NCBI GenBank assembly: GCA_039832905.1 | Contig: JBDOLX010000018.1 | Span: forward strand, 1-44,137 | DNA length: 44,137 nucleotides | Origin: Desulfurobacteriaceae bacterium | GTDB taxonomy: Bacteria; Aquificota; Aquificia; Desulfurobacteriales; Desulfurobacteriaceae | Reading direction: 5' to 3' | In this document: one piece after another, positions 1 to 44,137 of the stretch | Position numbering within the stretch: position 1 is the stretch's first letter | How the letters are laid out: each line of letters starts with the position of its first letter | Position numbers and translations under genes: made by a program | Notes under the pieces: model-generated | The model's database searches: none | Seen by the model: the letters and a program-made list of their open reading frames with translations, nothing else | Told to the model about the DNA's origin: nothing

Positions 1-322
1 TAAGGCTGTATCTAAGTACCTTGACAATGACAAGACTCCAAAGAGAAAGGTTGGAGAACTTGACACTCGTGGTAGCCACTACTGGCTTGCACGCTACTGG
101 GCTGAAGAACTTGCTAACCAGAAAGAGGATGAGGAACTTGCAAAGATCTTCGAACCTGTGGCAAAAGCTCTCATCGAAAACGAAGAGAAGATCTTAGAAG
201 AAATCAGATCTACAGAAGGATCTCCAAAGGATATCGGTGGATACTACCACCCAGATGATGAAAAGGCTACTGCTGCTATGAGACCAAGCAAGACATTTAA
301 CGAGATCATCGATAACCTATAA
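1..322 (+). CDS. icd: NADP-dependent isocitrate dehydrogenase, monomeric type (C-terminal 106 residues)
   Basis: This is the 3' end of a gene entering from the left; reading starts at base 2 and stops with TAA at 320-322. The tail carries stretches typical of the end of the large (about 740-residue) single-chain NADP isocitrate dehydrogenases: KRKVGELDTRGSHYWLARYW, then a helix rich in Glu, then DIGGYY and AAMRPSKTFNEI. This family interconverts isocitrate and 2-oxoglutarate plus CO2 in the cytoplasm. Next to ATP-citrate lyase it most likely runs in the reductive, carboxylating direction, as the monomeric enzyme of green sulfur bacteria is reported to do. The active-site part lies outside the window, so family membership rests on the C-terminus alone. 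A strong hairpin terminator follows 25 bases after the stop. Confidence 0.88.
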   Translation, partial: KAVSKYLDNDKTPKRKVGELDTRGSHYWLARYWAEELANQKEDEELAKIFEPVAKALIENEEKILEEIRSTEGSPKDIGGYYHPDDEKATAAMRPSKTFNEIIDNL

Positions 323-346
323 GCAAATTTTTGGTGTAAAATTTGG

Positions 347-378
347 GGGCTTCTACCGTATCAGGTGGAAGCCCTTTT
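347..378 (+). terminator. Rho-independent terminator between icd and aclB
   Basis: The 11-bp stem GGGCTTCTACC / GGTGGAAGCCC has one G-T wobble, a six-base loop (GTATCA) and is followed by TTTT. It lies just after the icd stop and ends 33 bases before the aclB start, leaving little room for a separate promoter. Confidence 0.85.
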
Positions 379-411
379 CCTATGTAAAGAACTTGTAAGG
401 AGGAAACTTAG

Positions 412-1713
412 ATGGCTCAAAGGGGTATTAGGGAATACGACGGAAAGAGAATATTAGCTACCCACTGGGACGAGTACTTTGCTCCAGCGTTTGAGTATGA
501 CTTTAAATCCGTTCTTGTAACTCCACAGACAGACTTAGATAAGCTTCCAGAAGAATATCCATGGCTTAAAGAGCTTCCTCTTGTAGCAAAGCCAGACATG
601 CTTTTTGGAAAAAGAGGAAAGCTCGGACTTATTCTATTTAAGAAGGAAAAGCCTTGTGATGTTGACTATGAAACTGTAAAGGAGTGGATTAAGCAAAAAA
701 GAGAAGAAGAAGTAGAAATTAAAGGAAAGAAAGGAAAACTTACCCACTTCCTCATTGAACCATGTGTTCCACACGCTCAAGAAGACGAATACTACGTAGC
801 TTTTACACTTGATAGAGAAGGTGATAAAGTATTCATGTCTGCCTTTGGTGGAATTGACGTAGAAGAGAACTGGAATAAGGTTAGAGAAGTTCTTATTCCA
901 GCTTTAGCATCTGACGAAGAAGCTGCTAAGCTTATTGAAGAAAACGTTCCAGAAGAAATTAAGGATAAAGAAAAGTATGCAGACTTCGTAAAGAGACTTT
1001 ACAAGTTCTTTAAAGACATGCACTTTGCATACCTTGAAATCAACCCACTTGTTATGGTAGGAAACAAGGTTTATCCACTTGACTTTGTAGGAAGACTTGA
1101 TGACACAGCTCAGTTCTTAGTTGGTAGAAAGTGGGGAGAAATAGAATTCCCAGCAGGATTTGGTGGAGAACTTACACCAGAAGAGAAATACATCAAAGAA
1201 ATGGACGAAAAGTCTGGAGCTTCCCTCAAGCTTACTATCCTCAATCCAAAGGGTAGAATCTGGACACTCGTTGCAGGTGGTGGAGCATCTGTAGTTTACG
1301 CAGATACTGTAGCTGACCTTGGATACGTTCATGAACTTGCTAACTACGGTGAATACTCCGGAAACCCATCAAGGGCGGAAACAAGAGAGTACGTTAAAAC
1401 AGTTCTTGACCTTATGACAAGAGAGAAAGATCCACAAGGAAGACCAAAGATCCTCATCATTGGTGGAGCTATTGCTAACTTTACAGACGTTGCCAAGACT
1501 TTTGACGGAATTATTGATGCTTTCAAAGAGTATGCAGATAAAATGAAAGAAGTTGGAGTTAAGATTTACGTGCGTCGTGGAGGACCAAACTACGAAGTAG
1601 GTCTTGCAAGAATTAAGAAAGCAGCTGAAGAACTTGGTCTTCCAATAGAGGTTTATGGACCTGAAACACACATTACAGCAATCGTTAAGAAAGCTCTTGA
1701 AGAAAATCCTTAA
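412..1713 (+). CDS. aclB: ATP-citrate lyase, ATP-grasp (small/beta) subunit AclB
   Basis: This 433-residue protein aligns along its length with the N-terminal, succinyl-CoA-synthetase-beta-like part of ATP-citrate lyase. Landmarks are VAKPDMLFGKRGKLGL (ATP-grasp, around residues 58-73), LEINPLV (metal/ATP site, around 208-214), the family stretch KSGASLKLTILNPKGRIWT, VAGGGASVVYADT, and the C-terminal citrate-binding-type segment YVRRGGPNYEVGL. With AclA it cleaves citrate to acetyl-CoA and oxaloacetate using ATP and CoA, the key step of the reductive TCA cycle, in the cytoplasm. A strong Shine-Dalgarno (AAGGAGGAAAC) precedes the ATG. aclA follows after 14 bases, so the two are co-translated from one message. 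Assignment is firm; only the naming convention (A or B for the small subunit) varies between authors, and I follow the Chlorobium usage. Confidence 0.96.
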   Translation: MAQRGIREYDGKRILATHWDEYFAPAFEYDFKSVLVTPQTDLDKLPEEYPWLKELPLVAKPDMLFGKRGKLGLILFKKEKPCDVDYETVKEWIKQKREEEVEIKGKKGKLTHFLIEPCVPHAQEDEYYVAFTLDREGDKVFMSAFGGIDVEENWNKVREVLIPALASDEEAAKLIEENVPEEIKDKEKYADFVKRLYKFFKDMHFAYLEINPLVMVGNKVYPLDFVGRLDDTAQFLVGRKWGEIEFPAGFGGELTPEEKYIKEMDEKSGASLKLTILNPKGRIWTLVAGGGASVVYADTVADLGYVHELANYGEYSGNPSRAETREYVKTVLDLMTREKDPQGRPKILIIGGAIANFTDVAKTFDGIIDAFKEYADKMKEVGVKIYVRRGGPNYEVGLARIKKAAEELGLPIEVYGPETHITAIVKKALEENP

Positions 1714-1727
1714 TTTGGAGGAAGAAT

Positions 1728-3578
1728 ATGGCAAGACCCGATTACATTCTATTTGACAGAGAAACAAAGGCAATATTCTGGAACCTTAACAGAAATGCTA
1801 TTCAAAGAATGCTCGATTACGACTACACAGTAGGAAGATCTCCATCTATCGTTGCTATTGTTGCTCCAACACAAAGCAGAAAGTTTGAAAAGTTCTTCTT
1901 TGGAACTCAGGAAATAATGATTCCTATCTATAGATCTACAGTTGAAGCTGCAGAAAAACACCCTGAAGCAGATGTTCTTGTTAACTTTGCATCCTTTAGA
2001 ACTGCTTACAACGTAACAATCGAGGCTCTTAACATTCCAACTATTAGAACTGTAGCTATTACAGCAGAAGGTATTCCAGAAAGACTTGCAAGAGATATGG
2101 CTCTTAGAGCCAAGCAGCTTGGTAAGTGGATAATCGGTCCTGCTACAGTTGGTGGTATTGCTGCTGGTGCATTTAGAATCGGAAACGCTGGTGGAACAAT
2201 TGAAAACATCGTTAAGTCTAAACTTCACAGACCTGGTTCTTGCGGTCTTGTTACAAGATCTGGAGGACTCTTTAACGAGCTTTCTAACATCATCGCAAGA
2301 AACGCTGATGGTATCGTAGAAGGTATCGCTATTGGTGGTGATAGGTTCCCAGGATCTGACTTCCTTGATCACCTTTTAAGATTCCAAAAGAACCCTCAAG
2401 TTAAGTACATGATAATGCTCGGTGAAGTTGGTGGCGAGCTTGAGTATAAAGTTGCTGAAGCTATCAAATCTGGACTTATTACAAAGCCTGTAATCGCTTG
2501 GTGTATTGGAACAATCGCTAAGCACTTTGGTGGAGAAGTTCAGTTCGGACACGCAGGTGCTAAAGCTGGTGCTGACAGAGAAACAGCAGATGCTAAGAAT
2601 AGGGCTCTCAAAGAAGCAGGAGCTATCGTTCCAGATTCCTTCAACGACTTCCCAGAAGTTATTAGAGAAGTTTACGAGGATCTTAAGAGAAAAGGTGAAA
2701 TTGGAGAAATTGAAGAACCAGAAGTTCCACCAATTCCAGAAGATTATGCAAAAGCTGTTAAGGCTGGAAAGGTTAGAAGACCTACAAACTTCATCTGTAC
2801 AATTTCCGATGACAGAGGAGAAGAGGCTACTTACTGCGGTATTCCAATCTCTGAAGTTGTTGAAAAAGATTACTCAATTGCTGATGTTATTGGTCTCCTT
2901 TGGTTCAAGAAGAAGTTCCCAGCATGGGCTTCAAAGTTCATTGATATGGTAATCAAGGTTGTTGCTGATCACGGTCCTGCTGTTTCCGGTGCCCACAACG
3001 CAAAAGTAACTGCAAGGGCAGGAAAAGATCTTATGTCCTGTCTTGCTACAGGTATTCTCACAATTGGACCAAGATTTGGTGGTGCTATTGACGGTGCTGC
3101 TAAGTACTTCAAGATGGCAAAAGAGAAGGGAATGGATCCTTACGAGTTCGTAGAATACATGAAGAACGTTGAGAAGATACCAATTCCAGGTATTGGACAC
3201 AGAATTAAGTCTACAAAGAACCCTGACAAGAGGGTTGAACTTCTCAAGAAGTTTGCAAAAGAGAACTTCCCATCAACAGAACTTCTTGACTACGCTCTTG
3301 AAGTTGAAAAGGTTACAACAGCTAAGAAAGAGAACCTCATTCTCAACGTTGACGGAACAATTGGTGTTCTCCTTGTAGACATGTTCAGAAACCTTGGCTA
3401 CACAGACGAAGAAATTGATGAACTCATCAATGCAGGAGCCTTCAACGCCTTCTTCGTACTTGGAAGATCTATCGGATTTATTGGACACATCCTTGACGAG
3501 AAAAGACTCGCCATGCCTCTTTACAGACATCCATGGGACGATATCCTCTACGACGTTAAGAGACCTGAGGAAGCTTAA
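1728..3578 (+). CDS. aclA: ATP-citrate lyase, catalytic (large/alpha) subunit AclA
   Basis: This 616-residue protein is the large subunit. The N-terminal half is succinyl-CoA-synthetase-alpha-like, with the phosphorylated histidine in GHAGAKAGADRETA (His275). The C-terminal half is citrate-synthase-like: SGAHNAKVTARAGKDL, LTIGPRFGGAIDGAA, and GIGHRIKSTKNPDKRVELL, ending in LGRSIGFIGHILDEKRL. The first half makes citryl-CoA and the second cleaves it to acetyl-CoA and oxaloacetate. Fusion of both activities with an AclB partner means this is a true ATP-citrate lyase and not the separate citryl-CoA synthetase plus lyase pair known from Hydrogenobacter and Aquifex. The ATG has an upstream GGAGGAAG. 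The gene ends just before a strong terminator, closing the acl unit. Confidence 0.96.
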   Translation: MARPDYILFDRETKAIFWNLNRNAIQRMLDYDYTVGRSPSIVAIVAPTQSRKFEKFFFGTQEIMIPIYRSTVEAAEKHPEADVLVNFASFRTAYNVTIEALNIPTIRTVAITAEGIPERLARDMALRAKQLGKWIIGPATVGGIAAGAFRIGNAGGTIENIVKSKLHRPGSCGLVTRSGGLFNELSNIIARNADGIVEGIAIGGDRFPGSDFLDHLLRFQKNPQVKYMIMLGEVGGELEYKVAEAIKSGLITKPVIAWCIGTIAKHFGGEVQFGHAGAKAGADRETADAKNRALKEAGAIVPDSFNDFPEVIREVYEDLKRKGEIGEIEEPEVPPIPEDYAKAVKAGKVRRPTNFICTISDDRGEEATYCGIPISEVVEKDYSIADVIGLLWFKKKFPAWASKFIDMVIKVVADHGPAVSGAHNAKVTARAGKDLMSCLATGILTIGPRFGGAIDGAAKYFKMAKEKGMDPYEFVEYMKNVEKIPIPGIGHRIKSTKNPDKRVELLKKFAKENFPSTELLDYALEVEKVTTAKKENLILNVDGTIGVLLVDMFRNLGYTDEEIDELINAGAFNAFFVLGRSIGFIGHILDEKRLAMPLYRHPWDDILYDVKRPEEA

Positions 3579-3583
3579 TATTA

Positions 3584-3607
3584 GGGGGACTGTTGTCCCC
3601 CCTTTTT
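3584..3607 (+). terminator. Rho-independent terminator after aclA
   Basis: GGGGGAC / GTCCCCC with a TGTT loop is followed by TTTTT, 6 bases past the aclA stop. The mirror side (TAATATT on the minus strand) is weak, but the hairpin could also serve the decayed minus-strand fragment that ends at 3615. Confidence 0.85.
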
Positions 3608-3614
3608 AAAATAT

Positions 3615-3839
3615 CTAAAAATAAAGACCAAGAAAGGTAAAAGAAGTAAGCTTGTATTTTCTATTTCCCAAGTATTTCTTATCATTGAAAAAGTTAATTT
3701 CCCGTAATCCACTAATCTCTAGAATACCTAAACTCAAGATCTGGCCATCAGTGTGATGTTTCTCACCTTTTTCAAAGTTGTATGAATTACTAAAAAACAA
3801 AGGATTTTGATAAACTCTTATAAGATGGGAAAAGTCTTA
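3615..3839 (-). pseudogene. Remnant of an outer-membrane beta-barrel protein (C-terminal tail)
   Basis: The gap 3608-3929 holds a minus-strand reading frame of 74 codons open from a stop at 3839-3837 to TAG at 3617-3615. Its translation alternates polar and hydrophobic residues and ends in a terminal Phe (TSFTFLGLYF), the pattern of a last beta-strand of an outer-membrane barrel. No convincing start or Shine-Dalgarno is visible: the only start-like codon is a TTG at 3800 in the middle of the frame. I read it as the 3' end of a gene whose front part has been lost. The parent family is not recognised. It could instead be chance; AT-rich DNA with a terminal Phe is not strong proof. Confidence 0.35.
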
Positions 3840-3901
3840 AACGTTTTAACAAAAAAGAGGGGGATGTAGTCCACTATTCTTTGCGTACCTTTTAAAACGT
3901 T
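3840..3901. repeat. 10-bp perfect inverted repeat upstream of copB
   Basis: AACGTTTTAA (3840-3849) is repeated in inverted orientation as TTAAAACGTT (3892-3901), 42 bases apart, ending 28 bases before the copB start. It could be a pair of operator half-sites for a metal-responsive regulator or the foot of a leader-RNA stem. No regulator gene is adjacent. Both arms are AT-rich, so chance is possible. Confidence 0.5.
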
Positions 3902-3929
3902 AGGCAAACAGTTTAGAGGAGAAATTCAA

Positions 3930-5966
3930 ATGAAAAATAGTATGAAGCATAACGATCATAACATAACCATAGAAATGCCTCATCATGAGAAAGATGTAAA
4001 GCATGAAGGACATAAAATGAATCATAGCAGTCACCATGCTCATATGGTAGAAGATTTTAAAAGACGTTTCCTTATTTCTTCTATACTAACAATACCTATT
4101 CTGATCTTATCGCCCTTCATTCAAAACCTATTAGGTATTAGGCTAAGTTTTCCAGGGGATGTTTATGTTCTTTTTGGTCTGTCAACTGTAATTTACCTTT
4201 ATGGTGGTTTCCCCTTTCTCGAAGGTTTTGTTAATGAAATAAGAACAAAAAAACCTGGAATGATGACACTGATTGCTACTGCAATAACAACGGCATACAT
4301 CTACAGCAGCTTGGTTGTTTTTGGACTGAAGGGAAAAAGTTTTTTCTGGGAATTAGCTACTTTGATAGATATTATGCTGCTTGGACACTGGATTGAAATG
4401 AAGTCAATTATAGGGGCTTCTCAAGCCTTAGAAAAGTTAGCCAGATTAATGCCATCAAAGGCCCATAAATTCATGCCAGATGAAACTTTAAAAGATATTC
4501 CTCTCCAAGAACTAAAACCAGGAGATATAGTAATTGTAAAGCCAGGGGAAAAGATTCCTGCAGATGGGATCGTTATTGAGGGAGAAACTTCAGTAAATGA
4601 GGCGATGTTAACTGGTGAGAGTAAACCTGTTCCGAAAAAGAAAGGCAGTATAGTTATAGGTGGTTCTATTAACGGAGAAGGCTCAATTAAGGTTGAAGTT
4701 AAAAAAATTGGTAAAGATTCTTTTCTATCTCAGGTGATCGATCTTGTAAAGAAAGCCCAGGAAAGCAAATCAAAAACCCAAGATCTGGCAAATCGTGCTG
4801 CAGTCTGGTTAACAATAGTTGCTTTAGTTGGAGGAGCTATTACTTTCTTTGTGTGGACTGTAATAGTGCATAAAGATGTAGCTTTTGCTTTAGAGCGAAC
4901 TGTTGCAGTTATGGTTATTACCTGTCCTCATGCTCTTGGCTTGGCAGTTCCATTGGTAGTAGCTGTCTCAACAGCTATCGCTGCAAAAAAGGGTTTCCTA
5001 ATACGAAATCGTATTGCTTTTGAGAAGGCAAGGAATCTTCAAGCAGTAGTTTTTGACAAAACTGGAACGTTAACAGAAGGAAAATTTGGAGTTTCCGATG
5101 TAATCGTTTTATCTGAAGACATTACCGCTGAAGAAATTCTAAACTACGCAGCTTCTATTGAGCTACATTCGGAACATCCAATAGCAAAAGCAATTGTTTC
5201 TGCATCTAAAAAGACTATGGAAGTAAAGGAGTTCAGAGCCATTCCAGGAAAAGGAGCTGAAGGGAAAGTCAATGGAAAGAAAGTAATAGTTGTTAGTCCA
5301 GGCTTTTTAAAAGAAAAAGGTATTCATCTTTATGATGAAAAAGTTTTAAAGTTAGCATCAGAAGGAAAAACGGTAGTATACGTTTTAATAGATGGAGAAC
5401 CAAAGGGTGCCATAGGTCTCGCAGATATAATTAGACATGAGTCTAAGGAAGCTATAAAAAGGCTAAAAGAAATGGGGATAAAATGCATAATGCTTACGGG
5501 AGACAACAAACAAGTTGCTAGTTGGGTTGCGAAAGAAGTTGGTCTTGATGAGTTCTTTGCTGAGGTTTTACCTAATGAAAAAGCCAAGAAGATAAAGGAG
5601 ATACAATCCCGTGGTCTTGTTGTTGCAATGGTTGGTGATGGAATCAACGACGCACCAGCACTAGTTCAGGCAGATGTGGGAATCGCTATCGGTGCAGGAA
5701 CCGATGTAGCAATTGAATCTGCAGACATAGTTCTTGTAAGAGATGATCCAAGGGACGTTGTTTCTATAGTTAAGCTTGCACGAGCTACTTACAAGAAGAT
5801 AGTTCAAAATTTGATATGGTCTACGGGCTACAACGCAGTTGCTATACCCCTTGCTGCAGGTATTCTTTATAATTCTGGTTTCCTGCTTAGCCCAGCAGTA
5901 GGTGCAGTACTGATGTCCTTGAGTACGGTTATAGTAGCAATAAATGCTAAACTTCTGAAAATTTAG
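3930..5966 (+). CDS. copB: CopB-type (P1B-3) copper-translocating P-type ATPase
   Basis: This 678-residue inner-membrane pump starts with about 35 residues rich in His and Met (HDHNITIEMPHH, HEGHKMNHSSHHAH), the metal-binding extension usual in CopB, and has no CxxC heavy-metal domain. The transmembrane metal motif is CPH (Cys332-Pro-His334), not CPC, and the last helices carry YNAVAIPLAAG and GAVLMSLSTVIVA, all hallmarks of the P1B-3 group that exports copper or silver. The catalytic set is complete: TGES, DKTGTLTEG (phosphorylated Asp376), HSEHP and MVGDGINDAPAL. The ATG at 3930 is preceded by AGAGGAGAAA at good spacing. The gene stands alone between the acl unit and gltX, with no CopA, CopZ or CsoR nearby, and follows a gene remnant and an inverted repeat, so it may be a mobile resistance gene. 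Confidence 0.93.
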   Translation: MKNSMKHNDHNITIEMPHHEKDVKHEGHKMNHSSHHAHMVEDFKRRFLISSILTIPILILSPFIQNLLGIRLSFPGDVYVLFGLSTVIYLYGGFPFLEGFVNEIRTKKPGMMTLIATAITTAYIYSSLVVFGLKGKSFFWELATLIDIMLLGHWIEMKSIIGASQALEKLARLMPSKAHKFMPDETLKDIPLQELKPGDIVIVKPGEKIPADGIVIEGETSVNEAMLTGESKPVPKKKGSIVIGGSINGEGSIKVEVKKIGKDSFLSQVIDLVKKAQESKSKTQDLANRAAVWLTIVALVGGAITFFVWTVIVHKDVAFALERTVAVMVITCPHALGLAVPLVVAVSTAIAAKKGFLIRNRIAFEKARNLQAVVFDKTGTLTEGKFGVSDVIVLSEDITAEEILNYAASIELHSEHPIAKAIVSASKKTMEVKEFRAIPGKGAEGKVNGKKVIVVSPGFLKEKGIHLYDEKVLKLASEGKTVVYVLIDGEPKGAIGLADIIRHESKEAIKRLKEMGIKCIMLTGDNKQVASWVAKEVGLDEFFAEVLPNEKAKKIKEIQSRGLVVAMVGDGINDAPALVQADVGIAIGAGTDVAIESADIVLVRDDPRDVVSIVKLARATYKKIVQNLIWSTGYNAVAIPLAAGILYNSGFLLSPAVGAVLMSLSTVIVAINAKLLKI

Positions 5967-6028
5967 AAATGTCTTTATTTAAAAAGAAAAAACTTTTTTA
6001 AAGGTTCTAAAACACTATAGGTTCAAAC

Positions 6029-6037
6029 TGGTAAAAT
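6029..6037 (+). promoter_or_regulatory. Candidate extended -10 promoter element for gltX
   Basis: TGGTAAAAT (TG, one base, TAAAAT) lies about 45 bases before the gltX ATG. There is no good -35 element 15-18 bases upstream, so this rests on the extended -10 only. Confidence 0.3.
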
Positions 6038-6081
6038 TCTCCTGCACGCGATTAGTTTAAGTCTTAGGTGAGGAGGCATAT

Positions 6082-7542
6082 ATGTCTGTTAGAGTTCGCT
6101 TTGCTCCTAGTCCAACAGGTTTTATGCACGTTGGAAATGCAAGAACTGCTCTATTTAACTACCTATTCGCAAGACATCACAATGGAACTTTTATACTAAG
6201 AATAGAGGATACAGATACAGAAAGACACAGCGAAGAAGCGGTAAAGGTTATTTATGATGCCTTAAGGTGGATGGGGATAAATTGGGATGAAGGTCCAGAT
6301 GTTGGAGGGAATTTTGGTCCTTATAGACAGTCCGAAAGACTAGACATTTATAGAAAGTACATTGAAGAGCTTAAAAGAAAAGGTCTTGTTTATGAGTGTT
6401 TCTGCACTCAAGAAGAACTTGATGAAATGAGAAAGAGACAACTTGAAAAGGGAGAACCACCAAGATATACAGGAAAATGTAGAAATCTTACGGAGGATGA
6501 AAAAGAAAAGCTAAGGGCAGAAGGTAGAAAACCGGTTCTAAGGTTTAAAGTTCCTGAAGATAGAACAATAAAGTTTCAAGATCTAGTTAAAGGAGAAATA
6601 GAAATTCATTCAAGACAACTTGGTGGAGATTTTGTAATTGTTCGCTCAAATGGGATGCCTGTTTACAATTTTGTTGTTGTAGTTGACGACGCCTTAATGG
6701 GAATCACACACGTTATTAGGGGAGAAGATCACATATCCAATACTCCTAAGCAGATACTAATCTACGAAGCTTTAGGGTTCAAAGTTCCACAGTTTGCTCA
6801 CCTTCCGATGATACTTGGTCAGGACAGAAGTAAACTATCAAAGCGCCACGGTTCAACAAGTGTTAAGGAGTTTCAAGAAAAGGGTTATCTATCTGAGGCC
6901 TTTACAAACTTCTTAGCTCTCCTTGGCTGGTATCCAAAAGATGGAAAGGAAATTCTATCCTTGGAAGAACTTATTGAGAGATTTGACATAAAAGACGTAA
7001 ATAGCGCCCCTGCTGTTTTTGATACAACAAAACTGAATTGGATGAATCAGGTTTACATTAGAAACTACCCTGTAGAAAAACTAACAGAACTCGTTATTCC
7101 ATACCTTGAAAAAGCTGGATTTAAAGTAGATAACTACGAGAAAGATTGGCTAGCTAAAGTGATTGAGGCAACTAGGGAATACTTTACGGTTCTCTCTGAT
7201 GCACCAACGTATATGGAAACTTTCCTAAAGGATAACTTTGATATCGAAGAAGACGCAAAGAATTTTGTCTTAGAAGATGAATTAAGGCTCAAAGTTATTG
7301 AAACTTTTTACAACAAAGTTAAAGATCTTCAAGACGAACTAACAAAAGAGAAGTTTAAGGAAGTTGTAAAAGCGGTAGGAAAAGAACTCAAAGCTAAAGG
7401 AAAGAACCTATTTATGCCTGTGAGGGTAGGACTTACCGGAAAAACTAAAGGGGTTGAACTTGATATTCTGGTAGATCTTCTTGGAAAAGAAAGGGTATTA
7501 AAAAGACTTGAAAACAGTATTGAAAAGCTTAAGCGGGAGTAG
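6082..7542 (+). CDS. gltX: Glutamyl-tRNA synthetase
   Basis: This 486-residue class I synthetase charges tRNA with glutamate in the cytoplasm. It opens with VRFAPSPTGFMHVGNART, whose HVGN is the HIGH motif. The KMSKS equivalent is KLSKRHG in LGQDRSKLSKRHGSTSV around residue 255. The domain order and length fit bacterial GluRS, including the helical anticodon-binding C-terminal third. The ATG has a strong upstream GAGGAGG. It heads a six-gene run (gltX to the metal permease) in which genes abut or overlap; the next start lies 3 bases past this stop. Whether it is discriminating (Glu-tRNA only) or also mischarges tRNA-Gln cannot be told from sequence reading. Confidence 0.97.
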   Translation: MSVRVRFAPSPTGFMHVGNARTALFNYLFARHHNGTFILRIEDTDTERHSEEAVKVIYDALRWMGINWDEGPDVGGNFGPYRQSERLDIYRKYIEELKRKGLVYECFCTQEELDEMRKRQLEKGEPPRYTGKCRNLTEDEKEKLRAEGRKPVLRFKVPEDRTIKFQDLVKGEIEIHSRQLGGDFVIVRSNGMPVYNFVVVVDDALMGITHVIRGEDHISNTPKQILIYEALGFKVPQFAHLPMILGQDRSKLSKRHGSTSVKEFQEKGYLSEAFTNFLALLGWYPKDGKEILSLEELIERFDIKDVNSAPAVFDTTKLNWMNQVYIRNYPVEKLTELVIPYLEKAGFKVDNYEKDWLAKVIEATREYFTVLSDAPTYMETFLKDNFDIEEDAKNFVLEDELRLKVIETFYNKVKDLQDELTKEKFKEVVKAVGKELKAKGKNLFMPVRVGLTGKTKGVELDILVDLLGKERVLKRLENSIEKLKRE

Positions 7543-7545
7543 GGG

Positions 7546-7893
7546 ATGGCTGAAGCTCAAAATTTAAAAGAAAAAGTGTTTTTCATTCTTACGGGTATTA
7601 GACTCCACGCTAAAGAGTATTTTCTACGTCTAACCGGTCTTTTTAAGAGATATGAATACTGTATAGCCTTTCCCTCTATTCCAGAAGGATTGAGAGCTGA
7701 AAAGTACATAAAAGGATTTAAGGCAGTTTCTATCCCCATACCTAATGAAATTTTCGAAGAGTGTGGTGTAGGAATACTGGTAAAAGAAGAGGATAAAGAT
7801 AGATTAATAAAACATCTGAAAGATAATGGTATCCTAATTTCTGGAGTGTTCAAAAGGGTGGAGGATACTTTTCAAGAGGTTGAAAAGCCGTGA
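7546..7893 (+). CDS. DUF3343-family small protein (putative Se/S carrier-like)
   Basis: The 115-residue protein has a C-terminal DUF3343-like domain (about residues 40-100): a short strand (YCIAFPSI), a helix with AEKYIKG, then VSIPIPNEIFEECGVGI, matching the family pattern of a Pro-rich turn followed by a Cys-Gly in front of a hydrophobic strand. DUF3343 proteins are usually little more than this domain; here a basic, hydrophobic N-terminal extension of about 40 residues precedes it. The family has been described as a putative selenium or sulfur carrier because it resembles, or sits beside, TusA/YedF-type proteins; no biochemical role is established. The ATG lies 3 bases after gltX, and the stop overlaps the gpsA start (GTGA), so expression is coupled. 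Function unknown. Confidence 0.72.
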   Translation: MAEAQNLKEKVFFILTGIRLHAKEYFLRLTGLFKRYEYCIAFPSIPEGLRAEKYIKGFKAVSIPIPNEIFEECGVGILVKEEDKDRLIKHLKDNGILISGVFKRVEDTFQEVEKP

Positions 7894-8873
7894 AAATAGC
7901 TATACTTGGTTCAGGTAGCTGGGGAACAGCATTAGCTATTCACTTTGGAAAGGCAGGTTTTGAAGTCTTCCAATGGTGTAGAGAGGCAGAGGTAGCAGAG
8001 AATATAAATGAAAAGAGAGAAAATCCATTTTATTTGAAAGGTTTCAAATACCCAAAAAATGTAAGAGCTACTTCTAATTTAAAAGAAGTTTTCAAAGAGA
8101 ACTGTAACCTCTTCTTTTCTGTTATTCCTACCCAGTTTACAAGAGACTTTTGGAAAGAGATAAAGCCTTTTATAAAGGATCAAAAGGTTATCTGTGCAAG
8201 TAAGGGAATAGAGATAGAAACCCTTAAAACACTATCTATGGTCTTTGAGGAGATTTTTGGGAAAGTTGACAACTATTACGTTCTTTCTGGTCCTACTTTC
8301 GCAAAAGAGGTAGCTGCTGGACTTCCGGCAGCTGCTGTAATTGCTGGATATAACGACGGAGATGTTTTAGATCTTGTAAAAGTTCTTAATACTAAGACCT
8401 TAAGACTTTACGCATCAGATGATGTCAAAGGTGTGGAGCTCGGTGGAGCTCTTAAAAATGTAATAGCAATCGCTGCAGGCATCTGTGATGGAATGGGACT
8501 TGGTAACAACGCGCGTGCCGCTCTTATTACAAGGGGACTTTCTGAAATAAAAAGATTGGGAAAATTTTTGGGAGCAAAAGAGGAAACTTTTTATGGTCTT
8601 TCGGGTTTGGGAGACTTAATTTTAACTTGTACTGGTGATCTTTCAAGAAATAGACAGTTTGGATTGTCTATAGGTAGAAAAGAAGGAAAAGTTGATGAGA
8701 AATACGTAGTTGAAGGAGTTCACACAGTAAGAGCTGTGGTAAAGCTTGCCAAAAAATTCAACGTAGAAATGCCAATTTGTCAAGCAGTGTACAAAATTGT
8801 TTATGAAAAGTTGGACATGAAGAAAGTGATAGAGGAACTCCTCTCCCGTCCTGTGAAAGGAGAAAATTACTAA
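7890..8873 (+). CDS. gpsA: NAD(P)-dependent glycerol-3-phosphate dehydrogenase
   Basis: This 327-residue cytosolic enzyme reduces dihydroxyacetone phosphate to sn-glycerol-3-phosphate for phospholipid synthesis. The N-terminus holds the Rossmann nucleotide motif GSGSWGTALA. Further family signatures are SVIPTQF, SGPTFAKEVAAGLPAA, the catalytic-lysine region GGALKNVIAIAAGICDG (around residues 188-204), and GLSGLGDLILTCTG. Length fits bacterial GpsA. The start is a GTG sharing four bases with the stop of the DUF3343 gene (GTGA), and the stop shares one base with the next start (TAATG), showing tight translational coupling through the operon. Confidence 0.96.
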   Translation: MKIAILGSGSWGTALAIHFGKAGFEVFQWCREAEVAENINEKRENPFYLKGFKYPKNVRATSNLKEVFKENCNLFFSVIPTQFTRDFWKEIKPFIKDQKVICASKGIEIETLKTLSMVFEEIFGKVDNYYVLSGPTFAKEVAAGLPAAAVIAGYNDGDVLDLVKVLNTKTLRLYASDDVKGVELGGALKNVIAIAAGICDGMGLGNNARAALITRGLSEIKRLGKFLGAKEETFYGLSGLGDLILTCTGDLSRNRQFGLSIGRKEGKVDEKYVVEGVHTVRAVVKLAKKFNVEMPICQAVYKIVYEKLDMKKVIEELLSRPVKGENY

Positions 8874-9334
8874 TGAGCTGTTTTAATTTTGGAAAAGAGG
8901 ACGAACTTTTCCCATTTGAAGAAAATGCCAATAGATGGATTGAAGGAATATCCCCTGACTGGAAAGTAAACAGGGATTACAAAATACCTACCAAACAAAG
9001 GGAAGTTGAGAAAAGACTTTTAAAGTTTAAACGTTTATTTTATGGAAGTGAATTTGAAGAAAAAGTGAACTACATTATTTATCTTAACAGTAGAATAACT
9101 TCTAAGTCTGAAAAAGGAAAATGCTTTTTTTTCATAGTTGAAAACTATCTTTTTCCGTTCCTTGAGAAGCTTATCTACTACCAAACAAACTATCCAGAAG
9201 GAGAAGAAGAACTTAATTTCCTTCTTAAAGAAATAGAGAAAGATTTATCCCTTACACAACTAAAGAACTTCGAAGACAAAATTAACAGAACCTTTGATAT
9301 CCTTATTTCTGCACTCTACCAACAGATTGATTAA
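8873..9334 (+). CDS. Hypothetical 153-residue protein
   Basis: I do not recognise this protein. It is soluble-looking, with no signal peptide or clear membrane helix, and mostly helical with abundant Lys, Glu and aromatic residues. The N-terminus (MSCFNFGKEDELFPF) is followed by a basic middle segment (IPTKQREVEKRLLKFKRLFY) and a helical C-terminal half. Two cysteines occur (residue 3 and in GKCFFF) without a motif. The ATG overlaps the gpsA stop by one base (TAATG), the same coupling used elsewhere in this operon, which supports it as a real gene. phoU starts 19 bases after its stop. The position gives no firm hint of function. Confidence 0.7.
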   Translation: MSCFNFGKEDELFPFEENANRWIEGISPDWKVNRDYKIPTKQREVEKRLLKFKRLFYGSEFEEKVNYIIYLNSRITSKSEKGKCFFFIVENYLFPFLEKLIYYQTNYPEGEEELNFLLKEIEKDLSLTQLKNFEDKINRTFDILISALYQQID

Positions 9335-9353
9335 AAGTTTTTTGGGGGTAGTT

Positions 9354-10058
9354 ATGATAGAACGCTACATAGAAGATCTTGACGAACTAAAGAGAAGCTT
9401 CATAGAAATGGCAGACATGGCAAGGAAAATAATTACTGAAGCAATGGAAGCCTTAACGGAAAGAGACACCGAGAAGGCAGAAATTACCTACCAGTACGAT
9501 AGACTCATAGACCTAAAAGAACTTGAAATAGAGGAAAAGTGTGTCAGAATTCTTGCCCTTTATTCTCCAGAGGCTACCGATTTAAGGTTCGTTGTCTCTA
9601 TCTTAAAAAGTATTGTTGACCTTGAAAGGGTTGGAGACTTAGCAAGGGACATTTGTGAAACAGCAATTTGTTTGGCTAAACATCCACCAATTAAGCCTTA
9701 CATTGACCTACCAAGAATGCTTACAATAGTTGGGGAAATGTTAAAAGATTCCATAATGGCACTTTTGCGTGGAGATGTGGAGCTTGCAAAAGAAGTGATA
9801 GACAAAGATGACATTGTGGATAGTTTTTATCAAAGACTCTTTGATGAACTTACAGAAATCGCAAGTAAAAACCCAGAAAATGGAGCTATAGCTGTTAGGT
9901 TAATTCTGGTAGTGAAAGCTCTTGAAAGGGTAGGAGACCACGCTACAAATATTGCAGAGTACGCGATCTATTACAAGACAGGAGATGTAGTAAAGCATAA
10001 GAAAGCTCAAGAATACCTAAAGAAACTAAAAGAGAATCAAAAAGATGGAAATACATAA
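9354..10058 (+). CDS. phoU: Phosphate-signalling protein PhoU
   Basis: This is a 234-residue all-helical PhoU with two similar three-helix halves. Each half carries the metal-binding family pattern: EATDLRFVVSILKSIVDLERVGDLARDI around residues 75-102 and VRLILVVKALERVGDHATNIAEYAIY near the end. PhoU normally restrains the PstSCAB transporter and PhoR kinase when phosphate is plentiful. Neither pst nor phoBR is nearby; the gene overlaps by 14 bases a metal-ion ABC permease instead, so its partner here is unclear. I chose the ATG at 9354 (MIERYIEDLDEL), preceded by GGGGGTAG, over an upstream in-frame ATG at 9294 that would overlap the previous gene by 41 bases and add a non-conserved N-terminus. 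Confidence 0.93.
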   Translation: MIERYIEDLDELKRSFIEMADMARKIITEAMEALTERDTEKAEITYQYDRLIDLKELEIEEKCVRILALYSPEATDLRFVVSILKSIVDLERVGDLARDICETAICLAKHPPIKPYIDLPRMLTIVGEMLKDSIMALLRGDVELAKEVIDKDDIVDSFYQRLFDELTEIASKNPENGAIAVRLILVVKALERVGDHATNIAEYAIYYKTGDVVKHKKAQEYLKKLKENQKDGNT

Positions 10059-10857
10059 TCCCTTTGTTTATCTAAGCTATGGATTCGGAATCAAAGCTCT
10101 ATTAGCAAGTGTGTTATCAGGGATTATTTGTTCTGCAATAGGATCCTATGTAGTCTTGAAAAGAATGGCTTTTGTGGGAGCTGGGCTTTCCCACATAGCT
10201 TTTGCAGGAGTTTCTTTTGGCTTATTTGCTGGAATATCACCTTTAGTTTCTTCTTTAATCTTTACTCTTATTAGTGCAATTTCCATTTGGTATCTTAGAA
10301 CGAAAAAGAAGGTTAACTACGATACAACTCTTGGAATCCTTTTTGCTACCAGCATGGCACTTGCCGTTATTTTCTTGAGTCTTTCAGGAAGCTACAGTTC
10401 AGAAGCACTATCCTACCTTTTCGGAAGTCCTCTAACGGTTGAGAACTCTGACATTTTCCTTTTACTAACTGTAGCGTTGATTACCCTCATGTTCTTCTTT
10501 TTTTTCTGGAAGGAAATTTACCTTACAGCTTTTAGTGAAGATATAGCGAAAGCTTCTGGGTTTGCTGTTGAGTTAATTACTTTTGTCTTATCTTTGCTTA
10601 TCGCACTCGCAACCACACTCTCTATAAAAGCCGTAGGCTCTATTCTTGTCTTTTCGCTTCTTGTTATGCCTGCTGCTTCTGCCTTTAAAGTGGCTAAGAA
10701 CTATACCAGTTTCTTCTTTCTATCATTACTTTTTGGTTTTCTATCCTCATTTATTGGAATTCTAATTTCTTTTCTTCTCGATATCCCTTCGGGAGCAGCG
10801 ATAACGTTCGTATCGTTTTTAATTTTTGTTGTTTCTGTTTTCCTAAGTAGAAATTAA
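10045..10857 (+). CDS. Metal-ion ABC transporter permease (ZnuB/MntB family)
   Basis: The 270-residue protein is almost wholly hydrophobic, with about eight predicted membrane helices, and matches the ABC-3 permease family for zinc, manganese or iron. Landmarks are AIGSYVVLKRMAFVGAGLSH with the conserved SHIAFAGVSFG region (residues 54-66), LGILFATSMALAVIFLS, and KAVGSILVFSLLVMPAASA. It would import a divalent metal together with a binding protein and an ATPase, but neither is encoded next to it in this window. The ATG lies inside the end of phoU (14-base overlap), so it is translated with that operon. The metal carried cannot be told from the permease alone. Confidence 0.88.
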   Translation: MEIHNPFVYLSYGFGIKALLASVLSGIICSAIGSYVVLKRMAFVGAGLSHIAFAGVSFGLFAGISPLVSSLIFTLISAISIWYLRTKKKVNYDTTLGILFATSMALAVIFLSLSGSYSSEALSYLFGSPLTVENSDIFLLLTVALITLMFFFFFWKEIYLTAFSEDIAKASGFAVELITFVLSLLIALATTLSIKAVGSILVFSLLVMPAASAFKVAKNYTSFFFLSLLFGFLSSFIGILISFLLDIPSGAAITFVSFLIFVVSVFLSRN

Positions 10858-10858
10858 A

Positions 10859-10874
10859 GGGGGAAAATACCCCC
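10859..10874 (-). terminator. Hairpin between convergent permease and flavoprotein genes
   Basis: GGGGG (10859-10863) pairs with CCCCC (10870-10874) around a six-base loop. On the minus strand it is followed by TTTAATTT, fitting a terminator for the flavoprotein gene. On the plus strand no T-run follows, so it serves the permease operon poorly. Confidence 0.55.
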
Positions 10875-10877
10875 AAA

Positions 10878-11456
10878 CTATCTCTTTAACATCGTTAGAA
10901 TCTCTCTAACCCTTTTACCAACACTTCTTGCAGTTTGTAGTCCCCAATCATCTATCTCAAATTTATCTTCTACTTGCTTTGAGATAGCAGCACATCCAAA
11001 GTGGGCAGTAGGATCTGAATCTGCTACTAAGATCATCCCGTGAATTAAAGCCCAAGCGTGTATTGCCTGTAAAGTATGCTCTTGCCCTCCATGTTTTGTT
11101 GCACCTACTGCAATTGCTGCACAAACTTTATCTTTTAAGTCCCAGTTAACCCTTAGAGTCCTAGATCTATCAAAAAGAGTTTTTAACATTCCAGTAATTG
11201 AACCAAAGTAGACAGGAGAACCAACAATTATTGCATCTGCTTCTTTCATTTTTTTTGCAATCTCTCCGTAGCCATCTTTCACTACGCATATACCACCATT
11301 TCTTTTACAAGCATTACAGACTTTACAGTATTCAAGTTTATAATCAGAAAGAGAGAGGATTTCCGTTTCAAACTCTGAAAGTTCTTTTAATGCTTCTTGA
11401 AGTAGTATTAAAGTAGAACCTTTTCTATGGGAACCATTGATTGCCAATATTTTCAT
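10878..11456 (-). CDS. Iron-sulfur flavoprotein, NADPH-dependent FMN reductase/flavodoxin fold
   Basis: The 192-residue protein begins with the FMN phosphate loop of this fold, MKILAINGSHRKGSTLIL, followed by a compact cysteine motif CKVCNACKRNGGIC (C-x2-C-x2-C-x5-C, around residues 46-59). That motif defines the iron-sulfur flavoproteins first described in methanogens, which bind a 4Fe-4S cluster and FMN and move single electrons. VGSPVYFGSITGMLKTLFDR is the usual dimer/FMN segment. The likely role is cytoplasmic electron transfer or reduction of O2, peroxide or quinones; the true donor and acceptor are unknown. I chose the ATG at 11456, preceded by GGGGAGGAAAT, over a longer frame starting at 11609 whose extra 51 residues are not family-like. 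The gene is monocistronic with its own promoter candidate. Confidence 0.88.
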   Translation of the reverse strand: MKILAINGSHRKGSTLILLQEALKELSEFETEILSLSDYKLEYCKVCNACKRNGGICVVKDGYGEIAKKMKEADAIIVGSPVYFGSITGMLKTLFDRSRTLRVNWDLKDKVCAAIAVGATKHGGQEHTLQAIHAWALIHGMILVADSDPTAHFGCAAISKQVEDKFEIDDWGLQTARSVGKRVREILTMLKR

Positions 11457-11498
11457 ATTTCCTCCCCTAAAACTTAATGATGAGAAATTACGAACGAT

Positions 11499-11525
11499 AG
11501 TATACCAAAGGAAAGGAATATCAAT
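11499..11525 (-). promoter_or_regulatory. Candidate promoter of the iron-sulfur flavoprotein gene
   Basis: On the minus strand, TTGATT (11525-11520), a 15-base spacer and TATACT (11504-11499) lie about 43 bases before the start. The -10 is extended (TGGTATACT), which offsets the short spacer. Confidence 0.4.
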
Positions 11526-11815
11526 CCAAAGAAAGTGAACGTAAGTTATTAGCGTTGCCACGGAAGATACAAGAGTTTCCATTTCTCCCACATTTACAGT
11601 CGAATACAATCAAACCGAAATCTCAAAGGACTTTAAATTAAAGAACAAAAAGATCTCACAGCACTTTGAAATCGGCCAAGCTATATTCAGGAAGTCGTTG
11701 AAGGAAAATGAAAGTTAGAAACAAACCAACCAACGAAAGGTAAGACAACTATTGGTTCTTTAAAAATCTCCTTCATACATCAGTTATGAACCCGCCAGGA
11801 GGCGGGCAAAAAAAC
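11526..11815. other. Non-coding gap between the flavoprotein gene and the psr operon
   Basis: The gene-free stretch runs 11457-11815. Besides the promoter (11499-11525) and a hairpin (11791-11806), it contains a plus-strand frame of 55 codons (11554-11718, ending with FRKSLKENES) that has no start codon or Shine-Dalgarno and no recognised homology. It may be a gene scrap or chance. I see no RNA gene in it. Confidence 0.4.
11791..11806 (-). terminator. GC-rich hairpin after the psr operon
   Basis: CCCGCC-AGGA-GGCGGG is a perfect 6-bp all-GC stem starting 10 bases past the psrC stop. Downstream on the minus strand only TT follows (TTCATAAC), and a run of seven T lies before the stem instead, so it is an imperfect terminator or a 3'-end stabilising hairpin. 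Confidence 0.45.
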
Positions 11816-12712
11816 TTAGGAAGGCCAAGGGTAGACATAAACTCCATAGTGAAGAATGTAGTACCTAAGTAAGAAACCTCCTACCAGAACAAGAATTGCA
11901 GCTATTGGAACGAAAGTTTTTATTTTCTTTGTCAAAGCTAAAATCTCTAAAACTAAAGGAACAATCAATCCCAAAATTAAAAATCCAAAGACAAATCCAG
12001 TGTCGCTAGTTAGATGCTCAAATACGTATTTTCCACCAGCATTTGCATAATAAAGATAGTTAAAGTAAGCTCCAAGCATTATTAGTTCTGCAATGATTAG
12101 AACTATATCAACCTTTTCATTCCACTTAGCCCACCAAGAACGCCTTTCATCTCCTTTAGAAAAGTATGTGTAAAGCATGTAGAAGGCTGTGGCTGTTGAA
12201 AGAGCAGAAGTTGCAAAAAGAACTGGAACAAGAGGATGGCTCCAGGCAGGAATGGCAGGGGCAACAGATAGTAAGAAACCTGTATAGGTAAAAGTTCCAA
12301 CTCCAGAAATTAGTGTTACCCAACCTAAAAAGTTTGTAAGTTTAGACTCTTTTTTCATTTTTAGTAGAAAGGACCACAGGATACCTGAAAGTGTAAAGAT
12401 AACAATTACGTTAGCTCCCCACATTATCCAAGGGTGGAAATTTCCTTCAAAGGCGGCAGCACCAAAAAGGGCTAGGAAAAACTTAAAAGGTTGTAGCATG
12501 TGAACTAAAAGGAAAAGCCCTCCAATGTTGACGAGCACTACCCCAAGAAAAGTTCCCCAAAAGTGCATGTTATTGTCTTTGTTCTTGAAAACAAGGTGGT
12601 TTAGGGCTGCTAAAAAGCCCATAGCTCCACCAAGACCACCTAGGAATAGGTATATTGCAATTCCTAAATGCCAACTATTTTGATGTTGAAAAGTAAGTTC
12701 TAAACCTCCCAT
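11816..12712 (-). CDS. psrC: NrfD/PsrC-type quinone-binding membrane subunit
   Basis: This 298-residue integral membrane protein has about eight hydrophobic helices in the NrfD/PsrC pattern: an opening segment with WHLGIAIYLFLGGLGGAMG, a second with VNIGGLFLLVHMLQP, and a pair ending FTYTGFLLSVAPAIPAWSHP. In this family the subunit anchors the catalytic AB pair to the membrane and passes electrons from menaquinol. It is the last of the three genes transcribed leftward from psrA, with 12 bases between it and psrB and a clear GGAGGGAAG ahead of the ATG. Substrate is set by subunit A, so the symbol marks family and operon position rather than a tested function. Confidence 0.88.
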   Translation of the reverse strand: MGGLELTFQHQNSWHLGIAIYLFLGGLGGAMGFLAALNHLVFKNKDNNMHFWGTFLGVVLVNIGGLFLLVHMLQPFKFFLALFGAAAFEGNFHPWIMWGANVIVIFTLSGILWSFLLKMKKESKLTNFLGWVTLISGVGTFTYTGFLLSVAPAIPAWSHPLVPVLFATSALSTATAFYMLYTYFSKGDERRSWWAKWNEKVDIVLIIAELIMLGAYFNYLYYANAGGKYVFEHLTSDTGFVFGFLILGLIVPLVLEILALTKKIKTFVPIAAILVLVGGFLLRYYILHYGVYVYPWPS

Positions 12713-12724
12713 TTCTTCCCTCCT

Positions 12725-13315
12725 TTACTTAACATAGTAAACCTTTGGTTTTGTTCCTAAATGCTCAGCTAAAGGTTTAGCTTTTCCACTTAAAACAAGT
12801 TCTGTTGCAGGATTATTCTTGTCGTTAAGATCTGTCCACATTCTGCAATTTGTAGGACAAGTAGAAACACAAGCAGGTTCCAATCCTTCAGAAATCCTAT
12901 GATGGCAGAAGGTGCATTTATCGATATGAGGAACTAAATGCATTGCAAACTCTTTTCCAAAGATCTCTTTACTCTTGTTCACATCTTCTCTTTCGTATCT
13001 ATAACGGGCATCGTAAGGACAGGCTATAACGCACGCTTCACAACCAAGACAGAGGCTTGGATTAACCAGTACTACACCATCTTCTGTTTTGTAAGTGGCT
13101 CCAGAAGGACAGGCGTAATAACAAGGAGTATTTTGGCAGTGCATACAGAGACGCGGAAAGAAAAGCCTACTACTTTCTCCTACTACTGCCTGCTCTACTT
13201 TTGTTCTCCACTTTTCGTTCCAGTAAGGAGTCTGATTTTCTTGTGCACAGGCAGCCATACAAGCATTACAGCCTATACAGTTTTTTAAATCAATAACAAA
13301 CGCCCAATTTTTCAT
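12725..13315 (-). CDS. psrB: Four-cluster ferredoxin subunit (PsrB/DmsB type)
   Basis: This 196-residue protein has four cysteine groups in the arrangement of the electron-transfer subunit of complex iron-sulfur molybdoenzymes: CIGCNACMAAC near residue 13, CMHCQNTPCYYAC near 58, CLGCEACVIAC near 88, and CTFCHHR with a later CVSTCPTNC near 135-155. It would carry four 4Fe-4S clusters and relay electrons between the membrane subunit and the molybdenum subunit. It has no signal peptide of its own, so it is presumably exported with subunit A through the Tat route, as in related enzymes. GGAGGAAAAAG precedes the ATG, and it lies 17 bases after psrA. Confidence 0.92.
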   Translation of the reverse strand: MKNWAFVIDLKNCIGCNACMAACAQENQTPYWNEKWRTKVEQAVVGESSRLFFPRLCMHCQNTPCYYACPSGATYKTEDGVVLVNPSLCLGCEACVIACPYDARYRYEREDVNKSKEIFGKEFAMHLVPHIDKCTFCHHRISEGLEPACVSTCPTNCRMWTDLNDKNNPATELVLSGKAKPLAEHLGTKPKVYYVK

Positions 13316-13332
13316 CTTTTTCCTCCCTTAAC

Positions 13333-16300
13333 TTAGCTGTTAATTTTCCTAACTTTTACTGTCATTTCATCCCTGGTATAACCGGAAATAATCGGTTCTA
13401 CCTTGTAGTTAAGCACATCAACGTGTCTTGCAGCTTCAGGAGGTTTTACTGCGAATCTAACAGGAGCTTCTGTACCGCCATTGAAAGGAATGAAGATTGT
13501 GTCTTCTCTAACCCACTTGGTAATAAAGGCTCTTGCCTTCATTTTTTTAGTAGGGTCTTCTGCGTTAATTACCTCTATTAGGTCGTTATCCCTTATACCT
13601 AGCCTTTCAGCAGCTTTCGGATGGATCCAAACTCTATAGTAGATCCTGTCAAGTTTTTTCCACTTGCTTACTCCAACAAGGAGAGGGTTATCTATAGTAT
13701 GGATACCGGTGTGGGAGAAGATTGGAGACTTTCCATGGGATACAAAGAACTCATCTTTTTCTAAGCTATCTTTTCTTCTTAGAGGAACCCATTCACAGAC
13801 AGGATCCCAGTTAGGCAGGTATCCAAAGAATCCTTGAACCATTTCAAATATTGTTGAAAAGAGTTCTATCCTTCCTGATGGAAGAGTGGTTGGAAGTTTT
13901 TCTGGAATCTTCCACTTTTCAAGAAGCTCGTCCATTTTTTCAATGTTGTAAAAGCCTTTTGTAAGAAGCTCTCTTTCTAACTTCTCTTTAGAAATACCTA
14001 TCTCCTTAGACAGTTCTTCAAGTTGGTATCTGTACATACCCTTTGTAAACGGTTCTCTTTTACTCATAGCCTCAAACACGTATTTCTTGAGCTTTTCAGA
14101 GTCCCAACCGTTGAGCCTTGAAATAAAGTCGATATAAACTTCAGCTCCCTTTTGCACTGCTTCTTGCTGATTCTTAACCTTGCCCATTCTTAGAAGCTGG
14201 GAACCAATCATTCCTGCAGCCATCTCAAAGTAGAAGTCAACAGCGTGTTTAGAAGTTCCCATAGGTTTATCAACAGCAGGAACTCTCTTGAAAACTGTTA
14301 AATCGTAAGAGGTTCCTCTTGGAAGGATTAGATCGTCTCTTTCTAAATAGGTTTGGTCTGGCAAGATAACATCGGCATAGGCGTTAGAATCTGTTGGCAT
14401 TGTGTCAAGAAATACAACAAGATCTGCCTCTTTCATCCACTTTTTCCACTTATCACCGTAAGGACTTCCAAGAACAGGGTTAACTGCGTATCCAAAAATT
14501 ACTTTGGGTTTATACTCTTTTCCGTTCCACTTAAGCTTTCCTTCAAAAGCGTCTTCAAATCCGTAATCAGAGAATACAGGGAAAGCAACTCCTGGTTCTT
14601 GGCTTTTTCTTGTAAAGTAATCTACCCACTGCTTAAAACTCTTTAGAACAGATACGTTAGGATATCCACTTCGCGTACCACTTTTCACTAAGTCTGTATA
14701 GTCCAAAGTGGATAGGAACTTTCCTACCGCTTTTGGGTTCTGGGCATTAGGAAGAACTATTCCAAAGAAGTAGTCAAGCATCCAGAATACACCCGGCATT
14801 CGAAATGCTGGATACTTTGACTCGTGTATAGGATATCCAAGAGGAAACTTTACATACTTTCCACCTATCTTCTTAAAACCTTCTTTGTTTAACCAGTTCC
14901 AGAATTTAGCTACCTTATGTCTAAATTCTCCACCTACAATGTAACCACCAGGGTTATCGTGACCGTTTATTATTACCTGCATAAGAGTAAGAGCTTTTCT
15001 CAACTGTATAGTATTGGCATATCTTGCATCGTATATACCAGGTTCCACAACGGAAGGACGGTTGGTTGCAAATTCAATAGCCACTTCACGAATATCTTTA
15101 GCAGGTATTGTTGTTATCTTTTCTGCCCACTCAGGAGTGTAAGATTTTGTTTTCTCTTTGAGAAGTTCCCAAACGGTCTTAACGTCTCTAATATAAGGAT
15201 TTTTCTTCTTAAGCATAGATAGAATTGCTTTTCTTTTTCCTTCATCAAGTTCTAGAGCAGGATCAATGTCTTTTCCTCTTATGTCTTTTTTATTGTGATT
15301 TGAGTATCCTTGTAGCACAGCCAAGGTGTTTCCTTTGTTATCCCAAACGTAGAAGTTCTTCCACCATATCATTCCATCCTTATCAGAAAGCAACCACCAA
15401 GTAGATTGCTTGGTTACTGGGTGGGGCATCTTTATAACAATGTGTGGAGCGTTTGTGTGGAACTTAAGAAAATCCTCATTGTAAGCATAGAGGTTTTTAC
15501 CATGGTGTTTTTCATGAAGTATGACGTGAAGCATTGCAAGGACTAAGGCTAGGTCAGTACCGGGCTTAATCTTTAAAAATTTGTTCGCTTTTGCAGCTAT
15601 TTCGGACTGTCTTACATCAACTGCAACAACTTTTGCTCCTTTTTTGAGGGCTTTTCCAAACCTATGGGCTCTACCTGTGGAAATTCCGACTAAAGAACCG
15701 TTTGAACGGATTACAAATATGAATCTTGCATTTTCATAATCGGCAACCATTTCTTCGTGGGTATTAAAGTATCCAAGGGTGGCATGTATTCCTAAGTGTT
15801 CCATTCCAACACAGTTCTGAATAGGAGCTCCCCAAACGTTTATTATGTCCATAAGAAGAGAAATAGAAAAAGTCCAAGGTCTATATTGGGCACATCCATG
15901 CCATCCACCAAGGAAGATCCACTCGTGAGGCTGTATGTTCTTTTCCATTACCTTCTTCATTATGTATTGGAAAGCTTCTTCCCAAGTAGCTTCTCTAAAC
16001 TTCCACTCTCCACGTTTTGATCCTTCAACCCTTATTAGTGGCTTGGTTATCCTGTCAGGATTAAAGAGATAGGAAAGTCCTGACTGCCCTCTTGCACAGA
16101 TTTTCCCTTGAGCGTAGTTGTCGTACTTGTTTCCTTCAATCTTTAAAGGCTTTTTGGTATTTCCTTTCTTGTGAACCCTTACGTTAAGACCACATACGTT
16201 GGCACAAAAACCACAAACGTTGGGTTTGTACTCTACATCACCTTTGGGAGAAAGTTCCTCAGCCCTTGCTTTTTCTGAAACCTTTAGAAACGGAAGGGTT

Positions 16301-16368
16301 GTTGCTCCGGTCGTTACAGCTATGGAGCCTTTGATAAAGCTTCTTCGGGATAACCCCTTTTTTCCCAT
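13333..16368 (-). CDS. psrA: Tat-exported molybdopterin oxidoreductase, polysulfide/sulfur reductase type catalytic subunit
   Basis: This is a 1011-residue molybdo-bis-MGD enzyme. The N-terminus has a twin-arginine signal (SRRSFIKGS, Arg8-Arg9) and hydrophobic stretch. Next comes the 4Fe-4S motif CGFCANVC (Cys52, Cys55, Cys59) with the fourth cysteine at 91 (CARGQ). Cys186 (QNCVGMEH) is positioned as the likely molybdenum or tungsten ligand, and the C-terminal cofactor-binding domain runs from about residue 870. With PsrB and PsrC it forms a membrane-bound respiratory reductase facing outside the membrane. At about 1000 residues it is longer than Wolinella PsrA or Salmonella PhsA and closer to the sulfur reductase SreA and tetrathionate reductase TtrA groups. 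Given the inferred lifestyle, sulfur or polysulfide is the likeliest acceptor, but tetrathionate or thiosulfate cannot be excluded. AGGAGGA precedes the ATG. Confidence 0.85.
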   Translation of the reverse strand: MGKKGLSRRSFIKGSIAVTTGATTLPFLKVSEKARAEELSPKGDVEYKPNVCGFCANVCGLNVRVHKKGNTKKPLKIEGNKYDNYAQGKICARGQSGLSYLFNPDRITKPLIRVEGSKRGEWKFREATWEEAFQYIMKKVMEKNIQPHEWIFLGGWHGCAQYRPWTFSISLLMDIINVWGAPIQNCVGMEHLGIHATLGYFNTHEEMVADYENARFIFVIRSNGSLVGISTGRAHRFGKALKKGAKVVAVDVRQSEIAAKANKFLKIKPGTDLALVLAMLHVILHEKHHGKNLYAYNEDFLKFHTNAPHIVIKMPHPVTKQSTWWLLSDKDGMIWWKNFYVWDNKGNTLAVLQGYSNHNKKDIRGKDIDPALELDEGKRKAILSMLKKKNPYIRDVKTVWELLKEKTKSYTPEWAEKITTIPAKDIREVAIEFATNRPSVVEPGIYDARYANTIQLRKALTLMQVIINGHDNPGGYIVGGEFRHKVAKFWNWLNKEGFKKIGGKYVKFPLGYPIHESKYPAFRMPGVFWMLDYFFGIVLPNAQNPKAVGKFLSTLDYTDLVKSGTRSGYPNVSVLKSFKQWVDYFTRKSQEPGVAFPVFSDYGFEDAFEGKLKWNGKEYKPKVIFGYAVNPVLGSPYGDKWKKWMKEADLVVFLDTMPTDSNAYADVILPDQTYLERDDLILPRGTSYDLTVFKRVPAVDKPMGTSKHAVDFYFEMAAGMIGSQLLRMGKVKNQQEAVQKGAEVYIDFISRLNGWDSEKLKKYVFEAMSKREPFTKGMYRYQLEELSKEIGISKEKLERELLTKGFYNIEKMDELLEKWKIPEKLPTTLPSGRIELFSTIFEMVQGFFGYLPNWDPVCEWVPLRRKDSLEKDEFFVSHGKSPIFSHTGIHTIDNPLLVGVSKWKKLDRIYYRVWIHPKAAERLGIRDNDLIEVINAEDPTKKMKARAFITKWVREDTIFIPFNGGTEAPVRFAVKPPEAARHVDVLNYKVEPIISGYTRDEMTVKVRKINS

Positions 16369-16460
16369 GGAATCCTCCTAAAGATGTTTAGTTTTATTTA
16401 ATCTTATTGTTTCTATTGTATAGCATTCAACAATTAAAAACAACCATAACTTACCACGAT

Positions 16461-16488
16461 TTTATAGAAAAAATATGGTGAAATTCAA
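16461..16488 (-). promoter_or_regulatory. Candidate sigma-70 promoter of the psrABC operon
   Basis: On the minus strand, TTGAAT (16488-16483), a 16-base spacer and TATAAA (16466-16461) lie about 93 bases upstream of psrA, in the 223-base gap after ntrY. The leader it would give is long enough for control sites. No sigma-54 (GG-N10-GC) element was recognised. Confidence 0.4.
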
Positions 16489-16591
16489 AAATAGAAACAA
16501 GCGAATAAAGAAATGAATTTCTATACTACTTGCAGACTGTTTCTACAATGAGACAAGAAGGTTAGAAGGGAAAGGAGTAATAAACGGAGGA

Positions 16592-18562
16592 TTAAATTGG
16601 TAACTCTATGACGAAAGTGTTCCTATTAACGGTATATATTTTTCCTCCGTGATCTTCTATTATCTTTTTAACTATAGATAGCCCCAATCCCCATCCTTCT
16701 TCTTTGGTTGAAATATAAGGAGAAAATAGCTTATCCATTATTTCCTCAGGTATACCAGGACCGTTATCCCTGAAAACAATAAAAACCTTCCCATCTTTTG
16801 TAGTTGTAGATACTGAAACCTCTGTAGATCCAGCCTCTATACTGTTATCTATAAGGTTAGTAAATACCTCTCTCATTAAACTTCTATCTACCGGTATTTG
16901 AGGAAGATTTTCAAGCTCAAATATTATTTTTACTTTATTCTCGTAAGGTTCCAAAGTACTTCTTAGAAGTTCATTAACGTCTGTAAGTTTCTTTTCAGGA
17001 AGGGGAAGTCTTGCAAAACGTCTAAATTCGTCTATAAGTCGTCTAATCACTTCAACTTCTGCTAAAATAGAATCCACTGCTTTATCTATAACTTTTTCCA
17101 TTTGAGGGTTTTTCTTTTTGTGCTGTCTCCTTATTCTTTCAGCGTTAAGAGTAATTGGAGTTAAGGGATTTTTTATTTCGTGAGCAATCCTTTGAGCAAC
17201 CTCTTTCCAAGCTTCTGCTTTTTGAGCTTTAACAAGATTGGTTAAGTCTTCAACTATCAGTACCCTATCTCCTATTTCAGGAGATACAATAAGCTCAACG
17301 GATAAGAATTTTTCTCTTCCATTTATTTCCTCTCTAACCTCTGTTCTTCTAACTCCTTTTTCTAAAAGCTTTTCAACTGCTTTTTTAAGCTCTGGATAGT
17401 CCTCCAAAAGATCCCAGAGATAATCTCCTTTTCTTTTAGAAACTCCAAGTAGTTCCTTTGCTGATAAGTTACAGGAGATAATTTTCCCCTCATTGTTAAA
17501 AGTGATAATGGCGGGTGAAATACTGTTTATTACCTTTTCTATGTACTTACGACTGTCTTCCAACCTTTGCTTTAAGGCTCTTAACTGCTCTACCATGTAG
17601 TTAAAGGCAGTTATAACGTGTTTTAGCTCGTCAGTCCCTTCCTCTTCTACTCTAACGTTTAAATCGCCTTTCGACATTTTTTTCGTAGCCCTATAAAGGG
17701 CTTCTATTGGAACAGAAATTCTTCTTTCAAAATACCTTGCAAACCATAAGGCCCCAAAGAGAACAGCAACCCCCATAAGAGCAAAAGCCAAGGTATAAAC
17801 TGTTTTTATTGGTCTCTCATATGTGACAAGTGTCTCGTAGTTAGAACGTAAGGTTCTTATTTTTTCTATGTCTTTTACTAAGCTTTCAGGAAACTTTTTT
17901 GAAACGCAAACAAGAAAAAAAGGCTTTTTACGGCAAGCGATGAAAAGTTTCTCTTTAGAATCTAAGTAATGGTAGTTATCAACTTTTGAAACAGCAATTA
18001 TTTCTTTATCAGAAAGGGGAATAGTACCTACTCTGCTAATAATTTTCTTTTTCTTAAGATCCACTTTTAAGTATCCGTCTATTCCATATATTTTTAGGGT
18101 GTATGGATAAACTTTCCTGTAGGTAAGCTGGGAGATTTTCCTTCCTAAGTCCTTAGATATAAAATTTAAAAACTCCTCCGAGGTTTCATAGGATAAATTA
18201 ACAATTCTTTTTACTTGAATCCTTAAGAGTCTATCAAGTCCTTTATTTACAACTCCGCTTGAGAGAAATATTGTAAACAGAGCAGGTCCCAAAATGAGAA
18301 GAACAAAAACCGAAAAAATCTTAAATCTCAAGTTTGTTCTAAACTTAGGGTAAAAGAAAAGAACTAAGTTTTTTATGAAAATTGCAAAAAGGACGGTAAC
18401 CAATATTATGATGATAACAAAAAGCAAGTGAAAGATAGGGTTATTAAGATAAAATTCTCCAAAAGAGGAGGAAATAAACTCCACACCAAAAACGCTAAGG
18501 AAAAAGATACCCAACAAGCTAAGGAGAATCTGTGGAAACTTCCTACTTTTTACTTTAAACAT
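16592..18562 (-). CDS. ntrY: NtrY-type membrane sensor histidine kinase
   Basis: This 656-residue kinase has three N-terminal membrane helices (about residues 12-32, 45-70 and 80-101), a periplasmic region of about 150 residues, and a fourth helix (255-277). A HAMP domain follows (about 278-330), then a PAS domain (340-440), a dimerisation domain with the phosphorylated His461 in AHEIKNPLTPITLNAERIRR, and the ATPase domain with NLIDNSIEAG, DNGPGIP and WGLGLSIVKKI. The helix layout and H-box are typical of NtrY, which in other bacteria acts on NtrX to tune nitrogen or redox metabolism. No response regulator is adjacent, so its partner is encoded elsewhere. It is the last gene of the metG operon (8-base overlap with nnr) and lies just upstream of psrABC in the same direction, so a link to respiration is possible but unproven. 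Confidence 0.88.
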   Translation of the reverse strand: MFKVKSRKFPQILLSLLGIFFLSVFGVEFISSSFGEFYLNNPIFHLLFVIIIILVTVLFAIFIKNLVLFFYPKFRTNLRFKIFSVFVLLILGPALFTIFLSSGVVNKGLDRLLRIQVKRIVNLSYETSEEFLNFISKDLGRKISQLTYRKVYPYTLKIYGIDGYLKVDLKKKKIISRVGTIPLSDKEIIAVSKVDNYHYLDSKEKLFIACRKKPFFLVCVSKKFPESLVKDIEKIRTLRSNYETLVTYERPIKTVYTLAFALMGVAVLFGALWFARYFERRISVPIEALYRATKKMSKGDLNVRVEEEGTDELKHVITAFNYMVEQLRALKQRLEDSRKYIEKVINSISPAIITFNNEGKIISCNLSAKELLGVSKRKGDYLWDLLEDYPELKKAVEKLLEKGVRRTEVREEINGREKFLSVELIVSPEIGDRVLIVEDLTNLVKAQKAEAWKEVAQRIAHEIKNPLTPITLNAERIRRQHKKKNPQMEKVIDKAVDSILAEVEVIRRLIDEFRRFARLPLPEKKLTDVNELLRSTLEPYENKVKIIFELENLPQIPVDRSLMREVFTNLIDNSIEAGSTEVSVSTTTKDGKVFIVFRDNGPGIPEEIMDKLFSPYISTKEEGWGLGLSIVKKIIEDHGGKIYTVNRNTFVIELPI

Positions 18563-20168
18563 CTACAATCTCTTCTAAACTGGTTATAAATGGACTCTTA
18601 TGTTTGGAAGGATTTTCTTCTAGCTCTTTAATTTTCTTAATGGCTTTTGGTAGATAATCTATAAGATCACACGCTTTAAGGGACTCTTGAGAAAGTTCCT
18701 TTGCAGATAGGTCTCCAGCTAAAGAGTGTAAGAATGTTCCAAACTTTGCAGCAGTTTCTCCACTTAGTCCCATCGCAAGTAAACCACCTATTATCCCAGC
18801 TAAAACGTCTCCAGTTCCTGCTGTTGCCATTCCTGGATTTCCTATAACGTTGATAAAAACTTCTCCATTAGGAGTAGCTACTACTGTTCTTCCACTCTTT
18901 AAAACGACGCTAATTCCAAATTTTGTGGATATTTCTGCAGCTACTTCGTAAGGTGCTTCAAGTATTTTCTCTTTTTGTAGTCCAGTAAGTCTTGAAAATT
19001 CCCCAATGTGTGGGGTAATTACAATTTCCTGTTCTTTATCTTTAAGTATTTCCAAAGATTCACTTAAAGCATTGATACCGTCAGCATCTATAACTAAGGG
19101 TTTTGTAATTAACTTTACCACTTCTCTTGCAAATTCGTAAGTTTCTGGTTCACTTCCTAGTCCAGGGCCTAAGATTACTGCAGAAAATTTCCCTTCCTCT
19201 ATAGCTTTCACGACCTGTTCTACTGTTTCTATTCCAAAATATCCCTTACCACTATCTTCAACAGGAATGGACATTGTTTCGGTTAACTTGACTTCAAAAA
19301 TGTGATTCAAAGATGAAGGAACTATAACCGTTGAGAGTCCAGTTCCTACTCTTAGGGAGCTTTCTGCAGCCATACAAGGAGCTCCCGTTTTACCAACAGA
19401 CCCTCCAATAACAGCTACATGTCCAAAGGTATATTTATGGCTCATTATCTCTCTAAAAGGAAAACTAAAAGCTACTTCATCAAAGGTCAGTAAATACCTT
19501 TCTGGTCCTAAATTCTGAGGAACATCCTCTGGAATGGAAATGTCAACAACAAAAAGTTTACCTACACTATAGCAAGCAGGAGGCATTACGTGGGCAATCT
19601 TTGGAAATCCAAAAGTAACAGTAATATCAGCCTTTACGTGCGTTCCTATTATCTTTCCAGTATCTGAAGAAAGACCGGAAGGTATATCTACGGAAACAAC
19701 TTTCTTGGTGGATCGGTTAATAAGTTTTATTAACTCTTCATAAAAACCTTGGACAGGTTTCGTAAGCCCTGTTCCAAAGATGGCATCAACTATGAAATCT
19801 GCCTTTTCAAAAAGGGAGAGTACTTTAGAAAGTTTTGAAGCTTCCTTTACTATATGGATTGGAACTTTTAGCTTTGAAAGAACTTCTCCATTTATTCTTG
19901 CATCTCCTTTAAGCTCTTCAATGGAAGCTGTTAAAACAACTTCAACATCGTATCCTAAGTTGTAAAGATTTCTTGCTATGGCTAAACCATCTCCACCGTT
20001 ATTTCCTTTACCGCAGACTACAATACAAGAACTTCCAGGGACTTCTTTATAGATTACAGAAACAACACCTCGCGCGGCATTTTCCATTAAGACAACACCA
20101 GGAACTCCTATCCTCTCTATAGTTTCTTGATCGTGGCTTCTCATTTCACTGGCTTTAACAAGCCTCAT
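18555..20168 (-). CDS. nnr: Bifunctional NAD(P)HX epimerase / ADP-dependent NAD(P)HX dehydratase
   Basis: The 537-residue protein fuses both repair activities for hydrated NAD(P)H. The epimerase half (YjeF_N, about residues 1-215) shows VVLMENAARG, CGKGNNGGDGLAIARNL and SVDIPSGLSSDTG. The ribokinase-like dehydratase half (about 225-515) shows GGSVGKTGAP, ILGPGLGS, VIDADGINALS, ITPHIGEFSRL and GMATAGTGDVLAGIIGG, the last holding the ADP-binding and catalytic region. The cytoplasmic enzyme restores heat-damaged cofactors, useful in a thermophile. It overlaps def by four bases (ATGA) upstream and ntrY by eight bases downstream. Architecture and length are standard. Confidence 0.95.
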   Translation of the reverse strand: MRLVKASEMRSHDQETIERIGVPGVVLMENAARGVVSVIYKEVPGSSCIVVCGKGNNGGDGLAIARNLYNLGYDVEVVLTASIEELKGDARINGEVLSKLKVPIHIVKEASKLSKVLSLFEKADFIVDAIFGTGLTKPVQGFYEELIKLINRSTKKVVSVDIPSGLSSDTGKIIGTHVKADITVTFGFPKIAHVMPPACYSVGKLFVVDISIPEDVPQNLGPERYLLTFDEVAFSFPFREIMSHKYTFGHVAVIGGSVGKTGAPCMAAESSLRVGTGLSTVIVPSSLNHIFEVKLTETMSIPVEDSGKGYFGIETVEQVVKAIEEGKFSAVILGPGLGSEPETYEFAREVVKLITKPLVIDADGINALSESLEILKDKEQEIVITPHIGEFSRLTGLQKEKILEAPYEVAAEISTKFGISVVLKSGRTVVATPNGEVFINVIGNPGMATAGTGDVLAGIIGGLLAMGLSGETAAKFGTFLHSLAGDLSAKELSQESLKACDLIDYLPKAIKKIKELEENPSKHKSPFITSLEEIVDV

Positions 20169-20698
20169 CTTTTCTCCCTCATTTTTCTTTCATACTGCCT
20201 TTTCAGTTTTTTGAACTTCTCAAGAGCAAGGCGCCTTTGAAGGGGAGAGAGTCTATCTATAAAAACGATACCGTTAAGGTGATCTATTTCGTGTTGAAGT
20301 GCTCTTGCGAGTAAACCCTCTCCTTCTATAGTAAACTCTTCACCATCAAGGTTCTGTGCCTTTACCTTCGCAAAAACAGCCCTTTTTACCTTCTTGTAAA
20401 GACCAGGTAGAGAAAGACAACCCTCTTCCTTTACTTCCTCTCCTTCGAGAGCTACTATCTCAGGATTTATAAGTACTATCTTTTCCTTTCCTTGATTTTC
20501 CTTTCCAGAGTTAAGATCAATAACAACAACCCTCTTTAGAACTCCTACTTGGTTTGCTGCAAGCCCTACTCCACCGCGTTTGTACATAGTTTCAAACATA
20601 TCATTCACAAGGTTTCTAATTTCTTCATTGAATTCAACTACAGCTTCTGCTTTCTTTTTGAGAACTTCGTCTGGATAAATCCTTATATCCCTTATCAC
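20165..20698 (-). CDS. def: Peptide deformylase
   Basis: This 177-residue metalloenzyme removes the formyl group from new proteins. All three family motifs are present: GVGLAANQVG (residues 42-51), EGCLSLPG (metal-binding Cys) and QHEIDHLNG (two metal-binding His and catalytic Glu). The start is a GTG at 20698 giving MIRDIRIYPDEVL, which fits the conserved N-terminus, and GGAGG sits seven bases ahead of it. Both the start and this Shine-Dalgarno lie inside the 3' end of the TIM-barrel gene, a 65-base overlap in another frame. The 3' end overlaps nnr by four bases. Confidence 0.96.
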   Translation of the reverse strand: MIRDIRIYPDEVLKKKAEAVVEFNEEIRNLVNDMFETMYKRGGVGLAANQVGVLKRVVVIDLNSGKENQGKEKIVLINPEIVALEGEEVKEEGCLSLPGLYKKVKRAVFAKVKAQNLDGEEFTIEGEGLLARALQHEIDHLNGIVFIDRLSPLQRRLALEKFKKLKRQYERKMREKR

Positions 20699-21434
20699 TT
20701 AAAACCTCCAAACTTTTCTCAATATCCCGAACACACTTATTCTCAAGATTAAATATAAAGTCATTATTAAGATTTTCTAAAAAGTCAAAGAACTTTTCAA
20801 AGTCAAAATTTCCCTCACCTATTGGAAGGTGGCTGTCACTTTTTCCATCATTATCGTGGACGTGAAACTCAAAAATTCTCTCTTTAAAAGCCTCAAACCA
20901 CTCTTCCAAGGGAACTTCTGAAAAAATGTTAAGATGTCCTAAATCTATGCAGATTCCAACGTTTTCTGGAAGTTCATTTGTAAGCTTCAGTAAATGGTCA
21001 GGGACTTCATCAAATACGTTCTCAAGAGCAATTTTTACATCTTCCTTAGCAAGAAGTTCAAAAGTTTCAATAGCTCTTTCTAACCACCGTTCATAAATCG
21101 GATAAGTCTTTGCTGGGTGAAAACCTGTATGAAAAACTATTACTTCAGCCTCTAGAACCTTACTAACCAAGATAGTTTCTTGAAACCTTTTCCTCGTTGC
21201 TTCTAAAACATAGCTATCAGTAGCTCCGGCATTAAGGTCTAAAAACGGAGCATGGATAGTTACAGGTAAATCCTTAGCGATTTTTTTAATTGCATAAAAA
21301 TCGCGAAGTGTGAAACTGTCTAGTACATCTGATGTTAGTTGAATTTCAACTCCTATTCCTAAGTCTATAATCTCTTCAACTGTATCTGTACCTTTTAAAA
21401 GCTCTTTCCCTGAAACGTGACCAACCAGTTTCAT
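20634..21434 (-). CDS. Sugar phosphate isomerase/epimerase-like TIM-barrel protein
   Basis: The 266-residue protein has the xylose-isomerase-like TIM-barrel (AP-endonuclease-2) fold. Metal-binding landmarks are TIHAPFLDLNAG, VFHTGFHPAK, ALENVF (Glu ligand), ICIDLGHLN (Asp and His) and FEFHVHDNDGKSDSH, LPIGEGNFDF. The substrate is unknown; members include sugar isomerases, epimerases and endonuclease IV-like enzymes. It begins one base past the metG stop (TAAGATG). The conserved part ends near SLEVL; the last 20 or so residues, rich in Ser, Arg and Lys, are read from DNA that also encodes the start of def, suggesting the original stop was lost and the frame ran on. Confidence 0.85.
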   Translation of the reverse strand: MKLVGHVSGKELLKGTDTVEEIIDLGIGVEIQLTSDVLDSFTLRDFYAIKKIAKDLPVTIHAPFLDLNAGATDSYVLEATRKRFQETILVSKVLEAEVIVFHTGFHPAKTYPIYERWLERAIETFELLAKEDVKIALENVFDEVPDHLLKLTNELPENVGICIDLGHLNIFSEVPLEEWFEAFKERIFEFHVHDNDGKSDSHLPIGEGNFDFEKFFDFLENLNNDFIFNLENKCVRDIEKSLEVLSDKGYKDLSRRSSQKESRSCS

Positions 21435-21435
21435 C

Positions 21436-23028
21436 TTAATTTCCCTTCTTTGTCTTTGCTACTTCTACAACAAACTCCTTCTTGTCCTCATCGAGATACT
21501 TAATCTCTATTCTTGGGAATAAAATTCCTCCCTTTTCAAGTTCTGTTCCTGGCTTTATTCCTCCCCATTCTTCAAATTCGGAAACTCGAAGATCCAAAGC
21601 ACTCTTTCCAAGATTTAACATCTTAGCCATTTTTTCACCAGATTCAGGCATGTAAGGGTATACAAAAGCTGTAATAAATCTTAATGCTTCAACCATGTTA
21701 TAGAGAACTCTATCAAGTTCTTCCTTTCCTTCTTTATTTAAAGTCCAAGGTGCTTTTCTATCGATGTAAAAGTTCACAAAAGAAACAAACTGCCATATTT
21801 CATCAAGAGCTCTCGTTAGCTCTGCTCTTGGTATTAGTTCTTTCATTTTAGAAAGAGTTGCTAACGCTTTATTTTTAAGCTTAACGTCCAATTCATCTTC
21901 TATACCTTTTGGTTCTGGTACCACGCTACCTTTATATTTCTTAAGCATAGAAAGAGTCCTGTTGAATAGGTTTCCTAAATCGTTGGCAAGTTCTCCGTTT
22001 ATTCTTGCTGCAAGTTTTTCATAGCTAAAGTCTCCATCAAGACCAAAGGATACTTCCCTAAATAGGAAAAACCTTACTTGATCTACCCCAAACTTTTCAA
22101 CAATCTCAAACGGATCAACAACGTTTCCTTTAGATTTACTCATTTTTTCGCCATTGACTGTCCACCAGCCATGTGCGAAGACTCTTTTTGGAACTGGAAG
22201 TTCCGCAGACATTAGGAATGCTGGCCAATAGACAGTATGGAACCTTAAGATATCCTTTCCTACAAGGTGAAGATCTGCTGGCCAATAGTGATTAAACTTT
22301 TGCGTATCTTCTGGATATCCAACTGCAGTTAGATAGTTTGTAAGAGCATCGAACCAAACGTAAATTACGTGGTTATCGTTTATAGGAACAGGAATTCCCC
22401 ACTTAAAGCTTGTTCTACTAATAGAAAGGTCTTTAAGCCCTTGTTTTACAAAGTTTATAACTTCATTCCTTCTGAACTCTGGAGCAATAAAGTCAGGATT
22501 CTCTTCGTAAAGTTTTAAAAGAGCATCTTGATATTTACTAAGCTTGAAGAAATAACTCTCTTCTTTTACCCTTGTAACTTCTCTTTTACACATTGGACAG
22601 TATTTACCGTCGATGAGCTCTTTTTCTGTATGGTAAGTTTCACAAGGAATACAGTACCAACCTTCATACTCTCCTAAATAGATGTCCCCGTTTTCATAAC
22701 ACTTTCTAAAAATATATTGAACGGCTTTTATATGTTCTTCATCTGTCGTTCTAATAAAGTGGTCGTAGGAAATATTTAATTTTTCCCAGAGCTCCTTAAA
22801 CTTTGGAACCAAAGAATCAACAAATTCTTTTGGAGTCATTCCTTTCTTTTGTGCTGCTTGTTCAATCTTCTGTCCGTGTTCATCCGTTCCCGTTAAGAAA
22901 AAAACATCTTTTCCTAAAAACCTGTTAAACCTTGCAATAATGTCCGCAGCTGTTGTCGTATAAGCGTGTCCTAAGTGGGGTTTATCGTTAACGTAGTAAA
23001 TTGGCGTTGTAACGTAGAACTTTTTCAA
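21436..23028 (-). CDS. metG: Methionyl-tRNA synthetase
   Basis: This 530-residue class I synthetase charges tRNA-Met. The HIGH box is PHLGHAYT near residue 17, and the KMSKS loop is GEKMSKSKGNVVDPF near 300. A four-cysteine zinc knuckle is present (CIPC and CPMC, around residues 124-145). The chain ends after the helical anticodon-binding domain; there is no appended C-terminal tRNA-binding domain, so a separate Trbp111-type protein may exist. I chose a TTG start at 23028 (MKKFYVTTPIYY) because GGGAGGAG sits just upstream and the family N-terminus begins there; the longer in-frame ATG at 23094 adds 22 unrelated residues. It is the first gene of the metG-TIM-def-nnr-ntrY operon. Confidence 0.95.
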   Translation of the reverse strand: MKKFYVTTPIYYVNDKPHLGHAYTTTAADIIARFNRFLGKDVFFLTGTDEHGQKIEQAAQKKGMTPKEFVDSLVPKFKELWEKLNISYDHFIRTTDEEHIKAVQYIFRKCYENGDIYLGEYEGWYCIPCETYHTEKELIDGKYCPMCKREVTRVKEESYFFKLSKYQDALLKLYEENPDFIAPEFRRNEVINFVKQGLKDLSISRTSFKWGIPVPINDNHVIYVWFDALTNYLTAVGYPEDTQKFNHYWPADLHLVGKDILRFHTVYWPAFLMSAELPVPKRVFAHGWWTVNGEKMSKSKGNVVDPFEIVEKFGVDQVRFFLFREVSFGLDGDFSYEKLAARINGELANDLGNLFNRTLSMLKKYKGSVVPEPKGIEDELDVKLKNKALATLSKMKELIPRAELTRALDEIWQFVSFVNFYIDRKAPWTLNKEGKEELDRVLYNMVEALRFITAFVYPYMPESGEKMAKMLNLGKSALDLRVSEFEEWGGIKPGTELEKGGILFPRIEIKYLDEDKKEFVVEVAKTKKGN

Positions 23029-23062
23029 GATTCTCCTCCCAGATGAATTTTGGGTTTGAATT

Positions 23063-23068
23063 ATTATA
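23063..23068 (-). promoter_or_regulatory. Candidate -10 element for the metG operon
   Basis: A perfect TATAAT on the minus strand lies 35 bases before the metG TTG start. No good -35 hexamer is found at 16-18 bases; CACTTG at 15 is the best. Tentative. Confidence 0.3.
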
Positions 23069-23141
23069 AGAAAAAGATTAAGGCAAGTGCCCAATAGTTA
23101 GAAGTTTACAACTGCAAGCTAAATACAGAAACAAATAAAAC

Positions 23142-23179
23142 AAGAAATAAATAATAGACTTTAGTTTGCGTTATTTCTT
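23142..23179. repeat. 9-bp inverted repeat in the metG/chemoreceptor divergent region
   Basis: AAGAAATAA (23142-23150) and TTATTTCTT (23171-23179) flank 20 bases, just upstream of the chemoreceptor promoter candidate. It could be an operator, but the arms are AT-rich and chance is possible. Confidence 0.35.
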
Positions 23180-23200
23180 AGTCTTTAGTTAGTTTAGGTA

Positions 23201-23209
23201 TGCTATACT
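23201..23209 (+). promoter_or_regulatory. Candidate extended -10 promoter of the chemoreceptor gene
   Basis: TGCTATACT (TG, one base, TATACT) lies 38 bases before the chosen start at 23248. It overlaps the first in-frame ATG (23200), which argues that this ATG is not the translation start. The -35 region is weak, and no sigma-28 pattern was seen. Confidence 0.4.
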
Positions 23210-23247
23210 TAAAATTGATTTCAGAACATTACCGAGGGAGAGAAGGG

Positions 23248-24807
23248 ATGGGAGTACTTAAGAAAGTCAAACTTAACAAAGTTTCTACCCAAATCCTTGT
23301 AGTAGCGTTTATTATTTTGGCTTGTTACGTGGTTTTATGGAAAGTAGCGTTTAGCGTTTACGAAAAAAACTTCAAACCTACCAAAAAGATGACTTGCTAT
23401 TTGCCTCTTGCGGAAAAGACCGCAGTATTTGTTCACAACTTGGCTGTAGAAAGAGGACTCTCCTCTGTTTTCATAGCTGGAGGAGCTGACAAGACTTCTT
23501 CTGCTTACAGAAAACTCTTGGCTCAGAGGGAGAAAGTAGACGGAATATTCCGGGAACTTGAAACCGAAGTTAGATCATTAGAGAAGAGAGAGGGAAAAAA
23601 AGTAGATATATCTTCTTTAAAAGGTAGGCTTTTAAATCTTAGGGAAAGAATTGATAATGCTGGGAATGTAGAAACAACGCCAATAGAAGTTTTGAGAAAT
23701 TATACCGCCATTGTGGAAGAAGCAATAGCTAAGTTCATAGAAAAATTTGCTCTCAAGTCTTTATCTGGCACTGCTTTAAAAGAACAAATGATAGCTCTTG
23801 TAACATTTCTAAGATATAAGGACAAGTTTGGAATAGAAAGAGCTTTAGCCTCAAGCATCACTGCAAAGATAAATACTGGACAGGAAATTCCGTTAAATCT
23901 TTTAATGTGGTTTAACGCTATCAACGGAGAAGAGTTGATCTTAGAAAAGGTGTTTAGGAATACGATATACGAAGATATGAAGGAAGTTTTTGATTCAACT
24001 AAAACTACTGAAGAATATAAGAAGGTGAAGAAAATCAAAGATCTCATTAGAGATGAAAAGTTCCAGGAGCTAGGGAATTACAAGTCCTTGGAAGTTTTTG
24101 GAATCTATACCAATTTTCTAAAGGTTCTCAAGAAGTTCCAAGATAGATACATAGAAGCTTTCTCTCAAAAGAACAAAGAAATCTACATAAGAGCAAAGTT
24201 AGAAATGTTTATCCTTGTTCTAATAATGTTCCTATTGACTTTTGTTCTCCTATTTATCTATTTCCTAAGGAAAAAGATTTCTCGCTCCACTGAAGAAATA
24301 AAGGAAGTTCTGATGGAAATAGAGAACGGAAAACTCAATTTCTACTGTCAAGTTGAGGAAGACGATGAATTTGGAGATATGAAACGTTCTGTTGCAAAGC
24401 TTGTGGAGATGTTTAGGAACATAATTGGTGAGATAGAGAGAGTTTCAGAGAATCTTTCTAAGGGAAAAATTTCTACTACCAAAGTAAATAGGGAAATTTT
24501 CAAGGGAGATTTAGAAGCTGTCAGAAAACACTTAGAAAAAATAGTAGATACTCTCCGAAAGTTCACTGTACAGGTAGAAAAGGTAACAAATAGTCTATCT
24601 CAAGGAAGGTTGGATGTTAAAGTAGATGAAGAAAAATTTGAGGGAGACTATAAGAAGATAGCGAAAGAACTTAACAACATTGTTGAAAACTTTAGAAAGG
24701 TTGTAGAGGTAATAAATGAGATAACAAAGAACTTGTCTGAAGGAGTTTTTAAAACTTACGATAGAAGCTTTTACCCGGAGACTTGCGGGAGATTATTATC
24801 AACGTGA
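23248..24807 (+). CDS. Chemoreceptor, 5' part: NIT-type sensor and first HAMP repeats (frameshifted)
   Basis: This 519-residue frame encodes the sensing half of a methyl-accepting chemotaxis protein. It has a first membrane helix (about residues 15-35), an extracytoplasmic helical sensor with [17 protein letters not shown] and [12 protein letters not shown], typical of the NIT (nitrate/nitrite-sensing) domain, and a second membrane helix (near base 24210-24270). Then follow HAMP-like units near 24280-24430, 24465-24560, 24605-24700 and the start of a fourth. At 24777 the natural continuation shifts to the -1 frame, so this frame ends in a non-homologous tail (ETCGRLLST) with TGA at 24805. I chose the ATG at 23248 ([12 protein letters not shown]), after GAGGGAGAGAAGGG, because an upstream ATG at 23200 lies in the probable -10 box. 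Without the 3' part it cannot signal to CheA. Confidence 0.8.
24772..24806 (+). other. Apparent -1 frameshift splitting the chemoreceptor; GTGA overlap
   Basis: Reading TTT TAC CCG from the 5' frame and then stepping back one base to GGA GAC TTG restores the repeat motif FYPGDLREI, matching sister repeats KFEGDYKKI and RFPGDLQKV. One extra C in the CCC run (24774-24776) would do the same. The 5' frame's TGA (24805-24807) overlaps an in-frame GTG of the 3' frame (24804), so coupled re-initiation is conceivable. Confidence 0.8.
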
Positions 24808-25988
24808 ACAATGCTACTTTAAAGATTAAGGAAACTATGTCAGCTCTTACAGAACTCTTAGAGAGAGCTAACATAGACGAAACCATAGACACTGGAAGAT
24901 TTCCTGGAGACTTACAAAAAGTAGGTATAGCAGCAAATACCTTTGCAACAACTATGAGGAGTATTATTAGGAGGGAGATTGACAGGTTTGTTAAAGAACT
25001 TGAAAGAGGAAATCTTAAAGCGGAACTTGACGAAGGAAAGTTTGTAGGTTCTCTAAATACCTTGAAAGAATCGTTAAAAGGAATTAAGAATATTTTGGTA
25101 ACGATAAGGGATTCCCTTCTTGAGGCTACAAAGAAGTTGGAGGAGGGAAATCTCATCGTAAAAATGAGGGAAGACAGGCTAAAGGGAGACTTGAAAGAGA
25201 TTGCGGTTTCTTTTAATAGGGGTGTTGAATCCCTGCGCAAGTCAGTTGGAATGTCTATAGAAACGCTAAAAGACGCTGTTGTTCATCTTGAGGAAAGGGT
25301 GAACAACCTCACAGATGTTGTAAAGAAAATACTATCCCAAACAGAGAAAACTATGGCTGTTTCTGAATCCGTTGAGCAGGTGGCAACGGGAATTGAAGGT
25401 CTGTCAAAGGAAATTTGGGAACTTAATTCGCTTTCTGATCAGAACCTTGAGGTGATTGCAAGGTCTCAGAAGTTAATACAGGAAATAAGAAAGCTGCTTG
25501 ATGACAGAACTAAGGAGCTTACCTCTATTGTAGAGTTTATTATGCAGATAGCTGATCAGACAAACTTGCTTGCTCTCAATGCAGCAATAGAAGCTGCAAG
25601 GGCAGGAGAAGCTGGAAGGGGATTTGCAGTAGTTGCTGATGAGGTTAGGAAGCTCGCGGAGAGGACGGCTAAAGCGACTGACCAGATAAAGACCACAATA
25701 GAAAACATTAATGAAGACATCAGAAGAAAAGTTATAGATAACGTTCTGCAAATTTTTGAAAACATCAGTGATTCTATGAAAAAACTTGAAGAGCTTGTAG
25801 CTAAGGTTACGGAGGAGGCTAAAGAAGAGTCGGGTTCTGTTAAAGAAGTTGCTGAGGTAGTAAGAGGAGTAGCAAGCATTGCTAACAACAACGTTGAGGA
25901 CCTGAAACAGGTTGCAGAAGGTATCAAAAGAGTTTCCGAGAAAATTAGAAGGCTTGAAGAAGAACTTGATAAGTTTAGAATAGAATAA
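24783..25988 (+). CDS. Chemoreceptor, 3' part: remaining HAMP repeats and MCP signalling domain
   Basis: This frame continues the receptor. It completes the fourth HAMP-like unit, then carries three more (around 24870-24960, 25000-25090 and 25140-25230), each with the signature of a small beta turn followed by FxGDLxxI or a variant. The coiled-coil signalling domain runs from about 25290 to the stop. Its hairpin tip is canonical: [20 protein letters not shown] and [18 protein letters not shown], which contacts CheA and CheW. No start with a proper Shine-Dalgarno is visible; candidates are the TTG at 24783 and the GTG at 24804 inside the overlap with the 5' frame. It was probably one 913-residue protein with the upstream frame. 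If made alone it would be a soluble, sensor-less signalling fragment. Confidence 0.8.
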
Positions 25989-26009
25989 CTAACAGTTAAG
26001 AGGTTAAAG

Positions 26010-26981
26010 ATGCTTTATGAAAAAATAAAGGGTTGTATCTTTGGGGCTGCTATTGGCGATGCTCTTGGAACCCTCGTTGAAGAGATGGACAAAGATACGG
26101 TAAAAAAGGCTTACGGTGGACCCATATTAGACTTTGTAAATCCATCTCCAATTTCTGTCTGTCCACACCTTAAAAAAGGTCAGTATTCCCACGAAACTCA
26201 GATGTTTCTGCTGGCTTTAGAGGTTTATGCTGAGAAAGGAACTTTTGATGAATTTACCTTCATAGAAAAACTTACAGAGTGGGTGAAAGACGAGAAATCC
26301 CACAGATACCCTGCAGGTTCTCACATAAACGCTGCACTCTCTTACCTTAAAGGTGCAGATCCAACAGAAGCAAGGGTAAAAGCAATAGATATTGATGGGG
26401 CAATTCCCGCAGTTGCTGCTGGAATTTTTAGATGGGACAGTAGCTATGATGCTTATGAAGATGGAGTTAAGATAGCATCTATTACTCACAATGACGAAAC
26501 TCTACTGGACACAGCTGGAGTCTTAGCCGTTGCAATATCTGAAGTCATCGGTGGGAGAGTTTCGTTTTCAACGAAAGAGGATAGGCTCGGCTTTATTGAT
26601 GTACTAAGAGAGTTCTCTCAAACGGAAATGGTAAGGGCGTATTTAGACATGGTGTCTCAGGCTTTACTTAAAGAGATAACCTCTATCGATGATCTTACCT
26701 TAATCTTGGGAAACGGAAGCTTTGCTCCCGAAAGTTTTGGGATAGCTCTGTTCTTAGCTATGGAAAACAGCCGAAACTTCAGAAATGCCATTTTAAAAGC
26801 TGTTAACAGTTATGGAGAGTTTGGAGGAGATACAGACGCAATAGGGTTTATTACGGGAGGACTTGTAGGAGGATACCTTGGATTTTCTGCAATACCAGGA
26901 GAGTGGGTAGAGCGTTTAGAACATAAAGATTATTTTGATATTATTTCTCAAAGGCTTTGTCCAGATGAAAATAGTATTTAG
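26010..26981 (+). CDS. ADP-ribosylglycohydrolase (DraG/ARH) family protein with altered metal site
   Basis: The 323-residue protein follows the DraG/ARH fold: [19 protein letters not shown] at the N-terminus and [19 protein letters not shown] near the end (Asp274 and Asp276, metal ligands). In the family the first metal motif reads T-D-D-T; here it is S-H-E-T (Ser60, His61, Glu62, in GQYSHETQM), so two Asp ligands are replaced. Active members remove ADP-ribose from proteins such as nitrogenase reductase or break down related ADP-ribosyl compounds using two magnesium ions. This one may use a different metal or substrate, or be inactive. It starts 21 bases after the chemoreceptor, with AAGAGGT ahead of the ATG, and no promoter is apparent in the gap. 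The target is unknown. Confidence 0.82.
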
Positions 26982-26988
26982 TTCCTTA

Positions 26989-27765
26989 CTACTCTCCTAT
27001 TCTATTACAAGGAGTGTTGATGTACCTAACTTGACGGTCAACTATTTTTAGGACTTTTATAACCCTCTTGTTTGTTCTTGGAAGTTCAATAACTTTATCT
27101 AAACGGTTGTTAACGTAAACGTAAACTCTTTCCTTACCTGTAAACCCTTGCTCACCGCTGTAGTTGTGAACATAAACAGTGTAGGTTCTTCCACTTTCTA
27201 TTCTGTCTAAGGTTATTGTTTCTGGGCCATATCCGTCTGTGTCGTCCCTGTCAAGTTTTGCTTGGTTTTCCACACTTTTCATGTTTCTGTAAGAAACGTG
27301 AAAACCAGGACCTATGAGGTGAAGATCTTCATCTCTCGGTCTTTCATCCCAAGAAAGGACAAAACGGGCTGAATTTGCAGGAATCTGTTTTGTCATTAAA
27401 AATCTCTTATCCCATACACTTCCTACCATTACTCTTATTTCGGTCTTTAGAGGAATGTATCCACTCTTTTTCACAACTATTGGTATTCTAGCATCCATAA
27501 GTTCCGTAAAAGGTTTCATTGGAAAGTAAACTCTTCCCTTAGAATCGGTTGTCCTTTTTATTTTTCCACTACCAAGAGAAACCTCAGCCCCAACAATCGG
27601 CTCACAAGTCACAGCGTCCTTAAACGAAAGAAGCAGCTTTCCTTCAACTTCGGCGATTTCAAAATCAGCTATTTCATTTAAGTTCCAACACCCTCCTCCA
27701 TAGGAAGTTGTAGAACTCAAGAAAATAAGAACTGTTGCACAAGTAAAGGTAAGGAGCTTTTTCAT
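26989..27765 (-). CDS. Secreted YfaP-like protein of unknown function
   Basis: This 258-residue protein has a signal peptide (MKKLLTFTCATVLIFLSSTTSYG, cleavage near residue 23). A carboxypeptidase-regulatory-like beta-sandwich follows (about 45-115: VTCEPIVGAEVSLGSGK, TTDSKGRVYFPMKP, VVKKSGYIPL). A C-terminal domain (about 135-245) resembles the YfaP/DUF2135 family: LSWDERPRDEDLHLIGPG, DRDDTDGYGPETITL, TYTVYVHNYSG. Such proteins are extracytoplasmic; the role is not established. Four cysteines suggest disulfides. GGGGAGGAAAG precedes the ATG. It lies 23 bases downstream of the M16 peptidase and ends 7 bases from the convergent ADP-ribosylglycohydrolase stop, with no terminator in between. Confidence 0.75.
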   Translation of the reverse strand: MKKLLTFTCATVLIFLSSTTSYGGGCWNLNEIADFEIAEVEGKLLLSFKDAVTCEPIVGAEVSLGSGKIKRTTDSKGRVYFPMKPFTELMDARIPIVVKKSGYIPLKTEIRVMVGSVWDKRFLMTKQIPANSARFVLSWDERPRDEDLHLIGPGFHVSYRNMKSVENQAKLDRDDTDGYGPETITLDRIESGRTYTVYVHNYSGEQGFTGKERVYVYVNNRLDKVIELPRTNKRVIKVLKIVDRQVRYINTPCNRIGE

Positions 27766-27788
27766 CTTTCCTCCCCCTTATAGATTTT

Positions 27789-28991
27789 TTATTCCCCCAG
27801 AAGAACCCCCACTAACGGTTCCTCTGCCAAGAAAGATACTTTTTCTTTAAAAGTCTCAAAATCTGCACTCTTTAAGTCCTCAAAAAACTTTCTGTAATAA
27901 TCAGGATCTTTCATAACTGTTAAAGCGTAACCCATAGCATCTGCCTCTGCCTCTCCAGACTCCCTCCCAAATATTTCACCTTTTAAAAGCTTTGCTTTTG
28001 CAAATTCAAACTCTTCCTCTTTAAGGGATAAAACTTTATCTATTACTCTTTTTAAAGCTTCTTTGCCTTCTTCTATTTTATCCGTAATAACGGATATGAA
28101 AAAGTTTGAACCGAAAATTAAATTTTGATAGTTTGAATATGAAGCGTAAGCAATACCCGTTTCTCTTAAAAGTTGGTAAAGAACACCGCTTCTTCCAGAA
28201 GAAAGGAAAGAATCCAAAATCTCGTAATAGATATCATCCCTACTTGCAGGAGGTAATCTCCAACCAAAAATTAGATTTGGAACAGCAACAGTTTTATGTT
28301 TTACTTCAAAGTATCCTTCTACTTCTCTTATCTTTTCTGGAGTTGGTTCGAAAAGACTACCTTTCCTTTCCAGCCATCCAAAGTTTTCCTCAACTTCTTT
28401 TAATATCTCCTTAGCGTTTACCCTTCCAGCAATTGAAACGGTTATCCTTTCTGGAGTATAGAAAGCTTCGTAAAATCTTTTTAAGTCTTCTATCGAGAAT
28501 GAATTTACAGTTTCTTCAAATCCTAAGATGGGAAACCTGTAGGGTGCTTCTCTATACAGCCTTTCCATAAATGTTTCTATGAAAACATCTTGAGGGTTGT
28601 CTTTACTTCTTGTTATCTCTTCTAAAACTATGGGCTTTTCTTTATTAAGCATCTCTTCGGAAAAGAGAGGACGAAGAACCAGTTCAGAAATGAGCTCAAT
28701 AGCCTTTTTAGAGTACTGATAAGGCAGTGTAATGTAATAATAAGTAAAATCGTAAGAAGTTGCAGCGTTTATCTCTCCTCCTAAAAATTCAACCTCTCTG
28801 TCTATGTAACCTGGAGGATGGTTTTGAGTTCCATTAAACATCATGTGTTCTAAAAAGTGAGCAATTCCTCTCGTTTCATCATTCTCATAAGCAGCTCCTG
28901 CCCTTATCCAGACGCTGACAGTCACGGAGTTAAGGTCATGTCTTTCTTTGATGGAACACAAGATTCCATTGGAGATTTTTTCTACTATCAT
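27789..28991 (-). CDS. M16-family zinc peptidase
   Basis: This 400-residue peptidase begins with family sequence (IVEKISNGILCSIKE, LNSVTVSVWIRAGA). It carries the inverted zinc motif HFLEH (His45, Glu48, His49) followed by MMFNGT, with the third zinc ligand region VLEEITRSKDNPQD (Glu125/126) about 76 residues later. Length fits a single-unit M16B enzyme related to mitochondrial processing peptidase beta; the inactive partner subunit often found alongside is missing. No signal peptide is seen, so it probably acts in the cytoplasm. It diverges from murD across 67 bases and is followed by the secreted YfaP-like gene. Confidence 0.9.
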   Translation of the reverse strand: MIVEKISNGILCSIKERHDLNSVTVSVWIRAGAAYENDETRGIAHFLEHMMFNGTQNHPPGYIDREVEFLGGEINAATSYDFTYYYITLPYQYSKKAIELISELVLRPLFSEEMLNKEKPIVLEEITRSKDNPQDVFIETFMERLYREAPYRFPILGFEETVNSFSIEDLKRFYEAFYTPERITVSIAGRVNAKEILKEVEENFGWLERKGSLFEPTPEKIREVEGYFEVKHKTVAVPNLIFGWRLPPASRDDIYYEILDSFLSSGRSGVLYQLLRETGIAYASYSNYQNLIFGSNFFISVITDKIEEGKEALKRVIDKVLSLKEEEFEFAKAKLLKGEIFGRESGEAEADAMGYALTVMKDPDYYRKFFEDLKSADFETFKEKVSFLAEEPLVGVLLGE

Positions 28992-29058
28992 GCTTTTACC
29001 CCGTTTTTAATTTTCAGGGATAAAATTAATTCACAATTTTAAAAACAAGGAGAATTTT

Positions 29059-30300
29059 ATGAATGTTCTTGTCCTTGGTAAAGGAAAAAGTGGTTTGGCA
29101 GCAGCAGAACTTTTGGAAAGAAAAGGATATAAAGTCTCTTTATACGATGATAAAGACGGAGGAAAGCTTATAGATAATCCCTCTTTTGTCGTTAAGTCTC
29201 CTGGTATTCCCCAAGATCACGAAGTCGTAAACTTTTACAAGAAAAAAGGAATAGATATTCTTGGAGAAATAGAGGTTGCCTATAGATACTGTAAAGGAAC
29301 TATAGTTTCCATTACCGGAACAAACGGAAAGAGTACAACAACTGCTTTAATCTACCACGTTTTAAAAAGTGCTGGTTTTAAAACCTTCATAGGAGGAAAC
29401 TTTGGAATTCCCTTTTCTTCCTTTTGTGAAGATACAACCGATGACTCAATAACAGTCCTAGAACTTTCTAGCTTCCAAATAGAAGATCTTAAAGCTTTCC
29501 GTTCCTTTATAAGTGTTATTCTAAACATAACTCCAGACCACTTAAACCGTTACAAAAGTTTTGAAGACTATGCTAACGCTAAACTTAAACTTTTAAACCT
29601 TTCAAGGCATAATATTCTTAACTTGGACGATGAAAAACTGAAAAACTTTAAAGGAAAAAATTTTCTTTTTTTCAGTAGAAAACAAAAAGCAGACGTTTAC
29701 TATACTAACGGCAAGATACACACTGATGATTTTGAGATAAGCGTAAATTCTTTACCTTTAAAAGGTGTTCACAACCTTGAAAATTATATGGCTGCAATTT
29801 CAGTTCTCAAAACTTTAAAAGTTTACAAAGAGAAGATCTTAAAAGGTTTAGAAAGCTTCAAAGGACTTCCCCACAGAACCGAGTTTGTTGCTGAGATTAA
29901 CAGAGTTAGGTTTATAAACGATTCAAAGTCAACGAATGTTGATTCTCTGAAGAAAGCGCTTGAAAGCTTTGAAAGCATAATCTTAATAGCTGGAGGAGTC
30001 GACAAAGGACTAGAGTTTTCCATCCTAAGACCTTTGGTAAAGAAAAAAGTTAAAGCTATCATTGCCATAGGAGAGGCTTCCAAAAAGTTTAAGTTGGTGT
30101 TTAACGATTTAGTACCGGTAAAAGTAGAAAAGGATATCTTTAGGGCTGTAGAGACTGCTTATGCTTTATCCAAACCAAAAGATGTTGTTCTTCTCTCCCC
30201 AGGTTGTGCAAGTTTTGATATGTTTAAGAATTTTGAAGAACGAGGAGAAAAGTTTAAGGAAGCTGTAAAAATCTTGGAGGAAAAAGTTGCAAAAAGGTAG
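29059..30300 (+). CDS. murD: UDP-N-acetylmuramoylalanine--D-glutamate ligase
   Basis: This 413-residue Mur ligase adds D-glutamate to UDP-MurNAc-L-Ala in peptidoglycan precursor synthesis. It opens with a nucleotide-binding loop (LVLGKGKSGLAAAELL), then the ATP-binding SITGTNGKSTTTALIYHVL (around residues 91-109), the central LNITPDHLNRY and the C-terminal FINDSKSTNVDSLKKAL and LIAGGVDKG, all standard. AAGGAG precedes the ATG. It heads the murD-ftsW-murG-scpB-kinase-pncA operon; ftsW starts 14 bases inside its 3' end. At 413 residues it is a little shorter than E. coli MurD. Confidence 0.96.
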   Translation: MNVLVLGKGKSGLAAAELLERKGYKVSLYDDKDGGKLIDNPSFVVKSPGIPQDHEVVNFYKKKGIDILGEIEVAYRYCKGTIVSITGTNGKSTTTALIYHVLKSAGFKTFIGGNFGIPFSSFCEDTTDDSITVLELSSFQIEDLKAFRSFISVILNITPDHLNRYKSFEDYANAKLKLLNLSRHNILNLDDEKLKNFKGKNFLFFSRKQKADVYYTNGKIHTDDFEISVNSLPLKGVHNLENYMAAISVLKTLKVYKEKILKGLESFKGLPHRTEFVAEINRVRFINDSKSTNVDSLKKALESFESIILIAGGVDKGLEFSILRPLVKKKVKAIIAIGEASKKFKLVFNDLVPVKVEKDIFRAVETAYALSKPKDVVLLSPGCASFDMFKNFEERGEKFKEAVKILEEKVAKR

Positions 30301-31450
30301 AAGAAGGTTTGCCCTTTTACTTTTTTTAATAGCACTAATTTTATCTGTTAGTGGAATAATTTTTGTTTATACCGGAAGTTACTTTTTCTGTCTAAAGAAA
30401 GGAGTTCCACCCCACTTTTACGCACTTAAGCAAGGAGTAGCTTTTGTTTTTGGAGTAATCCTTGCTTTCGTAATATACAGGTTCTTTGACTACCGTAAGC
30501 TTGCCAGCAAGAAGTTCTTGTGGGGACTCTACGGGATAGCGATTTTTCTATTAGTAGTTGTTTTAATTTTTGGAAAAGAAGTTAACAATTCAAAGAGCTG
30601 GATAATTGTTGGAGGACTTTCTTTTCAACCTGCAGAACTTGCAAAAGTTTTTGTAATACTTTTCGTTTCTGGATACATTAAGTATAAATGGTATGAAATA
30701 CAGTCCGACTTTAAAGTTTTTATAGGTTTTATTACCTTATCATTTCTACCAGTTCTTTTAATCCTGCTAGAAAAAGACCTTGGTTCTGCAATGATTCTTT
30801 CAATCGTTATATTTGCAATACTTTTTATAACTGGACTTGATTTAAAGTACATCTTATATCCTGTAGGACTCGGGTTTATTATGTTCTTTTTAGCAGTTAT
30901 AACTGCCCCTTACAGGTTAGCCCGTATAAAGATTCTTCTTGATCCGACCGCTTACTATCACACCTCAGGGAAGTATGATAGTTATCAACTTGTCCAAGCT
31001 TTCGTAGCCTTTGCAAAAGGTGGAATTACCGGAATGGGACTTGGGCAAGGAGAGCAGTCAAAGCTTATGTTTTTAACCTTCCCTTTCAGTGACTTTATGT
31101 ATGCCCACATTGCAGAAGAAACCGGTTTTATCGGTGCTGCTCTTGTTCTAATCGCTTTCTTTTTAATTCTCTACCTTGGATTGTCAATTTCTGATAGAAC
31201 AGACGAAAAGCTTGGAAAATATATGGCTTTAGGCCTTACCCTTTATATATTCTTGCAGGCTATGGTTCACATAGGTGTTAACCTTGGAGTAATTCCTACC
31301 ACAGGTATAACTTTACCATTTATGAGTCTTGGCGGAAGTTCTTTGGTTTCCACATTTATAGCTATAGGATTCTTAATGAACATAGCAAGATTTTTACCAA
31401 AGGAAGAGAGAATTAACTTCAAAATAATGGAAAGAGGTAAGTACGCTTGA
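30287..31450 (+). CDS. ftsW: Lipid II polymerase FtsW (SEDS family)
   Basis: This 387-residue membrane protein has about ten helices and SEDS signatures: SFQPAELAKVFVILFVSGYI, LLEKDLGSAMILSIVIF, GLGQGEQSKLMFLTFPFSDFMYAHIAEETGFIGA, and TGITLPFMSLGGSSLVS. SEDS proteins polymerise glycan strands with a class B penicillin-binding protein. Its place between murD and murG argues for the division protein FtsW over RodA. The start is TTG at 30287, with GGAGG six bases ahead, inside the murD 3' end. Its TGA overlaps the murG TTG. Confidence 0.94.
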   Translation: MQKGRRRFALLLFLIALILSVSGIIFVYTGSYFFCLKKGVPPHFYALKQGVAFVFGVILAFVIYRFFDYRKLASKKFLWGLYGIAIFLLVVVLIFGKEVNNSKSWIIVGGLSFQPAELAKVFVILFVSGYIKYKWYEIQSDFKVFIGFITLSFLPVLLILLEKDLGSAMILSIVIFAILFITGLDLKYILYPVGLGFIMFFLAVITAPYRLARIKILLDPTAYYHTSGKYDSYQLVQAFVAFAKGGITGMGLGQGEQSKLMFLTFPFSDFMYAHIAEETGFIGAALVLIAFFLILYLGLSISDRTDEKLGKYMALGLTLYIFLQAMVHIGVNLGVIPTTGITLPFMSLGGSSLVSTFIAIGFLMNIARFLPKEERINFKIMERGKYA

Positions 31451-32541
31451 GAGTTTTATTAGCTGGAGGAGGAACTGGAGGACATCTTTTTCCGTGTCTT
31501 GCAGTAGCCAAGAAACTTGAAAGTTTAGGCTACCAAGTTCTCTACGTTGGTTCAAAAAATGGAATAGAAGCTAAGAAAAAAGAGTTACTACCTAAAAACC
31601 ACGTATTACTTGACGTTAAAGGAATAAGAGGAAAAGGTTTAAAAACCGTTTTCAATATTTTCTCCCTTTTCAAATCTTTAATCTCTGCTTATAAAATAAC
31701 TAAAGAGTTTTCTCCCTCCAAGGTAGTTATCTTTGGAGGGTACGTATCCTTCCCCATCGGAATTTCTGCAACACTTCTAAAAATTCCATTAATCTTGCAG
31801 GAACAGAACAGTATTCCGGGAAAAACAAACAGATTTCTTGCAAAGTTTGCTTCAAAAATTCTAGTGGGATACAAGAGTGCTGAAAAGTTCTTTGGAAGGA
31901 AAACTATTTTCACGGGAAATCCAGTAAGAGAAGAAATAGTCTCGGCTTTTAAAGAAAGGGATCGGCTAAAGAAAAAAGTTTTAGAAAAACTACACTTAAG
32001 TTCCCAAAAGAAAACCCTTTTAGTTATCGGAGGAAGTCAGGGAGCGCTATGGCTTAACGAAATTATGAAAGAAACTATCCCTCTTTTGACAAAATTTAAA
32101 GATAGACTTCAAATAGTTCACATTACTGGAGAAGGAAAAAACGCTGATCTTGAAAAAATTTATAGATCTTTTTCTATCGAGGCAAAGGTCTTTCCTTTTC
32201 ACGAAAAAATTTGGGAACTTTATTCTATTGCCGATGGAGCTATATCAAGATCTGGAGCTTTATCTATCTCGGAGATAGCCATTTTTGGTATTCCAACGCT
32301 CTTTATTCCATTTCCTTATGCTGTTGATGATCACCAATACTTCAACGCTAAAGACGTAGAAGAGTCTCAAGGTTGTATCTTAAGAAGACAAAATGAGCTA
32401 TCTCCCCAAAAGCTTGTTGATATCATAGAAAGACTTCTCTTTGATATAATCATCTCTAATGAGCTTTCTAAAAACATTAAAAAATTTGGAATAGAAAACG
32501 CAGTAGATAAAATAGTGGAAGAGATAATCAAAGATGGATAG
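31447..32541 (+). CDS. murG: Undecaprenyldiphospho-muramoylpentapeptide beta-N-acetylglucosaminyltransferase
   Basis: This 364-residue glycosyltransferase converts lipid I to lipid II at the inner face of the membrane. The N-terminal loop is LLAGGGTGGHLFPCLAVA. Other signatures are FGGYVSFPIGISA, LQEQNSIPGKTNR, the second-domain VIGGSQGALWLNE, and the UDP-GlcNAc-binding region ISRSGALSISEIAIFGIPTLFIPFP. The start is TTG overlapping the ftsW stop by three bases (TTGA). scpB begins eight bases before its end. Intact and of usual length. Confidence 0.96.
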   Translation: MRVLLAGGGTGGHLFPCLAVAKKLESLGYQVLYVGSKNGIEAKKKELLPKNHVLLDVKGIRGKGLKTVFNIFSLFKSLISAYKITKEFSPSKVVIFGGYVSFPIGISATLLKIPLILQEQNSIPGKTNRFLAKFASKILVGYKSAEKFFGRKTIFTGNPVREEIVSAFKERDRLKKKVLEKLHLSSQKKTLLVIGGSQGALWLNEIMKETIPLLTKFKDRLQIVHITGEGKNADLEKIYRSFSIEAKVFPFHEKIWELYSIADGAISRSGALSISEIAIFGIPTLFIPFPYAVDDHQYFNAKDVEESQGCILRRQNELSPQKLVDIIERLLFDIIISNELSKNIKKFGIENAVDKIVEEIIKDG

Positions 32542-33037
32542 AGTAAAGAGGCTAATAGAGGCAGCAATTTTTTTATCTCAAGAACCTGTAAGTCTTTTAA
32601 AACTATCTGAAAAGTTAAATTTAAATCCTCAAGAGGTAGAGAAAGTTGTAGAAGAACTCCAAAAAGAATATGAAGTAAGGGGTATCATCTTAAGAAGAGT
32701 TGCAAATGGGTACAAGTTTTTTACAAATGGAGATTTAGCAAATGAGCTGAAAGCTTTCGTAGAGGATAAACCTGTAAAACTTTCCAAACACCTTCTAGAA
32801 GTTTTGGCAATAATTGCCTATAGACAACCAATAACAAGAAAAGAGATAGCCCAAATTAGAGGACAGAACCCTGACGGAGCTCTAAAGTCTCTTTTAGACA
32901 AAGGGTTAATTGAGGTAGCTGGTAGAAGTGATGCTCCTGGAAGACCTAAACTTTACAGAACCACAAAAGCGTTCCTTCTTCACTTTGGTATTGACAACTT
33001 GGAAGAACTACCTGAAATTCAAATAGAGGAACCATAG
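32534..33037 (+). CDS. scpB: Segregation and condensation protein B
   Basis: The 167-residue protein is the winged-helix subunit of the SMC-ScpAB condensin that compacts and segregates the chromosome. It has the two winged-helix units, with LIEAAIFLSQEPVSL at the N-terminus, VLAIIAYRQPITRKEIAQIRG in the middle and IEVAGRSDAPGRPKLYRTT toward the end, the most conserved part. It overlaps murG by eight bases. scpA and smc are not in the window. Placement inside a cell-wall operon is unusual compared with the common scpA-scpB pair. Confidence 0.94.
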   Translation: MDRVKRLIEAAIFLSQEPVSLLKLSEKLNLNPQEVEKVVEELQKEYEVRGIILRRVANGYKFFTNGDLANELKAFVEDKPVKLSKHLLEVLAIIAYRQPITRKEIAQIRGQNPDGALKSLLDKGLIEVAGRSDAPGRPKLYRTTKAFLLHFGIDNLEELPEIQIEEP

Positions 33038-33038
33038 T

Positions 33039-33884
33039 ATGAACAGAATAGAAGATGCTTTGGATATCCTCTACGAAGATGAAGAGCTTGCTCTGTGCTG
33101 TGAGAGACTCCTTCCACAAGTGGAAAAGATCCTAGAAGGACTTGATAAAAGTTTACCACCGTTTATTGACGGAGATTTTTTTGTTGAAATAGTTAATCTA
33201 GTTAGAGATAAACTTTTATCGGAAAACAAAGAACAGCTGGAGGAGAAGATGGGAATTGTTACGGTAACTTTTGAACTTGGTTCGGGAGGGCTGGAGTTAG
33301 CAAAGAAAATATCTGAAAAGCTCGGATACAAACTTGTGTTTGAAGAAATTTTAAAGGAAACGGCTAAGAGGTTAGGTGTTCCTGAGTGGAAAATAGAAGA
33401 ATTCAACGAGTTTAAATACGCTTCTTCTAAACTTTCATTTTTTGACATGTTTCAACTGGACAAGGATTTTATAGATTTTAGTGCCCTTTTAGGAAAAGAA
33501 AGTCAAGAAATAACCTTCGAGAAGTTTAGAGAGACTTTAACAAAAGTTGTTGTTTCTTTTGCCGTATCAAACAATGTAGTAATAGTAGGACATGGATCTG
33601 CTTGCTTTTTAAGGGAATACCCTAACTGCCTTCATCTTAAAGTAGAAGCACCTTTTGTAGACAGGGTAAGAACTTTTGCACAAAATTATAATTTGTCTCT
33701 CGAAGAAGCTGAAAAACAATTAAGAAAAATAGACGAGAAAGAGAAGGAGTTCTACAAAGATATGTGTGATGCAGATATTTCTTCAATTGACCTATTCCAC
33801 CTAAAGGTAAACACATCAAAAATTCCTGTTGAGGAGGCTGCAAAACTTGTAGTAGATACCTTTAAGCTTTTAGTAGAGGAATAG
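33039..33884 (+). CDS. Cytidylate-kinase-like family protein
   Basis: The 281-residue protein has an N-terminal helical, acidic extension of about 70 residues (EDALDILYEDEELALCCERL). A P-loop kinase domain follows, resembling the cytidylate-kinase-like family: VTFELGSGGLELAKKISEKLGYK (phosphate-binding loop GSGG near residue 80), then VVIVGHGSACFLREYPNCLHLKVEA and a lid-like RKIDEKEKEFYKDMC. In this family the usual first strand reads ITISRQ before the GSGG loop; here it is TVTFEL. The substrate is not known, and most family members are uncharacterised, so it should not be taken as the main CMP kinase. It begins one base after the scpB stop and ends one base before pncA. Confidence 0.8.
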   Translation: MNRIEDALDILYEDEELALCCERLLPQVEKILEGLDKSLPPFIDGDFFVEIVNLVRDKLLSENKEQLEEKMGIVTVTFELGSGGLELAKKISEKLGYKLVFEEILKETAKRLGVPEWKIEEFNEFKYASSKLSFFDMFQLDKDFIDFSALLGKESQEITFEKFRETLTKVVVSFAVSNNVVIVGHGSACFLREYPNCLHLKVEAPFVDRVRTFAQNYNLSLEEAEKQLRKIDEKEKEFYKDMCDADISSIDLFHLKVNTSKIPVEEAAKLVVDTFKLLVEE

Positions 33885-33885
33885 A

Positions 33886-34467
33886 ATGGTAAAGATAACT
33901 CCTTACGATGCCCTAATAATAGTTGACGTTCAAAATGACTTTTTACCGGGAGGTTCCCTTCCTGTTCCACAGGGAGACAAAGTAATAGAACCTCTTAATC
34001 GCTATATAGAACTTTTTACTTTAAAAGGAAGACCTATTTTTGCCACAAGAGATTGGCATCCAGAAAATCACATCTCTTTCAAAGAGAACGGGGGGTTATG
34101 GCCTAAGCATTGCGTTCAAGGAACAAAAGGATCAGAGTTTCCAAAGGATCTGAAGCTTCCTCCTGATGCTTTCATAATAAATAAAGGAGAAAGACCTGAA
34201 CTTGAAGCTTACTCTGGATTCCAAGGAACAATACTAAATGATCTTCTTAAAGAAAGAGGAGTAAAGAGAGTTTTTGTTGGTGGGCTTGCTACAGATTACT
34301 GTGTAAGAAATACGGTATTGGGAGCACTGAACTTAGGATATACAGTCTTCTTCTTGGAAGATGCTTCCCAAGGGGTTAACATAAACAAAGGTGATGTTGA
34401 AAAAGCTATAAATGAAATGCTTCTTGCCGGTGCCATAACGATAAGTCTTAAAAATGTAGAAAAATAA
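33886..34467 (+). CDS. pncA: Nicotinamidase (isochorismatase-fold)
   Basis: This 193-residue enzyme hydrolyses nicotinamide to nicotinate for NAD salvage. The triad is visible: Asp in IIVDVQNDFLPGGSL, Lys in IINKGERPELEAYSGF and Cys in GGLATDYCVRNTVLGAL. Metal ligands are in TRDWHPENHISF, and the family segment LWPKHCVQGTKGSEF is intact. These features separate it from generic isochorismatases. It is the last gene of the murD operon, and a strong terminator follows directly. The nnr repair enzyme elsewhere in the window also serves NAD upkeep, but the two genes are unlinked. Confidence 0.94.
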   Translation: MVKITPYDALIIVDVQNDFLPGGSLPVPQGDKVIEPLNRYIELFTLKGRPIFATRDWHPENHISFKENGGLWPKHCVQGTKGSEFPKDLKLPPDAFIINKGERPELEAYSGFQGTILNDLLKERGVKRVFVGGLATDYCVRNTVLGALNLGYTVFFLEDASQGVNINKGDVEKAINEMLLAGAITISLKNVEK

Positions 34468-34495
34468 AAGGGGGATTGACTCCCCCCTTTTTTTT
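34466..34495 (+). terminator. Bidirectional terminator between pncA and ftsZ
   Basis: GGGGGA / TCCCCC around TTGAC is flanked by AAAA before and eight T after, so it ends transcription in both directions for the convergent pncA and ftsZ genes. The T-run abuts the ftsZ stop codon. Confidence 0.9.
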
Positions 34496-35594
34496 ACTCG
34501 TCGTCTTTCAAGTCCTCAAGAAGTTTAGAAATATCAATGTCCAAGTCTTCAACACCTTCTTGACCTGTAAATGGTGGAGTAATGGAATTTCCATAGTTTC
34601 TTTCAGTAAAACCTGCAAATCTCATAGGTCTTCCTTTTTCGTCAAATCCCGTTGCTATAACCGTTACTTGAATTGTGTCTTCTAAAGTATCATCAATGCT
34701 TACTCCAAAGAAGAAGTTTGTGTCATCCCTCTTAGCTCTTTCTTTAATGAGTCCAGCAGCAGCATAAGCTTCGTCTAAAGTAAGGTCTGGACCCCCCGTA
34801 ATGTTTACCAAGATTCTACTCGCTCCTTCAACTTGAACATTTTCAAGAAGTGGGTTGTCTATTGCCTTCCTTGCGGCAGTTAGGGCCCTATCTTCACCGC
34901 TTGCCTCTCCAGTTCCCATTAGTGCATATCCACCACTATGCATTACAGTTTTTACATCTGCAAAATCAAGGTTAATAAGACCTGGTCTTGTAATCACTTC
35001 AGTAATGCCCTTAACTGCTTGATAAAGAACGTTATCAGCAAGCTTGAAAGCATCTAAGATTGACATCTCCTTAGAGGCAACGGTAAGAAGCTTTTGGTTA
35101 GGAACAACCATCAATGTGTCTACAAATTCCTTTAGTCTCCTGATTCCAGCTTCAGCAAACTCGTGTCTTCTTCTACCTTCAAAGTCAAAAGGTCTAGTAA
35201 CAACACCAACAGTTAAAATTCCCATATCTTTTGCAATCTTTGCAACGATCGGAGCAGCTCCTGTTCCCGTTCCTCCTCCCATACCAGCGGTAATAAAGAC
35301 CATATCGGAACCTTCAAGAACTTCTCTAATCTTTGGTTCATCTTCAAGTGCGGCTTGTTCTCCAATTTCCGGTTTCCCTCCTGCTCCAAGTCCCTTGGTA
35401 AGTTTTTCACCTATTTGAACTTTTAGAGGAATTGGAAGCTTTGCAAGAACTTGGGCATCAGTGTTTATAGCAATAAATTCAACACCTTCTATTCCCTTTT
35501 CAAGCATTCTCGCAACAGCGTTTCCACCACCTCCACCAACTCCAATTACTTTTATCACTGGTCCTTGAAAAGTATCATCGGCTATATCAAACAT
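34494..35594 (-). CDS. ftsZ: Cell division GTPase FtsZ
   Basis: This 366-residue tubulin homologue forms the division ring. The GTPase landmarks are complete: [24 protein letters not shown], the tubulin signature [15 protein letters not shown] (around residues 100-114) and the T7 synergy loop INLDFADVK. After the core (ending near residue 325) only about 40 residues remain, and they end in [16 protein letters not shown]. That is strongly acidic and lacks the usual C-terminal peptide, with its Pro-x-Phe-Leu-Arg-like core, that docks FtsA, ZipA or SepF. AAGGAGG precedes the ATG. It stands alone, without ftsA or ftsQ, convergent to the murD operon. Confidence 0.96.
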
Positions 35595-35629
35595 AGTTCC
35601 TCCTTGATTTTCAAATTTTCATATTTGGT

Positions 35630-35657
35630 ATTCTACCTTAAAATTTAAGATAGTTAA
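35630..35657 (-). promoter_or_regulatory. Candidate promoter of ftsZ
   Basis: On the minus strand, TTAACT (35657-35652), a 16-base spacer and TAGAAT (35635-35630) lie 36 bases before the ftsZ ATG, in the 82-base divergent gap with the DUF1786 gene. Confidence 0.35.
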
Positions 35658-35676
35658 GAGTTAAGTGAGGTGAAAA

Positions 35677-36687
35677 ATGAAAGCTTTTCTTGTAGATATA
35701 GGGAAAGGAACACAGGACATTCTTTACGCCGATTCAACAATTAACCCAGAAAACTGGATAAAAGCTATTCTACCGTCACCAACGAGAATACTTGCGGAAA
35801 GAATAAAGAAAATGGAAGAGGATGTATTTATCGATGGCTATGTTATGGGGGGAGGTCCTGTTAAAAAAGCTATTTTAGAACATCTTGCCAAAGGTTTTAA
35901 GGTCTTTATTTCAGAAAGTGCAGCAAAGACTATCAAGGATGATTTAAATAGAGTAAAAGAACTTGGAGTAGAAATCATTAGTAGAATGGAAAAATCCAAC
36001 CTAATTTTTTCAGACCTAATGTTTGATCTTTGGAAAAAGATTATAAATCTTGTAGGAGAAGAATTCTCTCCAGAGATAGTAGGTATAGCTTGCCAGGATC
36101 ATGGGTTTATAGAAGGACAGAGTGATAGGATAACAAGATTTTCCTACTTTAGAGAAAGACTTAAAGAGACTCAAGACCCTTACGAGTTCTTTTTCTTACG
36201 TAAGACAGGTTTCTTTTCAAGGTTTGACTCTGTAATAGAACAGCTGAAGATGAAAGGTTTGAAAGGCTTCGTTATGGACAGCAAAATTGCTTCTATCTGT
36301 GGAATCTTAAGTTATGCAGAAGAAATGGGCATAGATGAGTTTATAGGACTTGATATTGGAAATGGTCATACATTGGGAGTTTCGATGAAGGAAGGAAAAA
36401 TAAGAGGACTTTTTGAACATCACACTAGATATCTTACGAAAGAAAAGCTTAAAGGACTTGTAAAGAGACTCTCTGAAGGAACCCTAACTTTTGAAGAAGT
36501 CTTTAATGATAATGGGCACGGTGCTGTCGTGTTGGGAAAGATAAACCCTCAAAAAATCTTTATTGCTGGTCCCAACAGGAAACTTTTTAAAGAGTTCGGA
36601 GAGTATGCTTACCCTGGAGGAGATGTAATGATTACAGGATGTATTGGTCTTTATGAAGTGGCAAAAAGATTAATGAACTTATGCTAA
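35677..36687 (+). CDS. DUF1786-family protein with actin-like ATPase-type motifs
   Basis: The 336-residue protein matches the DUF1786 family, labelled in some databases as a putative pyruvate-formate-lyase-activating-enzyme relative. Phosphate-loop-like motifs of the actin/Hsp70/sugar-kinase fold occur twice: AFLVDIGKGTQDILYAD at the N-terminus and FIGLDIGNGHTLGVSM near residue 225. FIAGPNRKLFKEFGEYAYPG lies near the end. The double DIG motif suggests a nucleotide-binding ASKHA-like enzyme; no radical-SAM CxxxCxxC motif is present, so an activase role looks doubtful. GAGGTGAAAA precedes the ATG. Its last nine bases overlap the convergent nrnA gene. Function unknown. Confidence 0.75.
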   Translation: MKAFLVDIGKGTQDILYADSTINPENWIKAILPSPTRILAERIKKMEEDVFIDGYVMGGGPVKKAILEHLAKGFKVFISESAAKTIKDDLNRVKELGVEIISRMEKSNLIFSDLMFDLWKKIINLVGEEFSPEIVGIACQDHGFIEGQSDRITRFSYFRERLKETQDPYEFFFLRKTGFFSRFDSVIEQLKMKGLKGFVMDSKIASICGILSYAEEMGIDEFIGLDIGNGHTLGVSMKEGKIRGLFEHHTRYLTKEKLKGLVKRLSEGTLTFEEVFNDNGHGAVVLGKINPQKIFIAGPNRKLFKEFGEYAYPGGDVMITGCIGLYEVAKRLMNLC

Positions 36688-37641
36688 AGACTTTTCTATT
36701 TTTTCAAATAGTTTTTCTTTTACTTCTTCTAAGCTCCCTCTAAATTCAAACCCTGCAGCCATTTTGTGTCCGCCCCCTCCCATCTCTTTAGCGATTTGTG
36801 CAACATCTACACGGCCTTTAGAACGCATAGAAACTTTCCAAAGGTTTTCTTCCATTTCCTTGAAAAATATTGCTACTTCTACTCCCATTATAGAACGTGG
36901 ATAGTTTATGAACCCTTCAGACTCTTCAAGAACTGCACAGGCTTCCTTTAGAAAGTTTTTAAATAAGGTTATGTGAGCGACTTTTCCTCCAGCAGCAAAC
37001 TCTAAGGTTTCAAGAACAAGCTTTAAAAGTTTAAACCTACTAAGCCTATTCCTTTCAAAAAGGTTTTTAGTTATAAAGTAGGGGTCTATTCCCTTTTTTA
37101 TGAGTTCTGCTGCTATTACATGAGTACGTGGCGAAGTGTTGCTATAACTGAATCCTCCCGTATCTGTAAAGATTCCTGTATAAAGGGGAAGGGCTACAGG
37201 ATATTCTATAAGGCTGAAGTCCATAAGTTTCATTATCTCATAGGATAACTCACAAGTGCTGGAAATTTCCGGTTCAACTATAGAGTAATCAGCAAAATCC
37301 TCTGCAGTAATGTGATGGTCTATAACTATTGATTTTTTAGAAGGTATTACATCAAAGCCTGTTCTTTTGAAATCAGAAACGTCAGTAATTATTACCCAAT
37401 CAAACTCCTCTTTTATTTCGTCAATGACATTTATTTCTTCTATTCCAGGAAGAAAGTCAAAGTTAAAAGGAGGAGAGTCTTTGTATATTATTTTCACATT
37501 TTTACCTAAACGCTTTAAAAAGTTATACCAAGCAAGAGAACTTCCTATTGCATCTCCATCAGGATTTTTATGGGTTGTTATTAAAATCTTTCCTTCAAGA
37601 CTTCTTAAAAGTTTTGCCATTTCTTCTCTTGAAAGTCTCAT
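36679..37641 (-). CDS. nrnA: DHH/DHHA1 phosphoesterase, NrnA-like (oligoribonuclease/pAp phosphatase)
   Basis: This 320-residue protein has the DHH motifs in order: THKNPDGDAIGSSLAW (residues 23-38), an aspartate in ITDVSDFKRT, IDHHITAEDFADY (DHH, near 109), and TGIFTDTGGFSYSNTSP. The DHHA1 domain ends in AQIAKEMGGGGHKMAAGFEF. NrnA-type enzymes degrade 2-5-mer RNAs and 3'-phosphoadenosine 5'-phosphate using manganese. It shares four bases with rbfA upstream (ATGA), matching the rbfA-nrnA pairing seen in many bacteria, and overlaps the convergent DUF1786 gene by nine bases at the 3' end. It is the last gene of the purS operon. Confidence 0.92.
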   Translation of the reverse strand: MRLSREEMAKLLRSLEGKILITTHKNPDGDAIGSSLAWYNFLKRLGKNVKIIYKDSPPFNFDFLPGIEEINVIDEIKEEFDWVIITDVSDFKRTGFDVIPSKKSIVIDHHITAEDFADYSIVEPEISSTCELSYEIMKLMDFSLIEYPVALPLYTGIFTDTGGFSYSNTSPRTHVIAAELIKKGIDPYFITKNLFERNRLSRFKLLKLVLETLEFAAGGKVAHITLFKNFLKEACAVLEESEGFINYPRSIMGVEVAIFFKEMEENLWKVSMRSKGRVDVAQIAKEMGGGGHKMAAGFEFRGSLEEVKEKLFEKIEKSLA

Positions 37642-37937
37642 AAAAACACCTCTGGGGCTACTACAAATTCAGGTCTTGGAACAACTCTTATTTTTAATCT
37701 TTTGCCAAGCAAGTGGTGAATAAAACCGGTAGCTTTGTTAAGCGTTTCCACTGCTAAAGCAGCATCTTCTCTCTTTAAGGAAGAAATAAAAACGGTAGCT
37801 TTACTTCCATCCTTTGAAATGTGAACATCGTGAACAGTGATAAACAAGTTTTCCGGCAAATCAATTTCTGTCCTTATTATCTCCGAAAGTTCTCTTATCA
37901 AAAGAGAACGAAGTCTCTCTCTTCTCCTTTCTCTCAT
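37638..37937 (-). CDS. rbfA: Ribosome-binding factor A
   Basis: This 99-residue KH-fold protein helps mature the 30S subunit and its 16S rRNA 5' end, also aiding growth in the cold. It begins RRRERLRSLLIRELSEII and has the central HDVHISKDGSKATVFISSL and the end RLKIRVVPRPEFVV, all family-typical. I chose the ATG at 37937 because it shares one base with the pmbA stop (TAATG), the coupling style used throughout this region, and fits the family N-terminus; a longer in-frame start at 37985 would add 16 unrelated residues. It ends with ATGA into nrnA. Confidence 0.93.
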   Translation of the reverse strand: MRERRRERLRSLLIRELSEIIRTEIDLPENLFITVHDVHISKDGSKATVFISSLKREDAALAVETLNKATGFIHHLLGKRLKIRVVPRPEFVVAPEVFL

Positions 37938-39265
37938 TACTCTCCACTCACAGTTAAAGATTTGACCATTACAGATGGAGAACAAACGTTACCAATCCAT
38001 CTTTGGTCTCTGCCAACTTCGGTAATTCCAGATAGTAGTTCCTTAATATTTCCAGCAACGGTCATACCGGTAACAGGCTGAACTAACTTTCCGTCCTTAA
38101 AATATATCCCACTTATACCTATTGAGAACTCTCCAGAAATAGGATTAATAGTATGAATACCCATAGCATCGGTTATTAGTAAAACCTCTTCTGGGGTCTT
38201 TATCAGTTCTTCAAGTCCTAAAGCTCCCTTTTCTACTACAAGATTTGTAATTTCTGCCTGTGGTAAAGAAGCTAAAGAACTTCTCATTCCGTTTCCTGTA
38301 GGTTTAAGTCCGAGTTTTTTTGCTGAATACGTGTCAAGTAAGAAGTTCTTGAGAACGCCTCTTTCTATGATAGCTTTTCTCTTGGTTGCTACACCTTCAT
38401 CATCAAAAGGAATAGTTCCCATTCCATCTTTTAAGGTAGGGTCATCGTATAAATTTAGAACGTGACTTGAAACTTCCATACCAAGCTTTTCAGCAAAGAG
38501 GGATTTTTTTCTTAAAACATTGTTTCCAAGAAAAACGGGAGATAAAGCCTCTATTATTTCGGCAAAAACAGTATTTTTAAAGATAACAGTTAACTTTTTG
38601 GTTTCTAAAGGTTTTGCTCCAAGAAGTTGTAACGCGCTTTCACAAGCTCTCTTAGCAACAAGATCAGCGTCAAGATCACTAAAATATCTTTTAACATCAA
38701 AATCCCATCCCATCTGGGATTCACCATTTTCTTCCGCAGCTAAAAGAACGCTTAAGAAGAAATTTGAAGTTGTATAGCTAAAACTCTGACCGTTGGAGTT
38801 TAAGTAGTAAACGTTGGAAATGGAATCTCTGTATGCAGCCTTTCTCACCCTCTTTATTCTACTGTCAAAGGAATAGACATTTGATTCTAGTTCTAACGCA
38901 AGTTCCACCTTTTTATTAGTGGGAATAGAATGAAAGTTTTCATCATAAAGAGGGAAGTCCAAAGAGTTATTACTCGGCATGGAAAAGACGTATTCATCTT
39001 GGGATGAAAACTTAGCATTTTCTCTCGCACACTCAATAGCTATTCTTATACCCTCGTCAGAAATATCTGTTGTGTAGGCAAAACCAAGCCTTCCGTCCAC
39101 GACAGCCCTAATTGCAATACCGCTTTTTACAGGTATTTTTATCCTTTCGACTTCGCCTCTTTTTACTTCTATAGATGATCCCCAAGATTCAACAGCATAG
39201 ATATCGAAGTTATCAACATCTTGTTTTTTTAAAATACCGGCTGCCTTCTCCATAAACTCTACCAT
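37937..39265 (-). CDS. pmbA: PmbA/TldE-family metallopeptidase subunit
   Basis: The 442-residue protein belongs to the PmbA/TldD modulators of gyrase family. Landmarks are SWGSSIEVKRGEVERIKI, GIAIRAVVDGRLGFAYTTDI, IFKNTVFAEIIEAL, and the C-terminal TGNGMRSSLASLPQAEITNLVV with GISGIYFKDGKLVQPVTGMTVAGN. It lacks the HExxxH zinc site of TldD, so it is the PmbA (TldE) partner; in E. coli TldD and PmbA together process microcin precursors and CcdA. tldD is not adjacent. ATAGGAGG precedes the ATG. It follows thyX after eight bases. Confidence 0.92.
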   Translation of the reverse strand: MVEFMEKAAGILKKQDVDNFDIYAVESWGSSIEVKRGEVERIKIPVKSGIAIRAVVDGRLGFAYTTDISDEGIRIAIECARENAKFSSQDEYVFSMPSNNSLDFPLYDENFHSIPTNKKVELALELESNVYSFDSRIKRVRKAAYRDSISNVYYLNSNGQSFSYTTSNFFLSVLLAAEENGESQMGWDFDVKRYFSDLDADLVAKRACESALQLLGAKPLETKKLTVIFKNTVFAEIIEALSPVFLGNNVLRKKSLFAEKLGMEVSSHVLNLYDDPTLKDGMGTIPFDDEGVATKRKAIIERGVLKNFLLDTYSAKKLGLKPTGNGMRSSLASLPQAEITNLVVEKGALGLEELIKTPEEVLLITDAMGIHTINPISGEFSIGISGIYFKDGKLVQPVTGMTVAGNIKELLSGITEVGRDQRWIGNVCSPSVMVKSLTVSGE

Positions 39266-39273
39266 TTTGCCTC

Positions 39274-39852
39274 CTATAAGGAAGAGGAAAAATACCTTTT
39301 AACTTCCAACTGCTTACCGCAACTTTTCTTTCCTTCTGTACAGTATCCCAGAAAATAGCAGTTGGGACCAACTTTATTAAAAACAGAAGGTACCTCTTTC
39401 CTCAAAATTTTAAGCATTAAAATTGCCATTTTTCTTATTTCCCACTGGGCCCTATTGCAAGTTCTAAGCCTTAAGAAGTGAACAAGCTCTTCTCCATTCA
39501 TAGTAAACAGAATTCGTGTAGTACAAGCATTTGGAAGGACAAATCTTGCATCTTCCCTAGGTATTTCTTTACTAACAAGTTCTTCGTAAAAAGAACCTAT
39601 AGTTTCCATCAATTTATGGTACTTATCTTCCTCTTTTTTACCTTTTATTGAATCTGGAACAACGTATGGAAAATTTTTCATAGCAACGTATCTTTGGGAT
39701 TGCTGGCTGTAAGAAGCAGGTCTGTGTCTTACAAGTTGGTGAGAACAGGCTCTAGAAATACCTTCTATCAAGAAAGTAAAGTATGAATGCCTCAAGAAAG
39801 CTTTTTCATCTTTCAAAGGAGGAAGATTCTTAGAAACCAAAAGAACTTTCAA
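39274..39852 (-). CDS. thyX: Flavin-dependent thymidylate synthase, N-terminally shortened
   Basis: This enzyme methylates dUMP to dTMP with FAD and methylene-tetrahydrofolate. The diagnostic motif RHRPASYSQQSQRY is intact, as are GISRACSHQLV, PNACTTRILFTMNGEELVHFL, LRTCNRAQWEIRKMA and a Cys-rich end (GYCTEGKKSCG). At 192 residues it is shorter than the usual 210-250: the first 45 or so residues, including the family GHxSxxEH segment just before FTFLIEG, are replaced by a short MKVLLVSKNLPPLKDEKAFLRH. The start is TTG at 39852 after GGGGAGAAAA. The purQ stop lies only 12 bases upstream in the same frame, so no room exists for the missing part. Activity is uncertain. Confidence 0.9.
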   Translation of the reverse strand: MKVLLVSKNLPPLKDEKAFLRHSYFTFLIEGISRACSHQLVRHRPASYSQQSQRYVAMKNFPYVVPDSIKGKKEEDKYHKLMETIGSFYEELVSKEIPREDARFVLPNACTTRILFTMNGEELVHFLRLRTCNRAQWEIRKMAILMLKILRKEVPSVFNKVGPNCYFLGYCTEGKKSCGKQLEVKRYFSSSL

Positions 39853-39864
39853 TTTTCTCCCCTT

Positions 39865-40560
39865 TTAGGCTTTTAGAACAGACTCAACAATCGACTTAAA
39901 CATTCTAAAACCATCTACACTTCCTAGGATTTCTTCAGAAGATCTTTCTGGGTGTGGCATTAAACCAAAAACGTTTCCTCTCTTGTTGCATATCCCTGCA
40001 ATGTTATTAAGAGAACCGTTTGGATTAAATTTTTCATTAACTTCACCATTTTCACTACAATACCTAAGAACTACCTGACCATTTGCTTCAAGTTCTTTTA
40101 GCGTTTCTTCATCGCAAGTATAGTTTCCTTCTGCGTGGGCAATAGGAATTCTTATAACTTCTCCTTTATCGTAAAGTTTAGTAAACGGAATATTATTGTT
40201 TTCTACCCTTAAGTAGACAAACTCACATATAAATGAAAGGGTTTTGTTGGGGAGCATAGCTCCCGTAAGTAATCCAGATTCAAGGAGTATTTGAAAGCCA
40301 TTGCATATCCCCATAACGAGTCCGCCTTTCTCGGCAAACTCGCAGATACTTTCAGTGATTGGAGATAGTTTTGCCATCGCCCCGGCTCTTAAATAGTCAC
40401 CGTAGGAAAAACCTCCAGGTACAATAACACAGTCAACTCCTGTTAAATCTCTTTCTTTATGCCAAAGGTACTTAACATCAAAACCCAAGACTTTCTCTAT
40501 AACCCAACCTACATCCTTTTCACAGTTACTTCCAGGGTAAACAGGAATTCCAAATTTCAT
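39865..40560 (-). CDS. purQ: Phosphoribosylformylglycinamidine synthase, glutaminase subunit PurQ
   Basis: This 231-residue class I glutamine amidotransferase supplies ammonia to PurL in purine synthesis. It begins with the family sequence [16 protein letters not shown] and has [18 protein letters not shown], the nucleophile Cys in [17 protein letters not shown] and the His-Glu pair in [11 protein letters not shown]. With PurS it forms the three-part complex with small PurL found in Gram-positives and many thermophiles; purL is not in this window. Its ATG overlaps the purS stop by one base. thyX follows 12 bases after its stop. Confidence 0.96.
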
Positions 40561-40817
40561 TACTTCACCTCTTCAATCTCAAATGTATATTCCTCAATAA
40601 CAGGATTTACCAAGAACTTCTTTGCCATTTCTGCAAGTTCTTGCTTTACTTCATCAACGGAGTCCGCTTCTATTGTCATGGTAACGTACTTACCTACCTT
40701 CACATCTTTTACCTTTGTAAATCCTAAAGAATGGGCAGCTTTTTCTACTGCCACTCCTTGGGGATCAAGAACACCTGCTCTGTAAGTAATGAACACCTTT
40801 ACAAAGTAGTTTGCCAT
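40560..40817 (-). CDS. purS: Phosphoribosylformylglycinamidine synthase subunit PurS
   Basis: The 85-residue protein is the small structural subunit that bridges PurL and PurQ. The family pattern is clear: [28 protein letters not shown] followed by [10 protein letters not shown] and ending ANPVIEEY-like ([16 protein letters not shown]). Length is standard. It is the first gene of the leftward run purS-purQ-thyX-pmbA-rbfA-nrnA; AGAGGTGAGAA precedes the ATG. The promoter must lie within the 56 bases shared with the divergent CPBP gene, where TTGCTA and TTATGC 17 bases apart on the minus strand are weak candidates. Confidence 0.95.
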
Positions 40818-40873
40818 TTCTCACCTCTTTGTTGCATAATCTACGTGTGGAAATTTTAGCAAAAGGGGAATCT

Positions 40874-41446
40874 ATGCAGTGTAAAGAAACCTGTCCCTTG
40901 ATTAAACTCTATTTTGTAACAATCATTTCAATGGCAATTTCTGTAAGATTTTTTAAAGTATATACTTCTTTCGTAGCATTTTTCTTAATGGTAATTGTTC
41001 CAATAGTCTTCTTTAAGAAAGATCTAAAAAGTATAGGATACAGGAATTTCACTAAGGGTTTCTTTTGGGGAGTAGTATCTCTATTAGTTCTTTCTCCTTT
41101 AGTTTTTATCTGTTCAGCGATAAGTAAAAACATTTATTTAGGAGAAGTGGTCAACTCATTTATAGCTTACTTACCGATGGTTATTGCCGAAGAAACATTC
41201 TTTAGAGGATACTTTTATTCACAAATAGAAAATGAGACTCTAATTGGTCCTATCTCAAAGGTTAATCTCATTTCAAGTTTCCTATTTACTAGTGCTTGTG
41301 TTTGGATTTATTACGATCCAGCCAAATTTTTAGCATTCTTTCCTTCCCTTGCAATGGGATACTTATACGAAAAAAGCTCTTCTATTTTGGCACCGATCAT
41401 TTTTCATTTAGGGATTAATTTCATCTATACACTTTTTCCATGTTAA
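40874..41446 (+). CDS. CPBP-family intramembrane metalloprotease
   Basis: This 190-residue membrane protein has about six helices and the CPBP (CAAX protease and bacteriocin-processing) motifs: AEETFFRGYFYSQIE (Glu-Glu-x3-Arg, near residue 110) and a late histidine in LAPIIFHLGINFIYTLF. Bacterial members act in bacteriocin self-immunity or as membrane proteases of unknown target. I chose the ATG at 40874 (MQCKETCPLIKLYF), with GGGGAA just upstream; an earlier in-frame ATG at 40811 would overlap the start of the divergent purS. lspA follows directly, so both may act on membrane substrates, though this is only context. Confidence 0.8.
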   Translation: MQCKETCPLIKLYFVTIISMAISVRFFKVYTSFVAFFLMVIVPIVFFKKDLKSIGYRNFTKGFFWGVVSLLVLSPLVFICSAISKNIYLGEVVNSFIAYLPMVIAEETFFRGYFYSQIENETLIGPISKVNLISSFLFTSACVWIYYDPAKFLAFFPSLAMGYLYEKSSSILAPIIFHLGINFIYTLFPC

Positions 41447-41457
41447 AGGGGGAAAAG

Positions 41458-41919
41458 TTGAAAAAGCAAGTGTTGATTATTTCCATAGTTTCTTTCTTTT
41501 TAGATAGGTTAACAAAGTTTTTAGCTGGAAAATACTTGAAGTTTAAAACGATAAACATAATTTCCGGTTTCTTTTCTCTTAGATATGCTGAGAACAAAGG
41601 AGCCGCTTTTAGTATTCTTTCAAGTGGAAACGAGATCTTAAGAAAAATTTTTCTCTTAGCTATTCCTATTATAGTTGCAGGTTGGATTGTTTATTATGTC
41701 TTAACAAAAGAAATAGAAAATAAAAGACTTAGGTGGGGACTTGGATTAATACTTGGAGGAGCTCTTGGAAACCTTTATGACAGAATAGTCTACGGGAAAG
41801 TAGTAGATTTTTTAGACTTTTACGTATCATCTTACCATTGGCCCACCTTCAATCTTGCAGACACCTTCGTTTTCTTAGGGTGTGTTCTTGTTATTCTTTC
41901 TCAAAGTAAAACCGATTAG
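41458..41919 (+). CDS. lspA: Lipoprotein signal peptidase
   Basis: This 153-residue aspartic peptidase with four membrane helices removes signal peptides from prolipoproteins. Catalytic and conserved segments are FFLDRLTKFLA, RYAENKGAAFSIL, GGALGNLYDRIVYGKVVDFLDFY (first catalytic Asp region) and FNLADTFVFLG (second catalytic Asp). I chose TTG at 41458 (MKKQVLIISIVSFF), preceded by AAAGGGGGAAAAG, since an in-frame ATG at 41440 has no Shine-Dalgarno and overlaps the CPBP gene. Either start gives an active-looking protein. Confidence 0.93.
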   Translation: MKKQVLIISIVSFFLDRLTKFLAGKYLKFKTINIISGFFSLRYAENKGAAFSILSSGNEILRKIFLLAIPIIVAGWIVYYVLTKEIENKRLRWGLGLILGGALGNLYDRIVYGKVVDFLDFYVSSYHWPTFNLADTFVFLGCVLVILSQSKTD

Positions 41920-41947
41920 TTGACTTTAATATTGAAGCGAATAATTT
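41920..41947 (+). promoter_or_regulatory. Promoter candidate for dnaG-rpoD
   Basis: TTGACT, a 16-base spacer and TAATTT lie directly after the lspA stop and about 40 bases before the dnaG start. The -35 matches five of six consensus bases. It would uncouple dnaG-rpoD from the lspA transcript. Confidence 0.5.
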
Positions 41948-41984
41948 TTAGTTAGGCAACCAGACTCAAAATGAGGTGATATAA

Positions 41985-43631
41985 TTGGGGAGTTTTAAAA
42001 TCCCCTACTCTTTTATTCAGGAACTTCTTTCAAAAGTTGATATTGTAGATATAGTATCACATTATATTTCTCTTAAGCAAGTAGGAAGAAATTTTACAGC
42101 CCTCTGTCCCTTCCATGTAGAAAAAACTCCTTCCTTCGTTGTAAGTCCAGAAAAACAGATATTCAAGTGTTTTGGCTGTGGAGTAGGTGGAAATGCAATA
42201 ACTTTCGTTGAAAAGTATGAAAACTTATCTTTCTTCGAAGCTGTAAGGAGAGTTGCTGAACTAAGTGGAATAGAAATCCCCCAAGAATTTGGAAACGAAG
42301 AAGAGACATCAATTATTGAAGAAACTGGCTTAAAAGCTGCAAAGTTCTTCTATTCAAAGCTCAAAGCCATAAAAGGATATTTAGAGGAAAGGGAAATTCC
42401 AGAAAGTATAGCTAAAAAATTTCTACTTGGATACGCACCGAAAGGGTATTCTAAGAGTCTCAAGATAAATAGAGAAGCAGCTCAGAAGTTGGGGTTATTA
42501 AATAGTAAAGGAAGGGAGTTCTTCTCTGAAAGGTTGATAATTCCTATTTTTTCCCATTCCGGAAAAGTTGTTGCATTCGCAGGAAGGATCTTAAACGAGG
42601 ATAGCAAGTTACCTAAATACATAAACAGTCCAGAAAGCGATACCTTCAAGAAAGGAAATCTCCTTTATGGTTTTTACCAATCAAAGGAGGCAATTTTAAA
42701 AAAAAGAGAAGTTTTTATTGTCGAAGGATACTTTGACGTGATTTCTTTACACAAGGTAGGAGTGGAAAATGTCGTTGCTCCCATGGGAACATCGCTAACA
42801 GAAAATCATGCTAAGCACATAAAAAGATATTCAGCCACTCCAGTACTAATGTTTGATGGAGATAATGCTGGAAGAAAGGCAGCATTAAGAAGTGCGAGAA
42901 TTTTTTATTCCTTAGGAGTAGAACCGTTCGTTGTAGAACTTCCTGAAGGAGAGGACCCTGATTCAATGGCAAGAAAAAATGAGGACTTACTTAAAGAACA
43001 TTTAAACTCTCCTCAGGATTTTGTGAGCTGGTCGTTAAAAAAGTTAGAAACCCTCAACGATGTAGAGAAAACCCCATTTTTGAAAGAAATTGTTTCCGCT
43101 ATTTTTCCACTAAAGTTTCACGATCCTTTCAAGTTTAAATCTATAATTTCCAAACTGGAAGCCGAATTTGACGTAGATGAGAAATGGATTAGGAAAAACG
43201 TTGTAGATTTTAGACAAAAAGAAAGGTCTTTAGAATCACAAGAAGAATTAATACCTCCTTATGAAAAAGCTTTTCTCAAAGCATTGCTTGAAGAACAGTT
43301 TCCTCTTCCCATCGACGTTTCTCCTACAAACTTCGTATCTCAAAAAGTAGCAACCATTTACACACTTTTTAAGAACATGAAGGATAAGGACTTAACTTCT
43401 TTTCAGGTTCAGTACCCAGAGCTTTCAAATGTTATTGCAGACGTGCTTTTGTCAGAATTTTCAGAAGTAGAAATTAAAAGTGCAGTTTGCAAAGTTTTGA
43501 GCAAAGAAATAGACAGAAGACTAAAGAAAACTAAAGAACTTAAGGAAAAAATGTTTCTCAAAAAGCTTGTTTTCGATTTGAAAAGAGGGAACTTGGAAAA
43601 GCTAAGAGGTTTTGCTCTAAAAACCGGTTAA
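41985..43631 (+). CDS. dnaG: DNA primase
   Basis: This 548-residue primase makes RNA primers at the replication fork. The CHC2 zinc ribbon is CPFHVEKTPSF...CFGCG (residues 41-67). The RNA-polymerase core follows (about 110-420), with the Toprim motifs VFIVEGYFDVISLHKVG (near 247) and LMFDGDNAGRKAALRSARIF (near 290). The C-terminal helicase-binding part is short and weakly conserved. The start is TTG at 41985 after ATGAGGTGAT; family sequence (IPYSFIQELLSKVDIVDIVSHYI) begins right there. It is followed by rpoD after 12 bases, the classic dnaG-rpoD order of the macromolecular synthesis operon; rpsU is not present ahead of it. Confidence 0.96.
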   Translation: MGSFKIPYSFIQELLSKVDIVDIVSHYISLKQVGRNFTALCPFHVEKTPSFVVSPEKQIFKCFGCGVGGNAITFVEKYENLSFFEAVRRVAELSGIEIPQEFGNEEETSIIEETGLKAAKFFYSKLKAIKGYLEEREIPESIAKKFLLGYAPKGYSKSLKINREAAQKLGLLNSKGREFFSERLIIPIFSHSGKVVAFAGRILNEDSKLPKYINSPESDTFKKGNLLYGFYQSKEAILKKREVFIVEGYFDVISLHKVGVENVVAPMGTSLTENHAKHIKRYSATPVLMFDGDNAGRKAALRSARIFYSLGVEPFVVELPEGEDPDSMARKNEDLLKEHLNSPQDFVSWSLKKLETLNDVEKTPFLKEIVSAIFPLKFHDPFKFKSIISKLEAEFDVDEKWIRKNVVDFRQKERSLESQEELIPPYEKAFLKALLEEQFPLPIDVSPTNFVSQKVATIYTLFKNMKDKDLTSFQVQYPELSNVIADVLLSEFSEVEIKSAVCKVLSKEIDRRLKKTKELKEKMFLKKLVFDLKRGNLEKLRGFALKTG

Positions 43632-43643
43632 TAGGAGGAAGCC

Positions 43644-44137
43644 TTGGAAAAGCCAAACTTTGAGGAGTTAATAGAACTCGGAAGAGACAAAGGGTACATC
43701 ACTTTTGACGAGTTAATGGAGCACCTTGACGAAGAGGTGCTCACACCAGAGTTAATAGAAGAGCTCATGGCTCAACTTGACGAGTTTGATATTCACATTA
43801 TACCAAAAGAGGGTGAAGAACATATAGACCTCTCAAAACTCCAGATCACAATCGCTCCGGACACACTACCAAGGTCTGATGACCCAATTAGACTTTACTT
43901 ACGGGAAATGAGCGGTATTTCCCTTCTTAAAAGACACGAAGAAATTGACCTCGCAAAGCGTGTAGAACTTGGAAGAAAAGCACTACTTAGATACCTTCTG
44001 AAAACAAGGGCTGTTCTAGACTACATCCTTGAAGTGGAAGAAGAAATAAAGAACGGAAAGGTTAAAGTAAGGGACATAATGCGCTCTCCTGATGATTTTG
44101 CTGAAGGCGGAGAAACCCAAAGGAAGAAAAAGTTTTT
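43644..44137 (+). CDS. rpoD: Primary RNA polymerase sigma factor RpoD (N-terminal part)
   Basis: The first 164 codons of the housekeeping sigma factor run off the right edge. Region 1.1 is recognisable at the start (FEELIELGRDKGYITFDEL), and region 1.2 is strong (DDPIRLYLREMSGISLLKRH, EEIDLAKRVELGRK), the latter contacting the discriminator of promoters. Regions 2-4 lie outside the window. The TTG start at 43644 has an AGGAGG seven bases ahead. Context right after dnaG supports the primary sigma factor rather than an alternative one. Confidence 0.95.
   Translation, partial: MEKPNFEELIELGRDKGYITFDELMEHLDEEVLTPELIEELMAQLDEFDIHIIPKEGEEHIDLSKLQITIAPDTLPRSDDPIRLYLREMSGISLLKRHEEIDLAKRVELGRKALLRYLLKTRAVLDYILEVEEEIKNGKVKVRDIMRSPDDFAEGGETQRKKKF

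Follow-up and report, generated by a model that had tools for sequence, protein, structure and literature searches.

The DNA analysed here (the window) is a 44,137-nt stretch, contig C18 of a Desulfurobacterium-type genome (G000; 1.66 Mb in 120 contigs). The start of the contig falls within icd, whose stop codon occupies positions 320-322, and the genes for the two subunits of ATP citrate lyase follow in the same direction, aclB beginning with the ATG at 412. The first part of the window holds these features:

2-322, forward strand: 3' end of icd, monomeric isocitrate dehydrogenase (open frame; PF03971, E 3.2e-42, residues 1-104)
324-345, forward strand: weak AT-rich hairpin, formed in the 37 °C fold and lost in the 70 °C fold
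335-342, forward strand: TGTAAAAT, read from the sequence, with a putative -10 element TAAAAT at 337-342
346-375, forward strand: GC-rich intercistronic hairpin of 12 bp with a 6-nt loop, from folding
375-378, forward strand: short T tract TTTT, followed by CCTATG
383-400, forward strand: degenerate 11-nt repeat TGTAAAG-N4-TGTAAGG lying over the ribosome-binding site, not significant
397-403, forward strand: ribosome-binding site of aclB, AAGGAGG, read from the sequence
412-1713, forward strand: aclB, ATP citrate lyase small subunit (PF16114 and PF24948)
1728-3578, forward strand: aclA, ATP citrate lyase large subunit (PF00285 and PF00549)
3584-3601, forward strand: hairpin with T tract 3' of aclA, the presumed end of the operon

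A preliminary description of this DNA had placed a strong intrinsic terminator between icd and aclB, and its hairpin is borne out: the 12-bp stem is GC-rich and more stable than chance, as an intrinsic terminator should be, with the best hairpin of the gap surpassing 200/200 dinucleotide shuffles (gapless model, -20.9 kcal/mol). The fold of 346-376 comes to -22.6 kcal/mol at 37 °C; at 70 °C, a plausible growth temperature, the fold of the whole icd/aclB gap retains the GC-rich hairpin alone, with -9.9 kcal/mol when folded by itself. Over positions 300-460 as a whole, the folding stands out less (z -2.18, 7/200 shuffles equally good). The window hairpin obtains a terminator score d of +18.4, and its TTTTCC tail scores 3.48; a simple terminator scanner that requires 5 T in 8 missed the hairpin, whose stem is trailed by 4 T only. 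From the end of the T tract (378) to the aclB ATG there are 33 nt, ribosome-binding site included, exactly the distance described before. An Rfam search of positions 1-2000, at E values up to 1, returned no match.

The preliminary description had also proposed a comparison of related genomes. We collected citrate lyase loci from 30 genomes; four lack a tandem icd, leaving 26 junctions, and two more genomes (G020, G022) have strong aclB matches but no locus and so fall outside the comparison. A hairpin is present at 26/26 tandem icd/aclB junctions, as expected of an internal terminator, and its position is kept among relatives while the sequences of stem and loop turn over widely. In 21/26 junctions, the window's among them, no more than 1% of shuffles equal the hairpin; the exceptions are G001, G002, G009, G014 and G051, and in G001 and G002, which belong to the same genus as the window genome, 6 and 4 of 200 shuffles do so. 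From hairpin end to aclB there are 23-46 nt in 17/18 Desulfurobacteriaceae and 364 nt in the remaining one, G018. At that locus (L007, L033), inserted small open frames separate the icd hairpin from aclB; TGTWAAA repeats (see below) and the hairpin flank the insertion on one side, and an AAACAACTTAGGAGG stretch preceding aclB flanks it on the other. The T tract varies more than the hairpin: 12/18 Desulfurobacteriaceae pass the d score, and d falls below zero in 6/18 that keep the hairpin, G006 and G013 failing clearly. Of the earlier phrase "strong terminator", the stable hairpin thus stands, but the window's T tract is short and six family members score below zero.

Other junctions carry hairpins of the same layout. 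Between acn and icd, a hairpin lies 3-9 nt past the acn stop in 11/11 short gaps, a count that excludes G003, G022, G024 and G025 (no upstream gene), G008 and G013 (514-nt gap), and G000 and G011 (no icd start). Between rpoB and rpoC, it lies 5-10 nt past the rpoB stop, again with its sequence turned over, in 15/15 Desulfurobacteriaceae with an identified rpoC, out of 16 searched, the cut rpoC locus of G023 being left out. The rpoB/rpoC hairpin also occurs in one f2 genome and three Hydrogenothermaceae (loci of the whole comparison, L156:14757-14812, L159-L174 and L176-L178); in four f4 genomes, probably Aquificaceae to judge from the absence of a true aclB, rpoB and rpoC follow one another without any gap. 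Individually these control hairpins are modest: no more than 5% of dinucleotide shuffles, which in these gaps preserve G and C runs, match the hairpin in 6/15 rpoB/rpoC and 6/11 acn/icd gaps, and the window genome's own rpoB/rpoC hairpin is equalled by 29/196. The argument is carried by their repeated position. Because rpoB and rpoC should share one transcript as an obligate operon, their hairpins indicate that such structures are read through in Desulfurobacteriaceae; and hairpins at both acn/icd and rpoB/rpoC argue that the icd/aclB hairpin is not specific to citrate lyase.

In these genomes, many co-directional gene pairs have a hairpin between them. In samples of three genomes, hairpins of -9.4 kcal/mol or better occupy 24/95, 6/31 and 29/81 co-directional gaps of 40-400 nt, as against 0, 0 and 8 hairpins after mononucleotide shuffling of the same gaps. 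Two individual cases came to our attention. In G002 (L098:7274-7332) and G009 (L158:7240-7291), an ammonium transporter gene and a porin-type gene are separated by a strong hairpin that lacks a T tract. A second hairpin, nearly the same in these two genomes (GAGCGGTTCTT...GAACCGCTC, then CTTTTTATTTAA), is found at L098:12750-12898 and L158:3142-3300, between similar gene pairs that we take to be smpB and rimP.

In the window genome, an assembly gap takes in acn and most of icd, and the acn promoter is within that gap. The missing part of icd, about 630 codons, did not turn up anywhere else in the G000 assembly. Another contig, C91, ends beside a repeat near rtcB, and acn was not seen there; the repeat is of the same kind as one located between rtcB and acn in G002. 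For the window genome we infer that the operon exists, and that transcription enters it at an acn promoter with repeats like that of relatives. For Thermovibrio ammonificans, a single operon of aclAB, idh and acn has been described from gene context (PMC5441870). The excerpted proteome of D. thermolithotrophum HR11 at low H2 lists AclAB as 2.2-3.3x, Idh as 3.0x and Acn as 2.5x higher, the rises of Idh and Acn reaching Padj < 0.05 only (PMC12724263). Co-transcription of the genes on either side of the hairpin is supported indirectly by gene order, by the lack of a recognisable promoter and by these jointly changing proteins; a shared rise of Acn, Idh and AclAB can also arise from separate promoters under one regulator.

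With a probability of about one half, we read the element at 346-378 as a leaky terminator and 3'-end protector inside an acn-icd-aclB-aclA operon, with aclBA expressed mainly by read-through. Polymerase entering upstream of acn would stop in part at this terminator-like intercistronic hairpin, yielding acn-icd mRNA whose 3' end is protected; the remaining polymerase would read through into aclBA. The hairpin would in this way both lower aclBA relative to icd and stabilise the upstream message. Partial termination that may set the Icd:AclBA ratio is the reading that best suits the sequence. The three routes to aclBA expression named in the preliminary description, namely read-through, an overlapping promoter and RNA processing, are the right ones to weigh against each other.

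No promoter had been evident after the hairpin in that description, and we likewise find no TAnnnT between the window hairpin and the ribosome-binding site. A sigma-70 consensus scan of positions 1-5000 gave 8 sites against a shuffle mean of 9.1, none of them at the junction. We also built a promoter model from 68 divergent-gene upstream regions and dropped it as evidence, the median best score being 6.78 on the model's own training regions versus 5.15 after shuffling, with much overlap. Among 17 short-gap Desulfurobacteriaceae, TATAAT occurs past the hairpin in 0/17 and a weaker TAnnnT in 5/17; among Hydrogenothermaceae, TATAAT is found 3' of the hairpin in 5/8. Some Hydrogenothermaceae have a palindrome AATMAAAC-N3-GTTTKATT upstream of aclB, as at G043:C1:1099149, G051:C8:332468 and G057:C36:10203, and related sequences precede icd in L042 and L048; the palindrome is present in 9/13 genomes searched (reversed control, 0).

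On the upstream side of the hairpin the picture is different in some relatives. In two genera (g3 and g6, 9 genomes), repeats of 11-nt period, TGTWAAA-N4-TGTWAAA, fill the space from the icd stop to the hairpin (8/8 genomes within a 140-nt scan; the ninth, G018, was read directly). In the window, g3 and g6 alike, the G run of the stem is preceded at a distance of 1-2 nt by TGTAAAAT or TGTTAAAAT; in the window this box, TGTAAAAT, abuts the stem at 335-342 and contains TAAAAT, which the preliminary description had left unnamed. Together with the Hydrogenothermaceae TATAAT sites, these repeats favour a possible, if doubtful, alternative in which the hairpin ends icd transcription and aclBA is served by a promoter at the hairpin's edge, with TAAAAT as its -10 element. 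Judged from spacing, the first nucleotide of this RNA would lie at about 349, within the G run. Where the full repeats are present, in g3 and g6, the corresponding start would come late in that run and sacrifice the 5' arm; with only a remnant of the stem left, these transcripts would escape, and termination would affect only RNA arriving from upstream. Repeat-bearing genomes also have the better icd terminators (9 vs 9, Mann-Whitney p 0.013, uncorrected for kinship), and in these nine relatives aclBA may be a unit of its own.

The window itself fits this alternative less well. Were transcription to begin at 349, 9 bp of the stem would remain, and with them the terminator; neither a -35 element nor a second repeat accompanying TGTAAAAT was recognised; and no good repeat match was found at the junction of G001 and G002 (same genus) or of G005, G006, G008, G013 and G019. 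The degenerate repeat at 383-400 was rejected as evidence, the best junction score (5.3) being not significant and only the seventh in the whole window, and the WalR/PhoP-type consensus of two TGTWAH half-sites separated by N5 has no match anywhere in the window, the junction included. The window junction is thus without a significant repeat, and appears to retain only the last repeat unit, TGTAAAAT. For a promoter overlapping the hairpin or the icd end, as first suggested, the sequence support is good in nine relatives but weak in the window.

An unlikely alternative makes the hairpin an mRNA processing or stability element, which would block 3'-5' exonucleases after cleavage and cause icd and aclBA messages to decay differently. 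The retention of the hairpin despite a poor T tract in G006 and G013 speaks for it, as do precedents in other operons (in the accessible part of PMC5927463) and the same layout at rpoB/rpoC, where the median terminator score is 0.4, near zero. The icd/aclB hairpins, by contrast, outscore rpoB/rpoC as terminators in 10/13 genomes (Wilcoxon p 0.02, a generous value because the genomes are kin) and have the better tails in 11/13 (p 0.03), and the twelve family members that pass the terminator score likewise argue for termination; against acn/icd their score is higher in 7/10, which is not significant (p 0.13). A ligand- or protein-controlled attenuator dedicated to citrate lyase, argued from position in the preliminary description and from nothing further, is very improbable and finds no support, given the same design at acn/icd and rpoB/rpoC, stem and loop sequences that are not conserved, no Rfam hit and, by eye, no conserved alternative pairing. 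In some g6 genomes the upstream repeat could pair with the segment preceding the ribosome-binding site; we discarded this pairing after seeing by eye that G007 and G014 disrupt it.

The junction repeats belong to a wider set. A strict form of the repeat pattern has 106 matches in 15 Desulfurobacteriaceae versus 4 for the reversed control, and 17 versus 2 in two further genomes of the same order; six genomes from other families together hold 1 strict match versus 4 in the control. Overlapping matches within one repeat array are counted separately here, and not every match was fetched (fetched sites, L232-L271 and L302-L341). A slightly looser pattern was intergenic in 7/7 matches in genome samples; at least three fetched sites (L238, L243, L266) lie inside called genes of more than 200 residues. 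Assigned by similarity in 17 genomes, and leaving out 16 repeat places without an assigned target, the targets are acn (13), frdA of the 564-residue type (12), the divergent neighbour of frdA (11), sucC (9), rtcB, divergent from acn (7), mdh (6), icd (3), genes that we take to encode an NfnA-like subunit (6), an NfnB-like subunit (5) and YbaB (5), and rarer ones. From coordinates, at sites that were not fetched, a repeat also lies close upstream of sucC in G008, G010, G012 and G014. Two genomes of the genus Desulfurobacterium have repeats at sucC and frdA and not at mdh (frdA of G002 by the looser score only).

Paired TGTWAH half-sites with an N5 spacer are thus present at reductive-TCA genes of the relatives. 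The repeats look like sites that a WalR/PhoP-type response regulator would read, and they probably mark a reductive-TCA and redox regulon in Desulfurobacteriaceae. The HR11 proteome fits these targets in part. As far as the available text of that study goes, fumarate reductase, SucAB and 2-oxoglutarate oxidoreductase are also higher at low H2 and Mdh is not, two hydrogenases change strongly, and por and the fumarases are unchanged (PMC12724263); the agreement, on few genes, is suggestive only. We found no description of TGTWAAA repeats in the largely open-access, abstract-level literature on Desulfurobacterium, Thermovibrio and reductive-TCA regulation.

Response regulators with a PF00486 domain number one to five per Desulfurobacteriaceae genome searched, with two in the window genome, and two families are candidate regulators of the repeats. 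RR223 is found in eight relatives at 73-85% identity, and repeats precede its start in G023; the G012 entry under RR223 is the RR217 gene, listed through cross-similarity. In G006, G007, G010 and G012, a strict repeat lies close to the start of the RR217 gene itself, and the DNA fetched around the RR217 counterparts of G003, G004 and G005 contains no repeat; the window genome lacks RR217, neither of its PF00486 matches resembling it. The genome G022 from the same order, 95% complete, yielded 11 matches to the strict repeat and none to PF00486, which counts against both candidates unless the assembly misses the gene.

A joint reading, which we put forward tentatively, would connect these observations with the junction. 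An orphan WalR/PhoP-like regulator would act through repeats at acn (and so on acn-icd-aclBA), sucC, frdA, in some genomes mdh or icd, and redox genes; in g3 and g6, the junction repeats, placed directly against the icd terminator, would give aclBA a second entry whose start falls within the stem, and the resulting transcript, having lost the 5' arm, would escape; and the window junction would be a decayed or intermediate form of this arrangement.

The 2025 proteome study reports H2-dependent changes and, in its accessible text, names no regulator of reductive-TCA genes (PMC12724263). The icd/aclB junction is a concrete and cheap test case for internal termination in a carbon-fixation operon, the repeats provide specific sites together with a handful of candidate response regulators, and the rpoB/rpoC hairpin is a natural control for telling a terminating from a protecting role of such hairpins.

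Three known systems resemble what we describe. In the ABC importer operons of cellulolytic Clostridia, internal intrinsic terminators set the stoichiometry of the products; they too are GC stem-loops in gaps separating genes of the same direction, and their U tract is often short or imperfect (PMC9045158). There, however, the hairpins follow binding-protein genes and termination efficiencies of 20.7-96.1% were measured (PMC9045158), whereas those of Desulfurobacteriaceae follow metabolic genes and rpoB. The stabilising stem-loops of puf, papBA and an E. coli survey are likewise intercistronic and kept among relatives, to go by the excerpted report; that survey excluded gaps with terminator motifs (PMC5927463), whereas most icd/aclB hairpins carry a U tract. 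Finally, the WalR/YycF operators, TGT(A/T)A(A/T/C)-N5-TGT(A/T)A(A/T/C) in the available text of PMC5405149, equal the repeats at the relatives' acl, acn, sucC and frdA genes in half-site, spacer and 11-nt period. Unlike those operators, the repeats have reductive-TCA and redox genes as their main targets, and some of their arrays comprise at least three boxes.

What the first reader, a model, noticed from the sequence alone, without database searches (positions are those of the whole stretch)
23248..25988. NIT/poly-HAMP chemoreceptor with at least seven HAMP-like repeats
Between the second membrane helix and the signalling domain I count seven repeats about 45-47 residues apart, each with a short strand, an acidic/Lys turn and a FxGDLxxI-like helix start (near 24340, 24465, 24605, 24741, 24871, 25010 and 25146). 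Poly-HAMP arrays are known in a few receptors such as Aer2, but seven units behind a nitrate-type sensor in a likely nitrate- and sulfur-respiring thermophile would be a distinctive long relay.
Basis: partly seen in the sequence, partly recalled or inferred. Interest (0 to 1): 0.65.

Follow-up and report, generated by a model that had tools for sequence, protein, structure and literature searches.

The report
Chemoreceptor with seven HAMP relay units
This is a real chemotaxis receptor gene, broken by one reading-frame change in this copy, whose outside nitrate-type sensor is joined to the inside signalling tip by a fixed row of seven HAMP relay units; it is a longer example of a known receptor plan, not a new kind of system.

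Summary
Seven HAMP-like repeats, 42-47 residues apart, lie between TM2 and the MCP signalling domain at 24274-25253. Six relatives carry intact orthologues (897-908 aa), each with exactly seven repeats. Six of the seven repeat profiles match canonical HAMPs above every control; repeat 4 matches only its sibling repeats. AlphaFold models of an orthologue place helix breaks at all seven connectors, and Foldseek returns the Aer2 poly-HAMP crystal structures first. Repeat 1 carries the canonical DExG motif; repeats 2-7 are of the divergent poly-HAMP type. The NIT domain is confirmed (Pfam 1.9e-19; structural match to NasR) and keeps its ERG and ERA arginine motifs. New here: repeats cluster by position, not by protein, and the same ordered array sits behind dCache sensors in a sister family, so it is an old interchangeable module. 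Two cautions. The window copy is split by a -1 frameshift near 24765 and has one extra codon, but shows no other decay. Nitrate as ligand is unproven: two receptor-bearing genomes lack a NapA-like reductase. Both congeners lack the gene and have its two neighbours adjacent. Verdict: a new member of a known kind (poly-HAMP MCP), of modest interest.

The parts
23248..25988 (+). Whole receptor gene, read in two frames (913 residues when the two frames are joined)
   Evidence: end-to-end alignment with six intact orthologues
23281..23349 (+). TM1 (approximate)
   Evidence: hydrophobic stretch read directly; aligned in orthologues
23431..24147 (+). NIT sensor domain, periplasmic
   Evidence: Pfam PF08376 1.9e-19, residues 62-300; NasR 4akk by profile and fold
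24199..24273 (+). TM2 (approximate)
   Evidence: hydrophobic stretch read directly; position
24274..24435 (+). HAMP1, canonical, with DEFG motif
   Evidence: (97%)
24412..24567 (+). HAMP2, divergent type
   Evidence: (93%)
24547..24714 (+). HAMP3, divergent type
   Evidence: (95%)
24685..24842 (+). HAMP4, divergent type; holds the frame change; matches HAMP only through sibling repeats
   Evidence: (3% direct; 93-95% to units 2 and 3)
24765..24807 (+). Overlap of the two frames; net -1 frameshift near its upstream end
24810..24971 (+). HAMP5, divergent type
   Evidence: (68%)
24966..25115 (+). HAMP6, divergent type; one extra Arg codon at the HAMP5/6 helix relative to all orthologues
   Evidence: (72%); alignment
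25095..25253 (+). HAMP7, divergent type
   Evidence: (96%)
25254..25985 (+). MCP signalling hairpin with the conserved [18 protein letters not shown] tip
   Evidence: Pfam PF00015 3.7e-35; tip position

Best explanation
A transmembrane methyl-accepting chemotaxis protein. A periplasmic NIT four-helix sensor, probably for nitrate or a related oxyanion (inferred), drives TM2 and a canonical HAMP1. The change then passes down six divergent HAMP units as alternating conformations of a dimeric parallel four-helix bundle, into the MCP hairpin that controls CheA (mechanism inferred from Aer2). The array is an old, position-fixed module whose sensor has been exchanged. The window copy carries one frame change, which is either a recent lesion or a single sequence error.
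For: Pfam NIT, HAMP_2 and MCPsignal; six intact orthologues with exactly seven units; hhalign of units against canonical HAMPs 97/93/95/3/68/72/96%, controls at most 17%; seven helix breaks in two AlphaFold runs; Foldseek top hits are the Aer2 poly-HAMP structures, then Af1503 HAMPs; profile match to the HAMP-containing part of histidine kinase 9trk; DExG in unit 1 and single Gly in the rest, as published (PMC3570549); units cluster by position across NIT and dCache receptors; CheA/CheW-type genes in the genome; invariant columns kept equally before and after the break.
Against: AlphaFold confidence is low (pLDDT 58-62) and only monomers were modelled. Unit 4 has no direct HAMP match. The frame is broken in this copy, and one codon is inserted in a helix where phase matters. 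No NapA co-occurrence.
Confidence: 0.8

Rival explanations
1. The gene in this genome is a pseudogene: a recently gained or relict receptor now broken and without function.
For: Frame change and one extra codon not seen in six orthologues; both congeners lack the gene and have its neighbours about 83 bases apart; other genes inspected in the contig are unbroken, so sequence quality is not generally poor.
Against: 172 of 185 invariant columns kept, as in intact orthologues, with no more loss after the break than before; a single missing base is also a common sequence error.
Confidence: 0.45
2. The two frames are two products: a membrane NIT-HAMP1-4 fragment and a soluble HAMP5-7-MCP fragment started inside the gene.
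For: An ATG at 24837 follows an AAGGA a few bases upstream (read directly), and the C-terminal frame is open to 25988.
Against: All six orthologues encode one polypeptide; such a start can arise by chance.
Confidence: 0.05
3. The repeats are a heptad-rich coiled coil with regular turns and not HAMP domains.
For: Pfam itself reports only one to three HAMP stretches per protein, and weak coiled-coil family hits are many.
Against: Coiled-coil controls from the same proteins score far below six of the units; Foldseek finds HAMP structures first; conserved connector glycines at fixed positions.
Confidence: 0.04
4. Same receptor plan, but NIT senses something other than nitrate or nitrite (another anion or an indirect signal).
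For: G008 and G013 hold the receptor without a NapA-like protein, and several genomes with one lack the receptor.
Against: Both arginine motifs of the NasR pocket are invariant; other nitrate reductases were not searched.
Confidence: 0.4

Closest known systems
Aer2 of Pseudomonas aeruginosa (poly-HAMP structures 3LNR, 4I3M, 4I44)
   Same: Chains of divergent HAMP units with a single conserved Gly, leading to an MCP domain; top structural hits of the array (PMC3570549)
   Different: Aer2 is soluble, with 3+2 HAMPs around a haem PAS; here one unbroken run of seven behind two TM helices and NIT, no PAS
Group III hybrid histidine kinases (Nik1, AskA/AskB) and the HAMP-bearing kinase constructs 9TRK/9TRJ
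   Same: Long poly-HAMP chains, frequently more than five units (PMC7643160); 9TRK is the best profile match of the array in the PDB (4.5e-14)
   Different: Histidine kinase output, no TM sensor in group III; here an MCP output and a periplasmic sensor
NasR of Klebsiella (NIT-ANTAR)
   Same: NIT domain with the ERG and ERA arginine motifs
   Different: NasR is a soluble RNA-binding antiterminator; here NIT is periplasmic and drives an MCP
dCache receptors with the same array in the sister family (L092, L093, L097, L098)
   Same: Units correspond one to one with HAMP2-7 here, and the C-terminal signalling arm has the same length
   Different: dCache sensors in place of NIT; two of them (L093, L098) carry a cysteine-rich N-terminus

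Membership tests
HAMP domain (PF00672 / PF18947) | Profile match of the repeat units | tested here: met
   Six of seven units above all controls; Pfam HAMP_2 over cut-off in the window and HAMP and/or HAMP_2 over cut-off in the orthologues
HAMP domain (PF00672 / PF18947) | Unit 4 matches canonical HAMP | tested here: inconclusive
   3% direct, but 89-95% to units 2, 3 and 5
HAMP domain (PF00672 / PF18947) | Two parallel helices joined by a connector, as a dimeric four-helix bundle | tested here: inconclusive
   Connectors and HAMP-like monomer fold modelled at low confidence; dimer not testable
Poly-HAMP chain | DExG in the membrane-proximal unit, single Gly in the others | tested here: met
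   DEFG in unit 1; G in units 2-7 of the window at the connector/AS2 junction; unit 6 has no Gly there in five of six orthologues
Methyl-accepting chemotaxis protein | MCPsignal domain with conserved tip | tested here: met
   3.7e-35; CheW-domain genes in the genome
Methyl-accepting chemotaxis protein | Methylation by CheR/CheB and control of CheA | not testable with these tools
   needs an experiment
NIT domain | Profile match and conserved pocket arginines | tested here: met
   1.9e-19; VERGLS and ERALASS invariant, aligned with NasR
NIT domain | Binds nitrate or nitrite | not testable with these tools
   needs an experiment; NapA co-occurrence does not support it
Aer2 | PAS domain with haem between HAMP groups | tested here: not met
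   No PAS match in the window protein or any orthologue; far below the NF041847 cut-off

The most novel reading that the evidence does not exclude
The seven units are not spare length. Each position has its own conserved identity, with a fixed short step between units 4 and 5, and the module is exchanged whole between sensors. It would set a much taller chemoreceptor array, kept apart from the cell's 1-2 HAMP receptors, and transmit by a strictly ordered alternation of HAMP states.
Probability: 0.3. Interest if true: 0.55.

Novelty: new member of a known kind. Interest (0 to 1): 0.33.

Why it matters
How a signal survives passage through many HAMP units in series is an open question usually studied with two or three units. 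This family offers a natural seven-unit transmembrane relay and matched receptors with the same array behind different sensors. That makes a direct test possible: remove units singly or in pairs from an intact orthologue and ask whether output inverts with parity. It also bears on how receptors of unequal height share or avoid one signalling array.

Tried and rejected
Programmed frameshift: rejected, since six orthologues are in one frame and I saw no slippery heptamer at the junction. General poor sequence quality: apparent truncations of gpsA, murG and dnaG proved to be start-codon choice, and those genes are intact. Link to nitrate respiration through NapA: no co-occurrence; other nitrate reductases were not searched. 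Plain coiled coil: rejected by controls and models. Aer2 membership: rejected for lack of PAS. The genome-contig scan gave only two full-length relatives, both already in hand. The literature survey of the longest HAMP arrays (Dunin-Horkawicz and Lupas 2010) is not held here, so no claim of a record is made.

Full report
What is there. The window encodes, on the + strand at 23248-25988, a receptor in two overlapping frames: 23248-24807 and about 24765-25988. The two frames together align end to end with six unbroken orthologues of 897-908 residues from relatives. The frame change sits in the fourth repeat: the conserved LLPGDL of the orthologues is read only in the second frame.

Domains. Pfam gives NIT at 1.9e-19, HAMP_2 at 2.1e-7 and MCPsignal at 3.7e-35 for the two halves, and the same set in the orthologues. 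Hydrophobic stretches on either side of NIT are the two membrane helices (read directly). NIT matches the nitrate regulator NasR by profile (3.7e-7) and the orthologue model matches it by fold (E 2.7e-4). VERGLS and ERALASS are invariant or nearly so; the second aligns with E-R-A of NasR, which by my count is E175/R176, residues predicted to lie in its nitrate pocket (PMC7496416).

The repeats. Pivots are 45, 47, 46, 42, 47 and 46 residues apart in the window, and 46, 46, 46, 42, 46, 46 in the orthologue L002. The array's self-similarity peaks at 46. Profile-profile comparison with 28 canonical HAMPs from other proteins of the class gives 97, 93, 95, 3, 68, 72 and 96% for units 1-7; 62 control windows from the NIT and MCP helices of the same proteins reach at most 17%. 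Unit 4 is tied to the set through units 2, 3 and 5 (95, 93, 89%). Two AlphaFold runs on an orthologue break the helix at the same seven connectors, at low confidence. Foldseek of the array alone ranks the three Aer2 poly-HAMP structures first (E 0.025-0.11, probability 1.00), followed by many Af1503 HAMP structures. Unit 1 has DEFG and units 2-7 a single glycine in the window, as published for membrane-proximal and poly-HAMP units (PMC3570549).

History. A tree of all units groups them by position, not by protein, and includes dCache receptors of the sister family whose units correspond to HAMP2-7; it is a tree of short sequences and was not tested for support. So the array looks older than these genera and its sensor has been exchanged. 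In 136 genomes of the phylum, matches along most or all of the array occur only in the window's family and order. In both congeners the gene is absent, and metG and the ADP-ribosylglycohydrolase-like gene (named from its sequence, not tested) are about 83 bases apart. A small tree of those two genes does not resolve whether the window lineage gained the gene or the congeners lost it (support 0.48). In relatives the gene stands in other neighbourhoods. Its GC (0.369) equals that of the window (0.372).

State of this copy. One frame change and one extra codon at the unit 5/6 helix set it apart. It keeps 172 of 185 columns invariant in the orthologues, no worse after the break than before, and the other genes inspected in the contig are unbroken. 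A recent lesion and a single sequence error remain about equally likely.

How it works (inferred). By analogy with Aer2 (PMC3570549), ligand at NIT shifts TM2 and HAMP1, and successive HAMPs take opposite conformations down to the MCP hairpin. In F7 arrays the boundary of the last HAMP and the PAS beyond two HAMPs lie 17.5 and 24.5 nm above the baseplate (PMC7184735), so about 3 nm per unit; six further units would add roughly 18 nm (my estimate). Of the genome's other MCPs, three have one or two HAMPs and the other two gave no HAMP match, so the receptor could hardly share their array.

Nitrate. Two near-complete receptor-bearing genomes (G008, G013) lack a NapA-like protein at 1e-50, and several genomes with one lack the receptor. 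All but one of the matches are below the NapA curated cut-off. The ligand therefore remains open.

Noticed in passing
L101 1308-2072 (G000 contig C95): A 255-residue MCP signalling frame with no sensor or membrane part in the same genome; a small soluble receptor or a remnant.
   Followed up: no
L098 (start of protein) and L093 (start of protein): Two dCache poly-HAMP receptors of the sister family begin with a cysteine-rich stretch (C..CP...CP...YC.G.Y..C), possibly metal-binding.
   Followed up: no
L094 927-3269: A further receptor with about seven more weakly scoring HAMP-like units and no recognised sensor domain.
   Followed up: partly
window 24966-24971: An extra Arg codon (AGG AGG) in the continuous helix between HAMP5 and HAMP6, absent from all six orthologues; it would shift the helix phase.
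   Followed up: partly
window 23035-26009: Empty site: in both congeners (G001, G002) the flanking metG and ADP-ribosylglycohydrolase-like genes are about 83 bases apart, without the receptor.
   Followed up: yes
window 11816-18562: On the - strand, a 1011-residue protein with an RRxFxK-type (Tat-like) leader, a ferredoxin-like protein and a membrane protein, likely a molybdoenzyme complex, next to a HAMP-PAS histidine kinase (Pfam for the kinase only).
   Followed up: no
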